Shown piece by piece: positions 1 through 64,000 of a DNA stretch of 64,000 bases. The translations under genes and the position numbers were made by a program. Position 1 is the stretch's first letter. Each line of letters opens with the position of its first letter. Origin of the DNA: Crossaster papposus. Taxonomy: Eukaryota > Echinodermata > Asteroidea > Velatida > Solasteridae. A model generated the notes under the pieces. That model was given only the letters and a program-made list of their open reading frames with translations, did no database searches and had not been told where the DNA came from. Location: assembly GCA_037893245.1 (NCBI GenBank), contig JBAIAA010000014.1:434001-498000 (forward strand), given 5' to 3'.

Positions 1-2387
1 CTGTCAATCAGTTGAGACGCTTTCATTATTTGAGTTCTTGTACACTTGTTGAGAAGAAATTGACAGGGCTATGTCGAGCTCCGGAACAGAAGAAGCTTTG
101 GGTAAACAACAAGACAGTGAGAAATCGACCACAACTAGATTGGTCTAAGCTAACAATTTCTTTAACAGGTGAACACAAACAAAACGGGCCGAATTAGAAG
201 AAACAGATTTGGCGAAGGGATCCAGGTGTCTTTTTTTTATCCACAGCCCGAGGAGGTTAACCTCGGACGGGGTATACCAATATAGACATCTTTGCTGCAA
301 AATGTTTCATCCCAACCTAACTGAAACATCTAAGAGTCTTTTTTTGTAGTCAATGATACTTTCATCGGTGCGCCGCCTTCGACGCAGTCTCTCAATCTTG
401 TAGAGACTGTGTTTGGAACATTCTAGGGAAGGACATTATTTGAAAGATACTAGACATTTGTTTTCGTAGGCGATTGTGAGTTAAATTTGGAGAAACAACA
501 TACTACAATACATTACTTGTATATTTAAACTCCAAGCTTTTGTATGACTCCAGCACCATAACAGGATATTTCAAGTGTTTGGCACAATCCTGACAGGTCT
601 CCGCGGACAGTATCGACAAAAGGATATCCTTATTGAACACACACAAATAAAAGGTTGCAATGATCCGCAAACCATCTGGAGAGGTTCTGTTTACAGCCGG
701 GATTTCCTGAGCTGGAGAGCCGTGGTCAGTAAACCCACCTTTCTCTTTCGTTCTTTCTCTGTCGCTATATAGCTGCATTATTTTGGACAAAGCCATCGGG
801 TAAACTAATTTGTCTGAACATTGTCCGGGAATCGTTTAAACAGATCAATTGACGAGTTCATCGAGGGTATATACAAAAATAACTCAGGTCTATTGGATTC
901 AATTTTGTGTGTTCGCCGTTAATAAGATTGAGCAATATATGCTGTCTCTCTTTTGTATGAGGGTGTGACCTTGACAGTTCGAGGAACATTTGATAAACAT
1001 CGCTGTTTTTTGACAGTCGCTTCCAATTCCGATGTTTTGTGGTTTTAATATGTGTCAATATACTGCAGAGAAGCAACTCAAATCAACCACTAAAGGCGTG
1101 GTTCTCAAGAGATGGTCAATGAGTACACATCTCAGCTGAACAAGTTGACAGCCAATGTGTGTAGCAGGGGTTTTAATATAATTAGGCCAACTAATTACAA
1201 GACTAAGAGGTAAACACGAAGCAAGAAGTCAACCAAAACAGAACCGGACAGAAACAAAATGGTCGCCAATCGACTTTAGCCGACTGTTCTGATGAAGAGC
1301 ATCCATGACCCTGGCCATCAACCCATCCAATCACCCACGTCCATAATTCCGGCTATACATGCATAGGAAGAATTCAGGGGCCCCACAGTTGTTTTGTTTT
1401 CAGAGGCTGGGGCACTGAGTCAGTGGGCTTTATAAAAACAAATTTAGTTTGCGTGCCCTGACGTTTTTGGTGGGGCACAGAGAAGGGGGTATAGACCTCG
1501 AGGAGGGGAGGGGTAGTGCCCCATACTAGCTCCTTCACTGAAACCAATCAAGCAATCAATGCAAGGCTTTTTGTTAGGGGTAGTTGCTCTTAATAACACA
1601 ATTCCATATTTGGAGCAAAGTTTACTTGCAAGACACAACCTCTTCTAAGAAACAAAGAAGCAATTTGAGCAGACACACGGAGATATTTCGGAGGAGAGGC
1701 AATTGGAAGGAGGCATGCAGGTTGGCGTAGCCGTTCTTTCCTCGCCTTCCACACAAATATTTCTCCTTCATGGAGTTAAAACCTTAGAGAGACATGTCTC
1801 CCTAGTGTCAATGTCCCCTCAGTACCGTAAAACTTATACTAAACTGTCTCCTTAAGGGTACATTTAGCAACATAATTTACTACTACTATAATAATAACAA
1901 CACCTATTGCCTTTTAAAATCACAAATCTCCCGCGCTTTATCTCAGCAAATGGTGTTTGCCTTCCAATCGTTAAGCTCGCCTAACTGCATTCCTCCACAG
2001 CCCGCATTCATAATCGGACCACCGTCCACACAATGTAATGGCAGCTAATTGTTTTATTGCCATTTTCTAAAGGTCACAGGGTCTGTGGAATTCAATGCCG
2101 TTCCCTCTGCGGCTGGTGGCAACTCGGTTAATTTCTTTCTCTCTGAAGTTTGACGAACTGGGGGAAAATTCTGTGGTCAAAGCAAATTATGTAAGTCCAC
2201 CCATAATAGAGTCTAAACCTCAGCAGGTGGCTCGCGTACAGCCCTCCCGGGCAGGTTGGATAACCCATGGATAATCATTGCAAACAAGGTAATAATTTAA
2301 TAATTGCAACGATTCATGAGTAGATGGGTTTCAAAGTCGATAATATCTTACTAAGATCCATTTAGGCCTAAAGCTTCAAAATCACAT
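1..2387. other. No gene recognised
   Basis: I see no conserved domain, splice-consistent exon or RNA gene here. Reading frames are short (under 100 codons), on both strands, and look random. The sequence is moderately AT-rich. It may be intron or intergenic DNA of a gene outside the window. Confidence 0.5.
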
Positions 2388-3631
2388 TAGTCCAGGCAAA
2401 ATACATAATTTTGTTTTGTTGACCTCAAACAAATTGCAACAAATTGTTTTTCACCACAGTGCACTTCTTAGTATAAGGCCCCTAGAATTACATACTAAAA
2501 GTCTACAAAAATCCAAGTGGTGGAAATATGTATAATTTGCTTAAATCGTTAATCCCTGCCGTGCAATATGTTTATTTCTACATATTTGGGTATAGGTCTA
2601 TATTGTATTTTTTGAAAAGTTTATTTTGGCGATTATACTTGCACATTCTTACTACAATTTCTAAATCATGTAAGTGACTAAATAATTATGAAAATATAGT
2701 AATGGTCCAAAATGACTACAATTATACCCTATAATTTGCACACATTTACCGTGTCTCCAGATATCATCAAGTAGTCAGTGTTGACGTGCTTCAAATTTAC
2801 CAAGTTGCTTACTGGCACAGTTATCCTATTAAAACCTTATGGAAAATCATATGAACAATGATAACATTGTGATATTTAGCCCAGCAAACAAAAACTGGGA
2901 AAAAATGTTGAGTCCCTAAATTGGGCTAACAAGTAGGTGAAGGGTTGCCTAAGGTGAGAGACTTGAACAAGTTCAAGGAAACCTCCTAAATTAAAGATTG
3001 TTGTTGCTTACAATAATCCTATCTACGTTAAAATGTATTTTGGGGATTTCCTTGAACTTGTTCAAGTCTCCCATGTTAGGCAACCCTTTAACTACTTTTT
3101 CGCCCAGTTTATGGACACATCATTTTCCTCCAGTTTTTGTTTGCTGGGCTAAATATCACAATGTTATCATTGTTCCTATGATTTTTCATACGGTTTTAAT
3201 ATGATAACTGTGCCAGTAAGCAACTTGGTGAATTTAAAGCTCACCAATACTGACTACTTGATGATATCTGGAGACAGTGTAATGTGCGCACATTTATATG
3301 GTCACGAAGTTGTCATTTTTGATAATTACTATGTTCTCATAATTATTCAGTCACTTATATGCTTTAGCAAATGGTATCGAAGTAAAGATATGTAAGTAGA
3401 ATCACCAAAATAAACTTTTCAAAAAATTAAAAATATACATATATACCCAAATATGGGAATAAATATATTACGCGGCAGGGATTAACGATTTATGCAAATT
3501 ACTCATATTTTCACCACTTGGATTTGTGTAGACTTTTAGTATGTAATTCTAAGGACCTTATAGAAGTGCACTGTGGTGAAAAACAATTTGTTGCAATTTG
3601 TTTGAGGTCAAAACTTATTTTTCCTGGACTA
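2388..3631. mobile_element. Foldback element family A, copy 1
   Basis: The left half reappears as its reverse complement in the right half over nearly the whole 1.24 kb, so the element can fold into one long hairpin. It starts TAGTCCAGGCAAAATA and ends in the complement of that. The arms include the palindromic AGCCCAGCAAACAAAAA blocks near 2880 and 3135. No coding capacity is seen, which makes it a non-autonomous foldback/MITE. A second copy lies at 17355-18595. I could not define a target duplication. Confidence 0.85.
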
Positions 3632-3775
3632 CATTCTTATTTGAAATTGAGAGCTCTTTTTTATTTTCATTTAATCGTAGGTTTTTGGTTTTTTTGAAAA
3701 TCAGCAGGTAAAATATAGACCTGTTAATTTTAGCATATACATATACAAGTTCAATGTGCAAATCAAACTAAAGCC

Positions 3776-4097
3776 TAAAGGTAGGATACACCATTGGTAA
3801 TTGCTTGAATTATCAGGAATGGGTGAATTTGGGGGGTCGTATTTTATAGTAAATATCTATTTAACTGACCTGTCCGAAGTTTTACAATCATGAATGCTGA
3901 GAAAAGCAAGAAAAACGGCGTTCGCTTTGTTTTTATTAAATTCATTTTTTCGGAACAATTACACTTATTGCCTACAGGATATCTAGCGCAATCATTTTGC
4001 TGGATGCCTAAAATCATTATTTACTTTCAAATAGATATTTCCTAATAATTCAGTAGTAAAAAAATCGATATCTGCAAATGGTGTATCCTACCTTTAA
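3776..4097. mobile_element. MITE family B, copy 1
   Basis: Terminal inverted repeats start TAAAGGTAGGATACACCAT and close with GGTGTATCCTACCTTTA. The body includes a conserved segment ending GGATATCTAGCGCAATCATTTTGCTGG. Related copies lie at 8508 (fragment), 22515, 28602 and 36090. The TTAA at several ends suggests TTAA-specific insertion, as in piggyBac-type MITEs. No coding capacity. Confidence 0.85.
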
Positions 4098-4763
4098 ATC
4101 AAATGTAGCAAATATATAATAAAGGCCTATAGAAATGTCACTACATGAACAACGATTACCTTGTTTTGACATGGTGGTGTCTCTGCGCTTGCACACTGAG
4201 CATGGACAAGAATGGACGCAAAATGTCCGAGCAACTAACACAAAAACCGCATCGCTGTAATTAACATTACACCGTCGGATGTCACGGTGGGGTTCAGCCA
4301 TCAATTCTCGAAATGCCAAACCCGCAGGGGCAATCGAGGTAAAAGAATGCCTGTGTGAATTTATGGCATTGTTGTGGCCCGTATTATAATTAGATTTGCA
4401 CTTTGGTCGTGTCGGGACAATGCCTCGTTGACGTGCTTCAATGTACAGCAAGCAAACAATTCTACCGCGAATTGACTCTCTCGATAGCTCATACTCATTA
4501 TAGACGTATCACCTGGCACTATGCTGGGGATTATAGTTCAGAACTTTTGACCAGCCAATATGTACACTCTAAAAACAGATGGCTTGAAAATAACAAATTT
4601 ATTGGTAAATACTGGTGCGAAACACAGTACCCTCTGGGGACTTGAACACAATTGGGACAATGGGAGTGAAAAGGTCTCCAAAGGGTAATTTCTATAGATG
4701 AATAGGTCTCCATTAGGAATTTCACAAATTAGATTTTTGGATTGTACTTAAATTACTCAAAAA
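4098..4763. other. No gene recognised
   Basis: Nothing supportable here. Open frames on both strands are under 135 codons, overlap each other and match no family I know. Confidence 0.4.
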
Positions 4764-4819
4764 CTAGGGTTAGAGTGTGGGTTAGGGTTAGTGTTTGGGT
4801 TAGGGTATAATATAGGGTA
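4764..4819 (+). repeat. Short TTAGGG-like interstitial tract
   Basis: A degenerate run of TTAGGG/GTTAGGGTTAG units, with variants such as TTAGTG and TTTGGG, covers about 56 bases. It resembles the telomere repeat of most animals, but is short and imperfect. An interstitial relic or a chance G/T-rich tract are both possible. Confidence 0.5.
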
Positions 4820-5217
4820 TATTGGGTCGAAATTTCAACCCAGGAAAATAATTGTGGTTAAAATGGGAGCATTTTGAAAAACGTGCTCGACTTTCTAACC
4901 ATTTTGTACGCCAGAACAAAGCCATGTCTCCACAGTGATATGATACAAAAACGCGAATGTATGTTTCCAACCAATTATATGTGTAAATTTTAATGGTTAT
5001 TTTGACCAGTGTTTTTGTTAAAATGACCAATATCACTAGTTATTTCGTTCCCTATTTTGGTTAAAATTTACCAATATCATTGGTTGGACCATATCTATCA
5101 ATCTGTTTTAGGGTGTACGTGCTCCCACGGGGCGGGTATAATGACGGCGCATAATTACCTCAAATCTTCCCAGAATTGGACTTTTTTTTCTCTACCGCCA
5201 AATTGTGTCACTCGATG

Positions 5218-5407
5218 TAGTCTTGTTTGCAAGACGATCTTTATCGCGGTATATGCAGCGCGCGTAGGCCGCCGATGCGGGCGTCCTTTAACGTACGCCG
5301 TACCTTACACGCAATGACCTTCGATAACCGAAGGTTATTCGCGCGTGGTCTACGGCGTACGTTTGAGGGCGCCCCGCATCGCGAAGATCGTCTTGCAAAC
5401 AAGACTA
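5218..5407. mobile_element. MITE family D, copy 1, with 9-bp target duplication
   Basis: A 190-bp GC-rich palindromic element starts TAGTCTTGTTTGCAAGACGA and ends in its complement. It is flanked by the exact 9-bp duplication CACTCGATG (5209-5217 and 5408-5416). A 9-bp duplication is typical of Mutator-like transposons. Near each end the sequence TCTTG-TTTG-CAAGA can form its own small hairpin. Other copies: 23278-23469 and 30705-31085. Confidence 0.9.
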
Positions 5408-6880
5408 CACTCGATGGTGCAAACAATTTGGTAATTATGCCGCTGTCGTGTCGGATTTTTCGACCGACTTTCAAACTGCAGCAACTCACATTAAACATTT
5501 TGTCTGTGAACACACTTTTAAAGGGCCATGCAATGTAATTTGCTTCATGCAAACCTTTTATACAAATGCGAAAATGGCATCCGTCCACTTTCTCTGGAGA
5601 AACAGGACCTTAGATGGACGGCCCCCAAAACCAGGGAGTTGAGCCTCGGCTGTATTTACACAATTCTATTTTTTTTGTAAAGCCAATTCCCGTCTCCTTT
5701 TTCAAAACAAATGCTAATGAGCTCGGGCAGAAATTCTCATACTAATTACTGTAGTACACCCCTAGCCCTGTTTTAGCCTAACCTACACCCACAGTGCTAT
5801 AGTGTCTGAAAAATAGTGAAAGGCTTCGCACGCCGAGTATGGCCGCAACTACACTGAACGTCTGATTTTTGCACGGTGCCCCTTTCACAAAACAAAATTC
5901 TAACTTGGCCACCATTCTCAAACCGGCGTCTGCGGCTTTATGTGACGACGACTGACCACGAATGGCGCCTATTCCAGAACGGCTACTTCGATTCGGGACG
6001 GGAGACAACGAGAACGAAAAGCCGAGCGAAACCATCGATCTGCGCTTGCGCGAAACCGAACATGTCTCTGTCCTGTTGAGTAATTGGGAACGGTTTTCGG
6101 GTGAAAAAGCGTCCGGTCTGTAAGTACGACGGAGCGGTATATTTTGAACACTAGTATGCGTTCCTTATGTCGTCCGTTGTTTTCTAAGACCTAGAAGTGA
6201 GCTGAAAACAGATTTGGAATGCTAAGGAATTTTTAAACATGTAGTTGTTTCCAAACATTATTTTGGGATTTGGGTTATTTTTGCGGCCTTGAAAAACAGC
6301 ATAATTATGTTCATAGATAAATTATCTAAACTTGGTGGTTATGCAAATATAGAACACAAAATTCACAAGATTTATAAATAGTGATGATTTAGGTTTCATG
6401 TTTGAAACTGTGCTTCTAAAAGAAGAAAGCCACGCCCCTTTTAGGGGTATCCAAGGTTTTTACTTGAGCTTATCTCAAACAACAGTCTCATGTGTTTTCT
6501 AAGACCTATAGAAGTGATATGAAATTTGAAAGCAGTTTTGGGAATCTTAGAAGCTCTATTTATATGAATTGATATGTTTCTAAAATTTAATGTTGGAAAA
6601 CATCCATTCTGGGGGCGAAAGGTAATTACAAATCAATAGCTGTCATTATCATACTGTAAATCAGGATTACTCCGTGCATTGATGTCATACAGAAGCATGA
6701 ACTGTTCATCGTCAACAACTTTAGTTATGATCTCTAATCTCAATATGACTTTTTATAGGGCAGACGCAGGTGCAACAAAATATAAGCGGTACGTTGAACA
6801 GTGACCAGTTGGCTTGGTAAAAACCATGGTAAAACATTTTAAAATGTGGTTACCCAAGCCCACTAGATACAACAGGGGCC
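5408..6880. other. No gene recognised; GC-richer patch at 5.8-6.1 kb
   Basis: No domain or exon could be supported. The 5.82-6.13 kb stretch is richer in CG dinucleotides than its surroundings and has overlapping short open frames on both strands. A promoter-like CpG patch or an old element is possible. Confidence 0.35.
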
Positions 6881-7251
6881 AATTGACCATTTGCGTGTGG
6901 AATTTGAATAATATCTGGTACACTTACTTGTTCACACAGCTTGGCACAGTTTACATTTAAATTCTCCAGACCAAAGACACTGTTGCTATATCACGTGATT
7001 CGGGGCAAGCCTTACGCTAGCAACCCCCGGCTCTGGAATGGTCTGGTGTCTTTGTACCATTCTCAACCATTGTGAACAATGTATTGGTGCTGATCGTCTC
7101 TAACGTAACTATGCAAGAGCTTGCCCCGAATCACGTGATATAGCAACAGTGTATTTGGTCTGGATAATTTAAAGTCAAAATGTGCCAAGCTGTGTGAACA
7201 AGTCAGTGTTAACAGTACCATTTAAATTCTACACGCAAAATAATGGTCAAT
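6881..7251. mobile_element. Foldback element (370 bp)
   Basis: The left arm (AATTGACCATTTGCGTGT, TTGTTCACACAGCTTGGCACA, CGAATCACGTGATATAGCAA on the opposite strand) is repeated inverted on the right. This gives an imperfect palindrome around about 7060. No coding capacity; non-autonomous. Confidence 0.8.
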
Positions 7252-7262
7252 TTCATGGCTCT

Positions 7263-7490
7263 GTTAACCACATAATTCCGAGCTTATGGTCACCATTTTC
7301 CGCTAACCGCGATAGCAGAAAAATCCTGTGCTTACCCTGTGAGCACAGAATCCTTAGTTAAGGGTTGTACGCATGCTCAGAGACCAAAATGCCTCGTTAA
7401 CGCGTGAAATACGTTTACCGTAAGCACCAAATTTTCTGCTATCAGCAGGGATTTTTCGCTAACGGTAAGTAGAGCCAAGAAATTGGGCCC
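7263..7490. repeat. Dispersed repeat family G ('AAATTGGGCCCAG' end)
   Basis: This segment ends AGCCAAGAAATTGGGCCCAG and contains repeated TTTTCTGCTA / GCTAACGGTAA blocks. Related sequence occurs near 25735-25790 and 35085-35190, and in part near 37690. Short inverted blocks (TTCTGCTATCAGCAGGGA) are present. A non-coding dispersed repeat. Confidence 0.65.
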
Positions 7491-7608
7491 AGATGATATT
7501 GACGTCATTATCGGTTTGTTAGTTGCAATTTAATTCACCATCATAACAACATTTCGAAAATAGGGTCCAAAATCAATGTTAGTGCTGCCGCCATTTTGTT
7601 TTGCACCA

Positions 7609-7770
7609 TCTAGACAATTAACTCTTCTTACAGCTAGATTTGTGTAACGTTGTAGCCGTAGCTGTAGCCATAGACGGCATTTCGGACAGCGCTACGAAAA
7701 TGGCCGCCGCGGACAATAACCGTAGCTGTAGCTCTAGACACCTGTTTCGAACACGGCCTAAGGCTGTAAA
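7609..7770. mobile_element. Repeat family F, copy 1 (fragment)
   Basis: The segment carries TAGCCGTAGCTGTAGC, GGCATTTCGGACAGCGCTAC and a terminal block (TTTCGAACACGGCCTA). These recur at 11874-12300 and 16150-16505, where the end reads GGCCGTGTCCGAAACG. The repeated GTAGC triplets give it a simple-sequence look. Non-coding. Confidence 0.7.
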
Positions 7771-7827
7771 CAAACATTGCGTAACCTCGATATAATACAG
7801 ACGATATTGTTGTAATTCTTGCATTAT

Positions 7828-8005
7828 CAGACTGACGTCAAATCCTGACTATAATTATTCTGATGTCTGGTCGACGTCAAAATGTTGACGCCAGAATGAC
7901 GTCACTGAATGCTGACAATATTCTGACGTCTGGTAGACGTTGAAATTTTGACGCCAGAATGACATCACTTGATGCTGACTAGTTGAAATGTTGACACAGC
8001 TGACG
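7828..8005. repeat. Cluster of TGACGTC motifs in an imperfect ~65-bp duplication
   Basis: Two imperfect units of the type GACGTCTGGT-(A/C)GACGTY...TTGACGCCAGAATGACRTCA stand in tandem, with further TGACGTCA sites on both sides. TGACGTCA is the palindromic CRE/ATF core. Whether it is regulatory here or simply part of a repeat cannot be decided from sequence. Confidence 0.6.
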
Positions 8006-8507
8006 TCATGCGCCGACGAAAATTGCTGACACACATATGCATTTTTTTTCACGTCGGCACAACGTATAAACCTTGGCACTGACGGCGACGTATACCGACC
8101 TATGCCGACCGTACCTTTGCCAACGTTGGTCTGGGCCGTCTGGGCAGTTCTCAATAATTATATTTGTTTGGTCTTTTATATTGTTTGGTTCTGTATATTT
8201 GCAGTAGTTGGTCACTTAATTACCGTGGGGAAAAAAACCAGTGTATGTGGGCACGAGCGAAAGCTAAGCCGTGAATTGCCATTCAGGCCTATGATAAAGT
8301 CTGCTGAATATTTGTGGAATTTACGGAAGAACATAACCTCTCGAAATAAAAACAAATGTGGTTTTACGAAAATGTTTAAAACTGCCAATCCCATGCATGA
8401 CGTGGGTATTTCTACCATTCTGTTTGTCCAGACGTTACTCAATTACTAGAATGTTCGCATATTTTGTTACTCACGTTCATTATTGTTGAGTTTTGTGGTG
8501 AACTCGG
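8006..8507. other. No gene recognised
   Basis: A 115-codon open frame (8102-8449, +) has a hydrophobic stretch near its start. It shows no recognisable domain, and its 5' part overlaps the repeat edge. I do not call it a gene. Confidence 0.35.
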
Positions 8508-8672
8508 ATAGTTTATAAAATAGAATTCAATTTTTCGGAACAATTACAGGATATCTAGTGCAATAATTTAGCTGGATGCCTAGAATCCTTATTTACTTTC
8601 AGATAAGTAAGATACTTCTTAATAATTCGGTACGGTAGTAAATATTTTCGATATCTGCAAATGGTGTTTCCT
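8508..8672. mobile_element. MITE family B, truncated copy
   Basis: Matches one half of family B (ACAGGATATCTAGTGCAATA, then GATATCTGCAAATGGTGT) but lacks the second terminus. Confidence 0.7.
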
Positions 8673-9180
8673 AATAGTTGCAAATGGTATACACATGTAC
8701 TTACCTTTATTTCCCAGTCGAAAATCATACAAAGCGTAACGTTTTCGTACGATCATTAGCTGCATGATGTTCGCAAAATGGTGTACATACAGCGAACTCG
8801 AGTCTCCTTGAAACTCGCGCGCCAATGCCTACTAAAAGGCCGTTTAGGAATTGCACCCATTTAAGAATGGGATTTGTCAGCTGATCTGATCTTAGCACCG
8901 CAACTAGCTAGACTGATCTTACTGGTGGACAAGGCGCGAGGCATGACTAGTTATCTGATCTTATCAATACAAGTGACTTGCAAAATTTTGTTTAGGCGTT
9001 ATAAATAAACTACTGAACTTTACCATGTAGCTAGCTATAATTATGGTTAAACAATGCGATAAAAAAACTTAAACTCGACTACAGGGTAGACCTAGTAGTA
9101 CAGTATCGATTCTTTTCTTGAATCAAACGCAATCTTTTCTACTACAACAGGAATTAATAAATATATTAATAAAGTATGAG

Positions 9181-9217
9181 CATAGACATGGAGTTTTTTT
9201 TCGTCTCCATGTCTATG
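9181..9217. other. Perfect 13-bp hairpin upstream of the luciferase-like gene
   Basis: CATAGACATGGAG and its exact complement CTCCATGTCTATG are separated by an 11-base T-rich loop, about 165 bp before the start codon. No function can be assigned. It could form a cruciform or RNA hairpin if transcribed. Confidence 0.6.
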
Positions 9218-9382
9218 GTATGAGAGAAGTTTTGTGCAAGATATGGCAAAACCGAAATACGAAAAATCCCAGCAGAATTTCTTCCGAGTGTTGTTGTTTA
9301 ACTCTGATTCGATACTATAGAATCTAAAGATTGGTGGATATAGTGTTGCTTGGATTCGATATTTTTTTCATTCAGCTTCATC

Positions 9383-10381
9383 ATGGCGTCCAGGCTGCGC
9401 GTACTTACAAACACTCTCGGCTTCCTACACCCGAGCAACGCCACTGCCTCCGTGGCAGGCAGGCAGGTGTCCAGTTCAGCTCCCCACATCACCAAGGCAG
9501 ACGACTGGTGGGGGAAATGCCGCCGGGTGAAGATTCTAGACGGGGAGATGAGCTACTACGACTCGGCTCCCACTCCCAGTCAGAAGTCCGGCGACGCGGT
9601 GGTGTTCTTGCACGGCAACCCAACGTCGTCCTTCCTGTGGCGTAACGTGATCCCCCACGTCGAGGGCACACGGAGGTGCCTTGCCCCGGACCTGATCGGC
9701 ATGGGACGGTCCAGCAAGCTTCCCATTTCGTACAAGTACAAGGAGCACTATCGGTACCTGTCTGCGTGGTTTGACGCCGTCAATCTACCGCCCAAGGTCT
9801 CTATCGTCTGCCACGATTGGGGTTCCGGGTTGGGCTTCCACTGGTGCCACATGCATCCGGACCGGGTCAAGTCTATCATTCACATGGAGAGCGTCATAGC
9901 CACGGTTCCCGATTGGAGCTTTTTCCCCGATTTAGCCCGGGAGATATTCCAGAGTCTGCGCTCCGACGCCGGAGAGGGCATGGTCCTGGACAACAACCTC
10001 TTTGTGGAGCTGCTGTTTCCGCGGGCCATCATTCGCAAACTGAGCGAGGATGAGATAAAGGCGTATCGCGAGCCGTTCCGTAACCCTGGCGAAGACCGGC
10101 GCCCAACACTGACCTGGCCGCGTGAGATTCCATTCGAAACCGACGGGCCGCAAGACGTGGTTGCCATTGTCAACGCCTACCATGATTGGCTGGCCAAGTC
10201 GGCTGACATCCCGAAGCTCTTCATTGACGCAGACCCGGGGTTCTTCTCTCCGCATATCCGCAGTGTCTGTGCTCATTGGCCCAATCAGAAGACGACCAAG
10301 GTCAAAGGTTTACACTTCTTGCAGGAAGATTCGGCTGATGACATCGGCAAAGCCATTCATAAATTCCTGTCTGAACTTTAA
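9383..10381 (+). CDS. Renilla-luciferase-like / haloalkane dehalogenase-family hydrolase, single exon
   Basis: An intact 332-residue alpha/beta-hydrolase. The oxyanion motif HGNP lies at residues 77-80. The nucleophile elbow is HDWGSG with Asp145 and Trp146, the acid is Glu169 in HMES, and the base is His311 in KGLHFLQED. These match the Asp-Glu-His triad of Renilla luciferase and subfamily-II haloalkane dehalogenases, as I know them. Renilla luciferase has about 311 residues; the excess here is an N-terminal extension of ~33 residues, rich in Arg/Ser/Thr with one early acid-free stretch, which could be an organelle-targeting peptide. I chose the ATG at 9383 (context TCATCATGG); the frame upstream has only non-ATG codons. 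It is the most GC-rich stretch of its neighbourhood and has no introns. The substrate could be coelenterazine or a halogenated compound; sequence alone cannot say which. Confidence 0.9.
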   Translation: MASRLRVLTNTLGFLHPSNATASVAGRQVSSSAPHITKADDWWGKCRRVKILDGEMSYYDSAPTPSQKSGDAVVFLHGNPTSSFLWRNVIPHVEGTRRCLAPDLIGMGRSSKLPISYKYKEHYRYLSAWFDAVNLPPKVSIVCHDWGSGLGFHWCHMHPDRVKSIIHMESVIATVPDWSFFPDLAREIFQSLRSDAGEGMVLDNNLFVELLFPRAIIRKLSEDEIKAYREPFRNPGEDRRPTLTWPREIPFETDGPQDVVAIVNAYHDWLAKSADIPKLFIDADPGFFSPHIRSVCAHWPNQKTTKVKGLHFLQEDSADDIGKAIHKFLSEL

Positions 10382-11056
10382 AATCAAACCTTTGAATTCC
10401 TTGATAGAAATAATTACTTTACCTCCTTGATTTTTCATCCTTGATTTTTCTTCTCTCTCGTTTTGTGTGTGATTAGTCAGTTTAGTTGCTGGTAAAATCG
10501 TGCTAAAATTTATACCGCATCCCCTTCAAATTAGTTTTAAAATTTTCAGTTTTAGTGGCATCTGATTACATGTAGCTATTTTTTGTGCTACAGCATGCAA
10601 TTCTTTTACTATTTTGACTAAAATGAGCAAAGTAAAAGTAAAGGCCTAAAGGTCATTGTAGGTCAAATCGCTTGGACAATAGAAATATAAAAAAATAATG
10701 CCAACATTTGATTATTTATGGTGTAGCCTTTATATAAAAAAACAAAAAACATCAAATTTGATTTACAAATTGGCGGCCATACCCATTTTGGCCCAATTCG
10801 CAAAAAAATGCAGGCAGTAGCACGAAAACAGCTAGTTGGATTCCACAAAAACTTGATTATTTGTTTTTAGCCAAAAATAATGTTTGTGTTGTAAGAAAAA
10901 AATTCCTATCCTCATTGAGTGATCCCCACAATGTCGCCTCCCAGTTAGTATCGAAAATTTAGCGTGATCCCTGGCCACACGGAATTCTGGTGTTTATGAC
11001 TTCTAACTAGCGCCCTCTAACAAAGATACTGACAATTTCGAAGACCGCCAACATAG
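10382..11056. other. 3' flank of the hydrolase gene; no further gene
   Basis: AT-rich. No canonical AATAAA is seen in the first 300 bases after the stop codon, so the poly(A) site is not identified. Nothing else is supportable. Confidence 0.4.
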
Positions 11057-11127
11057 GGCAAGATAGCTCAGTCGGTAGAGTGCCTGTCAGGTATTCCGGA
11101 GGTCGCAGGTTTGAGCCCCACCTTGCC
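11057..11127 (+). repeat. tRNA-like sequence, probably a SINE head or tRNA pseudogene
   Basis: The 71-base segment has a seven-pair acceptor-like stem (GGCAAGA with CCTTGCC, one mismatch), an A box (TAGCTCAGTCGGTAGAG) and a B box (GGTTTGAGCCC). The anticodon and T stems do not pair well, so it is unlikely to be a working tRNA. A tRNA-derived SINE promoter head or a decayed tRNA is more likely. The downstream ~140 bases may be the SINE body. Confidence 0.55.
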
Positions 11128-11744
11128 AATTTCTTTGTTCGCTTTGAAATTTGAAAAACAAATATGAACCAATTTGAAAGGGATGGGGTGTAATCCCTTG
11201 TGTGATTTGATATGAAATGACCCAATCCTCGAATTTTCCTTGGACTTGAACCTGGATCCACGGGAGATGTTTAAATCATGATTATTTAGTAGTTTATAAA
11301 GTCACTTAATTTATATCAACGTAATGTTAAACAATTGTTTCTATCCTCTATCATGTCCGTAGCTGGACTTCTTGCCCAGCAGGTGAATTTTTGAATTTGG
11401 ACTGACAGTTTTGTTTGAAAACCTTATGGTTTTAAAATAATGTTTTATAATGTAGTCTGTTTACAATGTACATGTACCATGTTTTCCTGAAGGGGCAAAT
11501 CTTATAATAATTTATTTGTATTAAAATCGATAACAAAAATACCTAAAGAAGGGACTGAAACAAGTTCACTAGCTCACTAGTCCACAAGGGTGCACTACCC
11601 TAATTGAAGGGAGAATTACTCCGCCAGCTCATTAGCAAAAATGTTGGACGTTTAACTGGGAGAGTACACATTTGTGTGATGGGTTTGAAGATTGTCGACT
11701 ACAAATGCGCAAATAACTTGTAATTTGACTCAATTTTTGTGTGT
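11128..11744. other. No gene recognised
   Basis: Possible SINE body in the first part; otherwise unassigned AT-rich sequence. Confidence 0.35.
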
Positions 11745-11799
11745 TGTAATTATTATTTTGATACCGTGGAGATTAAATAAACCTGAAACCTGAAACCTC
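11745..11799 (+). repeat. LINE-like 3' tail with (CCTGAAA)n
   Basis: GATTAAATAAACCTGAAACC is followed by a second CTGAAAC unit. A short A/T-rich tail ending in a 7-8 bp microsatellite is the usual 3' end of CR1/L2-type LINEs. A similar (CTTGAAC)n tail ends the LINE at 21318. Confidence 0.5.
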
Positions 11800-11873
11800 G
11801 TCAACTCTGTTGGTTCGAACATATAAGTAGGACTACGAATGATGTCCGTGACGAAGGAACCGGAATCAAGTAT

Positions 11874-12300
11874 AAGGCCGTGTCCGAAACGGGTGTCTAC
11901 AGCTACAGCTACGGCTATTGTCTACGTCGGCCATTTTGTAGCGCTGTCCGAAATGCCGTCTAGAGCTACAGCTACGGCTAGAACGCCACACAAATCTAGC
12001 CGTAAAGGAAGTCGTCTAGCTCAGGCAAAACAAAATGGCGGCAGCACTAACATTAATTTTGGAGCAAATTTTCGTTTATTTTTCAATGATAGTGCATTGA
12101 ATTGAAACGACAAATACGTCAATATCGGCAGGTATTTCGACTGGCTGTAAACAAACATTGCGTAACATCTAGCAGACGAAAATTGTTGTAAATTCTTACG
12201 TCGTAATTTCACAAACACTAATTCAAGCATCGCTTGGGGGCGCAATAACTTGCCGTAGGCTCTACCGTAGCCCACTGATCTCTATAACTGGATAGGTCGA
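11874..12300. mobile_element. Repeat family F, copy 2
   Basis: Begins AAGGCCGTGTCCGAAACGGG and carries the (GCTACA)n blocks and GTAAACAAACATTGCGTAAC shared with copy 1. It ends CACTGATCTCTATAACTGGA, which is the reverse complement of a block in copy 3. No coding capacity supported. Confidence 0.7.
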
Positions 12301-12631
12301 GCGGCTCTGCACGTGAAGCCATCAGCGGCCATATTGGGATATTCAAAACATTGCAGGCGTACACACGTTTGTATAGCGCACGACCGAGAAAACTCATTTA
12401 ATATCACAGGAAACGAAGTTAACGTCGCAAAAACGATCCAGTTTGATCAGGAAAATCAAGTTAAACATAATAACACCCAAGAATTACCTGTATACGCCAA
12501 GTTTCAATGTTAAATAGGCCTATTTTTTGGAAACGATATGAGACATTCGTGTGAGACGATGCAATGCAGTGAAAAGTCTATGGGATATGTCGGACAAGTA
12601 TTTTCAAGAATTTCCAACTTCTAAATTATTA

Positions 12632-12672
12632 TTTTTTTTTTTTTTTTTTGGGGGGGGGGGGGAGGTGGGGGG
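12632..12672 (+). repeat. Poly(T)-poly(G) homopolymer junction
   Basis: A run of about 18 T is followed directly by about 13 G. Low complexity; assembly length is likely to be unreliable here. Confidence 0.85.
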
Positions 12673-15600
12673 AAGAAATCCACATCATAACCTTATGCAC
12701 AAACCGGAACAAGGAAAAGGCAAAACGAGTTCTTTTGGATTAAGGAAATTCTTGAAATTGTTGGTTTAATTTTATATCCAGACACTAAAAAGTGCATTTT
12801 ATAATAAAATAAAAAAATGTTGAAAAAATTGAACAAATGTCAGTGTGTTTCAGGAAAATTTAATTGGCACATTATGGTTTGTTCGTGGGGTTTTAAGGCA
12901 GTGTCCAGATTTGGAATCAACCTAATGTTTAGTAAATTTTTTGGAAAGGGTCCCAAAAATTCTTGCTGGACAAGTGGACAGAAAAAATTAATTATGTGGT
13001 TTTGAGCTTAAACCATAGAGCTGTATAATAAAGATACACCTCTATGGCTTAAACTATGAACTTGAGAAACTTGAAATAAATCACAATTAAAAATATCAAT
13101 CACATGTGTAAATAATGACATAAGTCACACAATGGATTCAATTTTGCTTTATGCTTTTATTTTACATTGATACACTACATATAACATGTAATAACTACTG
13201 CCATAGTAACAATATGCTTATTATGTATTGTTTACTGATGTTATAAAACCAAATAAAAAACAATTAACCCCGGACTGTTTATGAATTTAAAACCAAAACA
13301 AAACTTGCGATGTCATTTTAGAATAATAATTGTTGATACTATGCAAAGATACATTTGGCTGCATTCTTCACAGGCCAAATTTTAATAGGACACCCTTGTA
13401 CGGCTTTAACTTTTAATTGTGAGTGTTTCTAGATATTTGTGCGATATGAACACAATATTAAAGATTTATACACCACAATTGTTGTTTTGTAAGAAAGCAA
13501 AATAAAACCATGATTGAAAAGCAAAATTTGACAGGGCGGCATAACATTTTAACAGGGCAGCATACAAATATGACAGAACAGCGTAACATGTACACAGGGC
13601 GGCCGCTACCCAGTGATTGTGGAGAACACTGACTGGGTAAATCCATGTCATTTTAACATCTGTATAATTTGCTTTGAATATTAACAATACAATTTTAACC
13701 AGATTTGTCAGTTTTCATAAAACACATGTTCAATATATTTCCATGTTACAAAGATAGGTTTGTGACTGTTGCGACTGTTTTATTATCTGTACTTATATTG
13801 TTAAAAAATGAAATGCCAAGATGCAGAGTTCTGCAATATATTTGCAGCACATCTAAGAAATGTGGAACACCGAGATAGCTTATCTTGGAAAACGTAGTTG
13901 GTCAATTAAGCTACCGTATTTACTGATGGTTAAACAAAATAAGTTTTGACATTCGCTGTCATCTGTTGTCCCTCTGTCATAATGGGAGCAGTTCGTCCTA
14001 TGACTTGTCCAGCCGTAATAAGCTGTACAGACTGACATCTTAGTAGCAAGAAGTAGACTTGGGTAAACCAATTAGCTGTAGTGTACAAAGAAAACAAATA
14101 TACAGGTATAAATTAAATGCCAAGGAAAGAATGTTGTAACATGACGCTATTTTAAAAACACAAAATTCTCAATTTATTTGGCATACCCATTTCTTCAGAG
14201 AGTGAAATTTAATTTGAGCACTGCAAGGAATGTCATCAGGACTACGTTTTTAAGAGAGATTTGTGGGCGAAAATGAAATTGTTCTGAAGTATTGGAAATA
14301 CGTGTCTACATCCTAAGTTCCACCATGATAGCCTTGGCCTACACCATGCATTTAATAATACTATTATTATTATTAATAGGTGGCTCTACACTTCCAGAAT
14401 TGTGAGAGAAAAAACTGTGATCATTGCGATATTGGGATAATTCTACAGAACATTAAATTTATGCACGTCAAATAGTTCATGACACAATATGTTGTGTACG
14501 AATGTGTACACAAATTACCACCATGAACTGTTTGACGTGCAAGTCAACGGGACAGTCTTCATAGAATGGGTACAAAATTGGTCTGAAAATACCTGTATTG
14601 TGGAATTCAATCATATTGTAAGGGTATCCTAGACCAACTGATTCTATAAATCTACTGTTCTTTCGAAATATCCCAGTTTTTCTTTCAGATAAAATGATGG
14701 ATAGGACCACAATATGAAAAAATCCCGCTGGAATTAGCGATGGTGGACTTTTTTTTAAGCCAGCAGCCAGTGCCCTTTTTCCCACCTAGCCATGAAGCAG
14801 GTTGAGATAAGACATCTGGTTTTTGTTTGGATAAATTTGACCCAGGCAATCCAAGGTTATGACTGTTTAAGCTGAGCCTCGTGTGGGGTAAAACCACAGG
14901 GAATTGTTGCCTAGCAACCAATAAAACTTTTCTCAATTTTAAAGGGTCTTTTGTTTATACATAGAGCAAGGCCAGAGCATTCAACCTTTAACACAGTGCT
15001 GTTTTGTCTGTTTTCTTTCAGTTAAAGGAGTTTCATCGTGTACAAGCCAAGATTTGCCAAGATAAAAACAGTGGGAAAATGGTCATAAATCACTTCTCAA
15101 GGCCATTGATAGCTCTGGTGTCACATTATAGAATTACGTAACTTTGGGCCTTTTCAGAAAATTGTATCTACAAAAATATCTGGCCGATTTTTCTCAATAA
15201 AATGAATGTAGAAAAAGAACAGAAATTGAATATCACCTTAAAAAACAACGAAAGTGACCGATATTCCCATAATTATAATCCAACAACGATCCATGCAAAC
15301 ACAGTGAATCCAAACAACAACGCGTGTACATACATTATGTACAGTGTACATGTACACCATTGGTCCATAGTCAAGTATACGGAACAGACGCGGCGTGCCC
15401 ACGCGCACACGTGCATTGTGTGAAAATTGCGCAACGTGGCGAGTCTGGCACCGGCTCCGTTGCCGGTGTGCGCATTTAGAGGCCGATCACAGACTGGCTG
15501 AAACACAATTTAGTAAACTCTCTTTATCTCACAGTGCCCCTCAATCTCAAGGTACGACCTATACACGAACGGATAGAGCATGACATAGACTTTCCAATGA

Positions 15601-16149
15601 TATATGGGGGAGGGCGTACTACCTAGGAATCTGAAGTTGTTCGCTTTTTAAGGTTTTCTTTTGTTTTAAGACCTAATTAATATTCATATCGCGTTTAGTA
15701 CGCATATGCTAGTTACAGAATCATGTTTTTGCTTTAATTTAAGACTAAAACTGTTAAAATTGATTGGGAAACGGCGATGCCCTCCCGATCTACAAATGGA
15801 GCCTCTCATTGGCCCACTTTTGGAGCCGCGCGGAGCGGGAAATTTAAAAGGCCATTTTCGGACGATGTTTTTGCCTCAATTTTATATCATATTTTAATCA
15901 AAACTGCGGGAAAGTGTAAAAAAGTGAAAGTTTTGTATGTGCCTTGTGTGGAATTACTTGTAACTGTGTTTCCAGAGAGAAATAATTTATTTTTGACACA
16001 AAATATGACATTTGACGTCGTTTTTACCCCCTTTTCGATCCGAGGGCGCCCTTCGTTTCGTCCAGGCTACTGGAATTCATGTGGAAACGAAAATATCGTT
16101 TTCGCCCAACAATGTTCTCCTAAATCTCTCTTAAAACCGTAGTCCTGAC
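12673..16149. other. No gene recognised
   Basis: Long AT-rich stretch with only short random frames. A small imperfect repeat of AGGGCGGCATAACAT-type units lies at 13530-13610. No exon, RNA gene or complete element could be supported. Confidence 0.4.
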
Positions 16150-16505
16150 ATTTTTTACAAAGATAGATACTGATCGCACAGTCTGCAAGTTTATTTAATA
16201 AATTTACTTATTTACAAAGGATTTTAATGCATTTTTACCCACCATCGCTGCTGCCACTGTCTCACTCTCGACGTGTCTACGCGTCTTTTGCATGCACGAA
16301 GGCAATGTTTTGAATATCCCATCATGGCCGCCGGTGACTTCACGGCTCGCTATCCCATCAATGTACGCTCGAACTATCCAGTTATAGAGATCAGTGACCG
16401 TAGCCACGTCCGAATTCCATTTGCCTTAGCGCCTACGTACGTAGACGTAGCTGTAGCTGTAGCTGTAGACCGTAGCTCTAGACACTCGTTTCGGACACGG
16501 CCTAA
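16150..16505. mobile_element. Repeat family F, copy 3
   Basis: Contains ATCCAGTTATAGAGATCAGTG and GTAGCTGTAGCTGTAGAC blocks and ends CGTTTCGGACACGGCC, matching copies 1 and 2. It is in inverted orientation relative to copy 2. Confidence 0.7.
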
Positions 16506-17354
16506 TTAACATGCGTGAGATTGCGCCGTATTCCTGGTCGCATGAGGGCGCTGTAAGTCGCCATTTTCTGGGTACCCAAGACAGGTAAAATCACGTTTAA
16601 TGAGGTAGTTTAGTAACATTACTTTTATCTAAAAATGGAATATTGAAAAATGTAATTTTTGTTTGCTGTAAGAATATGTAAACTGACGTGAATCATCTTC
16701 TAATCACTTTTATTTCGGGCGATTCACAATGCAGTGCGCCACCAAGCGTTTGACTCAAAAAAGCCACTTTTAAACTTTACGGTCGACTTCTCCCGTATAT
16801 CATACTGTAGTGAAATATCTATTCTTCAATGTTCACGCGAGTTACAACAAAAACATCAATGTATCCGGAAGCGTCGTTGATTAAAACATTGTTATTTGCA
16901 GAAACAAATTAGAACTTGAATCGTGCGCGTCCAAAAAGACGTAAAAACTGATGAGTTCATGCAAAATGAATACCGTTTTTCAAACCGATGCCGACTTTTT
17001 TCCATGATGCACTGCGGGTATAGTAGGATTTGCGCCTCCAACGGCAGCTTCTAGGTATTGTGAATCGCTCGAATTATACCCCCAATACCGTTTGCACAGC
17101 GCCCTCAACGTTCAAAAATACGGCGCATTAGCAGAACTTAACTCTTGGTGGCGCTACAACGGGAAATGTCGTCAGCCAAACATTTGTGCGCTAGCTAGCT
17201 ATGCACACGTGTTGTAAAACTGGCTTGAAACGTGACGTGTCCAAATCCAATGCGAACGTGATCAATGTGTCGTTGGCCTATGGAAGAACAAGATACAAGC
17301 AAGTACTATATAGGAGTTTTAGAGTGAAATTTCACAACGATAAATCACCACCAA
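16506..17354. other. No gene recognised
   Basis: Inverted partial similarity exists between its two halves (TGAGGGCGCTGTAAGTCGCC / GCGCCCTCAACG; ATTCACAATGCAGTGCGCC / ATGATGCACTGCGGG). It may therefore be a decayed foldback. No coding sequence supported. Confidence 0.35.
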
Positions 17355-18595
17355 TAGTACAGTAAAAATATGGTTTGACCTCGGACAAATTGCAACATAA
17401 TTTTTTTCACCAGAATGCATTTCTAAGGTCCCTAGAATGACATACTAAAACTCTTAAAAAATCCAAGTGGTGGAAATATGATTAATTTGCATAAATCGTT
17501 AATCCCTGCCATGTAATATATTTATTCCCATATTTGCGTATATATATATATATATATTTGTTTGAAAAGTTTATTTTGGTGATTCTACTTACACATCCTT
17601 ACTTCAATAACAATTTCTAAAGCATACAAGTGACTGAATAATTATGAGAACATAGTAATGATCTAAAATGACTACAATTATACCCTATAATTTGCGCGCA
17701 TTTACCTTGTCTCCAGATATCATCAAGTAGTCAGTATTGATGAGCTTCAGATTAACCAAGTTGATTACTGGCACAGTTACCATATTAAAACCTTATGGAA
17801 AATCATGTGCACAATGATACCATTGTGATATTTAGCCCAGCAAACAAAAACAGGGGAAAATGAGGTTTTCGTATATTTGGCTGTCAAGTAGGTCTAGGGT
17901 TGCCTGAACGTGGGAGACTTTAATAAGTTCAAGAAAATTCCAAAAATTATCGGTAAGAATACATTTTGACGTTGACATTATTGTAAGCAACAATAATCTT
18001 TTATTTTGGGGATTCCTTGAATTTGTTCAGGTTTCCTACGTTAGGCAACCCTTCACGTACTTTTTACGAACACCTCGTTTTCCCCTGTTTTTGTTTGCTG
18101 GGCTAAATATCACAATGGTATCATTGTGCACATGATTTTCCATAAGGTTTTAATATGGTAACTGTGCCAGTAAGCAACTTGGTTAATCTGAAGCTCATCA
18201 ATACTGACTACTTGATGATATCTGGAGACAAGGTAAATGCGCGCAAATTATAGGGTATAATTGTAGTCATTTTAGATCATTACTATGTTCTCATAATTAT
18301 TCAGTCACTTGTATGCTTTAGAAATTGTTATTGAAGTAAGGATGTGTAAGTAGAATCACCAAAATAAACTTTTCAAAAAAAAAATATATATATATATACG
18401 CAAATATGGGAATAAATATATTACATGGCAGGGATTAACGATTTATGCAAATTAATCATATTTCCACCACTTGGATTTTTTAAGAGTTTTAGTATGTCAT
18501 TCTAGGGACCTTATAGAAATGCATTCTGGTGAAAAAAATTATGTTGCAATTTGTCCGAGGTCAACAATACAAAATTAGGTATTTTTCCTGTACTA
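17355..18595. mobile_element. Foldback element family A, copy 2
   Basis: Same family as 2388-3631: 1.24 kb, almost entirely self-complementary. It starts TAGTACAGTAAAAATATGG and ends in the complement, with AGCCCAGCAAACAAAAACA blocks facing each other around 17970. TA-rich runs (near 17535 and 18395) sit at equivalent points in each arm. Non-coding. Confidence 0.85.
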
Positions 18596-19479
18596 CAAGA
18601 CAAGAGTCAAGACCAGTTCAGTTGATTGACCGGTTCCGTAAACGAAAATCGTCTGACGTGTCTGGTTCCTGTACATGCTGTAGCGAAAACTCAATTTTCC
18701 CACTTTTCCAGAGCCAGAGGTACGTACGAAATACAAATATCATCCATGCATATTTTATTATTTTGATATGAAATGATATAGCCTAAATATGGGCAAATGT
18801 AATACTCGCTTGTTGTATAAATTTGGATTTGTAAGAAGTACCGTAGTTGTATCGCGTGGACTAAAATAATTTTATTCAGTCAGTTGAGTTGATCATAAAT
18901 ATAAAATAGAATACCTGTTAACAAATGTGACTGTGACTTAGCCCAGGTTGGACTCCTCCGTTGTGTACAACGCGACGGAGTCCAGGGTATCAATGTTTCC
19001 TGCCATAGCGAAATATTTTACAACAACATTTTTTCATATTTTTACCCGATGAGGGAAGTCAAAATCTCGCTTATGTATTCCTTGTGTCTAGAACTAAAGA
19101 TCGTCATGGGTTATTAAAAGTTAATGTGTCTTTAGGCAACTTATTTACGGAAAATAAATTTCAAATCCACGCTTTTGGAAGTGAACATCATGTACGAACT
19201 CTCTACAATCCCTACATGCGTGCGCGGGTACCCGGCAGCCGCGCCGGCCTACAACTGATAAGCCAGGCGCGTGCACAGGGCAAGTCGCTGCACGCTGGAC
19301 AGGTGGCTATTCGATGTCAGATGTAGGCCCTATTCCTTTCACTATGACTATCATTCCAATGTGTTCAAGCCACACTGTATTGATACTATTTAATAAACAA
19401 TGAACGATCGCTACGTACAATTCAATTTACTTTACAATTCTTTACTTTTTCCATTTTTTTCCTCCATCGGTCCTAGTCT
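18596..19479. other. No gene recognised
   Basis: An 80-codon frame at 19084-19326 (+) has no recognisable motif. Nothing else is supportable. Confidence 0.35.
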
Positions 19480-21318
19480 CTCTTTATAATACTTTAATTT
19501 TGTCATACCTTAATTATGGAATACTTGCGTGGGGTAACTGTTCCACTGGTTATCTTCAAAAGTTATTTCTTTTGCAGAAGCGAGCTCTTCGTATAATTAA
19601 TTTTGTTGATTTTTGTGCCCATACTGATCCTCTCTTTTTTAAGGCTACATACAAAAAATTGATTGTTTCTCATCAGCGGCCGGGCCAATTTTTCGTGCCG
19701 GATATTTTTTTATATTTTATAAACAAAATATAAATGTACCGGACGCCCGAAAATTCCGAGATTTTTAATTTTTTAATTTTGTATATGCTGTAAAATCACG
19801 CTGTTGAAAGCAATAACAGTTAAAACTCGCGCGGGCCAAGTGAATGTTTTTAGTGGCCATACGTGTTCTAGCAGAAGCAAGCCGGAAAAATCTAAATCGA
19901 CGGCGGACAGGAGATCGGAGAAGCCGAGTATAATAGTAGTGAGAACGGTGTCTGTGTGCCTCTTTCATTAAAAAAACAGGGGTGCTCAAAATAACTGATG
20001 GGAAAATAAATCGACTTGACTATATTTTTGTGTTTCTACCAACATTATTTGAGCTTTTATTCTATATGAAATGTGTGCATTGGTCAGTTTTGGAAAGTAA
20101 ATCAACGAAAACAATTTGTAATTTAGATAAAGAATGCAATGTCCCAACGAAGTTTTTGTCAACTAGCGCTTTCACCCACACTATGCGAGTGCGCCCACCG
20201 CTTGCGCCCATACTATAACTGGGCGCTGGAAAACACCAGACGAGCTTCATAGATTTCTGTGTAGAAAAACGTACGGCATTCTGGGTAGCGTACATGCTCT
20301 GCCGCACAGCTGAGCCACGGAAGTAGTAACCTACGTTCGCAGGTCGCAACAAAAATTATCCAATCAGAGCTAAATGCACATCAGCGCTTACCACCAACGC
20401 CCGGTTCATCAACATGTACATGTACATGTATGTATATGCGGTAGGCACGAACGAAACCAGCGCGCCTGTAGTTGTTTAGTCAGATACCGGTTTCAAAGAT
20501 TCGGCGACATTTTTATTCTATAAAATATAAAATATAAAATATAAAATGCCCTGACAGACCATTTTTTCAAAAGGGTTCTGATGAGAAACAATTAATTTTG
20601 TTTATGTAGCCTAAACATAAAACCTTAAAAATTAAGGATATTTATTACCATCAGCTTGGGTCCCTCATGTATCAATCCGATTCCAATACTTTACCCTCGG
20701 CTATTAAGGCAATATTTGTGCGAAATGATCAGATCCATGCCCACTTTACTCGACAGGCTTGTCATTTTCATCTCCCATTAACTCGTACTTCTTTTTCACA
20801 CAAAACTATTAAATATGAGGGACCCAGGTTATGGAATTCACTTACTAATACATTAAGAAGCTCCAAACATATTATCGCTTTCAAACGAGATTATAAGTTT
20901 GCTTTGTTGAACTTTTATTGTGAACTAATGTAAAATAATAACTCAAAATGTATTTTTTGTATTTTATTGATGCATTCCTAAACTGGCTTGTTGATGTGCT
21001 GTTTATTGTTTGTCCTTGTCTTTTGTTTGTTTTGGTATTAGTGTATTTAAGTAAGTAACTTACTGTTATTTATAAAATGCTGTATGTGCTCTGGGCCTAC
21101 TGTCCGTGTTTGCTCCTATTTTACATGAATATTCTTGTATCCAATACATGTAGCCCAGAGCACGTACATGCATGCATAGGGGGCCGACACCTACAAGCTT
21201 TGCTTCTTAGTGGGTCCCCCTTCAGCATCACCTATCATAACTGTATAAACTACCATTATCATCCTGTATGTTGATGCCGAAGAAATAAATGAACCTTGAA
21301 CCTTGAACCTTGAATTTC
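19480..21318 (+). mobile_element. CR1/L2-like LINE 3' end, interrupted
   Basis: Two pieces of a reverse-transcriptase C-terminus are present. The first (to 19662) has SYLNYGILAWG and LQKRALRIINF. The second (20630-20933) has IKDIYYHQLGSLM, HFHLPLTRTSFS and EGPRLWNSL. These motifs are typical of the C-terminal part of CR1/L2-type LINE polymerases. The 3' end is an AATAAATGAACCTTGAACCTTG microsatellite tail at about 21285-21318. It lacks ORF1 and the RT core, so it is a 5'-truncated dead copy. Confidence 0.8.
19663..20591. mobile_element. Insertion inside the LINE fragment
   Basis: The two RT pieces are separated by ~0.93 kb bounded by a 14-bp inverted repeat, TTGTTTCTCATCAG at the left and CTGATGAGAAACAA at the right. 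Inside, ATATTTTATAAACAAAATAT-type and (AAAATAT)n tracts occur. No transposase is seen, so it is non-autonomous. The target duplication is unclear. Confidence 0.65.
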
Positions 21319-21679
21319 AATTTATTTCAATTTAATATTCACATGTATAACTGTCTGAGTGATTGACGATGTATTTTGGCGGGAAAAGCGCCTTGCGGTT
21401 TCAGTCATTCTCAGGGTTAAATATAAAATATAAAATATAAAATTCCCTCCCTACCAATTTTTTGAAATCTTAGTGATGTAAACCTATTTATTAATTTTAA
21501 ATGGCCTAAACATTACAAAACCTCACGCTTAATACAATAATATTGGGATATCTCTCTTGGAGCCAGACTGATTGATATAGATCACATTCCAAGAAGTGTA
21601 GGGAATTAGACCGTGAACTGCTGTAAAGATAGCCACATTTTCCACCAAATTTGTAGTTGGGATTCCGTAAAAAAAACAT
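21319..21679. other. No gene recognised; (AAAATAT)n tract
   Basis: Contains an AAATATAAAATATAAAAT tract near 21420, similar to the one at 20515. No coding sequence. Confidence 0.4.
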
Positions 21680-22173
21680 TAAGGCCAAATAAAAAACAAA
21701 CATGTTTAGCGTCACCGCCCGCTTCCTTTTTGGGGGCCGCCTCCTTTTTTCTTTTTCTTTTCTTTTAAAAAAAAGAAGATAAATTTGACCATTTTGGTAA
21801 AAAAATTTTTAAAAAGAATTACAAATTTGTTAAAAGATAATACAATTTTAAGATCGTATTTTAGAATTGAGCATCACTGTGAACATGCTCTGGAAATATT
21901 ATTTTGTTTTCTAATAGGAAGGCTAGGGTGTAGTCGTGTACGGTGCATAAATGTACATGATCGACCCACATGAATTTTGATTTTTAATCGTGGGTGAACC
22001 ATGTTTTAATTTTAAATTTGGAAATAGGGTTTGACATGTTCACTACATAAATACATGACTCGAATTGAGATGTGTCAGGCAGCCATTTAAAAGAAAAAGA
22101 AAAAAAAGGGCCTTCTTCTTCCTTTAAAAAAAAAGGCATGACGCTAAACATGTTTTTTTTATATTTGGCCTAA
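21680..22173. mobile_element. Foldback element just upstream of SIL1
   Basis: TAAGGCCAAATAAAAAACAA and ACATGTTTAGCGTCA at the left return inverted at the right (TGACGCTAAACATG, ATATTTGGCCTA). The right end is about 67 bp before the SIL1 start codon, so it lies within or abuts the promoter/5'UTR. Confidence 0.75.
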
Positions 22174-22239
22174 TACAAAACTGATTTAATAAAACTTCTT
22201 TCGATTTGTTTTTTTGGGGCGTACAGCCTAACTGCGTAA

Positions 22240-22489
22240 ATGACAATGACGAAGATCATCAACCTCCGTGTCTTCCACATCCTGACCTTCGCCCTCTTCC
22301 TCGTCTCCTGCTACTTCTGCGTCCACGGAGACAATGTTGCCAAGCACAGGACGGCGATGGTTGCCGTGCCAACAGAGGAGTTAAATGAAACTGATGAGAA
22401 CAATGTGGACGCAGTAGTTGAAGAGGAAATAGATCCCGAGGATCTTGATGTCTTTCTGCCTACTGACCAATGGAAGCCAATCCAAGCAG
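22240..22489 (+). CDS. SIL1: SIL1 exon 1
   Basis: Encodes the start codon, the signal peptide and an acidic N-terminal segment (DPEDLDVF, DQWKPIQA). I chose the first of two close ATGs (22240; the second is at 22246), as neither context is decisive. Ends one base into a codon; donor GTTTGA. Confidence 0.88.
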
Positions 22490-25400
22490 GTTTGAATTTT
22501 ATTACATTTTTTATTTAAAGGTAGGATACACCATTTGCAGACATCAAAAATATTGATTACCGAATTATTAAGAAATATCTTACTCATTTGATAGTACATT
22601 TTGTAAATGTAGATTCTAGGAATCCAGCAAAATAATTGCGCTAGATATCCTGTAATTCTTCCGAAAAATCGAATTCTATAATAAAAAATTCGCTATCGCC
22701 AAAAGGCGATTGCGAAAAAACAAAGATAACATAAGAATAACTGCTCGACGCCTGCCAAACTCCTTTGGTGAAGTTTGATTGACTTGGTACAGATGGGTCT
22801 ATGCTAAAGTCTGAAGTTTTCTGCTTTATAAATGCTAAATTCTGCTTTCTTCTGCTTTATAATTCACAAAATCCGTTTTCTTCTGCTTTCTTGAATTAGG
22901 CTTCCTCCATCCAGATTTCATATCGCCCCTCAAAATTTCCTGCTGCGTTTTGGTATCGGAGGCATTAGTATACTACGCGTACGGCGGCCGGCCGGCAGGG
23001 CACAAGCTAGCACACCGCGTGCAATGTATGCACAATCACTGCATGCAATGTATGTTTATAATGCTGTGGTCATGTTGTACATGTAGGCAGTGACCGCACA
23101 CTACTGCTACACAGCTACAAGCGGTCGACATGGTAACGGTGAATGAATGCACATACTCCACACAGCAGTGGAATAATACCGCGAATGGGCTGCACGTGAC
23201 AAACGTATACATGTACAATGTGTTGTGCAATGCTAGTTACTACACTACATGCAGTGTAGTTAGTACAACAACAAGCCTAGTCTTGTTTGCAAGACGATCT
23301 TCGCGATGCGGGGCGCCCTCTAACGTACGCCGTAGACCACGCGCAAATAACCTTCGATGTTATCGAAGGTCATTGCGTGTATGGTACGGCGTACGTTAAA
23401 GGACGCCCGCATCGGCGGCCAACGCGCGCTGCATATACCGCGATTAAGATTGTCTTGCAAACAAGACTACAACAAGCCTTGCTCGATCGATCGTGAACGT
23501 ACCGTATTTAACAACAATCAGTTGTCACTGTTTCAACTTTCGACATGGCTTTTACGCGATAATTTTCACATATTGGATGATATTGTAGAGGGTAAATATG
23601 ATTTATTACGATGTATTTTGAAGGATTTCATTCTTCTTATTTATCAAAATCACTCGGATTGCTCATTATCAGTCATTTTGATAGTTTTTCCTGGTTCATT
23701 TTTCAAACTTTCTTTAAAACCGCGTTTTCCGCTTTCTTGGGCCGATTTTGCCGATTCCGCGATTTTCGCGCAAAATCCGCATCGCGGAAAACTTCGGACT
23801 TTAGTCTATGCATTGTTCAGTGTTCAGAATCAGGGCTGTGATGACTGGACATTGGTTGTATGTGTGTTGGGCTGTGTTTTAGTGGAGACACAAAGGGTCT
23901 ACACTGCACATCACAGTTGACCAGGAACTGAGATGTGACCAGTCCGAGCTCACTCACGAATAAATGCCTGTGCATTTCCCCAAACTCCAACATTTTTTCG
24001 AGTCTCATGCCTTTCTGACCCGAACCTCGCATAATTCAACAGGGTCTCCCTGGACCTTTGGTACTGAGTTCAACAAAGTCCAACAGCAAGCTGATAAATG
24101 TTTAACAGCAAATCTGCTAAAACCTTGCAAAACCTGCAGTTGGAGTTTGATGGGCTTGTGGTAGTTAGGGTTAATGTGCGCAAAAGCAGTACATGTATGT
24201 AATAATCCTAGCGAGCTTTTGCTGGAAACAAACCTCGCTGCAAGCGCATTAACGTCATAGAGAGGTGAATGCATTGCAGCAAGTTTTGTTACATTGGTAT
24301 TACATGCTAACGTCTTTATGCCCGGTAATTTTTTTTTGCAAAACCCCTTTTGTCCTTTTTAAAAAAATCAACCCTAACTTCCTAAGGCAGCCGCGGTTCT
24401 TAACCTTTTTGGCCCCACGACCCCATCAGACATTCTTGGTCGGTACCGTGGCCACCAAAACAAAAAATGAAGAAAAAAAACAGCCTGGTTTGTTAAAACA
24501 TGTCTGCCAGGTGATGAGAATGTGACAGAATGCACGAACAAAAGGCAAATCACGGTTTATTTATGATCCTTCATGACCCCCTAGAAAACCCCAAACAACC
24601 CCCATGGGGGTCACAACCCCCACCCAGGTTAACCAGTTCGCGCCGGATGACGTATATAAACGCAAAAATTCCCCCAAATTCAAAACGGATGACGCATAAA
24701 CACGCCAAGTTCATGTTCGGAAATGTATGTCAGCAGCGAGCAAGGCCGGAAATGCATGGGTGTGCTTCCCGGCACTATCGGCCTGAACCTGCTTCGGATC
24801 GAGTTTCGTTAAAAATAATCTCGCCCCTCGGCTCGGCGATGTTAAAATAATCCTGGCGCGAACTGGTTAAGAACTGCTGCCCTAGAGTTTGTGCATATTG
24901 ATTTTGGAGGGTTCAGGACTGTTAGGGTTAATTACATCAAAATGACGTAGTCCCTTATGACGAAATATACACCAAATGAAAGATATTTTGATACTCTCTC
25001 TGTTACCCAAGAAAATACAAACTTTAACATTTGACCCATGTTATGCCCTAAAGGGAGGACACGACAAATTCCACATTCATTGTTTTATATTTCATTTGCG
25101 TATCGGTCTATCAGGGCAGGCGATACCAGCTGGACTGCACGTGCAGATAAACATGCAAACCGGGGAGAAAATGGCAAAGTTGATGGACGGCGATGACGGG
25201 GAGGGATATCGCAAGAATGCCGGCGATAGCAATGAAGACAACGACGACAAGAAAGAGGTTAAAGGAGGCCGGGAGAAGGGGGGAGATCAGTTCACCCAAC
25301 AGGAGCTGAAGAAGGCCCTCAAGAGGTTCAAAGCAGATCAGGACGATGTCAAAGATCAGGAGAGGGTGAGTTCTGAAACCTTTCGCAGGTTTGCGCCATC

Positions 25401-28400
25401 GCAGCTTGCAATTGAAATCAATGGGGTGATTGGCTTCAACAGATTTACGATTTTCCTTAATAAAATAAATTGGGATTAAACTAAGATTTTGAAATCTCCA
25501 ATTTTCCACATCGCCATTTTCTACTACCTGCACAAATCCTCAGATTCAAAACGGATGACGCATAAACACGCCACGAGCAAGGCCGGAAATGCGTGGTTGT
25601 GCTTCCCGGTACCATCGGCCTAAACCCGCCTCGAATCGAGTTTTGTTAAAAATAATCCCGCGCGTCGGCTCGGTGATGTTAAAATAATCCCGGCGCAAAC
25701 TGGTTAATAACGAAGGCTTTTCTGCTGCAATAACCACAACTTTTCTGCTAACGGTAATAAGCAGAGCTATAAAATTGGGCCCAGTTGTGTCTCATTTTGC
25801 CAAGATGCCTTGCATTTTTTTTTAAAGAATGTTAGTACCAATCTGTATTCATGTACCCCCTCTGGGAGAGGTGGTCTCGGGACATTTAGCCAAATGACCT
25901 TGGGTGTATTAACTGTGCAAAGCATTTTGATTTTTATTAAAAAAAGTATTCTACTATGTTTTGCCCTATATCCCCAGATTGACCAAATCCGTCAGAAGTT
26001 TCGCTCCATGGAGGAACTGAAGAAGGATTTTGCCAAGATGAACGTGAAAGTGGAGACGGACGTGGAGATCATGACAAGGCTGGTGGAGAAGTTCCAGCGG
26101 GAAGGGGCCAGCTTGGAGGAGCAAGAGGCAGTGCTGTATGACCTGGAGTTCTATGCTCATCAGGTAAACGTGCAGTCGAACAAAACTGTATCGCGTCTAT
26201 GCCATCACAAATCCCCTTGCAAGCAAATCACCAAGTCAATCGAAATGGCAAGTTTGGTCATGAGTAAATCGGGACCCAACTTGCATAAATGGCGAGGGCT
26301 TGTCTAGGACTTGTATGGGACTTGTATGGGACTTGTATGGGACTTGTATGGGACTTGTATGGGACTTGTATGGGACTTGTATGGGACTTGTATGGGACTT
26401 GTATGGGACTTGTATGGGACTTGTATGGGACTTGTATGGGACTTGTATGGGACTTGTATGGGACTTGTATGGGACTTGTATGGGACTTGTATGGGACTTG
26501 TATGGGACTTGCGAGGACATGTATGGGACTGGCGAGGACATGTATGGGACTGGCGAGTACTTGTATGGGACTGGCGAGTACTTGTATGGGACTGGCTAGT
26601 ACTTGTATGGGACTGGCGAGTACTTGTATGGGACTGGCGAGTACTTGTATGGGACTTGCGGGGAATTGTATGCGACTTGCGAGAACTTTCCTAACGGACT
26701 TGTATTGGACTCGCGAGGACTTGTATTGGACTCGCGAGGACTTGTATTGGACTCGCGAGGACTTGTATTGGACTCGCGAGGACTTGTATTGGACTCGCGA
26801 GGACTTGTATTGGACTCGCGAGGACTTGTGTGGGACTTGCGAGGACTTGCCATGGGGGACTTGCCATGGGGGACTTGCCATGGGGGACTTGCCATGGGGG
26901 ACTTGTATTGGACTTGTAGTGGACTTGTAGTGGACTTGTAGTGGACTTGCGAAGACTTGTAGTGGACTTGCGAAGACTTGTAGTGGACTTGCGAAGACTT
27001 GTAGTGGACTTGCGAAGACTTGTAGTGGACTTGCGAGGACTTGTAGTGGACTTGCGAGGACTTGTAGTGGACTTGAAAGGACTTGTAGTGGACTTGCAAG
27101 GACTTGCGAAGACTTGTAGTGGACTTTTAAGGATTTGTATAGGTCATGTGAGGACTTTTAAGGATTTGTATAGGTCTTGTGAGGAATTGTATGGGTCTTG
27201 TGAAGACTTGTATGGGACTTGTGAGGACTAGTTGATGGGACTTGCAAGAACTTGTATTGGACTTGCAAGGACTTGTTTGGGACTTGCTAAAATAGACTTG
27301 CAAGGTCTTGTATGGGATTCGCCATGGAATACTTGCGAGGACTTGTATGGGACTTGCTATAGAGGACTTTCGAGGACTTGTATAGGATTTGCCATGGAGG
27401 ACTTGCCATGACTTGTATGGGACTTGCAATAGAGGACTTCATGACGTGTTGTTCAAAGTATCTACCACAGTGAAGTATAAAGTCGGAGATAATGAGTTGA
27501 ATGTTACAGCCGTAAAATTACACATTTTTGTATCTTTTATTTTGCTAATACAGATTGACAATGCGCAAGATCTGATCACCATCGGCGGTTTTGACTTGAT
27601 CATCAGAGCGCTCAACGATACAAGGGATGTTATCCGTAAACAGGCTGCGTTTGTCCTGGGCTCTGCAGTACAGAGGTGAGAACACTTCACCAAAGAAAAA
27701 AAATGAGATTTTTGTCCACCTGAAGTTTCTAATAAGGAGTTTCACTGCTGGAAAGTAAAAGAACAGCTGCTACCTTGAACAGGATTTTCAACAGTTTCTC
27801 TGCATCTGTTGGACATTGTGTGTATATATGTGACCTGTCACCACAATATGAGAGTAAATTCAGAAAAATTGAAAATTGAGATATTGGTTTTTTCAATTTC
27901 TTGAGAAAGAGAGCTTTCCAATGATACATAACACTTGGGGGTTTTGCGATAAATACTTTTTACAGCGCTCCAAAAAGCCACGGGTTTCACAAAACGTGTT
28001 TGTGAGAAAACTTACTTATAAACATCCTAAACAAAACACACAAACGATTGCCAAACAGGACAAGTAAGGTTCGGTTGAGCATAGCAACGGCTATGTTATA
28101 ATCATTATTTCTTCTTGAAACTTCCGACACTCACAAACTATTGTATAATCAACATAATATCAAAATTTTGAAAACGTGGGGCAGTTACGAAGACCTAATT
28201 TGCATATTTAATTACCGTGTTAATTAGACCACTGATGGACTTTAATCCAAACACTAACTACGCAAACACTACTCAAAATCATGTAATTTAAGAGGTTTTC
28301 GATCATCTGATTGCACCCCAAAAATGGGAATATGTAGAGGAGGACTTAGGCTTTCCAAATTACACAAAATCTCAAAATTGACCACCCCTTCATATTTTGA

Positions 28401-31400
28401 CTTTGGATGGCCTTATCTGTGAATCACATTGTGCGACTTTACTCTCATTTTGTGGTGACAGGTCACATATGTGTATACCTCAAATTTCAGGCATAATGTC
28501 GGTGTTCACTCACCTCACTGAAATAAGAGCGTTGTGAAGAGGCAATTGACTGGGTACCAACAGTAGACATATTTTAATTGAAGCAATAAAGCAATCTTTT
28601 CTTAAAGGTAGGATACACCATTGGTAATTGCTTGAATTATCACAAATAAGTGGATTTGGGGGGTTGTATTTGATAGTAAATATCGTTTAACTGAGCTGTT
28701 TGAAGTTTTACAGTCATTGATGCCGAGAAAAGCACGAAAAACAGCGTTTGTTTTCAACCGGCATCGTGCATTTATTCTTATGTTATTTGTGTTTTTTCGC
28801 GATCGCCGTTTTTCTCAGAATAATTACAGGATATCTAGCGCAATCATTTTGCTGGATGCCTAGAATCATTATTTACTTTCAAATGAGTAAGATATTTCTT
28901 AATAATTCGGTAGTAAATATTGTCGATATCTGCAAATGGTGTATCTTACCTCTAAACTGACCTGTCTGAAGTTTTACGACAGGGTTCTAGCTAGGGCCTT
29001 TATAGCGCCAGGTAAATTATCAGATTGCGAAGCGTTGCGAGCGCAGCGAGCAGAGCTCTCGCGCCTCATGGCCGGGGGTCAAGTTCATTTTTGCATGTTT
29101 CTGCGAAAGTCTAGCTAAGTTAATAAAATAAATTACTACATGAACATAATTAACGTGACTTTGTATGATCTCCTCTCTTTCTTTTGTGCCCATAATTTGA
29201 TTTAAAAAATAATAATAATAATAAAAAAAAATAAAAAAAAATTATAATAAATAAATTGTGCCAGGCGGCACAGCCAATTTGAACCCAAATGCCGGTCGAA
29301 AATTTGCAGTGCCGGGCGGTACCGCCCGGTGCCGCCCACCGTGGCTAGAACCCTGCTATCCGAGTGCTTTCTTTTCTAGTCTAAACTCAATTCCTTCCAT
29401 ACCGTGACGCTCCCAGCAATCCCAAGGTACAGGTGGCAGCCATGGACCGCGGTGCCATCCAGTTGCTGCTTCATCTGCTCACCGCCTCTCAGCCGGCGGA
29501 CATCCGCAAGAAGGCCATGTACGCCCTCTCATCCTTGGTCCGTCAGTTCCCCTACGCCCAGCTGAAGTTCCTGCAGCTGGGCGGTCTAGACAGCTTCCTG
29601 GGCCTCTTCAGGGAGTCCGACCCCGGGATGCTTCGGCTTCAAGTCAAGGCCGTCACGCTTCTGCACGACTTGCTGCTGGAACAGGTATCGGTTATCTGCC
29701 ATTTGTGACATGTCATGAGCGTAAAGTCGCACGGTACAGCCAGTCAAAGTCAAAATATGAAGGGGTGGTCGATTTTGAGATTTTGCGTAATTTGGAAAGC
29801 CCAAGTCCTCTACATATTCCTTTTTTTGTGCTGCACTCAGATGATCGAAAACCTCTTAAATTGCGGGATTTTGAGTAGTGTTTGCGTAGTTAGTGTTTGG
29901 ATTAAAGTCCATCAGTGGTCTAATTAACACGGTAATTAAATATGCAAATTAGGTCTTCTTAACTCTCCACATTTTCGAAATTTTGATATTATGTTGATTA
30001 TACAATAGTTTGTATGTGTGGAAAGTTTCAAGAAGAAATAATAAGAACATAGCCGTTGCTATGCTCAACAGAACCTTACTTGTCCTGTTTGGCAATCGTT
30101 TGTGTGTTTTGTTTAGGATGTTTATAAGTAAGTTTTCTCACAAACCTGTTTTGTGGAACCCATGACTTTCTAGAGCGCTGTAAAAAGTATTTATCGCAAA
30201 ACCCCCAAGTGTTATGTACCATTGGAAAGCTCTCTTTCTCAAGAATTTGAAAATACCAATATCTCAATTTTCAATATTTCTGACTTTACTCTCATTTTGT
30301 GGTGACGGGTCGCATATCGTCACCGTCACCACGAAGTAACACTAATGTCACGTGATACGCGCGACCCCTTTCTGGCGTTTTCACGAAGTAACGCACAGCC
30401 CATAGCTAATACACATGGATAGCGTCACTTCGTGAAAACTCACAAATCAGATACGCGGTTTACGAGTTTTCACGAAGTGACGCTATCCGTGTGTATTAGC
30501 TATTGGCTTTGCGTTACTTCGTGAAAACGCCAGAAAAGGGGTCGCGATTCAGCCATGACATTAGTGTTACTTCGTGGTGACGGTGACGATATGTCACTCC
30601 GCAGTGCACCCAACTAGTTGTTTTCAAAATTGTGATTTTGGATAATTTGTTGAGGTGTATCAGTTAAAACAAAATACTTGAAGTCTGTTTGTTTTGCACA
30701 GATTTGGTCTTGGTTGCAAGACGTCCTAATTGCGGTATGCAGCGCGCGTAGGCCGCTGATGCAGGCGTCCTTTATCAAACTCTGTAGACCACGCCATGAC
30801 CTCTGAATAGGTCGTCTTGGCTAGCTCACATAATCGCTTTGAAAATTTTGAGCAGAATTGTGTCGCATTTGCATACCTGCGTGACATTGCGTGAGTAATC
30901 ACATGTCGCGCAAAGTCACACGCGCATGCAAATGCGACTATGTGAGCGATTATGTGAGATTATTATGATTCCGAGCGATTATGTGAGTTAGCTATTAAAG
31001 ACGACCTATTCGAAGGTCATGGAGTGGTCTACACAGCGTACGTTGGTAGCCTACAAGCGATTAGGACGTCTTGCAACCAAGACTAACACGGAATCTGGAT
31101 CGCAAACAGTGTGATCCGGCCGTTGGTTCACAATCACAACCCCCCAGAAAGAATGTTGCAACCTGACGCTGCTTTTTTTCTTCTTTATAATCATCTCAAT
31201 AAAGGTCAATCAGTGCACAAATGTTAAAAAGACACGAATCTGGGACTAGGGCTGCGCGAGTAGCTCGAGTACTTGCCTACTCGTGATTAGTTTTTGCCAC
31301 TCGTAGCACAACTCGTGTTTTTTTTACTATTCGATTACTCGTGCCAGCCCGAGTAGCAATAAATACTAGCGAGTAGTGATTGTTAGCGAGCGATGATTGT

Positions 31401-34400
31401 TTACAAGTACCGATTAAGTTGTGGTCGTATGATGGAACGACGCTTAATGAATTGACTTGCCGCTCTCCACAATTGCACGCCTACAATGGCACGTCTTTTC
31501 CCCTCAAAAAACGTTCAACGATCTATTAGATTCTTTGAGTGAGCCGACATGAAATGTACGTAGCAAAAATCACCAACCGCAGATGTCCCCAGTCCCCGAG
31601 TTTATACAATGGAAGCCATACTTCTCCTGCAGATATCAGGTTTTAAAACCACGTTCTAGTCGATGGGATCGTAAATTAATTCAGCAATAAATTCAATCAT
31701 GTGAAATAGTTTTCTTTTTTTTATTGAGGCGTGACAGCAAAGATAACGTTAGCAGAATGCGGGATTTTTATCTTGCATGTTTGTGACTGGCCTTGGACGT
31801 TAATATAGTTTGATTTTATGGAAATTACCGTTATGTTTTGAATGAAAACACAGGGTGACTAATAAACACGTGAAAATGGTGACAACTACTAACGATTACT
31901 CGATTACTCGCGAGTAATTTCTTTGCGAGTACTCGAGTGGGAAAAAGTACTACTCGCCCAGCACTACCCAGACTTTGTACACAACCGTTTCGTTTTCATT
32001 GCAAACATTTACGTTTCAGAAACTCGCTTCACAGGAGGCAGCCACTGGAGATACATTGAAACAGCAAAGATTTCAGCAATATCAACAGTAAGTATCAACC
32101 AAATATGCTACCATTTGAAACTGATAGCCCAGCATAAAGCTGTGTTCGCACTGGACTTTTTTTGTGGGAAGGTTTTACTGAGACGATGGTAAAATAAAAA
32201 ATGGTCAAATCTTACCACTGGTCGCACTTAAACTTTAAACACGGGAAAATTTTACCGAGACCGCAGGAGAAGTATAATGACTCATGAGAGTGCTTTGTGT
32301 GACCTTTCCGCATTGACCCCATGTATCCAAGTGCACACGCCTTTTGTCCGATCATTCGTGCCATTGTCGACGTTACAACTCACGTATGTGCACACGCTCT
32401 TTTTAGTTCTGGTTCTTCTTTTTGTACGACGTGCTACCAATCCAAACCAATCAAACTTCCGATTGTAACAATAATAATGTCTGCCAAGATTTCAACCAAA
32501 GGAACAACAACGTTCCTGATTTTTAATCGGAATTGCCACATGCGAAGCAGCATGCCGCAGTGCGCGCACATTGCACGGTAAACAATGCAAAGCGCATGCG
32601 TGTTGTCCCTGTGTAGCATGACCTAGCACTCGGTCTGAATAAACGTTTTCCTGAACTTTTACCGACTCGCGCTGTTCGCACTGGACTTATCGTCTCGGGA
32701 AAAGTTACCTGGGGAGTTTACCTGGGCAGCAGTTGGCCGGTAAAAGTAACCACTGGACTCGGGAAAAGTAACTGAGAGGGAAAACGTCTTAGGCTGTCCG
32801 CACTGGACTTAAAATGGGAAACTTTATTCATGTAATAACATTTTAACGGGTAGAGCTTTAGTGAAGTTTAACTATAATAAGGAAATTAATATTATTCTAG
32901 TGGAACTGCAATTTGTGTTTAGTTAATTTTTTTTCTTCTACTGACCGGCCAAACTTCAAAGGCCAAACAATATGAGAACCATAGAAATAAAAAGGGACGC
33001 CCTAATGCCTTTTTTTTACCCCTGCTTATACACCGCATTTTTGTTTTGTTTTAACAGGGTCAATCTTCTCCCCGAGATGATGAAGCAAGGCTGGTGTGGG
33101 ATCATTCCCTCTTTACTCCAAGCGCCTGAGCATGACGTCCGGGAGAAAGTACTATTGGCAATGCAGCTTCTCCTGGACGAATGCCAGATGAACTATCACA
33201 AAGACAAACAGCTCATTGGCAGGTCAGTTCAGCACGTGATCGGGTACCGAGTTGCTTTGGATGATTCGTAAAGTCTTAATAGGTCATCAGCCTTGGTCCA
33301 ATAATTGGGCCACCGGTATCAAATGATCGATAGGAGTAATACTCGTAGCGATGTTTGGCAAGGTATGCAGACCTAGAGTCGGGAAATGTGGGATAGTTTG
33401 CAGCATGACAGTGGCATCTTTTTGGGCGTTATCACTTTTTATTTTTATTTTTTCTTCAAAATGGCCGCCAATATGTGACCCAGCACGAGTAAATGAGACA
33501 CTTTGAGGCAAAAATGAAAATTGAGATTTTGATTTCATCATTTAAAGCTAAACAAGCTTTAAATGATGAAATCAAAATCTCAATTTTTATTTTTGCCTCA
33601 AAGTGTCTCATTTACTCGTGCTGGGTCACATATGCTCGTTACCAGATTTTTTATTTTATTTATTTATTTCATTCAACCCCCAACAGCGCTATAGCGCCAA
33701 TTACAGGATTAGAGAAGATAGTGTGAAGAAGTTAGTTTTAGAGGTGGGAGGAAAACCCCAGAAGAATATTCTGGAGAAAACCCACGGAATAAGGCAGGGA
33801 CTGAAAACCAATTCCACATAATTGGCCCAGGCAGGATTCGAACCTGAGTCACAGTTGTGGAAGGAAGGAAAGAACCGCTGCGCCAACCTGACTCCCCATT
33901 ATATGTGATTCCATCAAGCAAAATCAGTTGGAACTCGGCAATTCTTGTTTTGAGATAGGGCCAAAATATGTTCGTAGGGGTGAAAAATCTAAATTGACTT
34001 TTTTTACAAAAACAGAAGGGGAAAATATTTTTCTTTTACATGAAAATACTCTTTTAACCAAATTCAGAAGGGAAGAGATACAAAAACATGATTTTCTCAG
34101 TTTTTTTAATTTTTAACGTGCTGGTGTTCAAATGGTTGTAATTGTTTAACCAAAGGTCGTATTCACATGGGGTTTTCACTGAAATGGAGCCTGAAGTACG
34201 CTACAAAAGAATATGTAAAAATTCCCAAAATGACCAGGGCCTACTTCAGACAGATTTTGCTAGATCGCATCACATTTGTAAAGTCCTATTAGGCCATCAG
34301 CCTTGGTCCAACAATTGTGCCACCGGTATCAAATGATCGAGAGGAGAAATGTGACCCACCACCCCAAAACCAGGCTAAAGTCGAAATTTTTCATATGAGA

Positions 34401-35834
34401 GAATTTTATACCATTGTATTGCTAGCATTTTAAGCTTTAAAATGATACATCACATGCACCAGTACTGCTATGGAATGAAAAGTAACGACGCTTCAAAAAG
34501 TTACATTTTGTTGCCGTTCGCGGCAACAAGTTTGCTCAATTTGAGTAATAGCAACGACAACAAAAATCAGGAGAAGACCGATATTATCACTTTCGGGGAT
34601 TTTTAAAAAGGTTTTAAACATGAACAGCCTATAAATTTGAGTTTTAACTAACGATTTATGAAAAAATATGCTTGTTACCGGATTTTTAATTTTATTTATT
34701 TATTTATTTCATTCAACCCCCTACAGCGCTATAGCGCCAATTACAGGATTAGAGAAGATAGTGTGAAGAAGTTACAGTTTTAGAGGCGGGAGGGAAAACC
34801 CCAGAAGAATATTCTGGAGAAAACCCACGGAATCAGGCAGGGACTGAAAACCCAATCCACATATTGGCCCAAGCCGGATTCGAACCCGAGTCACAGCGGT
34901 GGAAGGCGAGGAAAGAACTGCTGCGCCAACCTGACTCCCCATTATATGTGGTAACAAGCATTTTGGCGGCCACCGCTGCAATGCTATCACATTTTTCCAA
35001 CTAGTGGTGCATACCTTGCCAAAAACCACCATGAGCATTATTCCCCTCATGCGTACATCTCGTAACTAAGGATTCTGTGCTCACATGGAAAGCAAATAAT
35101 TTTTCTGCTAGCGCGGTTTAATAGCGGAAAATGGTGACCGTAAGCGCAGAATTCTGTGGTTAGGAGAGCCAAGAAATTGGGCCCAGGTACTGAGGTCAAA
35201 GGTCATTTGAGGTCAAGTTGTAAAATGTGACCCACCAGGCCAAAACCAGGCGGGAGTCGGCAAATGCCATTTCGAGATATGGCATTGTACACAAACAAAT
35301 GTGTTGCTGGTCGATTGGTTTTTTTTCTTCATAAATCGTTAGTTAAAACTCTAATTTATAGGCTGTTCACATTTAAACCTTTTTAAAAATCCCCGAAAGT
35401 GATAATATCGGCCTTCTCCTGATTTTTGTTGTCGTTGCTATTACTCAAATTGAGCAAACTTGTTGCCACGAATGGCAACAAAATGCCACTTTTTGAAGCG
35501 TCGTTACTTTTCATTCCATAGCGGTACTGGTGCATGTGATGTATCATTTTAAAGCTTAAAACGCTAGCAATCCAATGGTATAAAAATCTCTCAAATGAAA
35601 AATGTTGACTTTAGCCTGGTTTTGGGGTGGTGGGTCACAAATAGGATAATTGCAAAAACAGGCGAGACACGTGGTTTTAGAAAACCATCTTTATTTTGTT
35701 CCAGATTGTCAGAGTTGAAGTCGGAATACGAGAAGCACGCACTGGAAGAGCAGGTGGAGACAGGTGGCTCGGACGACTACTTCACTCAATTGTCTCATCT
35801 TGTTACGGACATTATGGGTCAGCTGTCACTATAG
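22240..35834 (+). CDS. SIL1: SIL1 nucleotide exchange factor (eight exons, complete)
   Basis: SIL1 is the ER-lumen exchange factor that releases ADP from the Hsp70 chaperone BiP; it folds as armadillo-like repeats. Exons: 22240-22489, 25115-25365, 25978-26163, 27554-27675, 29417-29684, 32020-32087, 33058-33222, 35705-35834. All junctions have GT/AG ends and compatible phases, giving 1440 bases (479 residues; human SIL1 has 461). Residues 1-30 form a signal peptide with a hydrophobic core. Family-matching segments include MEELKKDF, DNAQDL, SNPKVQV, FPYAQLKFLQLGGL, VNLLPEM and PEHDVREKVL, in the same order as the human protein. The last residues are GQLSL, without a clear KDEL-type signal. The frame is open throughout, so the gene looks functional. 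Introns are heavily loaded with MITEs, SINEs and a minisatellite. Confidence 0.93.
22515..22757. mobile_element. MITE family B copy in SIL1 intron 1 (truncated)
   Basis: Starts TTAAAGGTAGGATACACCAT 26 bases after the exon 1 donor and runs through the family B body, but the far terminus is missing. Confidence 0.75.
23278..23469. mobile_element. MITE family D, copy 2, with 9-bp target duplication
   Basis: Inverted relative to copy 1 and nearly identical to it. Flanked by the exact 9-bp duplication CAACAAGCC (23269-23277 and 23470-23478). Lies in SIL1 intron 1. Confidence 0.92.
24388..24879. mobile_element. hAT-like MITE in SIL1 intron 1
   Basis: Ends are CAGCCGCGGTTCTTAACC and GGTTAAGAACTGCTG, the CAG...CTG type of hAT terminal repeats. 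The flanks TCCTAAGG and CCCTAGAG are a diverged 8-bp duplication (6 of 8 match). The right terminal repeat itself is split by the TTAA MITE at 24629-24870. Confidence 0.75.
24629..24870. mobile_element. piggyBac-type MITE family H, full copy, nested in hAT MITE
   Basis: TTAA stands at both ends, with inverted termini CCAGTTCGCGCCGGATGA and GGCGCGAACTGG. TTAA duplications are diagnostic of piggyBac-type insertion. It sits in the TTAA of the host element's GGTTAAGAAC terminus. Other copies: 25545-25707, 35988-36070, 57708-57815. Confidence 0.88.
25115..25365 (+). CDS. SIL1: SIL1 exon 2
   Basis: Starts after TCTATCAG. Encodes GQAIPAGLHVQINMQTGE, the counterpart of the conserved SIL1 segment, and then a charged Asp/Glu/Lys-rich linker. 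Ends in phase 0 before GTGAGT. Confidence 0.9.
25545..25707. mobile_element. piggyBac-type MITE family H, left-truncated
   Basis: Matches the right two-thirds of the copy at 24629-24870 and keeps the terminus CGGCGCAAACTGGTTAA. In SIL1 intron 2. Confidence 0.8.
25978..26163 (+). CDS. SIL1: SIL1 exon 3
   Basis: 62 codons, phase 0 at both ends. Carries MEELKKDF and LYDLEFYAHQ, conserved in SIL1. Acceptor TATCCCCAG, donor GTAAAC. Confidence 0.92.
26307..27436 (+). repeat. 11-bp minisatellite (GGGACTTGTAT)n in SIL1 intron 3
   Basis: About 1.13 kb of an 11-bp unit, homogeneous at the left (26307-26510). It then breaks into blocks of variants (ACTGGCGAGT, ACTCGCGAGG, CCATGGGG, GTAGTGGACTTGCGA) with 18-22 bp higher-order units. 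The unit lacks stop codons in most phases. That produces long artefactual open frames on both strands (up to 213 codons); these are not genes. Confidence 0.95.
27554..27675 (+). CDS. SIL1: SIL1 exon 4
   Basis: Encodes IDNAQDLITIGGFDLII and AAFVLGSAVQ, an armadillo-like segment. Ends AG before GTGAGA; joined to exon 5 it completes a Ser codon. Confidence 0.92.
27826..28474. mobile_element. MITE family E, copy 1
   Basis: Termini ATATGTGACCTGTCACCACA and TGTGGTGACAGGTCACATAT; 0.65 kb. A second copy lies inverted at 29704-30312. The two flank exon 5. Confidence 0.85.
28602..28955. mobile_element. MITE family B copy in SIL1 intron 4
   Basis: Full-length: TTAAAGGTAGGATACACCAT at the left, GGTGTATCTTACCTCTAA at the right. 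Confidence 0.85.
28980..29355. mobile_element. hAT-like MITE ending CAGGGTTCTAGC
   Basis: Exact 12-bp inverted termini CAGGGTTCTAGC / GCTAGAACCCTG. Flanks TTTTACGA and CTATCCGA could be a decayed 8-bp duplication. The interior has a GCGAGCGCAGCGAGC block and an (AATA)n tract. The right end is 62 bases before exon 5. Confidence 0.75.
29417..29684 (+). CDS. SIL1: SIL1 exon 5
   Basis: Encodes NPKVQVAAMDRGAIQLL, FPYAQLKFLQLGGL and VTLLHDLLLEQ, the best-conserved armadillo-like part. Acceptor GCTCCCAG, donor GTATCG, end phase 0. Confidence 0.95.
29704..30312. mobile_element. MITE family E, copy 2 (inverted)
   Basis: Reverse complement of the element at 27826-28474, starting 20 bases after the exon 5 donor. 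It ends TTTGTGGTGACGGGTCGCAT. Confidence 0.85.
30314..30592. mobile_element. Near-perfect foldback element (279 bp)
   Basis: Starts ATATCGTCACCGTCACCACG and ends in its complement; both arms carry GTTTTCACGAAGTAACGC and AATACACATGGATAGCGTCAC-type blocks. Only a few mismatches separate the arms, so the insertion is young or recently homogenised. It abuts MITE E copy 2. Confidence 0.9.
30705..31085. mobile_element. MITE family D, copy 3, with a nested palindrome
   Basis: Ends TGGTCTTGGTTGCAAGACG and CGTCTTGCAACCAAGACTA match family D. Its centre is split by a second palindromic segment at 30809-31007 (AGGTCGTCTTGGCTAGCTC...AAAGACGACCT). Confidence 0.8.
31247..31966. mobile_element. TIR element rich in GAGTA motifs, next to SIL1 exon 6
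   Basis: Termini TAGGGCTGCGCGAGTAG and CTACTCGCCCAGCACTA are inverted copies. Subterminal ACTCG/CGAGT repeats are dense. hAT-like by style. Ends about 53 bases before exon 6. Confidence 0.65.
32020..32087 (+). CDS. SIL1: SIL1 exon 6 (short)
   Basis: A 68-base exon encoding KLASQEAATGDTLKQQRF and QQYQQ, the counterpart of the charged segment before the VHLLPG region of human SIL1. Acceptor TTTACGTTTCAG, donor GTAAGT. It ends two bases into a codon, and the first G of exon 7 restores CAG. A second acceptor 15 bases downstream (CTTCACAG) keeps the frame. Confidence 0.88.
32130..32970. repeat. Repeated GTTCGCACTGGACTT blocks in SIL1 intron 6
   Basis: The block recurs near 32146, 32673 and 32798, with GGGAAAAGTTAC / GGGAAAATTTTAC blocks between. 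Probably nested or tandem element ends, but I could not define borders. Confidence 0.5.
33058..33222 (+). CDS. SIL1: SIL1 exon 7
   Basis: Encodes VNLLPEMMKQGWCGIIPSLL and PEHDVREKVLLAMQLLLDEC. Acceptor TTTTAACAG, donor GTCAGT. Confidence 0.95.
33471..33633. mobile_element. Perfect-looking 163-bp hairpin element
   Basis: ATATGTGACCCAGCACGAGT returns exactly inverted as ACTCGTGCTGGGTCACATAT. The arms meet at an AGCTAAACAAGCT centre. Its end, GTGACCC, is shared with the larger foldback at 34350. Confidence 0.9.
33646..33897 (-). repeat. tRNA-derived SINE, copy 1
   Basis: On the minus strand it begins GGGGAGTCAGGTTGGCGCAGC, with a B box GGTTCGAATCC. The body includes TGGGTTTTCTCCAGAATAT and the 3' tail is (AATAA)n (on the + strand TTTATTTATTTATTTCATTC). 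Typical tRNA-headed SINE of ~250 bp. Confidence 0.85.
34350..35639. mobile_element. Foldback element (1.29 kb) in SIL1 intron 7, carrying a SINE
   Basis: The left arm (34350-34670; GTGACCCACCACCCCAAAAC ... GTTTTAACTAACGATTTATG) returns inverted at 35325-35639. The centre holds the SINE at 34682-34940 and a family G fragment at 35085-35190. Ends only 65 bases before the last SIL1 exon. Confidence 0.85.
34682..34940 (-). repeat. tRNA-derived SINE, copy 2
   Basis: Same SINE as 33646-33897, same orientation. It is bracketed by an inverted CTTGTTACC / GGTAACAAG pair that belongs to the host element. Confidence 0.85.
35705..35834 (+). CDS. SIL1: SIL1 exon 8 (last)
   Basis: Encodes LSELKSEYEKHALEEQ, DDYFTQLSHLV and the C-terminus GQLSL before TAG. 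Acceptor TTTTGTTCCAG. No KDEL-like tail is seen. Confidence 0.9.
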
Positions 35835-35987
35835 CCTTAGAAAATTTACCCAGGAATTTGGGATAGTGTTACTTGCATCAAAGTCAAAAAGAAGTTCCTA
35901 TAAAAGAATAGTATTTTAAAATAAATTATCTGAGGCAAAATACACATATTAAGTAGAGAAATAAATAAATTTACAATTTTGTTGGCT

Positions 35988-36070
35988 TTAACCAGTTCGC
36001 ACCTGAGGATGTATTTACACGCAAAGTGTTCAAAACGGATGACGCTAACACGTCACGTGTTAAAAATAAT
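35988..36070. mobile_element. piggyBac-type MITE family H, left-end fragment
   Basis: Starts TTAACCAGTTCGCACCTGAG and matches about 80 bases of the family H left end. It then runs into a family B MITE. Confidence 0.7.
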
Positions 36071-36089
36071 AATTTCAGAATTTGTTTCA

Positions 36090-36407
36090 AAGGTAGGATA
36101 CACCATTTGCAGATATCGAATGAATGATTCTAGGCATCCAGCAAAATGATTGCGCTAGATATCCTTTATTTATTCTGAAAAATACAATTTTATAAAGAAA
36201 GAATTGCGATCGCCGAACGGCGATTGCAAAAAAACAAAAAAAAATAATAAAATGTAACTGCTTGACGCCGGTCATCGCTGTTTTTCGTGCTCTTCTCGGC
36301 ATTCATGATTGTAAAACTTCGGACATTTAGTTAAACGATATTTACTATAAAATATAACCCCCCAAATGATAATTCAAGCAATTACCAATGGTGTATCCTA
36401 CCTTTAA
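36090..36407. mobile_element. MITE family B copy
   Basis: AAGGTAGGATACACCATTTG at the left, GGTGTATCCTACCTTTAA at the right; full-length, downstream of SIL1. Confidence 0.85.
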
Positions 36408-37104
36408 CATTTGTGTTAATTTGAGGCAACTCCTTTTTGACTGGCCCTGTTTAAAAACTAGGCCGATACCACGGCTTGAGCGATTAAAAACCTACAGTTG
36501 TGAGAGATTTTTTTTCTGCCAGCTGTTTTACATCTTGCCGTAGACACCGAGAGTTGGCTGCTAGTACTTCTTCGAAAAAAAAAAAAAAATGCAAGCTACG
36601 CAAGCCAAATGCAAATGCAAGCCAAGAGCAAACCAAGAGGTGGTAAACACAATGTACTCCTGAATTCATTTCGGGATGGATTTACCATTTTGAGGTTTTA
36701 GGTTTTCCTAAGTCACTCACTATTAATCTACAATCTCCTCAAATTTGAACAAAATCCGTCTACCAGAAGTGTGTTTTTTTGTCAATTTTGTGAAACATTT
36801 GTGTATAGAAATAATACGCTTTTCTGAACTTCAAAGCTGTTTATCTCATAATTAGGTTGTCAGGGTTTTATCACTAAATCCAGACCCCAGAGAAGATAGG
36901 GTGGGGGGTACATATGTAAATGATACATCATTTTAAAGCTGAGAACCTAGAGTATTTGAAAAAAGCAAAATCTGAAAAACTAAAAAGTTGACTTTGTCCG
37001 GGTTTCGTTGGAACAGGTCACATATGGTTAACTTGAAGGACTGCTGCATTCCCGTGTCTCGTCAAAAACATTGTTATTCAACATTGTGATTAGAGTTATG
37101 AAGT

Positions 37105-37499
37105 TTAAAGGGGTCGTATACGTTTGGTAATTACTCCAAAAATTAATGGCAATAAAAACTTACTTGGTAAGAAGTACAGCAGCTTTGGATAGTATAATGC
37201 ATTTTTAGAAACTGTTCACTTCAAAGTACTGCGGTTATGGAAAAAGATATCACTTTTTATCCCAAAAAAATTGAATCTGAGAAGCGTTACTGCAGTGACG
37301 TTTCTCAGACTGTGTATTCCAATGCAGATTATTCTTCCGGCGTGGACATAACCGCTCCAGATTTTCGGCAATATCTCAAAATCGCTAGCACCTTTTGTAA
37401 TGAAATTTGTACAGGTTATTTTTATGGTATATATCTATAACTATATAGGATTGAAACAAACAATGGGTTCCATTTACCAAACGTATACGATCCCTTTAA
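37105..37499. mobile_element. TTAA-flanked MITE family C, copy 1
   Basis: TTAA at both ends, with inverted termini AGGGGTCGTATACGTTTGG and CCAAACGTATACGATCCCT (one mismatch). A closely matching second copy is at 62613-63019. Confidence 0.88.
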
Positions 37500-37917
37500 C
37501 ATTTGTTGTTACTTTCATTTTCATTGAATTTAAGCTGTACAAGCTGTAGCTTGAACATTATACAATTTGCCTTTGTTGTGTTATGTACTAAAACTATGTG
37601 ACTTGGGCTATTAACAATAAGTAAAAAAAAACATTTGTTTTTGTTGTTTTGTTGTCAAATAGCACCTTGAAAATAGTTACTGCAAAATTTTCAACCAGGG
37701 CCCAATTTCTCAACGTAGCTATATATAATTAGGGATTATAATCGGGATTAACCAAGGTGTGATTGAACACTCTACGTCTTAGCCCCGCCTGCGAATATTT
37801 TTTTCCCAAACGTAACTGGCAGATTTAATGAATTATTCAGTAGTTTGGATGAGAAGTTATGTTTATTCATCGGAATAAAACATGACGTCACAGCATTCTT
37901 GTTATTTAGTTGTTATT
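37500..37917. other. No gene recognised
   Basis: AT-rich spacer containing a GGGCCCAATTTCTC fragment (family G end) near 37700. Confidence 0.4.
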
Positions 37918-39758
37918 TAGTTAATTAAAATTAATTGATAAGGGTTTAGCCTTGCATTTGTATGCAAATTAGGTCAAAATATGTTAATTATGCAAAAATA
38001 AGATTTTTCAAAAAATGTCTGAAATGTCCCTAAAATTAATTGATAAGGGGTAAGCAAATTAGGTCAAAATATGTTAATAATGCAAAAATAAGATTTTTCA
38101 AAAAATGTCTGAAATGTCCCTAAAATTAATTGATAAGGGGTAAGCAAATTAGGTCAAAATATGATAATTATAGAAAAATGTCTTAAATGTCTCTTAAATG
38201 TATTGATGAGGGTTAGCCTGCAGTTGTATGCAAATTAGGTCGAAATAAGTTAATTATGCAAAAATGTCTCAAATGTCCCTAAAATTAATTAATAAGGGGT
38301 TACCTTGCATTTGTATGCAAATTAGGTCAAAATATGATAATTATGCAAACAATAAGATTAATCCCAAAACGTCTTAAATGTCCCTAAAATTAATTAATAA
38401 AGCGTTAGCCTTGCATTTGTATGCAAATTAGGTCAAAATATGTAAATTATGCAAAAGATGTCTCAATTGTCCCTAAAATTATTGATAAGGGTTTAGCCTT
38501 GCATTTGTATGCAAATTAGGTCAAAATATGTTAATTATCCAAATAATGTCTAAAATGTCCCTAAAATGTATTGATAAGAGGTTAGCCTTGCATTTGTATG
38601 CAAATTAGGTCAAAATATGGTAATTATGCAAAAATAAGATTTTTCAAAAAATGTCTGAAATGTCCCTAAAATTAATTGATAAGGGGTAAGCCTTGCATTT
38701 GTATGCAAATTAGGTCAAAATATGTTAATTATGCAAAAAAAGTCTCAAATGTCCCTAAAATGTATTGATAAGAAGTTAGCCTTGTATTTGTATGCAAATT
38801 AGGTCAAAATATGGTAATTATGCAAAAATCAGATTTTTCAAGAAATGTCTCTAAAATTAATTGATAAGGGGTAAGCCTTGCAATTGTATGCAAATTAGGT
38901 CAAATTATGTTAATTATGCAAAAAATGTCTCAAATGTCCCTAAAATTAAATGATAAGGGTTTAGCCTTGCATTTGTATGCAAATTAGGTCAAAATATGTT
39001 AATTATGCAAACAATGTCTCAAATGTCCCTAAAATTAATTAATAAGGGGTAAGCCTTGCAAATGTATGCAAATTAGGTCAAAATATGATAATTATAGAAA
39101 AATGTCTTAAATGTCTCTTAAATGTATTGATGAGGGTTAGCCTGCAATTGTATGCAAATTAGGTCGAAATAAGTTAATTATGCAAAAATGTCTCAAATGT
39201 CCCTAAAATTAAATGATAAGGGGTTAGCCTTGCATTTGTATGCAAATTAAGTCAAAATATGATAATTATGCAAACAATATCATTTTGTCAAAAATGTCTG
39301 AAATGTCCCTAAAATTAATTGATAAGAAGTTAGCCTTGTATTTGTATGCAAATTAGGTCAAAATATGGTAATTATGCAAAAATTAGATTTTTCAAAAAAT
39401 GTCTGAAATGTCTCTAAAATTAATTGATAAGGGGTAAGCCTTGCAATTGTATGCAAATTAGGTCAAATTATGTTCATTATGCAAAAAATGTCTCAAATGT
39501 CCCTAAAATTAAATGATAAGGGTTTAGCCTTGCATTTGTATGCAAATTAGGTCGAAATAAGTTAATTATGCAAAAATGTCTCAAATGTCCCTAAAATTAA
39601 TTAATAAGGGGTTACCTTGCATTTGTATGCAAATTAGGTCAAAAAATGTAATTATGCAAAAATAAGATTTGTAAAAAAATGTCTGAAATGTCCCTAAAAT
39701 TAATTGATAATGGTTTAGCCTTGCATTTGTATGCAAATTAGGTCATTATATGATAATT
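37918..39758 (+). repeat. Octamer satellite, left block (about 20 monomers)
   Basis: Tandem ~89-bp monomers (some ~102 bp, with an extra AAGATTTTTCAAAAAATGTC). Each carries AGCCTTGCATTTGTATGCAA, ATTAGGTCAAAATATG, TTAATTATGCAAA and ATGTCCCTAAAATTAATTG. TTGCAT-TTGT-ATGCAA is a dyad, and ATGCAAAT is the POU octamer. Monomers differ at scattered positions and by local duplication of multi-monomer segments. The count is estimated from length divided by period. Confidence 0.95.
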
Positions 39759-40243
39759 ACACATTTTACCACATAAAAGGTAAAATTTATTATACTCTAC
39801 GCAAAAACCCTACATGATTGCTAGTCGCGCAAGCATTAATGTTCTACCGGATTCAAGTACATGTACATGTATAAGTTGCATGTAAACTGGGATTCTGGTG
39901 CAGCCAATAAGAGCCAAGCATCATTTGCGTGCCGTGTGCAAACGGCCAACTCTAGCGGTCATTGCGGACGTGGCAGTACCACCCAACGCGCTGTGATCTG
40001 GCGACAGCCAATCAGCGTCCTGGGTTTTAGAAAGAGCGCGAAAGCTCCATGAGCCTATACAGAAATCCGCACTTTTAGTCACGGCTTCATTCAATACACA
40101 TCATCGTTCAATTAAAAAATGTTTAAAAAATGTTTTATGAATAAACATTTAGTGATTTTTAACTACTAATTGCTGGGTCAGCTGCATCGCTGTGGGACGA
40201 AAGCAGTCCTGCATCGGCAGGTCTGAGACATCCATTGATCGGG

Positions 40244-41682
40244 GTCCTACTATTCACCGACAACACACCGACAACACGCACAGCACCGACAACACACCGA
40301 CAACACATCCAAAACGTATTCTATATTGACAAAAAAGTTATAGCACTGTGATATACACGATACAAAAGAGTGTCAGTGTGCTTGAGGTTAAATTTCTTTT
40401 GTAAAAATGATGTTTTTATCACGCGAAAAAAATATCTTTAACCAGCACGTTCGTTGGCCGCCATCTTGCCTTTGCGCGGAGTTGGCCTATACCATTTTAT
40501 GTACGGGTGTGCAGGAAATTAAATTATCATGTAATACACAACAGAGGGCGCCCTGTACTGTTTTGTGCTGACTTAAAGTTTATAGTTGGAATGGAAGGTG
40601 CTTTGTTTTAAATGGGGAGACAACATTTAACATTTGAGTACTTTAGTAGGATAATGTTCATAGTGATTCGATTTTTCTTTTTGATTAATAATTCCAGTTA
40701 ATTTACCGGTTGTATTAAAAAAGGTATGTATTTTGATCGACACCGTACCAGCCCCCAAATTTAATGTTTAATATATTGTATACCGTGACTGAAACGAAAA
40801 CATAAATGTTTGTTGAAATACTTGCCATTTCCTACATTAGTTTTATAAGAACATTATATTTCTATCTTAATTTATTACTTAGTTGTATTAGAAGAAAAAA
40901 AAATCATTAAGTAAAATAAAACACAGGAAATACCAAAGTTCAAAATGTTTGATTTAATTTGATTGCCTTTAATAACTGCCATAGCTTTAATGTTTGCAAC
41001 CGGACACTACTGTTTTCTTATTATCTTAATTTAAATGAAGGTCAATCAGTGCAAAAATGTTTGAAAGCCAGTCATTTATTTATAGGCCTATTCCTAAAAT
41101 TCAAAATTAAAAAAAATTACGAGCACACATTAGTAATAGTAGGCTATACTAGGCCTAGGGGCCGGGGGCCTACTAATAATACTATTAAAACAATTTAAAT
41201 AGAGAACGGGAACAATTTATTTAGGTAATTACTAAATTTGATTTTGATTAAAATTAAAAAAAAGTACCAGAGTACTCGAATGTTAAATGTCAAACAAAGC
41301 ATAGTAGGCCATGTCATATCAAAACCCACCTTCCATTCCAACTAACTTTAAGTCAGCATAAAACCATACAGGGCGCCCTCTGTTGTGTATTACATGATAA
41401 TTTAATTTCTTTCACACCCGTACATAAAATGGTATAGGCCAACTCCGCGCAAAGGCAAGATGGCGGCCAACGACCGTGCTGGTTAAAGATATTTTTTTCG
41501 CCTGATAAAAACATAATTTTTACAAAAGAAATGTAACCTCAAGCACACTGACACTCTTTTGTATCGTGTATATCACAGTGCTATAACTTTTTTGTCAATA
41601 TAGAATACGTTTTGGATGTGTTGTCGGTGTGTTGTCGGTGCTGTGCGTGTTGTCGGTGTGTTGTCGGTGAATAGTAGGACCG
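40244..41682. mobile_element. Long-TIR element with 9-bp target duplication
   Basis: Inverted arms of ~370 bp start GGTCCTACTATTCACCGACA; they contain several ACCGACAACAC repeats and a GCGCCCTGTACTG block. Flanked by ATTGATCGG at 40235-40243 and 41683-41691 (8-9 bp depending on how the end base is read). The central ~700 bases are AT-rich with no transposase. Mutator- or hAT-type non-autonomous element. Confidence 0.85.
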
Positions 41683-41691
41683 ATTGATCGG

Positions 41692-41957
41692 AGTGTTGTG
41701 AAGGTCGTTGTGAACAGTTTAGTGTGGATTTTTGTGGCGAGTACCATACCGCCGCATTCCTCCATGGTCGGAGCGATGCCGCAGCGTCATTTGAAGTCCC
41801 AGGCGCAATCCGATTCCTACGCGGGCATTGCGGGGACCGGACCGGCCCCGAAGATTGCTCGCACATCTCCGGCCGTGCCAACAGAGGGCGCAACACAGCG
41901 GAGACGGCAGCCGAGTCGGCATGCAATTGAAATGCAATTAGTGCAACTTCGGTACAG
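41692..41957 (+). pseudogene. Possible gag-region remnant of the YR retroelement
   Basis: Lies between two nested elements. An open frame reads VGAMPQRHLKSQAQSDSYAG and is Pro/Ala/Arg-rich, compatible with a gag-like start. It carries no diagnostic motif. Low certainty. Confidence 0.4.
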
Positions 41958-42646
41958 CCGGTGTGAAAGGTAATTCTGTCCCCCCTGGTAAATGTGTCCC
42001 CCCGGACAGACTTACCAGGCCGTGACCCGGTAAATCTGTCCGGGGGGACACATTTACCTAGGTATTTCTGTCCCCCTCCAGGTAATTTTGTCTCCCTGTC
42101 CAACGTTAAACGTGTCCCCCTGGTAAATTTGTCCCGTGCAACGTCACAAGTCTAGCACCCACTAGACGCAACAACCAGTGTAGTACAGGTTCACCCCTCC
42201 ATGCTGCATTATTTGTGGCAGACTGTAGGATGTGTAGCGTCCTACAAATTACAGGTGGTCAAAAGTGCTGCCTTATTTCGTGCTGGGTATCTAGAATCTG
42301 TACGCGTGCAAGAAGTCTAAAAATACTGATTACTGCCATTTTCCCTTTCGCGCAGAAACGTAGATCGGTTGATTTAATTAATAAAGTGATTTGTATTTGT
42401 ATTTTTGTTTTGATAAATCGATGAAGGGAAGAGAAGTCCAAATAATAAATACCATGTGGGCTTTTCATTGAAATAACATCAAAATAACCGCTTATGTGTG
42501 GAACATTGGGGGACACAATTACCTAGAGAGGGGACAGAATAAACGGGAGGGGGACAGAATTAACGTCTCCAGAGGGACACTTTTACCTAGGTAATTCTGT
42601 CCCCCCGGACAATTTTACCGGGGGACAGAATTACCTTCCACACCGG
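41958..42646. mobile_element. Palindromic element built of GGTAATTCTGTCCCCC repeats
   Basis: Terminal inverted repeats CCGGTGTGAAAGGTAATTCT and AGAATTACCTTCCACACCGG (one mismatch). The 15-16 bp word GGTAAATNTGTCCCCC recurs about ten times, in both orientations, in the outer 180 bases of each side. The ~350-bp centre is unique and non-coding. Superfamily not recognised. Confidence 0.8.
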
Positions 42647-43014
42647 CCTGGCCCTGGGTGCCATGTCTTTGTCAGCGGCCAACTACGGTCCAGTCGGCAC
42701 CATGTGGGGTGGCAAGTCATCCTGCAACATCAGTCAAGCAGGCACCGTATCCTGTGCCTGTGGTGCTAGTCGGACTGGTCCAGTCGGACTTTGGTCCAGC
42801 CGGCACCAGATCATGGGGTGCCAAGTAAGCCTGCAGCTTGCTTCGGTACAGACGGCACCGGTCCCAAGTCGGCTGTGTCAGCAAATCGTCCCACACAATA
42901 TGGGGTGCCTGCACCGTATTTTTTGAAAGCAAAGAAGACCAGGTAACCTTATAAAATAGACCGACGGCGACAGTTAAAAAATACAGCCTTTTTCTTTATA
43001 TTTGCTTTAGGCAT
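42647..43014 (+). pseudogene. Low-complexity gag-like remnant (CCAGTCGGCACC repeats)
   Basis: Imperfect CCAGTCGGCACC/CCAGCCGGCACC repeats occur here. With the Gln/Pro/Ala repeats at 44620-44740 they suggest a decayed repetitive gag region of the retroelement. No intact frame. Confidence 0.45.
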
Positions 43015-43023
43015 GTTTAGGTA

Positions 43024-44151
43024 TAGTCCGAGTTACTGGACTCTAGTTATCGCTTTTTTAACATTTGGACATCATCTGGCGCTACTAGAGTCCGAGGAAG
43101 TTAACATGCATCAGTGGGAATGTCTTAAATGTGATTCAAAAAGTCGACGAAATCCACACAAATACCTAACCAAATACCTTAAAATCACCTAAATATCCTT
43201 CCATGTGTGTCCAAGTACGCCGGGGTGGTCTTCGGGGGTACTCACGATCAATTATTTGCTTGCAAATCAAGGAAATTTGACCCAGTAATTCGAACGACTA
43301 CTGCACAGTTGCTGTTCACGTTCGGGAGAGAATATGGACGTGCGCGCGCATCATGTCAGTGACGTAACAGGTCAAAGGTACGTCAACAACAAGCGCGCGG
43401 CGCAGCGACTGTTTTATGTCGTGGCACAAGCAGTACGCATGCGTGCTGATGAGGAGACACCAATCGCTCTCGGGCGGGGAAAGCCTAAAAATACTCTCTT
43501 CTAAAGAGGCCAATAAATTGCGGCAGCATCCGTTGCGCCCCTCGCGCGCGGATCCGCATCTAGGAAGGCATTATAATTTACCATTTCACTTCACTTAACC
43601 GAAATTATTATTATTGTTTTGTTATGATTATAATAAACATTATTATTTTGCATTGTCATACTCCTCGCGATTGCAAGCATTATGCGCTATCCCCGCCCGA
43701 GAGCGATTGGTGTCTCCTCATCAGCACGCAGCCACCGTACTGCTTGTGCCACGACATAAAACAGTCGCTGCGCCGCGCGCTTGTTGTTGACGTACCTTTG
43801 ACCTGTTACGTCACTGACATGATGCGCGCGCACGTCCATATTCTCTCCCGAACGTGAACAGCAACTGTGCAGTAGTCGTTCGAATTACTGGGTCACATTT
43901 CCTTGATTTGCAAGCAAATAATTGATCGTGAGTACCCCCGAAGACCACCCCGGCGTACTTGGACACACATGGAAGGATATTTAGGTGATTTTAAGGTATT
44001 TGGTTAGGTATTTGTGTGGATTTCGTCGACTTTTTGAATCACATTTAAGACATTCCCACTGATGCATGTTAACTTCCTCGGACTCTAGTAGTAGCGCCGA
44101 TGATGTCCAAATGTTAAAAAAGCGATAACTAGAGTCCAGTAACTCGGACTA
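43024..44151. mobile_element. Mutator-like foldback element with exact 9-bp target duplication
   Basis: Inverted arms of ~460 bp begin TAGTCCGAGTTACTGGACTC and are almost identical, around a ~205-bp centre. Flanked by GTTTAGGTA at 43015-43023 and 44152-44160. A 9-bp duplication with long inverted repeats is the signature of Mutator-like (MULE) elements. It has no coding frame, so it is non-autonomous. The high arm identity suggests recent insertion. Confidence 0.93.
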
Positions 44152-44599
44152 GTTTAGGTACATGTCACTGGGTAACATGAACAACATAGGAATTAATAGC
44201 GAGAAGGACGCACAGGCTGTAGAAGTATATAGAAATGATCACATGGCTTTCGCCTTGTTGTAGTCAAATAGACAAGATTAGTTTGCTGTACCGGTACTAA
44301 TATGCCATTGCGTGGCTACCTCCCAGAATAAAGGGGGACATTCATCCAGGGCTTGTGGCATGCGTCTCTAATTCAGTTGATTAATATGCTGGGGAGCACA
44401 CTGTGTTGCTTTTGAAAACTGTCGGATTTGTGGGCTTAAAGATGTCAAATTTGTACGACGTTGTCGTCAACTATTCACCACAAATAACGCTGTGCATTGT
44501 ACACATGTACATGCGCCTAGCGTTGAAGCCAATTTTAGTTATTAAGTGTACAATTACTCGCTAATTCTTGTTTTGTTAAAGTCGGCATCTAGCTTTCAT

Positions 44600-44760
44600 T
44601 CAGCAGGGTTAGTTTACTCCAGACCAGCAGGCGCCGTACGAGATACCGAGTCAGCCGGCTACTTTGCCAGTTCCACCGGCAGCTCAGCCGGCAGCTCAGC
44701 CAGCATTGGCATCGGCAGTCCTGCAGCAGATGTGCCATGTATTTCTACTGTCTAGCCATC
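44600..44760 (+). pseudogene. gag-like Gln/Pro/Ala-rich segment of the YR retroelement
   Basis: In one frame it reads YEIPSQPATLPVPPAAQPAA followed by QPA-type repeats and then a stop. Such segments occur in gag-like ORFs of DIRS/Ngaro elements. Assigned mainly by position before the RT. Confidence 0.5.
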
Positions 44761-44889
44761 CCTTGGGTATCAGCCACAGACAGTAGGCTCAATCACCTGT
44801 GGGTCGGGTGAGGTCAGTCGGATGATGAAAAGTGGGCCAGTTACTGGTAGGTCGGTAATGAGCGTAGATAATTTGTCAGAGGCAAGTAT

Positions 44890-45740
44890 TTGTAATAGGC
44901 TTAATGCTAATAATAGACCCATATTTACCTCGGCCCAGGGTAGGCCGATGGCGTCGGGCATTTTGAATCAAACTAGTCTCAATTTGAGCCAAGTGGGTGG
45001 AATAAGTACTACAGGGGGCCCTGTTATTTTCGATGGAAGCTTGTGTATCTATTCAATTGCGTCATCGCCCTGTACAATCACCACCCCACTTGAAATGCAT
45101 TTGCCCTCGGCTCCTTGGGGTGGGGGAATAACGTGACCGGCTTAGGGTGCGTGAGTAGTGCTGACGAACCTAGGTCAGAGATTAATTAACGGTCTTTCAA
45201 GCAGGAAGGGGTGCGGGATTAGCAAAATCAGATATCAAGTCTGCGTTTCGCCTCCTACCAATCTCACCACAAGATTTAACTGGTCAGACACGCCTAAGCA
45301 ATTTCCAAACATTATGTGGGTATTGAAGAGTTCCCAATGCTACGAAAATACCGCCTCAGGTTCTTGCATATTTGGGGCTAGAATTAATTGTGAATTAGTG
45401 GCAAGTGAGGGTTCCCTTTGACAAAGTTGACGCACTAGGCAGTCAAATTCGGGCAATGCTTGCAAAACCTAAAGCAAAGTACCGCCTCAGGTTCTTGCAT
45501 ATTTGGGGCTAGAATTAATTGTGAATTAGTGGCAAGTGAGGGTTCCCTTTGACAAAGTTGACGCACTAGGCAGTCAAATTCGGGCAATGCTTGCAAAACC
45601 TAAAGCAAAGTTGGTCCAAATTCAATCCCTTGTTGGTTCTCTCAATTTCGTGTGCAGGGCTGTGTTGCCAGGTCGGGCTGTTTTTAGGCGGCTTATTTCT
45701 TTTACAAAGGGGCAAATCAACCATGGCACAGAGTGCATAT
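44890..45740 (+). pseudogene. Reverse transcriptase of the YR retroelement, frameshifted
   Basis: Around 45220-45290 one frame reads SDIKSAFRLLPISPQDL, the RT motif A region with the catalytic Asp. Downstream VPFDKVDALGSQI and LVQIQSLVGSLNFVCRAVLPG (in pieces) match the RT thumb/connection of DIRS-type elements. At least three frame changes and a 131-bp tandem duplication (45349-45610) destroy it. Confidence 0.8.
45349..45610 (+). repeat. 131-bp perfect tandem duplication inside the RT
   Basis: The segment TACCGCCTCAGG...GCAAAG is present twice in a row (45349-45479 and 45480-45610), apparently identical. 131 is not a multiple of three, so it also shifts the frame. It is either a recent replication-slippage event or an assembly artefact. 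Confidence 0.9.
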
Positions 45741-46290
45741 CACAAATGGGGCAAAGCTTGACCTATTGATGTGGTTAACATTTTTGCGAGAGTACAATGG
45801 AGTAACCCCAATTTTGAACCAAGAATGGGATTCGTACGAAACACTCACGTTTTTCACAGATGCTGCGGCTTCTGTTGGTTACTTGGTTTTGGAGCATATT
45901 TTAAGGGAAAATGGCTGCAGGGTCGTGGCAGCAATGGAGAGAGTCTACCCCATTCATTGCCCCCTTAGAACTGTACCCAATAATTGCGGCTGTCCTTGCA
46001 TGGAGTCCTTCTTTGGCCAATAGCAAAGTACAGTTTTAGTCTGATAACAATGCAGTGGTACACATTATTAACGGTCAGCCTTCACATTGTCCTAAAGCCA
46101 TGCACTTGATTCATTTGCTTATTTTGGAGTGTTTGAAATCTCATATAATTTTTAAGGCAGTTCACATCCCCGGTGTAAGGAATGACAAAACTGATGCATT
46201 ATCTCGTTTTCAGATGCCACGCTGCTTTGCCTTAGCCCCCCAGGCCGAGCGAGAGATGACTCCGCTTCCAACTCTTCCCACAGTATGGTA
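45740..46290 (+). pseudogene. RNase H domain of the YR retroelement, decayed
   Basis: LTFFTDAAASVGYLVL carries the first RNase H Asp. VHIINGQPSHC and VHIPGVRNDKTDALSRFQ match the later RNase H motifs (HIPG..N..AD-type). It follows the RT directly, as in DIRS/Ngaro elements. Frames change near 46020. Confidence 0.8.
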
Positions 46291-46317
46291 GAGTATGAAA
46301 TGCGTAGGTTGCTATAG

Positions 46318-47762
46318 CTAGCCTTTGCACGAAATACACAGAAAGCATACACATCAGGGTGGAATGTTTTTTGTGTTTTTCGTCAATCCACAACCGGTAG
46401 TCGGGTTGTTAACCCTTAACGCACAGGTGAGTTCATAGCGTGGCTTTCCATACAGCAATATTCTCCAGGAACGATTGCAACATATGTGGCTGGGGTCAGC
46501 TGTCGGTACCCAACGGACACTTGCATGGTAACAAAAGTACTGGAAGGTTGTAGGCGTAGTGTTTCAGGTCAAGACAGCAGGTCCCCTATATCGCTGGCGT
46601 TACTTTCACGAATTATGACAGTTCTGCCGGAGGTTTGTTTGTCGCAACATGAGGTGACACTTTTTCGCTCCGCTATGCTTCTTGCATTTTTTGTTTTTGC
46701 GGGTTTGTGTGTTTGCAGCAAATTCCCGGGCCAATATGCAGCAGGCAGTTTTGCATAGGTCCGGGTCGATAATATTGTCTTTGCGCCAGACTAAAAACAA
46801 TCAGCGCGGCCCCCCTTATGGGGCGATGTAACCCTCTGCCCATTGTCAGCGCTACTTAAATATATTTACAGTCGCCCTCGTACACAGGGCCCACTTTTTT
46901 GTCACAATGATAGTCAACCTCTTACCCCGCTACCAGTTTAATAGAGTGTTGCAAACAGCCTTGTCATGCTGTGGGGTCTCAAACGCGCATTATAGATCGC
47001 ACTCATTTCGTTTGGGAGCTGCTTCCACTGATTATGCATTGGGCATTCCTTTCGCAGATATACAGGCGACCCAAGTTAGTACGAAAACGAATGCAACAAA
47101 ATTCCGGTTATTACGAACATTATCCTTGGTTCAGGCAAAACTGTGCACGTGTCTATGGGTAAATATTCGCTTATAACGAACATGGTTTGTACGAAATTCC
47201 TGTTACAACGAGAATTCTCGATAACCCCAGAAATTAATTAATTAAATAAAAAAAAAAAAAAAAAAAAAAAAAATTGGTTATCGATCCATTTATAACGAAA
47301 GCTTAAAAATCCAAGGCTTTTCATTCAGATTGAAATAGTAAGCAGTATCAGCGATTGATGTTTGTCATGTCAGTTAATTCATCTTGCTGATGAAAAACCT
47401 ATTTAAAGGGATAGTGCTAATTGCTTGGACAGGCATGGTCGGTAATTGTTATATTATTAATACACCTACATGTAACATTTTGCTTCTCATATAACAACAA
47501 GCAACACATTACGTGTACATTTGTCTTCATGTTGCAAGGGTGTATTTTGGTCTCGTACGTACGGGGTCTATACAAAGTGAACAATGGGTTAGAAACCATT
47601 GGGTCGAATAATACGAAATTCGGATATAATGAACACTTCGACGAGGTCCCGCGGAGTTCGTTATAACGGGAGTTGACTGTACAGCGTATGGGCCGATGGC
47701 GCTCAGCAGCACTAGCCAGTTACCTTCGTCCCTTCCCCGTACTCAATTGCAATGTGGTTTAA
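46318..47762 (+). pseudogene. Tyrosine recombinase of the YR retroelement, split by a MITE
   Basis: The N-terminal part has RNTQKAYTSGWNVF-type and YSPGTIATYVAGVS-type motifs (46330-46510). The catalytic HxxR box is SHSFRLGAAS (46995-47030). The frame is cut after ADIQ at 47062 by a 617-bp insertion and resumes at 47682 with QRMGRWRSAALASYLRPF, which contains the nucleophilic Tyr (codon 47721-47723). Frameshifts and a stop near 46410 are also present. It mediates circular-DNA integration in intact DIRS/Ngaro elements. Confidence 0.82.
47063..47679. mobile_element. Mariner/pogo-type MITE inserted in the recombinase, TA duplication
   Basis: TA stands on both sides (47061-47062, 47680-47681). 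Inverted termini are CAGGCGACCCAAGTTAGTACG and CGTTATAACGGGAGTTGACTG (imperfect). Internal ATAACGAA words recur. Contains a poly(A) run at 47250-47272. Removing the element and one TA restores the recombinase reading frame exactly, which fixes the borders. Confidence 0.88.
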
Positions 47763-47794
47763 GCAAATATTTGCATTTGTTTTTGTTGTGTTAG

Positions 47795-48319
47795 GTGTTA
47801 CCCCGCTAGAGCAAGGGTGTGCATGGATTGTGGGAGACTCCCTGGTTGGATGGGCGGCGTTCTGTATAGATGTCCCGACTTCAGAAAGGGCGAAGTGGAG
47901 CCTGCATGCATCAATTGCAAGATAGGTTGGACAACTTAGGTGAAGTGCGCATTATTTTAATGCATATTGGGACCAAGGATTTAGTGCAGCTAGACTTTCT
48001 TGCGTTCAGGCAGACACTAGCTATCATGCTGGCGGAATGCAGGGGGAGGTTTCCAAATACCAGGCTTGTTTGGTCATGTATTTTGCCCCGCCTATGCTAC
48101 TATGACGCAAACTCGCAAAAATCAATGGAGCATGTACGGTGGGCAACGAACCGTTGGGCGCGGTTCTGATGCAGTAAGTGAGGAATCAGTGTGCTTGAGC
48201 ACCCACAATTTACTTGGTCAGCTGCTAACCTATTCCGGATGGATGGGGTACACCTCTCTGCGGTAGGCAATGCGATCTTTCGGGATAATTTGCTCCGCTG
48301 CATTCTGTCCCTGATTTAA
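47795..48319 (+). pseudogene. SGNH/GDSL-type hydrolase domain of the YR retroelement
   Basis: CAWIVGDSLVGWA is the GDS block with the catalytic Ser. IILMHIGTKDLVQLD corresponds to the GxND block (Asn replaced by Lys). FRMDGVHLSAVGN is the DxxH block with the catalytic His. The pieces are in different frames (break near 47890 and near 48170), so it is inactive. As I recall, Ngaro-group YR elements carry such a hydrolase ORF, which supports that assignment. Confidence 0.78.
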
Positions 48320-49853
48320 GTCCCCCTTTGGGTTTTTGGTTCTCTTTTTCTTCTGTGGGTCGCGCTTCTCGCGATTGGCGATTTTTGGTGCCCCAGAAGA
48401 GGCCGAGCTCCATAATTCTGGTTTTGAGGAAAATTGTGGTCAATCGATACGTTTTAGATTGAATAAACAAATTTGATCAGTTAACAACAATTATTGGGCC
48501 CTGTGATGTGCCACACGGACGGTCTGATCCAGTTTAATAACCAGTGTGGAGATCAAACTTTTATTTAAGAATCTATAGCCTAGGATGTTCCACTCGGGCT
48601 ATAACCAGTACATTTTGCTATTTGATTGTTGCATGATTAACCCGCAAATGAGCAGGTTAAGCAAATGCTCAAAATTGAGCACCTCTGATATTTTCCACAA
48701 CGGCCGTTGGTGATTTGGATAGTGGCCATTGGGTATCACTAGTTGCATTGTGGTCTTGGGTAGCACAATCCTTTTCTTGAGTGTTTTTATTTCTCCATGT
48801 GTGGAGTGGTGGTCATGGGTATCACCTAATGTTAATGTTTGGACTATTGGTATGTGTTTTAGTACTCGTTATCCGGTTTGCCCGTAATCTTTGGTATTCC
48901 GGTTGTAGGCTCCACCCTACAGATCGTCAATTATTCAAAAGGGGTGTCGGGTTGTCAAATAAACTCAGCAATGAGACGCATGTGGAACAATAACTGGTGT
49001 ATTAAATACATGTAGATGATGACATAATGTTGCTTGACATGACATGGCTTTCAATGGTTTGGCTTGACATGGCTTCAAGTTGACGTTACATACATTGCTT
49101 CACGGTAGTTACATGTACATGGTTCATGGGTTTCATGGGTTTCATGGGTTTCATGGGTTTCATGTGGTTTCATGGTTCGACTATAAAGAGAACAAATAAT
49201 GAAATTCACTTAATACACGTTACAAATATTTGTCACTAAAGCTTGTAGGTTATATGCAACAAAGAAAATAAAACTTAGCACTTAATGCACGAGTAAGCTG
49301 TCTCATTGGCAATACATGTAATACTGGCTATTAATATTATATTTAAAGCAAAGATTCAATGAAATCGTCTAACAAACGGTTCCATAAACAGCGCCACCAA
49401 CGGCTTCGAAAGATTTTTCCTGAGGCGGCATGGTCTCAAAACAGGTTTGTTTCATCAATAAAATTCCTGATTTTATGAACTTGATTTAAACCAAACTTTA
49501 ATTCAATAATGTCTTTATACATTAATAAAGAAAACTTGATTACTCACTTTGCTGAGCTGTCCAAGAAACATACAAAATAATGACGTTTTTGGCTGATTAA
49601 TGTGTCAAACTTATAACGTAGCAAAATGACAAGGTGAAAATGTGAACGGCGCCCTCTGGCTTTATACACAAAAAATAACTACATGAGCATGTACCATAAA
49701 AGTGAAATAGCGCCCTCTGGCTGCAACACTCAAAATACATACAAGTATATTCTGGCGATAACACCGGTTGAAGAACGTTGATTAAAATTGAAGCTGTGGC
49801 AAGTGACACAAAACAAAAAATCTGTCTCTGGTACTTACTTTTGGAGTTTGAGT
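48320..49853. other. 3' part of the interrupting block; no gene
   Basis: An AATAAA at about 48463 could be the retroelement poly(A) signal. A short (CATGGGTTT)n tract lies at 49122-49168, and two similar GCGCCCTCTGGCT blocks are at 49650 and 49712. No further coding sequence is supportable. Confidence 0.4.
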
Positions 49854-49854
49854 A

Positions 49855-52800
49855 TAATGAAAAGATGTCTCAAATCTCCCTAAAATTAATTGATAAGGTG
49901 TATGCCTTGCATTTGTATGCAAATTAGTTCCTAATATGATAATTATGGAAAAATATCTCAAATGTCTCTAAAATGTATTGATAATAGGTTAGCCTTGCAT
50001 TTGTATGCAAATTAGGTTAAAAATATGTTAATTTATGCAATAAGATTTTGTCAAAAAATGTCTGAAATGTCCCTTAAATTAATTTATAAGGGGTATGCCT
50101 CGCATTTGTATGCAAATTAGGTCAAAATATGTTAATTATGCAAAAATAAGATTTTGTAAAAAAATGTCTGAAATGTTCCTAAAATTAATTGATAAGGGGT
50201 AAGCCTTGCATTTGTATGCAAATTAGGTCAAAATATGTTATTAATGCCAACAAATGTATGGAATGTCCCTTAAATTAATTGATAAGGGGTAAGCCTTGCA
50301 TTTGTATGCAAATTAGGTCAAAATATGTTAATTATGCAAAATATGTCTCAAATGTCCACAAAATCTATTGATAAATGTCACAAATGTCTCTAACATTAAT
50401 TGATAAGGGGTTAGCCCTGCATTTGCATGCAAACTAGGTCAAAATTGGTTAATTATGGAATAATACGATTTTGTCAAAAAATGTCTGAAATGTCCCAAAA
50501 ATAAGTTGATCAGTGGTAATCCTTGCATTTGTATGCAAATTAGGTCAAAATATGATAATTATGCAAACATAATGTCTAAAATGTCCCTAAAATGTATTGA
50601 TAAGAGGTTAGCCTTGCATTTGTATGCAAATTAGGTCAAAATATGTTAATTATGCAAACAATGTCTCAAATGTCTCTAACATTAATTGATAAGGGGTAAG
50701 CCTTGCATTTGTATGCAAATTAGGTCAAAATATGTTATTTATGCCAAAATATGTCTCAAATGTCCCTAAAATGAAATGATAACGGGTTAGCCTTGCATTT
50801 GTATGCAAATTAGGTCAAAATATGTTAATTATGCAATAATATGATTTTGTCAAAAAATGTCTGAAATGTCCCAAAAATTAGTTGATAAGGGGTAAGCCTT
50901 GCATTTGTATGCAAATTAGGTCAAAATATGTTATTAATGCCAACAAATGTATGGAATGTCTCTTAAATTTATTGATAAGGGGTAAGGCTTGCATTTGTAT
51001 TCAAATTAGGTCAAAATATGTTAATTATCAAAAATAATGTCTAAAATGTCCCTAAAATGTATTGATAATAGGTTAGCCTTGCATTTGTATGCAAATTAGG
51101 TCAAAATATGTTAATTATGCAAAATATGTCTCAAATGTCCACAAAATCTATTGATAAATGTCACAAATGTCTCTAACATTAATTGATAAGGGGTTAGCCC
51201 TTCATTTGCATGCAAACTAGGTCAAAATTGGTTAATTATGGAATAATACGATTTTGTCAAAAAATGTCTGAAATGTCCCAAAAATAAGTTGATCAGTGGT
51301 AATCCTTGCATTTGTATGCAAATTAGGTCAAAATATGATAATTATGCAAACATAATGTCTAAAATGTCCCTAAAATGTATTGATAAGAGGTTAGCCTTGC
51401 ATTTGTATGCAAATTAGGTCAAAATATGTTAATTATGCAGACAATGTCTCAAATGTCACTAAAATTTATTGATAAAGGGTTAGCCTTGCATTTGTATGCA
51501 AATTAGGTCAAAATATGTTATTTATGCAAACAATGTCTCAAATGTCACTAAAATTTATTGATAAAGGGTTAGCCTTGCATTTGTATGCAAATTAGGTCAA
51601 AATATGTTAATTATGCAAAAAATGTCACAAATGTCTGTAACATTAATTGATAAGAGGTTAGCCTTGCATTTGTATGCAAATTAAGTCAAAATATGTTAAT
51701 TATGCAAAAAATGTCACAAATGTCTGTAACATTAATTGATAAGAGGTTAGCCTTGCATTTGTATGCAAATTAGGTCAAAATATGATAATTATGCAAAAAT
51801 AAGATTTTTCAAAAAATGTCTCAAATGTCCCTAAAATTAAATGATAAGGGTTTAGCCTTGCATTTGTATGCAAATTAGGTCAAAATATGTTAATTATGCA
51901 AAATAATGTCTCAAATGTCCCTAAAATGTATTGATAAGGGGTTAGCCTTGCATTTGTATTCAAATTAGGTCAAAATATGTTAATTATGCAAAAATAAGAT
52001 TTGTCAAAAAAGTCTGAAATCTCCCTACAATTAATTGATAAGGGGTATGCAATGCATTTGATAAGGGGTTAGCCTTGCATTTGTATGCAAATTAGGTCAA
52101 AATATGTTAATTATGCAAAAATACGATTTTTCAAAAAATGTCTGAAATCTCCCAAAAATTAGTTGATAAGGGGTAAGCCTTGCATTTGTATGCAAATTAG
52201 GTCAAAATATGTTAATTATGCAAAAAATGTCTCAAAAGTCCCTAAAATTAATTGATTAGGGTTTAGCCTTGCATTTGTATGCAAATTAGGTCAAAATATG
52301 TTAATTATGCAAAAAATGTCTCAAATGTCCCTAAAATTAATTGATTAGGGTTTAGCCTTGCATTTGTATGCAAATTAGGTCAAAATATGTTAATTATGCA
52401 AAAAATGTATGGAATGTCCCTTAAATTAATTGATAAGGGGTAAGGCTTGCATTTGTATGCAAATTAGGTCAAAATATGTTAATTATCAAACATAATGTCT
52501 AAAATGTCCCTAAAATGTATTGATAATAGGTTAGCCTTGCATTTGTATGCAAATTAGGTCAAAATATGTTAATTATGCAAAATATGTCTCAAATGTCCAC
52601 AAAATCTATTGATAAATGTCACAAATGTCTCTAACATTAATTGATAAGGGGTTAGCCCTGCATTTGCATGCAAACTAGGTCAAAATGGGTTAATTATGCA
52701 ATAATACGATTTTGTCAAAAAATGTCTGAAATGTCCCAAAAATTAGTTGATAAGTGGTAATCCTTGCATTCGTATGCAAATTAGGTCAAAATATGTTTTT

Positions 52801-55800
52801 TATGCAAAAATAATGTCTAAAATGTCCCTAAAATGTATTGATAAGAGGTTAGCCTTGCATTTGTATGCAAATTAGGTCAAAATATGTTAATTATGCAAAA
52901 TATGTCTCAAATGTCCATAAAATGTATTGATAAGGGGTTTGCAATTGTATGCAAATTAAGTCAAAATAAGTTAATTATGCAAAAAGGAGATTTTGTCAAA
53001 AAATGTCTGAAATGTCGTTAAAATTCATTGATAAGGAATTAGCCTTGCATTTGTATGCAAATTAGGTCAAAATATGTTATTTATGCAAAAAATGTCACGA
53101 ATGTCACTAACATTTATTGATAAAGGGTTAGCCTTGCATTTGTATGCAAATTAGGTTAAAAATATTTTAATTATGCAATAATAAGATTTTTTTTTTAAAT
53201 GTCTGAAATGTCCCTTAAATTAATGGATAAGGGGTAAGCCTTGCATTTGTATGCAAATTAGGTCAAAATATGTTAATTATCAAAAACAATGTCTAAAATG
53301 TCCATAAAATGTATTGATAAGAGGTTAGCCTTGCATTTGTATGCAAATTAGGTCAAAATATGTTAATTATGCAAAAATAAGATTTTGAAAAAAAATGTCT
53401 GAAATGTTTCTAAAATTAATTGATAAGGGGTAAGCCTTGCATTTGTATGCAAATTAGGTCAAAATATGTTAATTATGCAAAAAATGTCTGAAATGTTCCT
53501 AAAATTAATTGATAAGGGGTAAGCCTTGCATTTGTATGCAAATTAGGTCAAAATATGTTAATTATGCAAAAAACTGTAACAAATGTCTCTAACATTAATT
53601 GATACGGGGTTAGCCCTGCATTTGCATGCAAAGTAGGTCAAAATTTGTTAATTATGCAATAATATGATTTTGTCAAAAGATGTCTGAAATGTCCCAACAA
53701 TTAATTAATAAGGGGTAAGCCTTGCATTTGTATGCAAATTAGGTCAAAATATGTTAATTATGCAAAAATAAGATTTGTCAAAAAAGTCTGAAATCTCCCT
53801 AAAATTAATTGATAAGGGGTATGCAATGCATTTGATAAGGGGTTAGCCTTGCATTTGTATGCAAATTAGGTCAAAATATGTTAATTATGCAAAAATAAGA
53901 TTTTGTCAAAAAATGTCTGAAATGTTCCTAAAATTAATTGATAAGGGGTAAGCCTTGCATTTGTATGCAAATTAGGTCAAAATATGTTAATTATGAAAAA
54001 ATGTCTCAAATGTCCCTAAAATTAATTAATAAGGGGTAAGCCTTGCATTTGTATGCAAATTAGGTCAAAATATGTTAATTATGCAAAAAATGTCTCAAAT
54101 GTCCCTAAAATTAATTGATTAGGGTTTAGCCTTGCATTTGTATGCAAATTAGGTCAAAATATGTTAATTATGCAAAAAATGTCTCAAATGTCCCTAAAAT
54201 TAATTGATTAGGGTTTAGCCTTGCATTTGTATGCAAATTAGGTCAAAATATGTTAATTATGCAAAAAATGTATGGAATGTCCCTTAAATTAATTGATAAG
54301 GGGTAAGGCTTGCATTTGTATGCAAATTAGGTCAAAATATGTTAATTATCAAAAATAATGTATAAAATGTCCCTAAAATGTATTGATAATAGGTTAGCCT
54401 TGCATTTGTATGCAAATTAGGTCAAAATATGTTAATTATGCAAAATATGTCTCAAATGTCCACAAAATCTATTGATAAATGTCACAAATGTCTCTAACAT
54501 TAATTGATAAGGGGTTAGCCCTGCATTTGCATGCAAACTAGGTCAAAATTGGTTAATTATGCAATAATACGATTTTGTCAAAAAATATCTGAAATGTCCG
54601 AAAAATTTGTTGATAAGTGGTAATCCTTGCATTTGTATGCAAATTAGGTCAAAATATGTTAATTATGCAAAAATAATGTCTAAAATGTCCCTAAAATGTA
54701 TTGATAAGAGGTTAGCCTTGCATTTGTATGCAAATTAGGTCAAAATATGTTAATTATGCAAAATATGTCTCAAATGTCCATAAAATGTATTGATAAGGGG
54801 TTTGCAATTGTATGCAAATTAAGTCAAAATAAGTTAATTATGCAAAAAGGAGATTTTGTCAAAAAATTTCTGAAATGTCGCTAAAATTCATTGATAAGGA
54901 ATTAGCCTTGCATTTGTATGCAAATTAGGTCAAAATATGTTATTTATGCAAAAAATGTCACGAATGTCACTAAAATTTATTGATAAAGGGTTAGCCTTGC
55001 ATTTGTATGCAAATTAGGTTACAAATATTTTAATTATGCTATAATAATATTTTTTTTTTTAAATGTCTGAAATGTCCCTTAAATTAATTGATAAGGGGTA
55101 AGCCTTGCATTTGTATGCAAATTAGGTCAAAATATGTTAATTATCAAAAACAATGTCTAAAATGTCCCTAAAATGTATTGATAAGAGGTTAGCCTTGCAT
55201 TTGTATGCAAATTAGGTCAAAATATGTTAATTATGCAAAAATAAGATTTTGAAAAAAAATGTCTGAAATGTTTCTAAAATTAATTGATAAGGGGTAAGCC
55301 TTGCATTTGTATGCAAATTAGGTGAAAATATGTTAATTATGCAAAAAATGTCTGAAATGTTCCTAAAATTAATTGATAAGGGGTAAGCCTTGCATTTGTA
55401 TGCAAATTAGGTCAAAATATGTTAATTATGCAAAAAATGTAACAAATGTCTCTAACATTAATTGATACGGGGTTAGCCCTGCATTTGCATGCAAACTAGG
55501 TCAAAATTTGTTAATTATGCAATAATATGATTTTGTCAAAAGATGTCTGAAATGTCCCAAAAATTAATTGATAAGCGGTAAGCCTTTCATTTGTATGCAA
55601 ATTAGGTCAAAATATGTTAATTATGCAAAATAATGTCTCAAATGTACCTAAAATGTATTGATAAGGGGTTAGCCTTGCATTTGTATGCAATTTAGGTCAA
55701 AATATGATAATTATGCAAAAATGAGATTTTGTCAAAAAATGTCTGAAATGTCCCTAAAATTCATTGATAAGGGATTAGCCTTGCATTTGTATGCAAATTA

Positions 55801-55965
55801 GGTCAAAATATGTTAATTATGCAAAAATAAGATTGTAAAAATATCTGAAATTTTCCTTAAATTGATCGGTAAGGGGGTTTGTCTTGCATATGTATGCAAA
55901 TTAGGACAAAATCTGATAATTTTGCAAACAATAACATTTAAAAAAAAAATGTGTCACACGAACAG
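49855..55965 (+). repeat. Octamer satellite, right block (about 65 monomers) with higher-order structure
   Basis: Same monomer and orientation as the left block. A marker segment (ATGTCCACAAAATCTATTGA, then a CTGCATTTGCATGCAAACTA variant) recurs at about 50341, 51123, 52582 and 54444. The last two fall in a ~1.86-kb repeat (compare the poly-T monomer at ~53167 and ~55028). The 3' edge decays after 55850. The monomer count is estimated from length. Confidence 0.95.
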
Positions 55966-56089
55966 CAATAAAACACCTTGACTTTTTCCTTTGAAAATAT
56001 TAATTTTAATCATTAAAACAATAAATATATATACACAGGGTGGGCCATAACAAAAATGAACAAGCACCCTTCCACTACTATGAGGTTAA

Positions 56090-56372
56090 CGCTTCCTATA
56101 CCAATGGATGGAGAATCTTTCTAGAAGAAAAATAATACCAAGATATCTTGATTGGGGCGAGTAGTTTTAGCTCCAGACTCTATTTTGTGAAGCAAAGTCA
56201 GGGGTCTTTTAACACCTGGCACGGTTTAGTTATTTCTCGATGTTAAAGAACCACAGACTTCACTTCACAAAATAGGGTCTGGAGCTAAAGCTACTAGCCC
56301 AAATCGAGATATCTTGGTATTATTTTTGTTCTAGAAAGATTCCCCATCCATTGGTATAGGTAGTTAGGCCTC
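56090..56372. mobile_element. Foldback MITE (283 bp)
   Basis: CCTATACCAATGGATGG and ATACCAAGATATC at the left return inverted at the right (GATATCTTGGTAT, CCATCCATTGGTATAGG). The arms also share CTCCAGACTCTATTTTGTGAAG. Adjacent to the satellite end. Confidence 0.85.
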
Positions 56373-56559
56373 TGGGTAGAGAAAGTAAGCTTGTCAGTTA
56401 AGATATGCTTGTCTAGATTTTATTTGTTGGGGTCACATTTATATTCATACTCAGTTTAAAACTCAGTAAAACAATTTAAATGGACAATTATTAGACACGA
56501 AAAAACGACAGCAAAGCATACAAGAAACCTCTTTTAACATACATCGATACATAGAAACT

Positions 56560-57335
56560 GTTTGAGCTGATGCTCATTATAATGTCAAGTTCTAGCAGGA
56601 ACTGCTTTAGTTCTCGTGAGCTTGTTTCAGTTCCAGGGTGAGCTGTTCGAGCTGATGCTCATTACAATGTCAAGTTCTAGCAGAAAATGCTTTAGTTTTT
56701 AGTTCTTGAAGGCTTGTACCTGGTATTCACAAAAAAGGCAACCACTCCCTGGCACTGCGGTTACCTCAGAACCTTTAGTGTTTATAATTCAGTACCCGCA
56801 GAGGCTGTTTAAGTTCTCAGTTATTAGCATCTAGAAGCTGATACCCAGCATTTTAGTTAAAAACAGAACTTTTTTGTAACAAGTACATGTACTTTAGTTC
56901 AACAAGAATGGCAAAAATGTGATTTCGCAGAACCACGCCCCGTCTGTGCAGTTTCCTCAGAACAACCAGTATAGAATCCGGTTCTTGGCGGAACTGTTGT
57001 ATGTTCTAGGTTTCTGGTAGCTAAAACCAATCTATAGACAGAATTTCAGTTTAGCAATGACTGCTCTTGGTAACTTTGCAGTGTAACAACCCCTCCTCGA
57101 CTCTGCAGTTGCCTAAAGAACCTCAAGTATCTATCGGTTCCTACTGTAACTGACGTATAGTTCTCAGTTCTTGGCATTTTAGTTTGGAAGGGACTGCACT
57201 GTGTGTCTGTGCAATGGCACAACCAGACCCTGTCGGTGTGAGCTCCTTCAGAATCTCAAGTAAAGCGACCAGTTCTTGCCGGAACTGTTGCAGTTCTTGG
57301 TTCTTTGGAACTATAACATGCTTCTACCCATCATT
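56560..57335 (-). repeat. Series of decayed tandem copies of the CEP162-like last exon
   Basis: Units of ~130-180 bp, each aligning with the plus-strand view of the last exon (57336-57480). They share CAGTTTAGCAGGGACTG-like starts, ACCTCAAGTAT-like middles and CCGGAACTGTTG / AGTTCTTGGTTCTT-like ends. Copies start near 57177, 57046, 56880 and 56690, with a more diffuse one near 56570. By eye the nearest copy is the most similar and the copies decay with distance. None keeps an open frame. Confidence 0.75.
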
Positions 57336-57570
57336 TCAGTTTAGCAGGGACTGAACGGTGTGACTGCGCAAAGGCAACAGCACACCCTGTCGCTGCAGCT
57401 CCCGCAGAACCTCAAGTATGGCGTCCAGTTCCTGCCGGAACTGTTGTAGTTCTCGGTTCTTGGCGGCAAGAGCCTGCTGGCACCCAGCTATTTCTTGATC
57501 CTTTTTGTAGGAACCTGAACATCGGGCCCTCTCCACCAGCTGCTGAAGCTCTTGGTATCTCTGCGCATGC
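57336..57570 (-). CDS. CEP162: CEP162-like last exon
   Basis: Open over 77 codons to TGA. Reads HAQRYQELQQLVERAR, then KNRELQQFRQELD, and ends SHTVQSLLN. The stop lies at the border of the tandem copies described at 56560-57335. Confidence 0.75.
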
Positions 57571-57707
57571 CTAAATCAGAGAGATAAAAAAGACGGACTC
57601 AACAAAACAGCAATAATTTTTTTGGGCAAACACAGGCGAGTGTTACGTAGTTGAATATGCTTCCAAAATGCAAAACATTTGTTCAACAAGTTATCTAAGC
57701 AGTGGCA

Positions 57708-57815
57708 TTTAAACGAGTTTGCGCCAGGACTGGGACCAGGCGCGGAATTGTTTTTCATTAAACCTCCATCCGAGACCGGTTTAGGCTGGCATCTGTGGGT
57801 AGCACACCCTAATAT
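57708..57815. mobile_element. Diverged piggyBac-type MITE family H copy in the CEP162-like intron
   Basis: Starts TTAAACGAGTTTGCGCCAGG and shares GGCGCGGAATTGTTTTTCAT / GTAGCACACCC-type blocks with the reverse complement of 24629-24870. The opposite terminus is missing. Confidence 0.65.
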
Positions 57816-57829
57816 TTATTTATACACAC

Positions 57830-57882
57830 CTTGCGTCCATGGTTGCAATCTTGGCTTGCAGGGCTTAAAAATGTCGCATCTC
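57830..57882 (-). CDS. CEP162: CEP162-like exon n-1, contains TAA
   Basis: 53 bases; reads EMRHF, then TAA, then ALQAKIATMDA. Phase-compatible with both neighbours, which is the main argument that it is a real exon. Confidence 0.55.
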
Positions 57883-58185
57883 CTACGGTAGTAACAAAAA
57901 CACAAAATACAGTTCAGAGTATAGAAATTTAGTTCTGGGAAGAACCGGTTGGTTTACCCAGACATTTCAAAAAGTATGCTCTGTTCGTCCTTGTGAGAGT
58001 GCCGGACTCTCTTGCTTGTGTAGGAGGTTAAAGTAGTGGCGGCTTGGAACCAGTGTCGGGGGATTGTCCCGGTAAAGCTCTCCATTCCTAACGTTTTGAG
58101 CGGGGTGTCTACTGGGATTAGGTGGTAAATGCACCCCTCTCCCACCGAAACAAAAGTCGCTTATTCGAGAGGATTCTAAACTCAC

Positions 58186-58335
58186 TGGAGTATGGGACTT
58201 CTTGGCTTCTCGAAGATCTTCGTTGAGCTGATCCACCTGCGTCTTGAAGAGTTGCTCCTGGACGCGGGCTGCCGACAGGGAATCCGTGTCGACTCTGGCT
58301 TCTAGCAACTACTCCTGAAGATGCTTGATCATCAC
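58186..58335 (-). CDS. CEP162: CEP162-like exon n-2, contains TAG
   Basis: 50 codons between CGACATCCAG and GTGAGT. The ninth codon is TAG, in the context HLQE-stop-LLEAR. Use of that TAG itself as the AG acceptor would skip the stop and keep phase 0, but the tract before it is weak. Confidence 0.6.
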
Positions 58336-58484
58336 CTGGATGTCGATAAACAACAAATGGCAATGTGGGAGACGTTTCTAGAGTCTAGTTTGCATAGTCC
58401 CTAGTGCCGTGGCCTTGTGTTCTGGAGAATTGAATTGGTGGTCAGCGGGTAATTCTGCAGGTAGTGGGTTCGAGTCCAGCTCAC

Positions 58485-58725
58485 ACCTCCCACCTCATCC
58501 CACCTCATCCCACTCCAACGGGGGTCGAGCTGCTCTACCTATACTAGAACCTCCCACTTCATCCCACCTCATCCCACCTCACACCTCATTCCACCTCAAC
58601 GGGGGTCGAGCTGCTCCACCTATACTAAAACCTCCCACCTCACCACCTCATCCCACATCATCCCACCTCACACCTCATCCCACCTCAACGGGGGTCGAGC
58701 TGCTCCACCTATACTACTAATTCCA
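58485..58725 (+). repeat. Minisatellite of ~80-90 bp, about three units
   Basis: Each unit has CCCACCTCATCCCACCTCA stretches, then AACGGGGGTCGAGCTGCTC and CACCTATACTA. The sub-repeat CCCACCTCAT varies in number between units. Confidence 0.9.
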
Positions 58726-59044
58726 TATCTCACCCCCCACTTTTTCGCCCCTAATTAACTTGACAACTACCAAGTAGTGTAAATATGATGAAGAAACACT
58801 AATTTAGGAGTGAGAAAATTTCAAGTTTTTCCTTAGATACTTAGATTTTATTCAAAATGAAGGAAATCCGGACTATGAAGGTAATTGCACAAACATACAA
58901 AATGGGTACACAATGGATGCAGTTAAAAGTTCAAACGAAGGCGGCCACGTACCCCCCCCCCCCCTTCCCCCAACTCAATGTTGGGTTGGCGGTGTGTGCA
59001 CCATCACTCAAACATTGAAATGGGGGGGACCACGTCACACTTGA
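58726..59044. other. No gene; poly(C) tract
   Basis: AT-rich, with a run of C at about 58951-58964. Possibly the 3' flank of the piggyBac element; its terminal repeat was not found. Confidence 0.4.
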
Positions 59045-61145
59045 CTAGCATGCTGAGCTGGGTTGTGCTTCCAAGTGAAAAAAAGCTCTTCTATCACCTT
59101 GACCCTGAAATCCAAAGTGCTGATTTGTAGCGATGCTGTTGTATACAATGGTAGCATTCACCAAACAGATGTCAAGAATGGCCACGAAAACTCTTTTCCA
59201 CCATTTCATCGATTTGTGAGGGTGCGAGTAGTACTGACACATTTGTGTTGGGAGATCACTTCCTCCCAAGTATTTATTATAATCATTAACGACAGAAGGT
59301 TTTTTGATCGTACGAACTCCACTCAAACGGTTTACTCCAAATGTCTTTCGTGTCGATTTGGCAGTTTCCAACATTTGTGAGAAGAGTTGCATGCTTAACA
59401 TCCTGCCAAACGACGCAAAGTTGGCCGGCTTTGGTGTAAAACTGGGGATCAGCACCTCTTATCATGTGTAACTTTTTTGGGTTTGCACAATGTGGAATCC
59501 CCGGTGTGGTGTAGCGTGCAGTTCCACAAGCTCCAAACTTTAACTGTGACAACTTGCAGATGAGAGCTGGGCTGGTATACCAATTGTCCATGAAAATGAA
59601 ATGTCCCTTATGTTTGAGTCATGTAATTAGGTCGAGGACTACATGCCCAGCAGATGTAATATTAGGTGGGTGGTGTGTTAAAGCATAACCAACGGAGGGT
59701 CGACTAGATTCCTTTGGTGTGGGCTGAGAGCCGGTGAACACCTTCCAAGCACATGTATAACTGGTTTCTGACTCGTTCAATGAAAAACATTTCAATCCCC
59801 ATTTGACGGACTTTCGTGGTAGGTACTGTTTGAAACCAAGTCGGGCTTTGAACTTTATCATTGTCTCATCTGGTGAGAGGTTTCGGCCTGGCTTGTAAAT
59901 GCGAGGCAAGGATGGCAGTACAATGTCGAGCAGCGGGCGGACCTTGGAGAGTTTGTCAGGGGGAGCATCACCTGGTTGAGCTCTGTTGTTGGCAAGGTGG
60001 AAGGATTGAAGGATCGCAGTGAATCGATTGCGAGACATGGTCGCCGAATACAGGGGACTTCGCAGAACTTCGGAACTGGACCTGTGCATACTGTAGCGAG
60101 GCCTTTTGTTGATACCCATGCACAAAAGCAAGGCCCCGAATGCCATAATTTCAGGAACAGTAGTTGGATTCCAGGCAGGCTGACGATTGGCCACATCTGC
60201 AGACATTATCTGGTCAGCATAGCGATTGGTCTCATCCACCATCAACTCCCACACTGCTTGGCAGAAGAAGAGCTGAAAGATTTGCATGGGCGACAGGTGA
60301 CTGAAATCTCCCGTACAGCCAGTCTCTTCACTGAATTTCATCAGTGGGCTCTTGCTATACGAGGTGCTTGCTTTATTCCATCCACACCTGAAATAGGAAC
60401 ATTCAGAAAGGTTAATGGGACACTATTCATTTAACGGCACATTTTCTTTTCTTGTTTTGTTGTTGTTGTTTTGGGTTTATTTTTTTTGGGGGGGGGGGGT
60501 TGTCGCAAATGTTGTATTACCTTTAATGACAAACTGTCCTTACAATGCTGTTTGTGGATGCTCGTATCTAGTGTTCCCACTGAAATAAGTCTCCTTTTTT
60601 AATGAAATAAAATATCATGAAATAAAATCTCTTTTTTTAAAGATTCATATATAAAAATAGATAAACATTTACAATCAATAGAAAGTTAAGAATATCTAAA
60701 CAAAAAAACATGTTCAAAAAACAAATTCTTTACTTTTTTCAAATCAATAAAAAATCAATAAATCACTAACAAATCACTAACAAATCAATATTTTCATCAA
60801 TTTCTAATTGGATTTCATCGGATTATGCATTGCAAAGTGAAACGTTCAGTGCTTTTGATGATTTTACCTGCAAAAGGTCATCAAAAAGCAAAGGTTACAT
60901 TACAGTAGCCTATGAATGTCGGATGCGAAACATTTCGAGAATAGCCAAGTTAAACGGTGTGTTTTTAGTAAAATAGTAACCTCCCGACCATACCTGTAAT
61001 TTGGCTTTTCAGACAAAGTTGATGAGGCTTGTCTTGCCTCTTCATCACTTTCGTCAGATGTTGCAACAGAAGATTCATCATCGGACATATCTAAACCGCT
61101 CTCTGCGAAGATTTCCTCCAAAATCTTGGAAGCGTTTTCGGCCAT
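59045..61145 (-). pseudogene. piggyBac transposase, two exons, inactivated
   Basis: PGBD/piggyBac-type DDD transposase. Exon 1 (61145-60994) encodes an acidic N-terminus (MAENASKILEEIFAESGLDM) and ends AG before GTATGG; exon 2 starts at 60387 after CTATTTCAG in matching phase. The three catalytic Asp are visible: SPDETMIKF (near 59870), FMDNWYTS (near 59590) and YLGGSDLPTQM (near 59260). An in-frame TGA at 59621-59619 and a frameshift between about 59320 and 59286 break the frame. The C-terminus ends at 59045; I did not recognise a clear Cys-rich zinc-binding domain. The TIRs were not located. Confidence 0.88.
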
Positions 61146-62326
61146 GATGGCAGCTAAGTGGCGTTGGACAAACTGCTAGTGATCGCATGCACGCGCACGT
61201 CCTTTTGAACCAGTTTGAAACCAATAGCAATAATAAACCACACAGCTGCCAAAAGTGATGGCACTGTTGACATTTCAGTTGCAAGCAATATCGGCTTGTG
61301 CCAACAAAGAACGCTGGTCACGTAACGACTATTATAATGGGGGACATACAATCTCTTTGGTTGCGAACGTCAATGCAACTTTAAGCCCAGGTGGCGCACT
61401 CGGTACTGATAGGGTTACGCATGCATCTCGATTTGCCTCATATTAAGTTAGCCCTTGTTATATCTTAAAGTCAGTAGTCATTATTCCGTGTTTAAAATAT
61501 AGCTGTTTGTCAAACCAGACTCTGTACAAAATTAATTTCGGTTCTGATAATGCTCCTTTTTTGTTCTCAATAATTACTTCAAAAACTGTAAGGTTTTACA
61601 AACCTTACGCCCCCTAAGGCAAGCAGAGTGAACGTTCGCTTTTCCAGCATGGTCAAATCCGTTTGTGTAAAATAATTATCGTGGGATAAAATTATCCACA
61701 GCCGTTTCATTCCCGTTGACGCAACGAAACTTTGCAACTTGGGTGGGACAACTCGACCGATGGGACAACTCGACCGCGCACGTTGCGCTACGTAACTGTG
61801 CATGTAATTATATATGCATGGTGCAACTCGCCATTCGGCCCCAGGCGGCCCTGTATGCCACGTCGAGTTATCCTACCGTTCGAGTTTTCGACATTCGTCC
61901 GCGCATGCAAAACGCTATGCAAATTATCCTCTATGAAATTATCCTCTTTAACAACGCCACATTTAGTACGCCACACTCGAGTACAAAATTGAGTGCAAGT
62001 AAGACCCGCGTCAATGAGTCGCTGGTAATCTCTGCATATCTACAGGGTTATGAACCAGAATAAGTGTCAACTAGATCGGACGTGTGTTTTTGTAATCGTC
62101 GTGTTTTGCCAAACTCGACAATAGACAATAGACAGGGGTATCGGTATGACAATAGACAGGGGAAACCAGAAGAGTGAGAACAAACAAGAACAAACTCCTG
62201 GCAAGGAACAAATCTGAAACAGAGGACAAATAGGAGAACAGTTTAAAAATAGTTGGCAACTATCTCCCTCTCCGTGCTTAGGAACCCTCTCACCACATCT
62301 GCAAAGGAGGTGGAATCAAGTTCTGC
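61146..62326. other. No gene recognised
   Basis: Upstream flank of the transposase and unassigned sequence. Several AAATTATCC repeats occur at 61670-61945. Short overlapping frames only. Confidence 0.4.
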
Positions 62327-63360
62327 ATGGTGCATCTGTTAAACCAATTAATATCCTCTCTCAACAGTGTCAATTTATTTATACTTCAGGAACTCCACCC
62401 GAATATAGCCCACCTTGACTCAGAACTCAGATCCAGCAGTATCGACACCAGGTACAGGGAATTCCATGATAAGATTGAAAGGGGCCCATCTAACCTTGAC
62501 TCTGTTCTTATCAACAGGAGAAACAAGAAGATCGGTGGCTTGCTTGCCAATCAGCATCAACGTTTTAGACGTCCCAAACCCCAATCGACATTACCCCCTG
62601 CGAATACTGTAGTTAAAGGGGTCGTATACGTTTGGTAATTACTCCAAAAATTAATGGCAATAAAAACGTAATTGGTAAGAAGTACAGCAGCTTTGGATAG
62701 TATAATGCATTTTAAAAAACTGTTCACTTCGGAGTACTGCGGTTATGGAAAAATATATCACTTTTTATCTCCACAAATTTGAATCTGAGAAGCGTTACTG
62801 CAGTGACGTTTCTCAGAGTGTGTATTCCAATGCAGATTATTTTTCCTGCGTGGACATAACCGCTCCAGATTTTCGGCAATATCTCAAAATCGCTACCACC
62901 TTTTGAAATGAAATTTTTACAGGTTAGTTTTAATGTATATATCTATGGTATGGTATATAACTATATAGCATTGAAACAAGCAGTGGGTTCCAATTACCAA
63001 ACGTATACGATCCCTTTAACCTTTCCTCCTCATCAATATCAGATGCTGAACACAAACTTGTATCCAAGGGTCTCAACTTCTGTCCCACTCCCCGTACTGT
63101 GAACCAGGTACAGCTCAACCAAGATCTCACGGAATACTATCGTAGGATCCGTCTCCTTGAGTTTTTTCTTGATTCCGACCCTTGTGAGCCAGAACCCTTC
63201 CGTGTCAAGAGCGCATGGGTCCCCCCCCCCCTCCCCCCAAAATCGTGTACCAGCCCTTGAGACATATAGACCATGGGACGAAGTCACAAAATCCTTTCAG
63301 AAAGACGTTTTCGTGATCTCCAACTTGGTAGATAATAACACTTTCACAAATTGATCTTGA
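62327..63360 (+). pseudogene. Penelope-like element fragment, split by a MITE
   Basis: After removal of the TTAA MITE (62613-63019) the frame runs from PPANTVV into NLSSSSISDAEHKLVSKGLN and FCPTPRTVNQVQLNQDL. It continues with YYRRIRLLEFFLDS and, after a frameshift at the C-tract, VPALETYRPWDEVTKSF. This arrangement (NLS..(L/I)SxAE..LLSKGLxFCPTP, then LETY near the RT start) is typical of the region before the RT in Penelope-like elements. The RT and GIY-YIG domains are absent. Confidence 0.78.
62613..63019. mobile_element. TTAA-flanked MITE family C, copy 2, in the Penelope-like ORF
   Basis: TTAA on both sides; termini AGGGGTCGTATACGTTTGG and CCAAACGTATACGATCCCT. Excision with one TTAA restores the host reading frame (GTAGTTAACCTT), which proves the borders. 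Confidence 0.92.
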
Positions 63361-64000
63361 GGGCATACCTAACAACATTTGGGGTGTTCATTTTTGCAAA
63401 AGTGGCACTTTGCAGAGTTATTTCACGTTAAAAATGTGAAGGGGCGAAAAAAACAAGGGGCGAGTTGGTTTTTCTCGCCTTGTTTTTTTATTACAATTTC
63501 GCCCCAAAGCCACTTTGCCCCAAACTTGTTTTCACCCAATATATACGGACTCGAGCCAACTTGCCCTATGTAACATGTACATCGCAGTACAAAGTTTTTG
63601 GTGACAAACATGAACTGTTTACCCTGTAAATCACTCTCTTTGGCTTGTTGGGCGCCTAGATTGATCTATTTCAGTGTCATTAGATAATTGATTAATAAAT
63701 AAAATAGCTTATTTACTCTGTAATAAATTTAGTGTTTTGTGTGTGTGTTTGTTTTGGGGAGGGGGGGGGGGGGGGGGGGGTTAATTAGCTGTTTTGTATA
63801 CTAAAGACGCCTCTTCAGTGACGCTGTCTTGTAGGAGCTAATGTCCATCCCATCTGTCTATTTTACCTGCGGAATGAACATTGTATTTAATTGATTCAAT
63901 CGGAGTATTTCCTTATTCACAATTATTGTCTTGGTGACATGAACACAACTGATTGAATGTTACATGATATGCACTTTCTGTTCTTGTTTCTTTGCTTCGA
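63361..64000. other. No gene; poly(G) tract
   Basis: A G run of about 24-30 bases at 63750-63780 is flanked by GT-rich sequence. A short GGCGAGTTGG/TCTCGCC inverted pair is near 63460. Nothing coding. Confidence 0.4.

Follow-up and report, generated by a model that had tools for sequence, protein, structure and literature searches.

The closest known kinds of change are the minisatellite, or local tandem repeat of unique-sequence origin, the duplicated (unprocessed) pseudogene, and template switching of the MMBIR/FoSTeS type. A further kind, tandem exon duplication, is the theme of PMC9013439. Among the titles and abstract openings listed by a literature search with narrow terms, none describes an array like the one reported below; absence from print is not claimed.

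The locus compared here lies on the minus strand of the window, i.e. the whole 64,000-nucleotide stretch of Crossaster papposus DNA that was analysed. It consists of the end of a gene copy, which we tentatively call CEP162-like from coiled-coil motifs and from the naming in the original prediction, followed by a row of copies of the end of its last coding exon. Searches of Pfam and PDB with the coiled-coil exons gave no match reaching the Pfam cut-off and no meaningful PDB match. The row of exon-end copies is real and local, and has the following layout.

57336..57570, minus strand: exon D, the last coding exon of the CEP162-like gene copy (open counterpart at C906:40115-40349)
57336-57338, minus strand: TGA, the stop codon of exon D
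57486-57336, minus strand: u0, the final ~150 bp of exon D
57175..57330, minus strand: unit u1, a tandem copy of the exon end, with a period of 156-157 bp (~52 codons) and an internal 1-bp indel
57042..57174, minus strand: unit u2, 133 bp, without the first ~23 bp of the unit
56885..57041, minus strand: unit u3, of which the parent locus on contig C906 keeps only the start
56693..56884, minus strand: unit u4, the most diverged, absent on C906, with approximate borders

Units u1-u4 stand in gene order, with approximate borders, followed by two shorter units that reach 56558; by eye, the start of u4 holds a fragment of one further unit end, and its end overlaps the shorter composite units. Tandem Repeats Finder assigns 57174-57494 a period of 156 bp, and direct-orientation copies found by the repeat finder continue down to 56558. 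The four blocks downstream of the stop span 57330-56693, all in the orientation of the exon. That these blocks align with the exon itself was borne out by the proposed pairwise alignments, in which the exon end (57336-57480) was identical to 57170-57320 at 102/124 positions (z ~51), to 57040-57175 at 94/125 (z ~20), to 56880-57030 at 75/94 (z ~23) and to 56690-56840 at 67/93 (z ~12). In every one of these alignments the real score lay above those of all 1000 dinucleotide-preserving shuffles, which rules out chance similarity. Four control stretches (the 5' part of exon D, an intron, the downstream flank and an upstream exon) all fell within their own shuffles, with 184 to 704 of 1000 equal or higher. 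An additional 33-bp match to the exon end lies at 56584-56616 (27/33 identical, 0/1000 shuffles as high). The stop codon also sits at a unit border, as had been noted: the TGA ends 5 bp ahead of the 57330/57331 junction.

The genome was searched at the DNA level over 1,023,315,904 bases, using the exon end, the distal units and the remaining tail as queries; all counts from these searches are lower bounds. The matches listed fall on the window's own contig (C14), on C906, and at two mirror-image places on C456, that is, at least four places on three contigs, and none of them is an array apart from this exon. A genome-wide repeat as the source of the units was set aside on this distribution, and the earlier view that no dispersed repeat stands behind them agrees with searches that list only this locus and its copies (again as lower bounds).

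Other repeats occur in the surrounding DNA. An AT-rich ~89-bp satellite with higher-order periods occupies 49949-55927 and 37960-39759 of the window; it starts 0.6 kb downstream of the array, adjoins all three copies of the locus, and fills a large part of the first 39 kb of C906, with no match shown at ~21.7-27.2 kb. A genome search for this satellite gave at least 314 matches on at least 11 contigs among the matches listed (40/1809 candidates scored). It was set aside as a relative of the units, since it lies on many contigs, unlike them, a judgement made on distribution rather than direct alignment. A ~300-bp stretch between satellite and array (56092-56394) matches C456 in both orientations and is thus partly self-complementary; it is possibly a MITE. 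At 26299-27439, the window contains a complex GGACTTG-type tandem array with nested periods of 11, 14, 21, 35 and more.

On its sequence, the window's gene copy is a truncated pseudogene, and an apparently intact parent with a shorter array lies on C906. The original prediction had treated the CEP162-like copy in the window as a gene. This view had to be abandoned: a live gene is ruled out by nonsense codons in exons B and C and by the failure to find exon A and the tested upstream exons there. The window thus contains no functional gene to which the array could supply a 3' end.

57830..57882, minus strand: exon C of the pseudogene, with a GAA to TAA nonsense change at codon 57865-57867 that is common to both C456 copies
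58186..58335, minus strand: exon B of the pseudogene, with a CAG to TAG nonsense change at 58309-58311
58481..58482, no strand: end of homology to the parent gene

Exons A-D, as a set, are open only on C906, and the window copy is disabled, by TAG in exon B and by TAA in exon C, at points where the parental frames are open. When upstream exons of C906 were joined into one query, five matches resulted, each of them on C906, with none on C14 or C456; in two matches, stops were flagged where the query runs over exon ends that had been joined by guess. Neither exon A nor the tested upstream exons were found on C14, where homology to C906 stops before exon A. Introns B-C and C-D align between the loci and are therefore retained in the window copy. 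The two copies on C456 have the TAA in common with C14. In addition, their exon D contains a TGA, 5 bp are inserted in their exon C, and within exon A the match is interrupted by a gap of ~480 bp, which we interpret as an insertion. Most simply, the C14 and C456 copies would descend from one dead copy.

Several features lie close to these copies. A tRNA-like stretch at 58382-58481 of the window, found at the same place in all three loci and directly at the window's homology end, is by eye presumably the end of a SINE, judging from its motif. Behind the pseudogene break, a 267-aa frame (59619-60422, minus strand) matches DDE_Tnp_1_7 (PF13843, E 1e-43), and we take it to be a piggyBac-type transposase fragment. 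On C456, the two pseudogene copies lie at the inner ends of an inverted repeat (1741549-1760801 and 1763136-1782437) whose 19.3-kb arms are 99.3% identical and enclose a ~2.3-kb spacer with satellite. The inverted repeat may be a real palindrome or an assembly join.

The far end of the array has a different makeup, and here the reading of the distal blocks as plain last-exon copies was corrected: the most distal units are composites of two exons.

56558..56720, minus strand: distal composite units of ~85-92 bp, ~2 copies in the window
56623..56661, minus strand: a 39-bp piece matching the start of parent exon A plus 10 nt of the preceding intron, 35/39 identical (counterpart at C906:41865-41903)
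56558..56576, minus strand: a second exon-A piece, truncated, 17/19 identical (E 0.54 alone)

The second piece is read as belonging to a repeat unit, given that the sequence around it repeats 56643-56697 at 93%. Each ~92-bp unit comprises ~40 bp of last-exon sequence (31/40 identical) and ~40 bp of the exon A start with 10 nt of intron, exon A being three exons upstream of the last exon. In the C456 unit, the corresponding piece is identical to exon A at 36/39 positions. For the window piece, the alignment score is 58 with exon A and 17 with exon D, which excludes mere last-exon sequence as its identity, and the maximum over 200 composition shuffles, run against a 58-kb stretch of C906, was 32. 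As the chimera includes intron bases, its source was probably genomic DNA rather than spliced RNA, and as the window copy is without exon A, the chimera was made before truncation. The ~92-bp unit occurs in ~2 copies in the window and likewise ~2 on C906, compared with 4.7 copies in one C456 arm and 3.7 in the other; among all units, only these distal ones look freshly amplified, in C456. This two-exon chimeric repeat is one neat extra in mostly ordinary genome evolution.

Comparison of the loci gives an indication of how the array has changed. Between C906 and the window copy, K is 0.144 for u1, 0.080 for u2 and 0.072 for the distal units, with 0.060-0.130 for three intron stretches and 0.034 for the exon end, all figures including time after the death of the pseudogene. 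The exon end differs at 5/151 positions versus 21/161 for u1 (Fisher p 0.0019), and differences in the exon end versus the introns give a Fisher p of 0.026. The 5' part of exon D differs at 8/89 (K 0.096), no lower than intron. With the same inclusion of time after death, dN and dS are 0.031 and 0.144 for exon D of the parent versus the window copy, 0.020 and 0.129 for exon D of the parent versus C456, and 0.026 and 0.060 for exon B. The tail drifts about like intron, and the exon end was constrained.

In a tree of 13 units, u1 unites all three loci (support 86), as does u2 (100); the copies of u3 from the two loci possessing it group together (100), and so do those of u4 (100). Since the units group by position and not by locus, the array is older than the locus copies, and u1 and u2 in particular predate the split of the loci. 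For u4, which is absent on C906, a long branch (0.44) suggests an origin before the locus copies. The pattern of a homogenised satellite was not found for u1-u4: units within a locus are no more alike than units between loci. C906 keeps just the start of u3 and then runs into the distal units. Because the divergence of u3 and u4 far exceeds that of the loci, this is best read, though not proved, as deletion of most of u3 and all of u4 on C906.

We consider it likely that the tail is a neutral ladder, built as a stop-spanning segment of ~156 bp was duplicated locally again and again, extended at its distal end by a two-exon chimera, and later copied together with the gene's 3' end and left to die. 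Under this explanation, this segment, which starts within the last coding exon and extends a few bases beyond the stop, would have been duplicated in tandem. Because the upstream copy retains the stop, the new copy would fall behind the coding region and the protein would stay unchanged. Duplication would then have recurred, most likely beside the exon, so that outer copies are older and have decayed for longer. At the far end, a template switch would have fused the start of exon A with last-exon sequence, giving the ~92-bp chimeric unit, which could then amplify itself. The 3' end of the gene, array included, would later have been copied elsewhere and died there, with the window holding one such dead copy. 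We infer slippage or template switching as the mechanism, and likewise the order of births and the status of the array as transcribed 3' UTR in the parent.

The order of births can be approached through identity to the parent exon end, measured over all aligned columns at the two loci tested, the window and C456. For u1-u4, identity is 79.4, 70.8, 63.6 and 61.1% in the window and 79.4, 68.5, 62.3 and 59.5% on C456. In 2000 bootstraps each (window/C456), u1 exceeded u2 in 0.96/0.98, u2 exceeded u3 in 0.92/0.89, u3 exceeded u4 in 0.67/0.70, u1 exceeded u3 in 0.9995/1.0, and u2 exceeded u4 in 0.97/0.96. The fall of similarity with distance, first judged by eye, thus stands over all aligned columns; in local alignments it is not monotone, with u3 (75/94) closer to the exon than u2 (94/125). 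Within the window copy, the non-coding units also become more distant from one another towards the outside, with identities of 67.7% for u1-u2, 64.0/62.7% for u3 with u1/u2, and 56.3/58.4/52.8% for u4 with u1/u2/u3.

A single burst, in which the units were born together and the gradient arose through unequal decay or through conversion of the nearest unit by the exon, is rather unlikely given this outward fall at both loci and the matching distances among non-coding units. What speaks for a burst is the unit tree. An AU test of the five unit positions rejected none of 15 topologies, nor the star (p 0.081 to 0.56), leaving 16/16 with p-AU above 0.05; the strictly serial topology lies below the best by a delta logL of 0.067. 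The branch setting u0+u1 apart from u2-u4 has a support of 29, and supports inside the array are 26 and 29. The term 'serial' in the original prediction is plausible and fits the gradient, but the unit tree singles out no one order. Serial birth beside the exon, with the oldest unit outermost, is favoured from the gradient as likely but not proved.

The stop codon raises a related question, as the expansion may itself have made the present C-terminus. In this alternative, the first junction, joining CTAAACT to GAAAT...TGGGT, would have created the TGA and cut off an older, longer C-terminus. Such an event would be compatible with either the preferred explanation or a burst, and we regard it as unlikely. 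The TGA does sit at the junction, and could have been made there and later copied into several units; moreover, the bases after the stop (GAAATGATGGGT, with the GAAAT..TGGGT pattern) resemble GAAATAGCTGGGT at the unit start inside the exon. Microhomology at GAAAT would, however, give the same pattern with an older stop. TGAAAT closes u0 and u2 at their 3' ends, with TAAAATG, TTCAAATG and TAAAGT at the matching place in others. Such words, mutated in u1 and u3, persist even where the next unit is without the usual start (u1 before u2, u2 before u3), which argues that the word is part of the unit end. A TGA shared by several unit ends is as expected if the stop is older than the array. We therefore prefer a stop that would predate the array, with microhomology between the old stop region and the exon leading to the first duplication.

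A bolder reading would make the gene's 3' end a long-lived self-copying site, where the exon end was repeatedly copied outward over a time several-fold the age of the dead duplicates, once fusing with another exon, and where the first event may have written the stop. This we hold to be quite doubtful.

The reverse direction, in which the repeat came first, as a minisatellite, and was exonised to form the gene's end, is very unlikely. It would account for a repeat row that directly abuts the coding end, but the array contains part of a second exon of this gene together with intron bases, and the exon end is the most conserved stretch, in an open frame of an apparently intact gene. The genome matches listed also include no such repeat away from this exon.

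Functional units, acting as alternative terminal coding segments or as conserved 3' UTR elements, are highly improbable. The ~156-bp period is divisible by three, and a 60-codon open frame runs through u1 (57141-57323) in the frame of the exon. Against this, the units contain stops and indels and change at intron-like rates, with no sign of function found in their sequence, and the apparently functional locus on C906 lacks most of u3-u4. A candidate poly(A) signal lies beyond the units.

56419..56424, minus strand: AATAAA, a candidate poly(A) signal, 912 bp after the stop

In the copy labelled C456R, an AATAAA lies 1125 bp behind the stop, and the matching place on C906 reads AATACA, with TATAAA nearby. 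An assembly artefact, to which the large inverted repeat at C456:1741549-1782437 might point, is practically negligible as an explanation of units that carry their own substitutions on three contigs.

In summary, the array is mostly ordinary genome evolution, a local and old row of duplications that by itself shows no new process. Its value is that local duplications which began from a coding exon can be read here as a fossil series, for which the three copies of the locus serve as replicates. It illustrates that stop-spanning duplications can accumulate behind a gene without showing in the protein, and may offer a modest test case for the growth of 3' flanks and for the way in which parts of exons turn into tandem repeats.

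Each of the known kinds resembles part of this locus. Like a duplicated (unprocessed) pseudogene, the window copy keeps its introns, has nonsense codons and is truncated; unlike one, it carries the parental tail array along. The ~92-bp chimera recalls microhomology-mediated template switching in joining, at words that by eye are short and similar, two sequences separated by ~1.7 kb in the parent, although here the event is read from an old, mutated junction. As in tandem (partial) exon duplication, exon sequence was duplicated locally at the DNA level, but the segment spans the stop and comes without a splice acceptor, so the copies lie behind the coding region and are unable to act as ordinary alternative exons. 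The array also resembles a minisatellite or local tandem repeat of unique-sequence origin in its head-to-tail units of 133-190 bp, its restriction to this locus and its copies among the matches listed, and a copy number that varies between loci. It differs from one in that its units are few, strongly diverged and non-homogenised, and in that its seed is the end of a coding exon.
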